Of a stretch of DNA of 10,286 nucleotides, positions 1 through 10,286 are shown piece by piece. Position 1 is the first letter of the stretch. Every line of letters starts with the position of its first letter. The notes under the pieces were generated by a model. It worked only from the letters and a program-made list of their open reading frames with translations. It did no database searches and had not been told where the DNA came from. This DNA is from Candidatus Eiseniibacteriota bacterium (GTDB taxonomy: Bacteria > Arandabacterota > Arandabacteria > JAGLYR01). Both the position numbers and the translations under genes were made by a program. The stretch is taken from NCBI GenBank assembly GCA_023132135.1, contig JAGLYR010000259.1:1-10286 (forward strand), in the 5' to 3' direction.

Positions 1-24
1 TCAACCCCTCCAATGCCCTTATCC

Positions 25-52
25 TTGTACGGAGCACGGGGCACGTAGCACG
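25..52. repeat. degenerate 7-bp tandem repeat, block A
   Basis: Four consecutive heptamers can be read: TTGTACG, GAGCACG, GGGCACG, TAGCACG. The last three share GCACG at the same phase. The block lies in non-coding DNA upstream of the sulfatase-family gene, and a related period-7 block follows at 75-88. No function is evident; the pattern looks like a short tandemly repeated intergenic element. Confidence 0.6.
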
Positions 53-74
53 TCTTTGATGCCTTTTCCCTTGG

Positions 75-88
75 ACTACGGACTGTCT
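75..88. repeat. degenerate 7-bp tandem repeat, block B
   Basis: Two heptamers, ACTACGG and ACTGTCT, are preceded by CTTGG and followed by CT. The same framing (CTTGG, then ACTA-type heptamers, then ACTGYCTCT) recurs downstream of the same gene at 2020-2054 with more units. The sulfatase gene is therefore bracketed by copies of one element family. The block argues against translation starting as far upstream as position 56. Confidence 0.55.
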
Positions 89-175
89 CTGATTGACTCA
101 TCCGGTTCAATGCTTCAGGATTGCGGCCGATCGCCCGATTCTGTATTGGAACTCAAACGGAAGGTGTTCGTGCTC

Positions 176-1981
176 ATGCCGAACCTGCGCAGATACATCG
201 GTCTTGGACTGCTGGTTGGTGTGGCGGCGGGAGTCATCGAGGCAGCAGTTGTCAACGAAACCGGGTGGCTGTTCGTTCCCTGGGCCGCCATTGCCTACGG
301 CCTGCTCCTGGCGGCGGCATTCCTGCTCCTCTGCCTGGTGGCCCGACTCGCAGGCCGTGATCTCCTCCCCGTAGGTCTGGGCGGGTCACTCGCCTTTTTC
401 TTCGCGCTGGAGATGGGATTCTGGATCAATCGCCGGTCCACCTCCCTGGTCGAAGCCTTTTCGAGCAAAATGACCAACCTGGGCATTGCCGCGGGCGGAC
501 TGGTACTGGGAGCGGTGGCGGCCTTCCTGCTGCGGCGCTGGGTGAACACAAGATCTTTCTGGCGACCCGCGTGGATACTGTGGATGGCGGGAGCTGTGAC
601 CTTCGCAGCATACTCCGGATTCCTCTATTTCTCCTCGTCTCCCGGCTGGAACTGCATTCTCATTTCCATCGACGCCCTGAGAGCCGATCACCTGGGATGC
701 TACGGTTACGAAAGAGAAACTTCCCCCAACATCGACCAGATGGCCCGCGAGGGGATGCTCTTCACCCGGGCGATCACCTCCTCTCCCGGCTCCACGGGAG
801 GCCACGGCGCCATGTTGACGGGACTACACCCCCTGAGCCACGGGGCCTACACCAACGGGATGATCCTGGACGATCTCAACATCACGGCGGCCGAGGTTTT
901 CAAGGCCGGCGGCTACGCGACCGGCGCCTTCACCAACAACTGGTTCATCAGTCCAGCCGTGGGATTCGGCCAGGGATTCGACTGTTTCGTCGACGACGGG
1001 AACGGTCTCATCCTCACCAACGCGGATCCCCGGATTCTCCTGCGCGGCCTTGCCCTGGCGCAGACAATCCGCCGGATCTTCAAGAAACCGGGATACCCTT
1101 CGGATCTGGAAATCACCGACGCGCTCAGGTGGATCCGGTGGCAGAAGAACCATCGCTTCTTTGTGTTCCTTCACATCATGGACCCACACAGTCCGTACAT
1201 TCCCCCGGACGAGTTCATTGGGAGATTCGCCGAGAGGGGCGCAAACCTGGACCCGAGGCACATCATGCGCCTTCACCACCGGGCCGAGGGAAACCTGTCC
1301 CTGGAAGACAAGGATTTCCTCGTCAACCGGTACGACGAGGAAATCCTCTCAGCGGATGCCAAGATCGGGATGCTGCGCGACGAGCTGAGGCGCCTTGGAC
1401 TGCTGGAACGGACGATGGTGGTCCTTCTGGCCGATCACGGCGAAGCGATGGGGGAAGGCCGGGAGCGGTGTTTCGGACACGGGACCCTCGACTATGGCGT
1501 TCTGACAATCCCCATGATCCTGTCCTGTCCCGGCACAATCCCGGCGGGCGTCCAATCCGCCGTACCGGCCCAGAGCATCGACGTCCTGCCGACGATTACC
1601 GACATTCTGGATCTCCCGGATTCTTCGAAGAGGCAGGGCGTTTCGCTGGTCTCGGCGGTCCGCGAGTCGACCATGACCCGGCGCCCGGTCTTTACTCTGG
1701 GAGACCTGGATCTGGGTGAGAACTACTCCCTGATCACCGACCGGTGGCAGTTCAAGGTGACAAACGGCGAGCCGTACCTCCTCTCCCTGGACCGTCCCTT
1801 CGACTGCCCCAACCTGATCGAGGAGTACCCCGTGATCGCCGACAGCCTTAGATTGGTGCTGAAGAGCTGGATTGATGCGTGCCTCGAAGAGGCCGTCGTG
1901 CCCTTCACTCTGGAAGAACGTCGAGTCAATCCCAACCGGGCGGTTGTGGGACGCCTGAAGGCTCTGGGATACCTGCAATAA
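176..1981 (+). CDS. membrane-anchored sulfatase/alkaline phosphatase superfamily protein
   Basis: A 601-residue protein from the ATG at 176 (GGAAGG at 159-164 as ribosome site). Upstream in-frame ATGs at 56 and 110 would add residues encoded partly by the 7-bp repeats, so they are less likely. Five hydrophobic segments lie at about residues 9-26, 33-56, 65-84, 101-119 and 131-152, then a catalytic domain from about 160, probably extracytoplasmic. The domain has family blocks: ISIDALRADHLGCYG (metal Asp166), MDPHSPYIPP, LADHGEAMGE (Asp420, His421), HGTLDYG (His435) and a LKALGYL tail. The nucleophile region reads SSPGSTGGHGAMLTG, without the C/S-x-P-x-R formylglycine motif; Ser206 or Thr207 sits at the nucleophile position. 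A phosphatase or phospho-headgroup transferase is therefore as likely as a sulfatase. The substrate is unknown. It appears to be a separate transcription unit from the cofactor operon. Confidence 0.85.
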   Translation: MPNLRRYIGLGLLVGVAAGVIEAAVVNETGWLFVPWAAIAYGLLLAAAFLLLCLVARLAGRDLLPVGLGGSLAFFFALEMGFWINRRSTSLVEAFSSKMTNLGIAAGGLVLGAVAAFLLRRWVNTRSFWRPAWILWMAGAVTFAAYSGFLYFSSSPGWNCILISIDALRADHLGCYGYERETSPNIDQMAREGMLFTRAITSSPGSTGGHGAMLTGLHPLSHGAYTNGMILDDLNITAAEVFKAGGYATGAFTNNWFISPAVGFGQGFDCFVDDGNGLILTNADPRILLRGLALAQTIRRIFKKPGYPSDLEITDALRWIRWQKNHRFFVFLHIMDPHSPYIPPDEFIGRFAERGANLDPRHIMRLHHRAEGNLSLEDKDFLVNRYDEEILSADAKIGMLRDELRRLGLLERTMVVLLADHGEAMGEGRERCFGHGTLDYGVLTIPMILSCPGTIPAGVQSAVPAQSIDVLPTITDILDLPDSSKRQGVSLVSAVRESTMTRRPVFTLGDLDLGENYSLITDRWQFKVTNGEPYLLSLDRPFDCPNLIEEYPVIADSLRLVLKSWIDACLEEAVVPFTLEERRVNPNRAVVGRLKALGYLQ

Positions 1982-2000
1982 GCCGCCCCTCTGGGGGCTT
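1980..2000 (+). terminator. stem-loop at the end of the sulfatase-family gene
   Basis: A hairpin overlaps the TAA stop: AAGC (1980-1983) pairs with GCTT (1997-2000), and CCCC (1986-1989) with GGGG (1993-1996), with a TCT loop and a two-base bulge. No T-run follows, so this is at best a weak or factor-assisted 3' end. Confidence 0.35.
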
Positions 2001-2019
2001 CAAATGCTCCTGTCCTTGG

Positions 2020-2054
2020 ACTAGGGACCAGGGACTACGCACTAGGGACTGCCT
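2020..2054. repeat. 7-bp tandem repeat, block C (consensus ACTAGGG)
   Basis: Five units in strict 7-bp phase: ACTAGGG, ACCAGGG, ACTACGC, ACTAGGG, ACTGCCT. The block is preceded by CCTTGG and followed by CT, the same borders as block B at 75-88. It sits between the sulfatase gene and the cofactor-operon promoter. Heptamer arrays of this kind resemble the short tandemly repeated repetitive sequences known from cyanobacteria; relatedness is not implied. Confidence 0.75.
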
Positions 2055-2060
2055 CTCACA

Positions 2061-2069
2061 CCCCCCCCC
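2061..2069. repeat. C9 homopolymer tract
   Basis: Nine consecutive C residues lie just upstream of the -35 box at 2077. Such a tract is prone to slippage and to sequencing error, and a length change would alter the distance from upstream DNA to the promoter. Confidence 0.8.
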
Positions 2070-2076
2070 GAAGTTA

Positions 2077-2105
2077 TTGACACAGCACACCGCAGGGACT
2101 ATTCT
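2077..2105 (+). promoter_or_regulatory. sigma-70-type promoter of the tup-moe-moa operon
   Basis: TTGACA (2077-2082, perfect -35) is followed by a 17-bp spacer and TATTCT (2100-2105, four of six matches to TATAAT). Transcription would begin near 2112, just before the first riboswitch base pair at 2117, which supports the assignment. The same -10 sequence occurs in the proposed promoter of the minus-strand phosphoglycerate mutase gene. Confidence 0.7.
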
Positions 2106-2116
2106 GTAGGGTCAAA

Positions 2117-2216
2117 TTCTCCGAGCCAGTTGGCCTAAGGGGGCGACGCCCCTACGGCGGCTGGCCGATAGGGATTGGGTGGAAACGCCCATTCCTCCCG
2201 TACTTGGAAAGGAGAA
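2117..2216 (+). promoter_or_regulatory. Moco-family riboswitch aptamer
   Basis: The conserved blocks I associate with this family appear in order: CTCCGAGCC (2119-2127), GGCCGATAGGG (2163-2173), CCTCCC (2194-2199) and GGAAAGGAGA (2206-2215). P1 pairs TTCTCC (2117-2122) with GGAGAA (2211-2216). P2 pairs GCCAG (2125-2129) with CTGGC (2161-2165). P3 holds CCTAAG (2134-2139) opposite TACGG (2153-2157), capped by a GGGGC/GCCCC helix: an 11-nt tetraloop-receptor arrangement. A further hairpin (about 2176-2191) ends in a GAAA loop (2182-2185) closed by G-C. The family senses molybdenum cofactor (or a tungsten analogue) and represses when bound. Its position upstream of tungstate uptake and cofactor genes fits. 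The family assignment is from memory of the consensus, not a covariance search. Confidence 0.87.
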
Positions 2217-2266
2217 CCAGAAACTCGCCGTGCCGGTTTCTCCTGACTCGAGACCGGCATTCCTTA
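2211..2266 (+). terminator. riboswitch expression platform: terminator with competing antiterminator
   Basis: A 10-bp stem forms between TGCCGGTTTC (2231-2240) and GAGACCGGCA (2250-2259; one G-U pair), followed by TTCCTTAT, a poor T-tract. The P1 3' strand GGAGAA (2211-2216) can instead pair with TTCTCC (2238-2243), with extra CC/GG pairs. That pairing breaks both P1 and the terminator stem. Ligand binding stabilises P1, frees the terminator and turns the operon off. The weak tail leaves room for Rho or translational control. Confidence 0.65.
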
Positions 2267-2280
2267 TCGAGTGTCCGCCG

Positions 2281-2298
2281 GCCCTTCCTGAGAAAGGC
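2281..2298 (+). promoter_or_regulatory. possible hairpin over the tupA ribosome binding site
   Basis: The tupA Shine-Dalgarno GAGAAAGG (2290-2297, 9 nt before the ATG) can fold back: GCC (2281-2283) with GGC (2296-2298) and TT (2285-2286) with AA (2294-2295). The stem is short with a one-base bulge. It could add translational control to the transcriptional switch upstream. Confidence 0.3.
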
Positions 2299-2306
2299 AC
2301 AATCTG

Positions 2307-3137
2307 ATGTTGAGAACCGTCTGCATCGCAATACTCCTTCTGGTCACCCCCTCGCCGACGGATTCCGCCGAGAGACTCAATCTTGCCACAACTACGAGCG
2401 TCGACAACTCCGGTCTCCTGGAAATGCTCATTCCTCCCTTTGAGGAGCGCTTCGGCATGAAGGTCGCCGTCATATCCGTCGGCACGGGCAAGGCCCTCAA
2501 GCTCGCCGAGAACGGGGATGTGGATGTGGTCATCATCCACGCCCCGGCGGCAGAGGAGGAGTTCGTCAAACAGGGATTCGGCGTGAACCGGCGCCAGTTC
2601 ATGTTCAACCACTTCCTCATAGCCGGCCCGTCGCAGGACCCGGCTTCCGTAGCAGCCGCCGAGGATGCGGCCCAGGCCTTCCAGAGAGTTGCGAGGTCGT
2701 CATCTCCATTCATCTCCCGAGGAGACGATTCCGGAACCCACCGGAGAGAACGGATGATGTGGAGCGAAGCAGGCATCGAGCCGGAAGGCCGGTGGTACCG
2801 TGAAGTGGGCCAGGGGATGGGGGCATCTCTTCTCATCGCAGACGAGACGTCGTCCTACATCCTCACGGACCAGGCCACCTTCCTGGCGTACCGGAGGAAG
2901 TTCAACCAGCTGACGGAACTGTTGCAGAAGGGTGAAGAGCTGTACAACCCCTACGCCATTATCGCGGTAAACCCGGCGCGCTGGCCAAAGGCGGACTACT
3001 TCTCGGCCATGGCCCTCATCGCCTGGGTCACTTCCCCCGAAGGCCAGCGCCTGATCGAGGAGTACCGGGTGGAGAACGAGCAGGTTTTCCGGCCCCTGGC
3101 GGTGTCCTCCGGCGGGAAGCCGGACGGGAGCAGGTAG
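2307..3137 (+). CDS. tupA: TupA, tungstate ABC transporter substrate-binding protein
   Basis: A 276-residue exported protein with a signal peptide at about 1-21 (hydrophobic VCIAILLLV, then TDSA before ERLNL). It captures tungstate outside the membrane and delivers it to TupBC. Family signs: TTTS at 28-31, the oxyanion-binding hallmark of TupA; SVGTGKAL (57-64); DVDVVIIHAP (71-80); FMFNHFLIAGP (98-108); SRGDDSGTH (137-145); YILTDQATF (184-192); and NPYAIIAVNP (214-223). Length is normal for the family. The ATG at 2307 follows GAGAAAGG by 9 nt and is the first gene after the riboswitch. Molybdate cannot be excluded as a substrate, but TTTS and the tupBC neighbours favour tungstate. Confidence 0.93.
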   Translation: MLRTVCIAILLLVTPSPTDSAERLNLATTTSVDNSGLLEMLIPPFEERFGMKVAVISVGTGKALKLAENGDVDVVIIHAPAAEEEFVKQGFGVNRRQFMFNHFLIAGPSQDPASVAAAEDAAQAFQRVARSSSPFISRGDDSGTHRRERMMWSEAGIEPEGRWYREVGQGMGASLLIADETSSYILTDQATFLAYRRKFNQLTELLQKGEELYNPYAIIAVNPARWPKADYFSAMALIAWVTSPEGQRLIEEYRVENEQVFRPLAVSSGGKPDGSR

Positions 3138-3141
3138 ACAG

Positions 3142-3834
3142 ATGGATTTCATCTGGGAGGGTATCAGGGACGCCGCCAGGATGATCGGCCGACTGGATCG
3201 GGAGATCCTCCTCATCCTCTGGACATCCTGCAAGGTCTCCGGGGGTGCAACCCTGGTTGCCTGTGCGATCGGGCTCCCGGCCGGATTCGTTCTGGGTCTA
3301 TCGGATTTCCCCGGCCGGCGTATCCTCCGGACGGTCCTCAATAGCCTGATGGCGCTGCCGACGGTGGCCGTGGGGCTCTTTCTCTACGCGCTCTTCACCC
3401 AGAGAGGGCCGCTGGGATCCATGGAACTGCTGTTCACCCAACCGGCCATGGTAGTGGGGCAAGTGGTTCTCGCCACCCCCATCATCACCGCTCTGGTGAC
3501 GGCCGCCGTGGAGGGAATCGACCGGCGGATCTGGCCGACGGCGTTGACCCTGGGAGCAGGCCCAATCCGCGCCGGCATCACCGTCCTCGGCGAGGTGCAG
3601 TTGAGCGTACTTGCAGCGGTGGCGGCAGGATTCGGACGTGTCATCGCGGAAGTCGGCTGCGCCATGATGCTGGGCGGGAACATCAAAGGCGCCACGCGCA
3701 CGCTGACCACCGCCATCGCTTTCGAGACGGGCAAGGGTGAGTTTTCGCTGGGAATCGCGCTGGGGATTGTTCTTCTCGGCATCGTGTTTCTGGTCAATTT
3801 CGTGGTCCAGTACTTCCAGGCGAGGAGCGGCTAG
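3142..3834 (+). CDS. tupB: TupB, tungstate ABC transporter permease
   Basis: A 230-residue inner-membrane permease with about five or six hydrophobic segments (roughly 31-55, 66-86, 103-123, 152-175, 204-226). The cytoplasmic coupling loop that docks on the ATPase is visible around residues 132-165 (WPTALTLGAGP through to AAGFGRVIAEVG). The C-terminal blocks GGNIKGATRTLTTAI and ALPTVAVGLFLY are typical of TupB. The ATG at 3142 lies 4 nt after the tupA stop, with GGGAGCAGG as ribosome site inside the end of tupA, so translational coupling is likely. It forms the channel for TupA-bound oxyanion with TupC supplying ATP hydrolysis. Confidence 0.92.
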   Translation: MDFIWEGIRDAARMIGRLDREILLILWTSCKVSGGATLVACAIGLPAGFVLGLSDFPGRRILRTVLNSLMALPTVAVGLFLYALFTQRGPLGSMELLFTQPAMVVGQVVLATPIITALVTAAVEGIDRRIWPTALTLGAGPIRAGITVLGEVQLSVLAAVAAGFGRVIAEVGCAMMLGGNIKGATRTLTTAIAFETGKGEFSLGIALGIVLLGIVFLVNFVVQYFQARSG

Positions 3835-4848
3835 GTGGCGGAAGTCCTGCATCGTTTGGAGAACATCCGGGTTCGGTACCGCAACGAGCATGTTCTGGAT
3901 GTGAAGAACCTTGAGTTCCTGGCCGGGAGAAGCTACGCGGTCGTGGGACCCAACGGGTCGGGCAAGTCCACCCTGCTGGGCCTTCTCAATCTCCTCGTGA
4001 AACCTTCCCGGGGGAAACTCCTGTATCGCTCCCGCGACGTGGGCGCTCCCGGTTTCGATCTGAAATCCGCCAGGCGGGAAATGACACTGGTGATGCAGGA
4101 GCCGGTTCTGTTTCGGGGAACCGTTTTCAAGAACGTAGCTTACGGCCTGAAGGCTCGCGGGACCCCGGCGGAGGAAATCAGAAGACGCGTGACCCACTAC
4201 CTGGCCCTCCTGGATCTGGAGAGTTTCGAAAACCGGCCGGTCCATGAACTCTCGGGCGGAGAAGCGCAGCGTGTAGCATTGGCGCGGGCTCTTGCGCTGG
4301 AATCCCGGATTCTGCTCCTGGATGAGCCGACCGCGAACCTGGACCGGGACAAGGCGCGAACCGTCGAGAACCTGCTTCTCGAGCTCCGGAACCACGGCGA
4401 GCGTATGGTTCTCGTGGCGACTCATGATCCATGGCAGGCCCACCGCATTGCCGATGAGGTGATCACGCTCTCGGAGGGAAAAATCGCGCCCACCAAGCCC
4501 GAGAATCTCTTCTCCGGGATTCTCTCCGAACACCGCGGGGGCTGGGGAGTCGAGGTGATCCCGGGGGTCGTCATCCAGGTGCTCGGCCAGGGCCAGGGCG
4601 AGGTTCGCCTGGTCATCGATCCGGAAGACGTGCTCCTGGCACTGGAGCCCATCCGCTCCAGTGCTCGCAATTCTTTCCATGGGCCTGTCCGGAGGATAGA
4701 ACGTATCGGCTCGGCCATGTGTATTACTGTTGGCGCGGAGATTGATCTCCATGCCATCATCACGGAGAACTCCCTCAAGGAAATGGGGCTGCACGAGGGC
4801 AAGGAAGTCTGGGCGACGTTCAAGTCGTCATCGGTTCATCTGTTCTAG
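3835..4848 (+). CDS. tupC: TupC, tungstate ABC transporter ATP-binding protein with C-terminal Mop-like domain
   Basis: A 337-residue ATPase starting with GTG immediately after the tupB stop, with GAGGAGCGG just upstream. It has a Walker A GPNGSGKST (38-46), Q-loop Gln88 in VMQEP, ABC signature LSGGEAQR (139-146), Walker B ILLLDEP (159-165) and switch His197 in ATHD. From about residue 272 there is an extra domain beginning SSARNSFHGPVRRIERIG, the Mop/TOBE type that binds molybdate or tungstate in ModC-like ATPases. This suggests uptake is also inhibited directly by the oxyanion inside the cell, in addition to the riboswitch. The distinction from ModC rests on the TupA/TupB neighbours. Confidence 0.92.
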   Translation: MAEVLHRLENIRVRYRNEHVLDVKNLEFLAGRSYAVVGPNGSGKSTLLGLLNLLVKPSRGKLLYRSRDVGAPGFDLKSARREMTLVMQEPVLFRGTVFKNVAYGLKARGTPAEEIRRRVTHYLALLDLESFENRPVHELSGGEAQRVALARALALESRILLLDEPTANLDRDKARTVENLLLELRNHGERMVLVATHDPWQAHRIADEVITLSEGKIAPTKPENLFSGILSEHRGGWGVEVIPGVVIQVLGQGQGEVRLVIDPEDVLLALEPIRSSARNSFHGPVRRIERIGSAMCITVGAEIDLHAIITENSLKEMGLHEGKEVWATFKSSSVHLF

Positions 4849-4860
4849 CAAGAGGTCGGA

Positions 4861-6069
4861 ATGATTCCGGAAGAACAAGCTATCGAGATTGTCCTGTCCG
4901 CCGCGCAGCGACTGGACAGTGAAGAGGTGCCCGCCGGCGACGCAGCGGGACGCGCGCTGGCCGAGGCGGTCGTGTCGGACATAGACATGCCCCCCTTCCA
5001 CAAGGCCGCCATGGACGGGTTCGCCGTCCGCTCGGAGGATCTCCTCCATTCTCCGGCGACACTCAGAGTAGTGGGTGAAATCCCCGCCGGTGTTTTCCCG
5101 GAATTCTCCGTTGGGCCCGGCGAGGCGGCCAGGATCATGACCGGCGCGCCAATGCCCGAAGGAGCCGACGCGGTGCAGATGGTGGAGAAAACGTCCGGGT
5201 ACGACGGTTCAACCGTCGAGATCTACAAGTCCGTCGCACCCCGCGAGCACGTCTGTCTGAAGGGCGAGGATCTGACCGCCGGCCAGGAAGTGCTCGCGAC
5301 CGGCCGGGCTGTGGGACCGGCGGAAATCGGGATCCTGGCCTCGGTGGGCCACTCCAGCGTCCGCGTCTACCGCGCTCCAGAGGTCGCCATCTTCGCCACC
5401 GGCGATGAGCTGGTGGCCCCGGAGGAACGGCCCAAGCGCGGCCACATTCGGAACTCCAACAGCTCGATTCTGTCCGCTCTGGTCCGGGCCGCCGGAGGAC
5501 GGCCGCGCGAGATGGGGATTGTCCGCGACGAGATCGATTCCCTGAGGCAGGCCGGCCGCGAGGGGCTCACGGCCAACATGCTCCTGGTGAGCGGCGGGGT
5601 GTCCGCCGGACAGTACGACCTGGTCGCCCAGGTCCTCGACTCGCTGGGGGTCAGGATTCTGTTCCACCGGGTGGCCATCAAACCAGGGAAACCCCTCCTG
5701 TTCGGCGCAAAGAATGGTACTCTGATCTTCGGGCTGCCCGGGAATCCGGTGTCCGGTCTCGTTACCTTCCGGCTTTTCGTCGAGCCGGCAATCCGCACAA
5801 TGATGGGACTCCGCTCGGCATCGATGACAAGACTCGCAGGCATCCTGGACGAGGATCTGCAGAAGAAACCGGATCGCACATGGTACATGCCCGCCCGGAT
5901 TCGCTCTCAGGACGGCGAGCTTCGCGTCAAGGTGCTGGATACCCACGGCTCCGCCGACCTCGGCGGGTTCGCGCTGGGTAATGCCATGCTGGTCGCCCCG
6001 CGGAAAGTGAGTCTGATCCCGGCAGGGAGCGAGGTCACGATCCTGGTGGGAGGTGATTTCGCTGATTGA
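4861..6069 (+). CDS. moeA: MoeA, molybdopterin molybdenumtransferase
   Basis: A 402-residue cytoplasmic enzyme that inserts molybdate (or tungstate) into adenylylated molybdopterin. Hallmarks: MPPFHKAAMDGFAV (43-56), GEIPAG (72-77), RIMTGAPMPEGADAV (91-105), ATGDEL (179-184), RNSNSSIL (197-204), SGGVSAGQYD (244-253; many homologues have Val where this has Ala249), IKPGKPLLFG (273-282) and FGLPGNPVSG (290-299). Length is normal and the C-terminal domain is complete. The ATG at 4861 follows AAGAGG, 12 nt after tupC. Coupling of the tungstate importer to the metal-insertion step suggests W-cofactor use, although MoeA itself does not reveal the metal. Confidence 0.96.
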   Translation: MIPEEQAIEIVLSAAQRLDSEEVPAGDAAGRALAEAVVSDIDMPPFHKAAMDGFAVRSEDLLHSPATLRVVGEIPAGVFPEFSVGPGEAARIMTGAPMPEGADAVQMVEKTSGYDGSTVEIYKSVAPREHVCLKGEDLTAGQEVLATGRAVGPAEIGILASVGHSSVRVYRAPEVAIFATGDELVAPEERPKRGHIRNSNSSILSALVRAAGGRPREMGIVRDEIDSLRQAGREGLTANMLLVSGGVSAGQYDLVAQVLDSLGVRILFHRVAIKPGKPLLFGAKNGTLIFGLPGNPVSGLVTFRLFVEPAIRTMMGLRSASMTRLAGILDEDLQKKPDRTWYMPARIRSQDGELRVKVLDTHGSADLGGFALGNAMLVAPRKVSLIPAGSEVTILVGGDFAD

Positions 6070-7006
6070 CAGTCACGGGCGTTCCATCAACTACCTGCGG
6101 ATTTCCGTAACGGACCGTTGCAACCTGCGTTGCTACTACTGCATGCCTCCCCAGGGTGTGACGCCTGTCAGGCATTCCGACGTCCTGCGGTATGAAGAGA
6201 TTGTCGAGATCGCCCGCGCTGCGCTGGCCTGCGGCTTCACCAAGTTCCGCCTCACGGGCGGTGAACCTCTGCTGAGGGCCGGCGTCCTCGACCTGGCAAG
6301 GGACCTCGCCCGCCTGCCGGGACTCTCGTCTCTCACAATGACGACCAACGGCACTCTCCTTGAGAAGTTCGCCCGGGCCTTGAGAGAAGCGGGGGTCCAG
6401 CGGCTGAATGTGAGCCTGGATGCTCTGGACAGCGACCTCTACCGCCGCATCACGCGGGGAGGTGACATACGCATGGTCCTCCGGGGAATTGAAGCTGCGC
6501 GCAGCGCCGGTTTCGAGGGAACCAAGATCAACACGGTGATGATCAAGGGAACCAACGAGGATGAGATCCCGGCCTTCGTACGCTACAGCGCTGAGACCGG
6601 GACCCAGATACGCTTCATTGAGAAGATGCCGTTTCCGGAGATTCCCGGGGAAGGGTTGACGGGGGCCGAGGTCCGGCAGCGGATAGAGCAACTCGTGGAA
6701 CTCTCTCCGGAAGAGGACCCGAGCGCGCCGCGCGTCCGGGCCTTCACGGCATCCAATGGGGGCCGGTTCGCTTTCATTTCGCCGGTCACCGATTCCTTCT
6801 GCGTGAGCTGCAATCGCCTGCGGCTCACGTCGACCGGGTTCCTGCGGCAGTGCCTCCTCTGCGAGACAGGCGTCGATCTGCGCGCCATCGTTCGCAGCGG
6901 CCGAGACCAGGCTGCGCTCAGGAAGGCAATCCGGGAAGCCGTCCTGCTCAAGCCCCTGACTCCGCAGGGTACGGTGGAGAGCGCCATGAACCAGATCGGC
7001 GGGTAG
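6053..7006 (+). CDS. moaA: MoaA, GTP 3',8-cyclase (radical SAM)
   Basis: A 317-residue enzyme that starts cofactor synthesis by converting GTP to 3',8-cyclo-7,8-dihydro-GTP, which MoaC uses. The radical-SAM cluster cysteines are 23, 27 and 30 (C-x3-C-x2-C in DRCNLRCYYC). The C-terminal cluster cysteines are 250, 253 and 267 (C-x2-C-x13-C), and the conserved terminal Gly-Gly is present. Other blocks are LTGGEPLLR (68-75), MTTNG (96-100) and NVSLDAL (119-125). It overlaps moeA by 17 nt. GTG at 6053 is the called start, but GGGAGG (6048-6053) is better placed for the CTG at 6062, which would give LIDSHGR as N-terminus, much as in other MoaA proteins. Confidence 0.96.
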   Translation: MISLIDSHGRSINYLRISVTDRCNLRCYYCMPPQGVTPVRHSDVLRYEEIVEIARAALACGFTKFRLTGGEPLLRAGVLDLARDLARLPGLSSLTMTTNGTLLEKFARALREAGVQRLNVSLDALDSDLYRRITRGGDIRMVLRGIEAARSAGFEGTKINTVMIKGTNEDEIPAFVRYSAETGTQIRFIEKMPFPEIPGEGLTGAEVRQRIEQLVELSPEEDPSAPRVRAFTASNGGRFAFISPVTDSFCVSCNRLRLTSTGFLRQCLLCETGVDLRAIVRSGRDQAALRKAIREAVLLKPLTPQGTVESAMNQIGG

Positions 7007-7034
7007 TCAATCTGTGTGATCTACGGAGGGTGCC

Positions 7035-7508
7035 ATGGGAAAACTGACACATTTGGATGAAGAGGGAAGGGCGAAGATGGTTGATGTGGGCGCCAAGGAG
7101 GCAACCTCCAGACACGCAGTCGCCCGGGGAAAGGTCCTTCTGTCTCCTGAGACGCTCACGCTCCTCAGCGAGAAACGCCTGAGGAAAGGCCACCCTGTCG
7201 AGGTCGCGCGCATTGCCGGCATCATGGCAGCCAAACGGTGCGCCGAGCTCATCCCGCTCTGTCATCCCCTCTCCCTCACTCATGTCGATGTGTCCGCCGA
7301 AATCACAGATGGGGGAGTGGATATTGAAGCGTCCGTTCGTACGGTCGGCAGTACGGGTGTGGAAATGGAAGCCCTTACGGCGGTCTCCGTTGCCGCCCTC
7401 ACGATCTACGACATGTGCAAGGCGGTGGAAAAGGGTATCGTCATCAGCGACATTCGCCTGATGAGAAAGGAAGGAGGCCGGAGCGGTGTCTACACCAGGA
7501 AAGAGTAG
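7035..7508 (+). CDS. moaC: MoaC, cyclic pyranopterin monophosphate synthase
   Basis: A 157-residue protein catalysing the second step, forming cyclic pyranopterin monophosphate from the MoaA product. It is essentially a textbook Moa[17 protein letters not shown] (15-30), [19 protein letters not shown] (61-79), [19 protein letters not shown] (108-126), and MCKAVEKG with Lys129 as the expected catalytic lysine. The ATG at 7035 has GGAGGGTG upstream. It follows moaA by 28 nt, the largest gap in the operon, and its 3' end overlaps the next gene by 23 nt. Confidence 0.97.
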
Positions 7509-7977
7509 CCGCGGTGTGATCACGGCCGTCTGCATCAGCGAGAAGAGAGGCACACAGAAGATGGATGTCGGACGGCGCCGCCTTCTGCCCGATTTCGGCC
7601 TGGAGGGCGACGCTCATGGCGGGTACATGCACCGCCAGGTCAGCCTGCTCGCAGAGGAATCCATCGACAAGATGCGCGCACGGGGACTCGAGCTGGACCA
7701 CGGCGCGTTCGGTGAGAACCTCATCAGCCGCGGAATCGAGCTGGTGAGTCTCCCCATCGGCACGGTGCTCCGGGTTGGAGAGGACGTACTTCTCCGGGTC
7801 ACACAGATCGGCAAGGAATGCCACGACCATTGCGCCATCTACGAGCAGGTGGGCGACTGCATCATGCCCCGCGAGGGGATCTTCGCCGAGGTGCTCGAGG
7901 GCGGCGAAGTCCAGACCGACGATCCGATCGTCGTGACCGACGGGCAGGCCGGGACCGCAGGAGAGGAATCATTATGA
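7486..7977 (+). CDS. stand-alone MOSC-domain protein
   Basis: A 163-residue protein starting at GTG 7486, with AAGGAGG at 7471-7477 inside moaC. The MOSC fold (named for the C-terminus of Mo-cofactor sulfurase) is shown by GLEGDAHGG (38-46), HRQVSLL (49-55), FGENL (75-79) and [19 protein letters not shown] (109-127). Cys112 is at the position of the conserved MOSC cysteine thought to carry or contact sulfur; Cys116 and Cys125 follow. Single-domain MOSC proteins often occur with MogA/MoaB, sometimes fused to it. The substrate is not known, but cofactor sulfuration or cofactor handling is the likely role. Its stop overlaps the mogA start as ATGA. Confidence 0.9.
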
Positions 7978-8486
7978 CCACCGCGTGTAGTCTCCGAATC
8001 CACATACTCACGATCAGCGACAAGGCATCACGGGGGGAACGGGTCGACGGCACGGGGCCGGCTCTGGGTCGGCGGCTGGAGGAACTGGGATGGAACGTGT
8101 CCGGAATCGACGTGGTCCCCGACGAGCGGGAACAGATTGCCTCCGAACTGCGCCGCCTGGCGGGCCGCGGTGACGTGGATATTGTCTTCACGGCCGGTGG
8201 AACCGGCCTCGCTCCCCGCGACGTGACTCCTGATGCCACTTCCGAAGTTGTTGACAGAATCGTTCCTGGAATCGGCGAGCTGGTTCGCGCCGAGGGGCTC
8301 AAGCACACGCCCCGGGCTGCCCTTTCGCGGGGCACTGCCGGCACGCTCGGCAAAACCCTCATCATCAACCTGCCGGGCAGCCCGCGAGGAGCGGTCGAGT
8401 CCGTCGAGGCCATTGCCTCCATTCTCGATCACGCCGTGGAGATTCTGCGTGGCGAGGGGAGTGAATGCGCCAGGCCGGGAAGATAG
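7974..8486 (+). CDS. mogA: MogA/MoaB-type molybdopterin adenylyltransferase
   Basis: A 170-residue protein that activates molybdopterin with ATP, giving the adenylylated intermediate used by MoeA. Key blocks: ILTISDKASRGERVDGTGP (11-29), FTAGGTGLAPRDVTPDAT (72-89), SRGTAG (118-123) and NLPGSPRGAVE (132-142). The ATG at 7974 overlaps the MOSC stop by 4 nt (ATGA) and follows AGGAGAGG at good spacing. A longer upstream reading of the same frame is only overlap with the MOSC gene. MogA and MoaB cannot be separated by sequence reading alone. It is the last gene of the operon, and its TAG touches the stop of the convergent gene. Confidence 0.93.
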   Translation: MTTACSLRIHILTISDKASRGERVDGTGPALGRRLEELGWNVSGIDVVPDEREQIASELRRLAGRGDVDIVFTAGGTGLAPRDVTPDATSEVVDRIVPGIGELVRAEGLKHTPRAALSRGTAGTLGKTLIINLPGSPRGAVESVEAIASILDHAVEILRGEGSECARPGR

Positions 8487-10070
8487 CTACCGCACAGCCG
8501 TCCCTTCCCCATGCACGAGAGCGCGGTAGGTCTTCTCCACCCGGTCCCAGTTATACTCCCGGTCCAGCGCCCAGTACCGCCCGATCACGGTGACAACCTC
8601 GCCGAGGCCCAGTCTCCCCGCCTCAGCTTCCACCTCCCCGATGTAGCGGGCGCCCGACTCGGGCCTCTCTCCCCTGCGGCCCAGGAGACCATGGATGTAG
8701 ACTTCCGGGACACCTCGCTCCTTCGCCATTTGCATCAGGGGCATAAGGTGATCGATGGATCCGTGGGAGCTGTAAAAGGAGATGATCCCCAAGAGATGAA
8801 GCCGGGTTCCATCCCGCCTGGCCCCTTCCATGGCCCACACAAAGGCGTCGTTCTCCAGGAACGAGCCGTCTTCGATGGCTTTGTCGATTCTCACCCGGTC
8901 CGAGTAGACCCTGCGACCGGCCCCGAGGTGGAGATGCCCGGATTCGGAGTTCCCGACCGCTCCCGCGGGCATACCCACGGCTTCCCCCGCTGCCTCAAGC
9001 CGGGCGAAGGGGCAATCGCGCTGCAGGCGATCCATCACCGGCGTGTCCGCCTTCATGATCATGTTGCCGTACTCATCGTCGTTGAGTCCCCAGCCGTCAA
9101 CAATCACAAGGAGAACCCTGGGAGAGCTCTCCGCTCCGTTGAAGCCCTCCAGCAGACTCTGTCCCGTCATGACATCCGGTTTGTCGAGCCCCAGGAGTTC
9201 AAGGACCGTCGGCGCGACGTCGGCCAGCTCGCCCGATTCCCGTACTGCCCAGATGTTCCCGCCGGGTGACACCAGGATGAACGGAACCAGGGAGTCGGTG
9301 TGACCGGTATCGATTGCGCCTTCCGGGTACCGCCATTTCTCGACTGTTCCATGATCGGCCGTGATGATTGTCGTGACACCCGCGGCTTTCGCCGCATCAA
9401 CCACGCGGCCCACCTGCTCGTCCGCCGATGCAACGGCTTGCAGGATCGCTTTCTCGTTCTCGATATGGCCGACCACGTCGACGTTTGCGAAGTTGGCGAT
9501 GATGAGACCGCAGGAGGGGTCCTCGATGCGTTCGATCACGGCATCCGCGACACCAGCGGCGGACATCTCGGGAATCTCGTCGTAGTTCACCTCGTGTTCG
9601 GGGGATGGGATTGCAACCCGATCTTCGTTCGGGAATTGTTCATCCCGGCGTCCACCGAGGAAGTAGCTGATGTGGACCGCCTTCTCCGATTCCGAGATTC
9701 TCGCGAGCTTCAGTCCACTGCGGGTTACCACCTCGCACAGGGTGTCCGAAATACGGCTCACGGGCGGGAAGGCTACCTTCACGCCAAGATTCGGATCGTA
9801 CTGGATCATCGTGGCAAAGTGCGCCAGGAGACCCGATGGGGTGGAGAAGTGAGAGAACCCGGGATCGGTGAAGCATTCGGTCAGCTGGATTTCGCGTTCT
9901 CCACGGATGTCGTAGAAGATCACGTAGTCGCCGCCGCGGATCTTGCCGACAGCGTTACCAGACTCGTCGACCTTGACGAGTGGGAGCATTGCCTCGTCAT
10001 CCTCTCCCCTGCGGTAGGCCGCCCGCACCGCTTCGGCCATGGGGTGCTTTCTGTCTGCTGCTTCAGTCAT
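8487..10070 (-). CDS. circularly permuted cofactor-independent phosphoglycerate mutase
   Basis: A 527-residue protein that should interconvert 3- and 2-phosphoglycerate in glycolysis/gluconeogenesis using two divalent metals. All iPGM blocks are present, but rotated. First come the canonical middle and end: GEDDEAMLPLV (22-32), IFYDIRGER (51-59; Arg56, Arg59), ESEKAVHISYF (127-137; Lys130), NVDVVGH (196-202; Asp198, His202), ADHG (238-241), GHT (256-258; His257) and MTGQSL (301-306). After a short linker come the canonical start blocks: VIVDGWGL (322-329; Asp325), GNSESGHLHLGAGR (373-386; nucleophile Ser375), SSHGSIDH (434-441; His436), GRYWALDREYNWDR (497-510) and LVHGEG. The gene is intact, with AAGGAG at 10083-10078, 7 nt before its ATG. 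The canonical DGRD motif reads GRRG (464-467), replacing the usual catalytic Asp. Confidence 0.92.
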   Translation of the reverse strand: MTEAADRKHPMAEAVRAAYRRGEDDEAMLPLVKVDESGNAVGKIRGGDYVIFYDIRGEREIQLTECFTDPGFSHFSTPSGLLAHFATMIQYDPNLGVKVAFPPVSRISDTLCEVVTRSGLKLARISESEKAVHISYFLGGRRDEQFPNEDRVAIPSPEHEVNYDEIPEMSAAGVADAVIERIEDPSCGLIIANFANVDVVGHIENEKAILQAVASADEQVGRVVDAAKAAGVTTIITADHGTVEKWRYPEGAIDTGHTDSLVPFILVSPGGNIWAVRESGELADVAPTVLELLGLDKPDVMTGQSLLEGFNGAESSPRVLLVIVDGWGLNDDEYGNMIMKADTPVMDRLQRDCPFARLEAAGEAVGMPAGAVGNSESGHLHLGAGRRVYSDRVRIDKAIEDGSFLENDAFVWAMEGARRDGTRLHLLGIISFYSSHGSIDHLMPLMQMAKERGVPEVYIHGLLGRRGERPESGARYIGEVEAEAGRLGLGEVVTVIGRYWALDREYNWDRVEKTYRALVHGEGTAVR

Positions 10071-10119
10071 TCATGTGCTCCTTGCACGGCCCCTGGTGAG
10101 AAATGCCGACTAGCGTTTC

Positions 10120-10148
10120 AGAATATCGCCTGCTTCAGTGGCTATCAA
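10120..10148 (-). promoter_or_regulatory. promoter of the phosphoglycerate mutase gene
   Basis: Read on the minus strand, TTGATA (10148-10143) is followed by a 17-bp spacer and TATTCT (10125-10120). The transcript would start near 10113, giving a leader of about 40 nt before the ATG at 10070. The spacing and -10 hexamer match the tup operon promoter. Confidence 0.6.
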
Positions 10149-10286
10149 CAGGAATATCTTGCCCCCGACAGACAAATACTCTAGCCTACATTTCTCATCA
10201 GGTTTCGTTGCGAGGGCGCGACAGGGCTGGGCCACAGCTACAGCCTCCGGGAGCTATTCCAGGAGAGCGCAAGCGGGGGACAGCAG

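Follow-up and report, generated by a model that had tools for sequence, protein, structure and literature searches.

Introduction

The contig considered here, a draft-genome sequence of 10286 bases that was analysed whole (the window), carries a gene which raises two questions, namely whether an iPGM-type phosphoglycerate mutase can be found in nature with the two halves of its chain in swapped order and, if so, whether a protein built in this way is still a phosphoglycerate mutase. In the following, the order of the halves, the predicted structure, the distribution of homologues and the active site are described, and the possible functions are weighed against the enzyme complement and gene neighbourhoods of the hosts.

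The gene and the order of its halves

The gene is a single uninterrupted open reading frame (table 1), as first proposed. The original prediction had also given it a Shine-Dalgarno sequence and a promoter of its own: the former is readily found, while the latter reduces to a site at chance level.

Table 1. Features of the permuted gene in the window (residue numbers refer to its product)
Feature	Positions	Strand	Remarks
Permuted iPGM-family gene	8487..10070	-	ATG at 10070, stop at 8487; one open frame, 527 aa
Shine-Dalgarno-like AAGGAG	10078..10083	-	read directly from the sequence; 7 nt 5' of ATG
Possible sigma-70-like promoter, TTGATA-17-TATTCT	10120..10148	-	9/12 match; 0.5 such sites expected by chance in the region; not above chance
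Residues 12-307, counterpart of canonical iPGM (1ejj) 217-509, placed first	9150..10037	-	phmmer E 7e-60; structure match
New linker, residues 308-317, from old C-terminus to old N-terminus	9120..9149	-	gap between the two phmmer matches
Residues 318-526, counterpart of canonical iPGM (1ejj) 5-213, placed last	8493..9119	-	phmmer E 7e-58; structure match
Ser375, counterpart of catalytic Ser62, in GNSESGH	8946..8948	-	invariant in 83/83 permuted and 27/27 canonical proteins
Residues 464-468, GRRGE in place of canonical DGRD(T/V)	8667..8681	-	83/83 permuted; DGRD in 27/27 canonical

The proposal that the second set of iPGM motifs precedes the first is borne out both by TIGR01307 and by phmmer comparison with 1ejj. 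The leading segment comprises the second part of the transferase domain and the C-terminal part of the phosphatase domain, and carries R56, R59, K130, D198, H202, D239, H240 and H257; the trailing one carries D325, the nucleophile S375, H436, R466, R498 and R504, and the linker that joins them varies in sequence and length across the permuted family. The match to the TIGR01307 profile totals 473.6 bits, above the cut-off of 330.65, and consists of two stretches that are out of order, residues 10-307 corresponding to profile positions 212-504, and Pfam, NCBIfam and PDB all assign the protein to iPGM, with the segments out of order. The colinear iPGM arrangement (N-terminal phosphatase segment, transferase, C-terminal phosphatase segment) is broken near Bst 213/217, and the profile and phmmer coordinates place the start of the protein just past the position of the LVxGEG motif and its end exactly there, as had been proposed.

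The evidence for a natural circular permutation of the iPGM fold is firm, the reading frame being continuous, the old termini joined, the new termini located within the parent and the arrangement present in independent assemblies. The usual route to circular permutation is tandem duplication followed by trimming, and it is the one that the original prediction had favoured; no intermediate of this kind was seen among the loci analysed. A search of the literature gave nothing relevant on a permuted iPGM, in agreement with the view that none had been described, and natural circular permutations that split one domain of a two-domain enzyme of central metabolism are rare.

Predicted structure

iPGM consists of a phosphatase and a phosphotransferase domain linked by two hinges (PMC5382265). 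The AF2 model of the permuted protein, obtained with 39 family members in the input (pLDDT 86.1, pTM 0.83), has the overall iPGM fold with both domains, recovered as two out-of-order structural matches. The halves were compared separately with bacterial iPGM, as the structural aligner is sequential and cannot follow the swap: modelled residues 8-311 match residues 214-510 of the iPGM chain with Z about 20 (rmsd 2.4 with 4nwj), while residues 312-527, modelled alone (216 residues, pLDDT 74.8), match 1ejj 8-214 through residues 321-527 (Z 15.7, rmsd 4.7). Both halves are, on these models, predicted to fold like iPGM, a structural comparison of this kind having been suggested along with the original prediction. 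By the B. stearothermophilus domain limits, the break would fall inside the transferase domain; the phosphatase domain would, therefore, be contiguous and the transferase domain split. The chain starts at the canonical loop past LVxGEG, proceeds to the old C-terminus, crosses the short new linker to the old N-terminus and ends at the old loop; as judged from sequence and predicted structure, the iPGM fold and its two-metal phosphoserine active site are thereby rebuilt unchanged.

Homologues, distribution and origin

A scan of genome contigs returned 80 loci, nearly all spanning the full query and 51-64% identical to it. Together with the window's own locus and two from relatives, they make up a set of 83 permuted loci, each of which (83/83) is a single frame in permuted order by ORF analysis; the 26 other iPGM loci in that analysis are of canonical order. 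The gene is, therefore, not unique to the window, the search for homologues of the same order that accompanied the original prediction as a suggestion having yielded more than 80. In the permuted proteins the motif M(A/S)xAVRxAY follows closely upon the start, and those whose contig is complete stop just past LVxGEG. The breakpoints are the same in the window protein and in 82 homologues from other genomes, one of which sits on a chromosome record of 4.43 Mb (CP070825.1).

That the order could be an artefact, due to misassembly of two adjacent ordinary genes, is a concern that was voiced at the outset and that the origin of the window, a single contig of a draft genome, might seem to justify. 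It is excluded by the recurrence of identical order and breakpoints across many independent assemblies, including the chromosome record, and the permuted family is also set apart from canonical iPGM by fixed residues (see below); the probability left to an artefact is negligible.

According to their titles, the hosts belong to Chloroflexota, Syntrophales and other Deltaproteobacteria, Aminicenantes, Zixibacteria, Armatimonadetes, Planctomycetota, Fibrobacterota (Chitinispirillaceae), Neomarinimicrobiota, Polyangiaceae and others, i.e. about ten phyla, the labels being approximate because nearly all are those of MAGs. The permuted gene is present in 7 of the 389 genomes of a broad sample (at least 90% completeness requested) and in one of eight genomes of the window's own small phylum, namely that of the window itself (G000), the same-phylum surveys being small (8 and 4 genomes); relatives of the same class that have a complete iPGM have it in canonical order. 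A viral origin was considered and rejected, the viral contigs searched containing no related locus.

An unrooted tree was built from 86 permuted and 29 canonical rows. All permuted sequences are separated from the canonical ones by a single branch (SH-aLRT 100), a stem of 0.96 substitutions per site. One clade with so long a stem points to a permutation that arose once, and the simplest reading of the sequences is a single origin followed by spread among phyla. Two hosts of the permuted gene (G088 and G090) also contain a very divergent canonical-order iPGM (L121 and L122), on a branch of length 1.68.

The active site

The nine substrate residues of iPGM are S62, H123, R153, D154, R185, R191, R261, R264 and K336 (PMC3886921). 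When the 83 permuted proteins (window included) are aligned with 27 canonical ones, the permuted set shows no variation, one truncated row aside, at the seven metal-site residues (Bst D12, S62, D403, H407, D444, H445 and H462) or at eight of the nine substrate residues. The claim that nearly all metal and substrate residues are kept is, thus, correct for these, but not for Asp154, the ninth substrate residue, which is Gly in 83/83 permuted proteins (Gly467 in the window) as part of the replacement of DGRD by GRRG. The changes fixed in the permuted family include D151G, G152R, D154G, T/V155E, V122S, G121S, S124G, D263E and N68H. When positions conserved within both the permuted and the canonical groups are compared, 12 of 17 fixed differences lie at most two residues from contact residues, versus 12 of 65 conserved unchanged positions (p 8e-5); such clustering would be expected of a change in specificity, and not of decay.

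Other phosphoglycerate mutases in the hosts

The window's genome holds a true GpmA (TIGR01258, 405 bits) and an ApgM, which disposes of the permuted gene as the sole glycolytic mutase of its host. Among 41 permuted-gene hosts, ApgM-type proteins above cut-off are found in 38, GpmA in eight and canonical iPGM in five, none of the 41 lacking all three. On this loose count, 19 of 28 canonical-iPGM hosts are without any other mutase, as opposed to 0/41 permuted-gene hosts (Fisher p 1.5e-10), a contrast that may in part be one of lineage, the control genomes being of different lineages. The ApgM matches are, in the examples scanned, of two kinds, those of about 350-380 bits corresponding to PRK04135 (phosphoglycerate mutase) and those of 430-510 bits to PRK04200/TIGR02535 (proposed homoserine kinase). 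For this reason TIGR00306 matches of about 430-540 bits were left out of a strict count, in which unscanned ApgM matches were assigned by score and only the PRK04135-like kind was counted. Even so, 40 of the 41 permuted-gene hosts have another mutase, i.e. 1/41 is without one compared with 23/28 canonical hosts (p 1.8e-12), bearing in mind that the hosts are mostly binned metagenomes and that the co-occurrence could, therefore, include binning errors. That, on the loose count, no host has the permuted gene as its only mutase argues against the gene being essential for glycolysis. On the other hand, many bacteria carry redundant phosphoglycerate mutases, E. coli having two kinds.

Possible functions

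The retention of eight of the nine substrate residues, and the possibility that Glu468 replaces Asp154, make 3PG/2PG activity possible. The protein could, then, be permuted and yet an ordinary phosphoglycerate mutase, serving as an extra isozyme in which Glu468 does the work of Asp154. Indeed, the metal ligands, Ser62, His123, five Arg and Lys336 are all kept, the TIGR01307 cut-off is passed and the iPGM fold is retained in the predicted structure. With both D154 and D151 lost in 83/83 proteins, other invariant changes near the site, and another phosphoglycerate mutase or ApgM-type homologue in 41/41 hosts, unlike those of canonical iPGM, we regard such an isozyme as rather unlikely. As for the original assignment, it holds for the permuted iPGM fold, whereas the mutase identity is doubtful, given the loop rewired in every member examined and the other mutases of the hosts.

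The gene is one of a single-origin, circularly permuted iPGM-fold family. As the Asp154 loop has changed along with other site residues, and as other phosphoglycerate mutases are present in the hosts, this family has probably been repurposed and would act on something other than 2-/3-phosphoglycerate. What automatic annotation calls iPGM is here most likely a permuted, repurposed family of metal-dependent phosphoserine phosphotransferases. By analogy with iPGM, phosphate would move from a phosphomonoester onto Ser375 by way of the metal sites D198/H202/H257 and D325/S375/D239/H240, and would then be passed to an acceptor held by the transferase domain.

Permutation and an altered substrate loop go together throughout the family, which therefore allows a direct test of whether the former aided the change of function. 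Furthermore, since the TIGR01307 cut-off is passed, automatic annotation would call these genes glycolytic phosphoglycerate mutases, which may misstate the metabolism of many uncultured lineages; they appear to be an overlooked enzyme family, mislabelled in databases as ordinary iPGM.

Comparison with related enzymes

The closest known system is iPGM/GpmI (TIGR01307; 1ejj, 4nwj), with which the permuted family shares full-length homology of both halves, the metal ligands, Ser62, His123, eight of nine substrate residues and the fold, and from which it differs by the swapped halves, by GRRG in place of DGRD in all members examined and by the other mutases of its hosts. Because it has neither the order nor the complete set of substrate residues of iPGM, the protein is better classed with a permuted variant family than as plain iPGM. 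ApgM (TIGR00306, PRK04135) has the same alkaline-phosphatase superfamily chemistry, but it is a separate family, which most permuted-gene hosts encode in addition by a second gene. The proposed homoserine kinase (TIGR02535/PRK04200) and the PhpG phosphonoformyl transferase (NF038358) are, by model name, mutase-type proteins to which other reactions are given, and thus set a precedent; they differ in that they score with the ApgM family and not with iPGM, their models matching ApgM end to end in one order. A search for literature on mutase-type homoserine kinases found none. Finally, phosphopentomutase (3m7v) resembles the permuted protein in the phosphatase-domain fold (Z 10.7, residues 106-311), but matches this one domain only and scores 36-38 bits, below cut-offs of 254-256. 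The cap domain and substrate of phosphopentomutase differ from those of the iPGM family.

Gene neighbourhoods

No universal operon partner or gene context common to the whole permuted family was found, the same-strand neighbours varying by clade. In 25 Syntrophales-type loci, a macro-domain gene (O-acetyl-ADP-ribose deacetylase type) lies directly downstream on the same strand (e.g. L057:7627-8160). Directly beside the permuted gene are also PAPS-forming enzymes in L048 and L051 and homologous sulfotransferases in L049, L050 and L051, and in L068 a PHP protein whose best model, below cut-off, is 3',5'-nucleoside bisphosphate phosphatase, is a neighbour. These three contexts would suit a phosphatase or phosphotransferase acting on a nucleotide-type phosphate (PAP/pAp, PAPS or ADP-ribose phosphates). 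Such a substrate is improbable, in that the contexts differ between clades and are absent from most loci, the window included, the kept substrate residues are the phosphoglycerate binders of iPGM, and the macro-domain adjacency could be Syntrophales synteny only. More broadly, and quite tentatively, the permuted clade might be viewed as an enzyme class of its own whose reaction would be new to biochemistry and might involve a phosphate of nucleotide or sulfate pathways, the class having been born by permuting a glycolytic enzyme, spread across many uncultured bacterial phyla and annotated as iPGM.

Among further observations, loci L048-L051 (around 1-8736), which are labelled as different phyla, resemble a mobile sulfation cassette. 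A His_Phos_1 gene is found downstream of the permuted gene in three Chloroflexota loci (L035, L036 and L038), the copy in L038 being nearest to TIGR03848 (putative phosphomutase), with a score just under the cut-off.

In the window itself, positions 2307-8486 (+) are occupied by a run of genes for molybdenum/tungsten use, encoding a PBP-like binding protein, a permease, an ATPase with a TOBE domain, MoeA, MoaA, MoaC, MOSC and a MoaB/Mog-type protein. A functional tie to these molybdenum cofactor genes was rejected, for the conserved neighbour clusters of the family contain no window gene except the permuted one. The permuted gene and the molybdopterin-binding gene are convergent, their stop codons touching at 8486/8487 with zero bases between them. 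Positions 56-1981 (+) encode a membrane protein with a C-terminal sulfatase domain, which, like the product of the permuted gene, belongs to the alkaline phosphatase superfamily.
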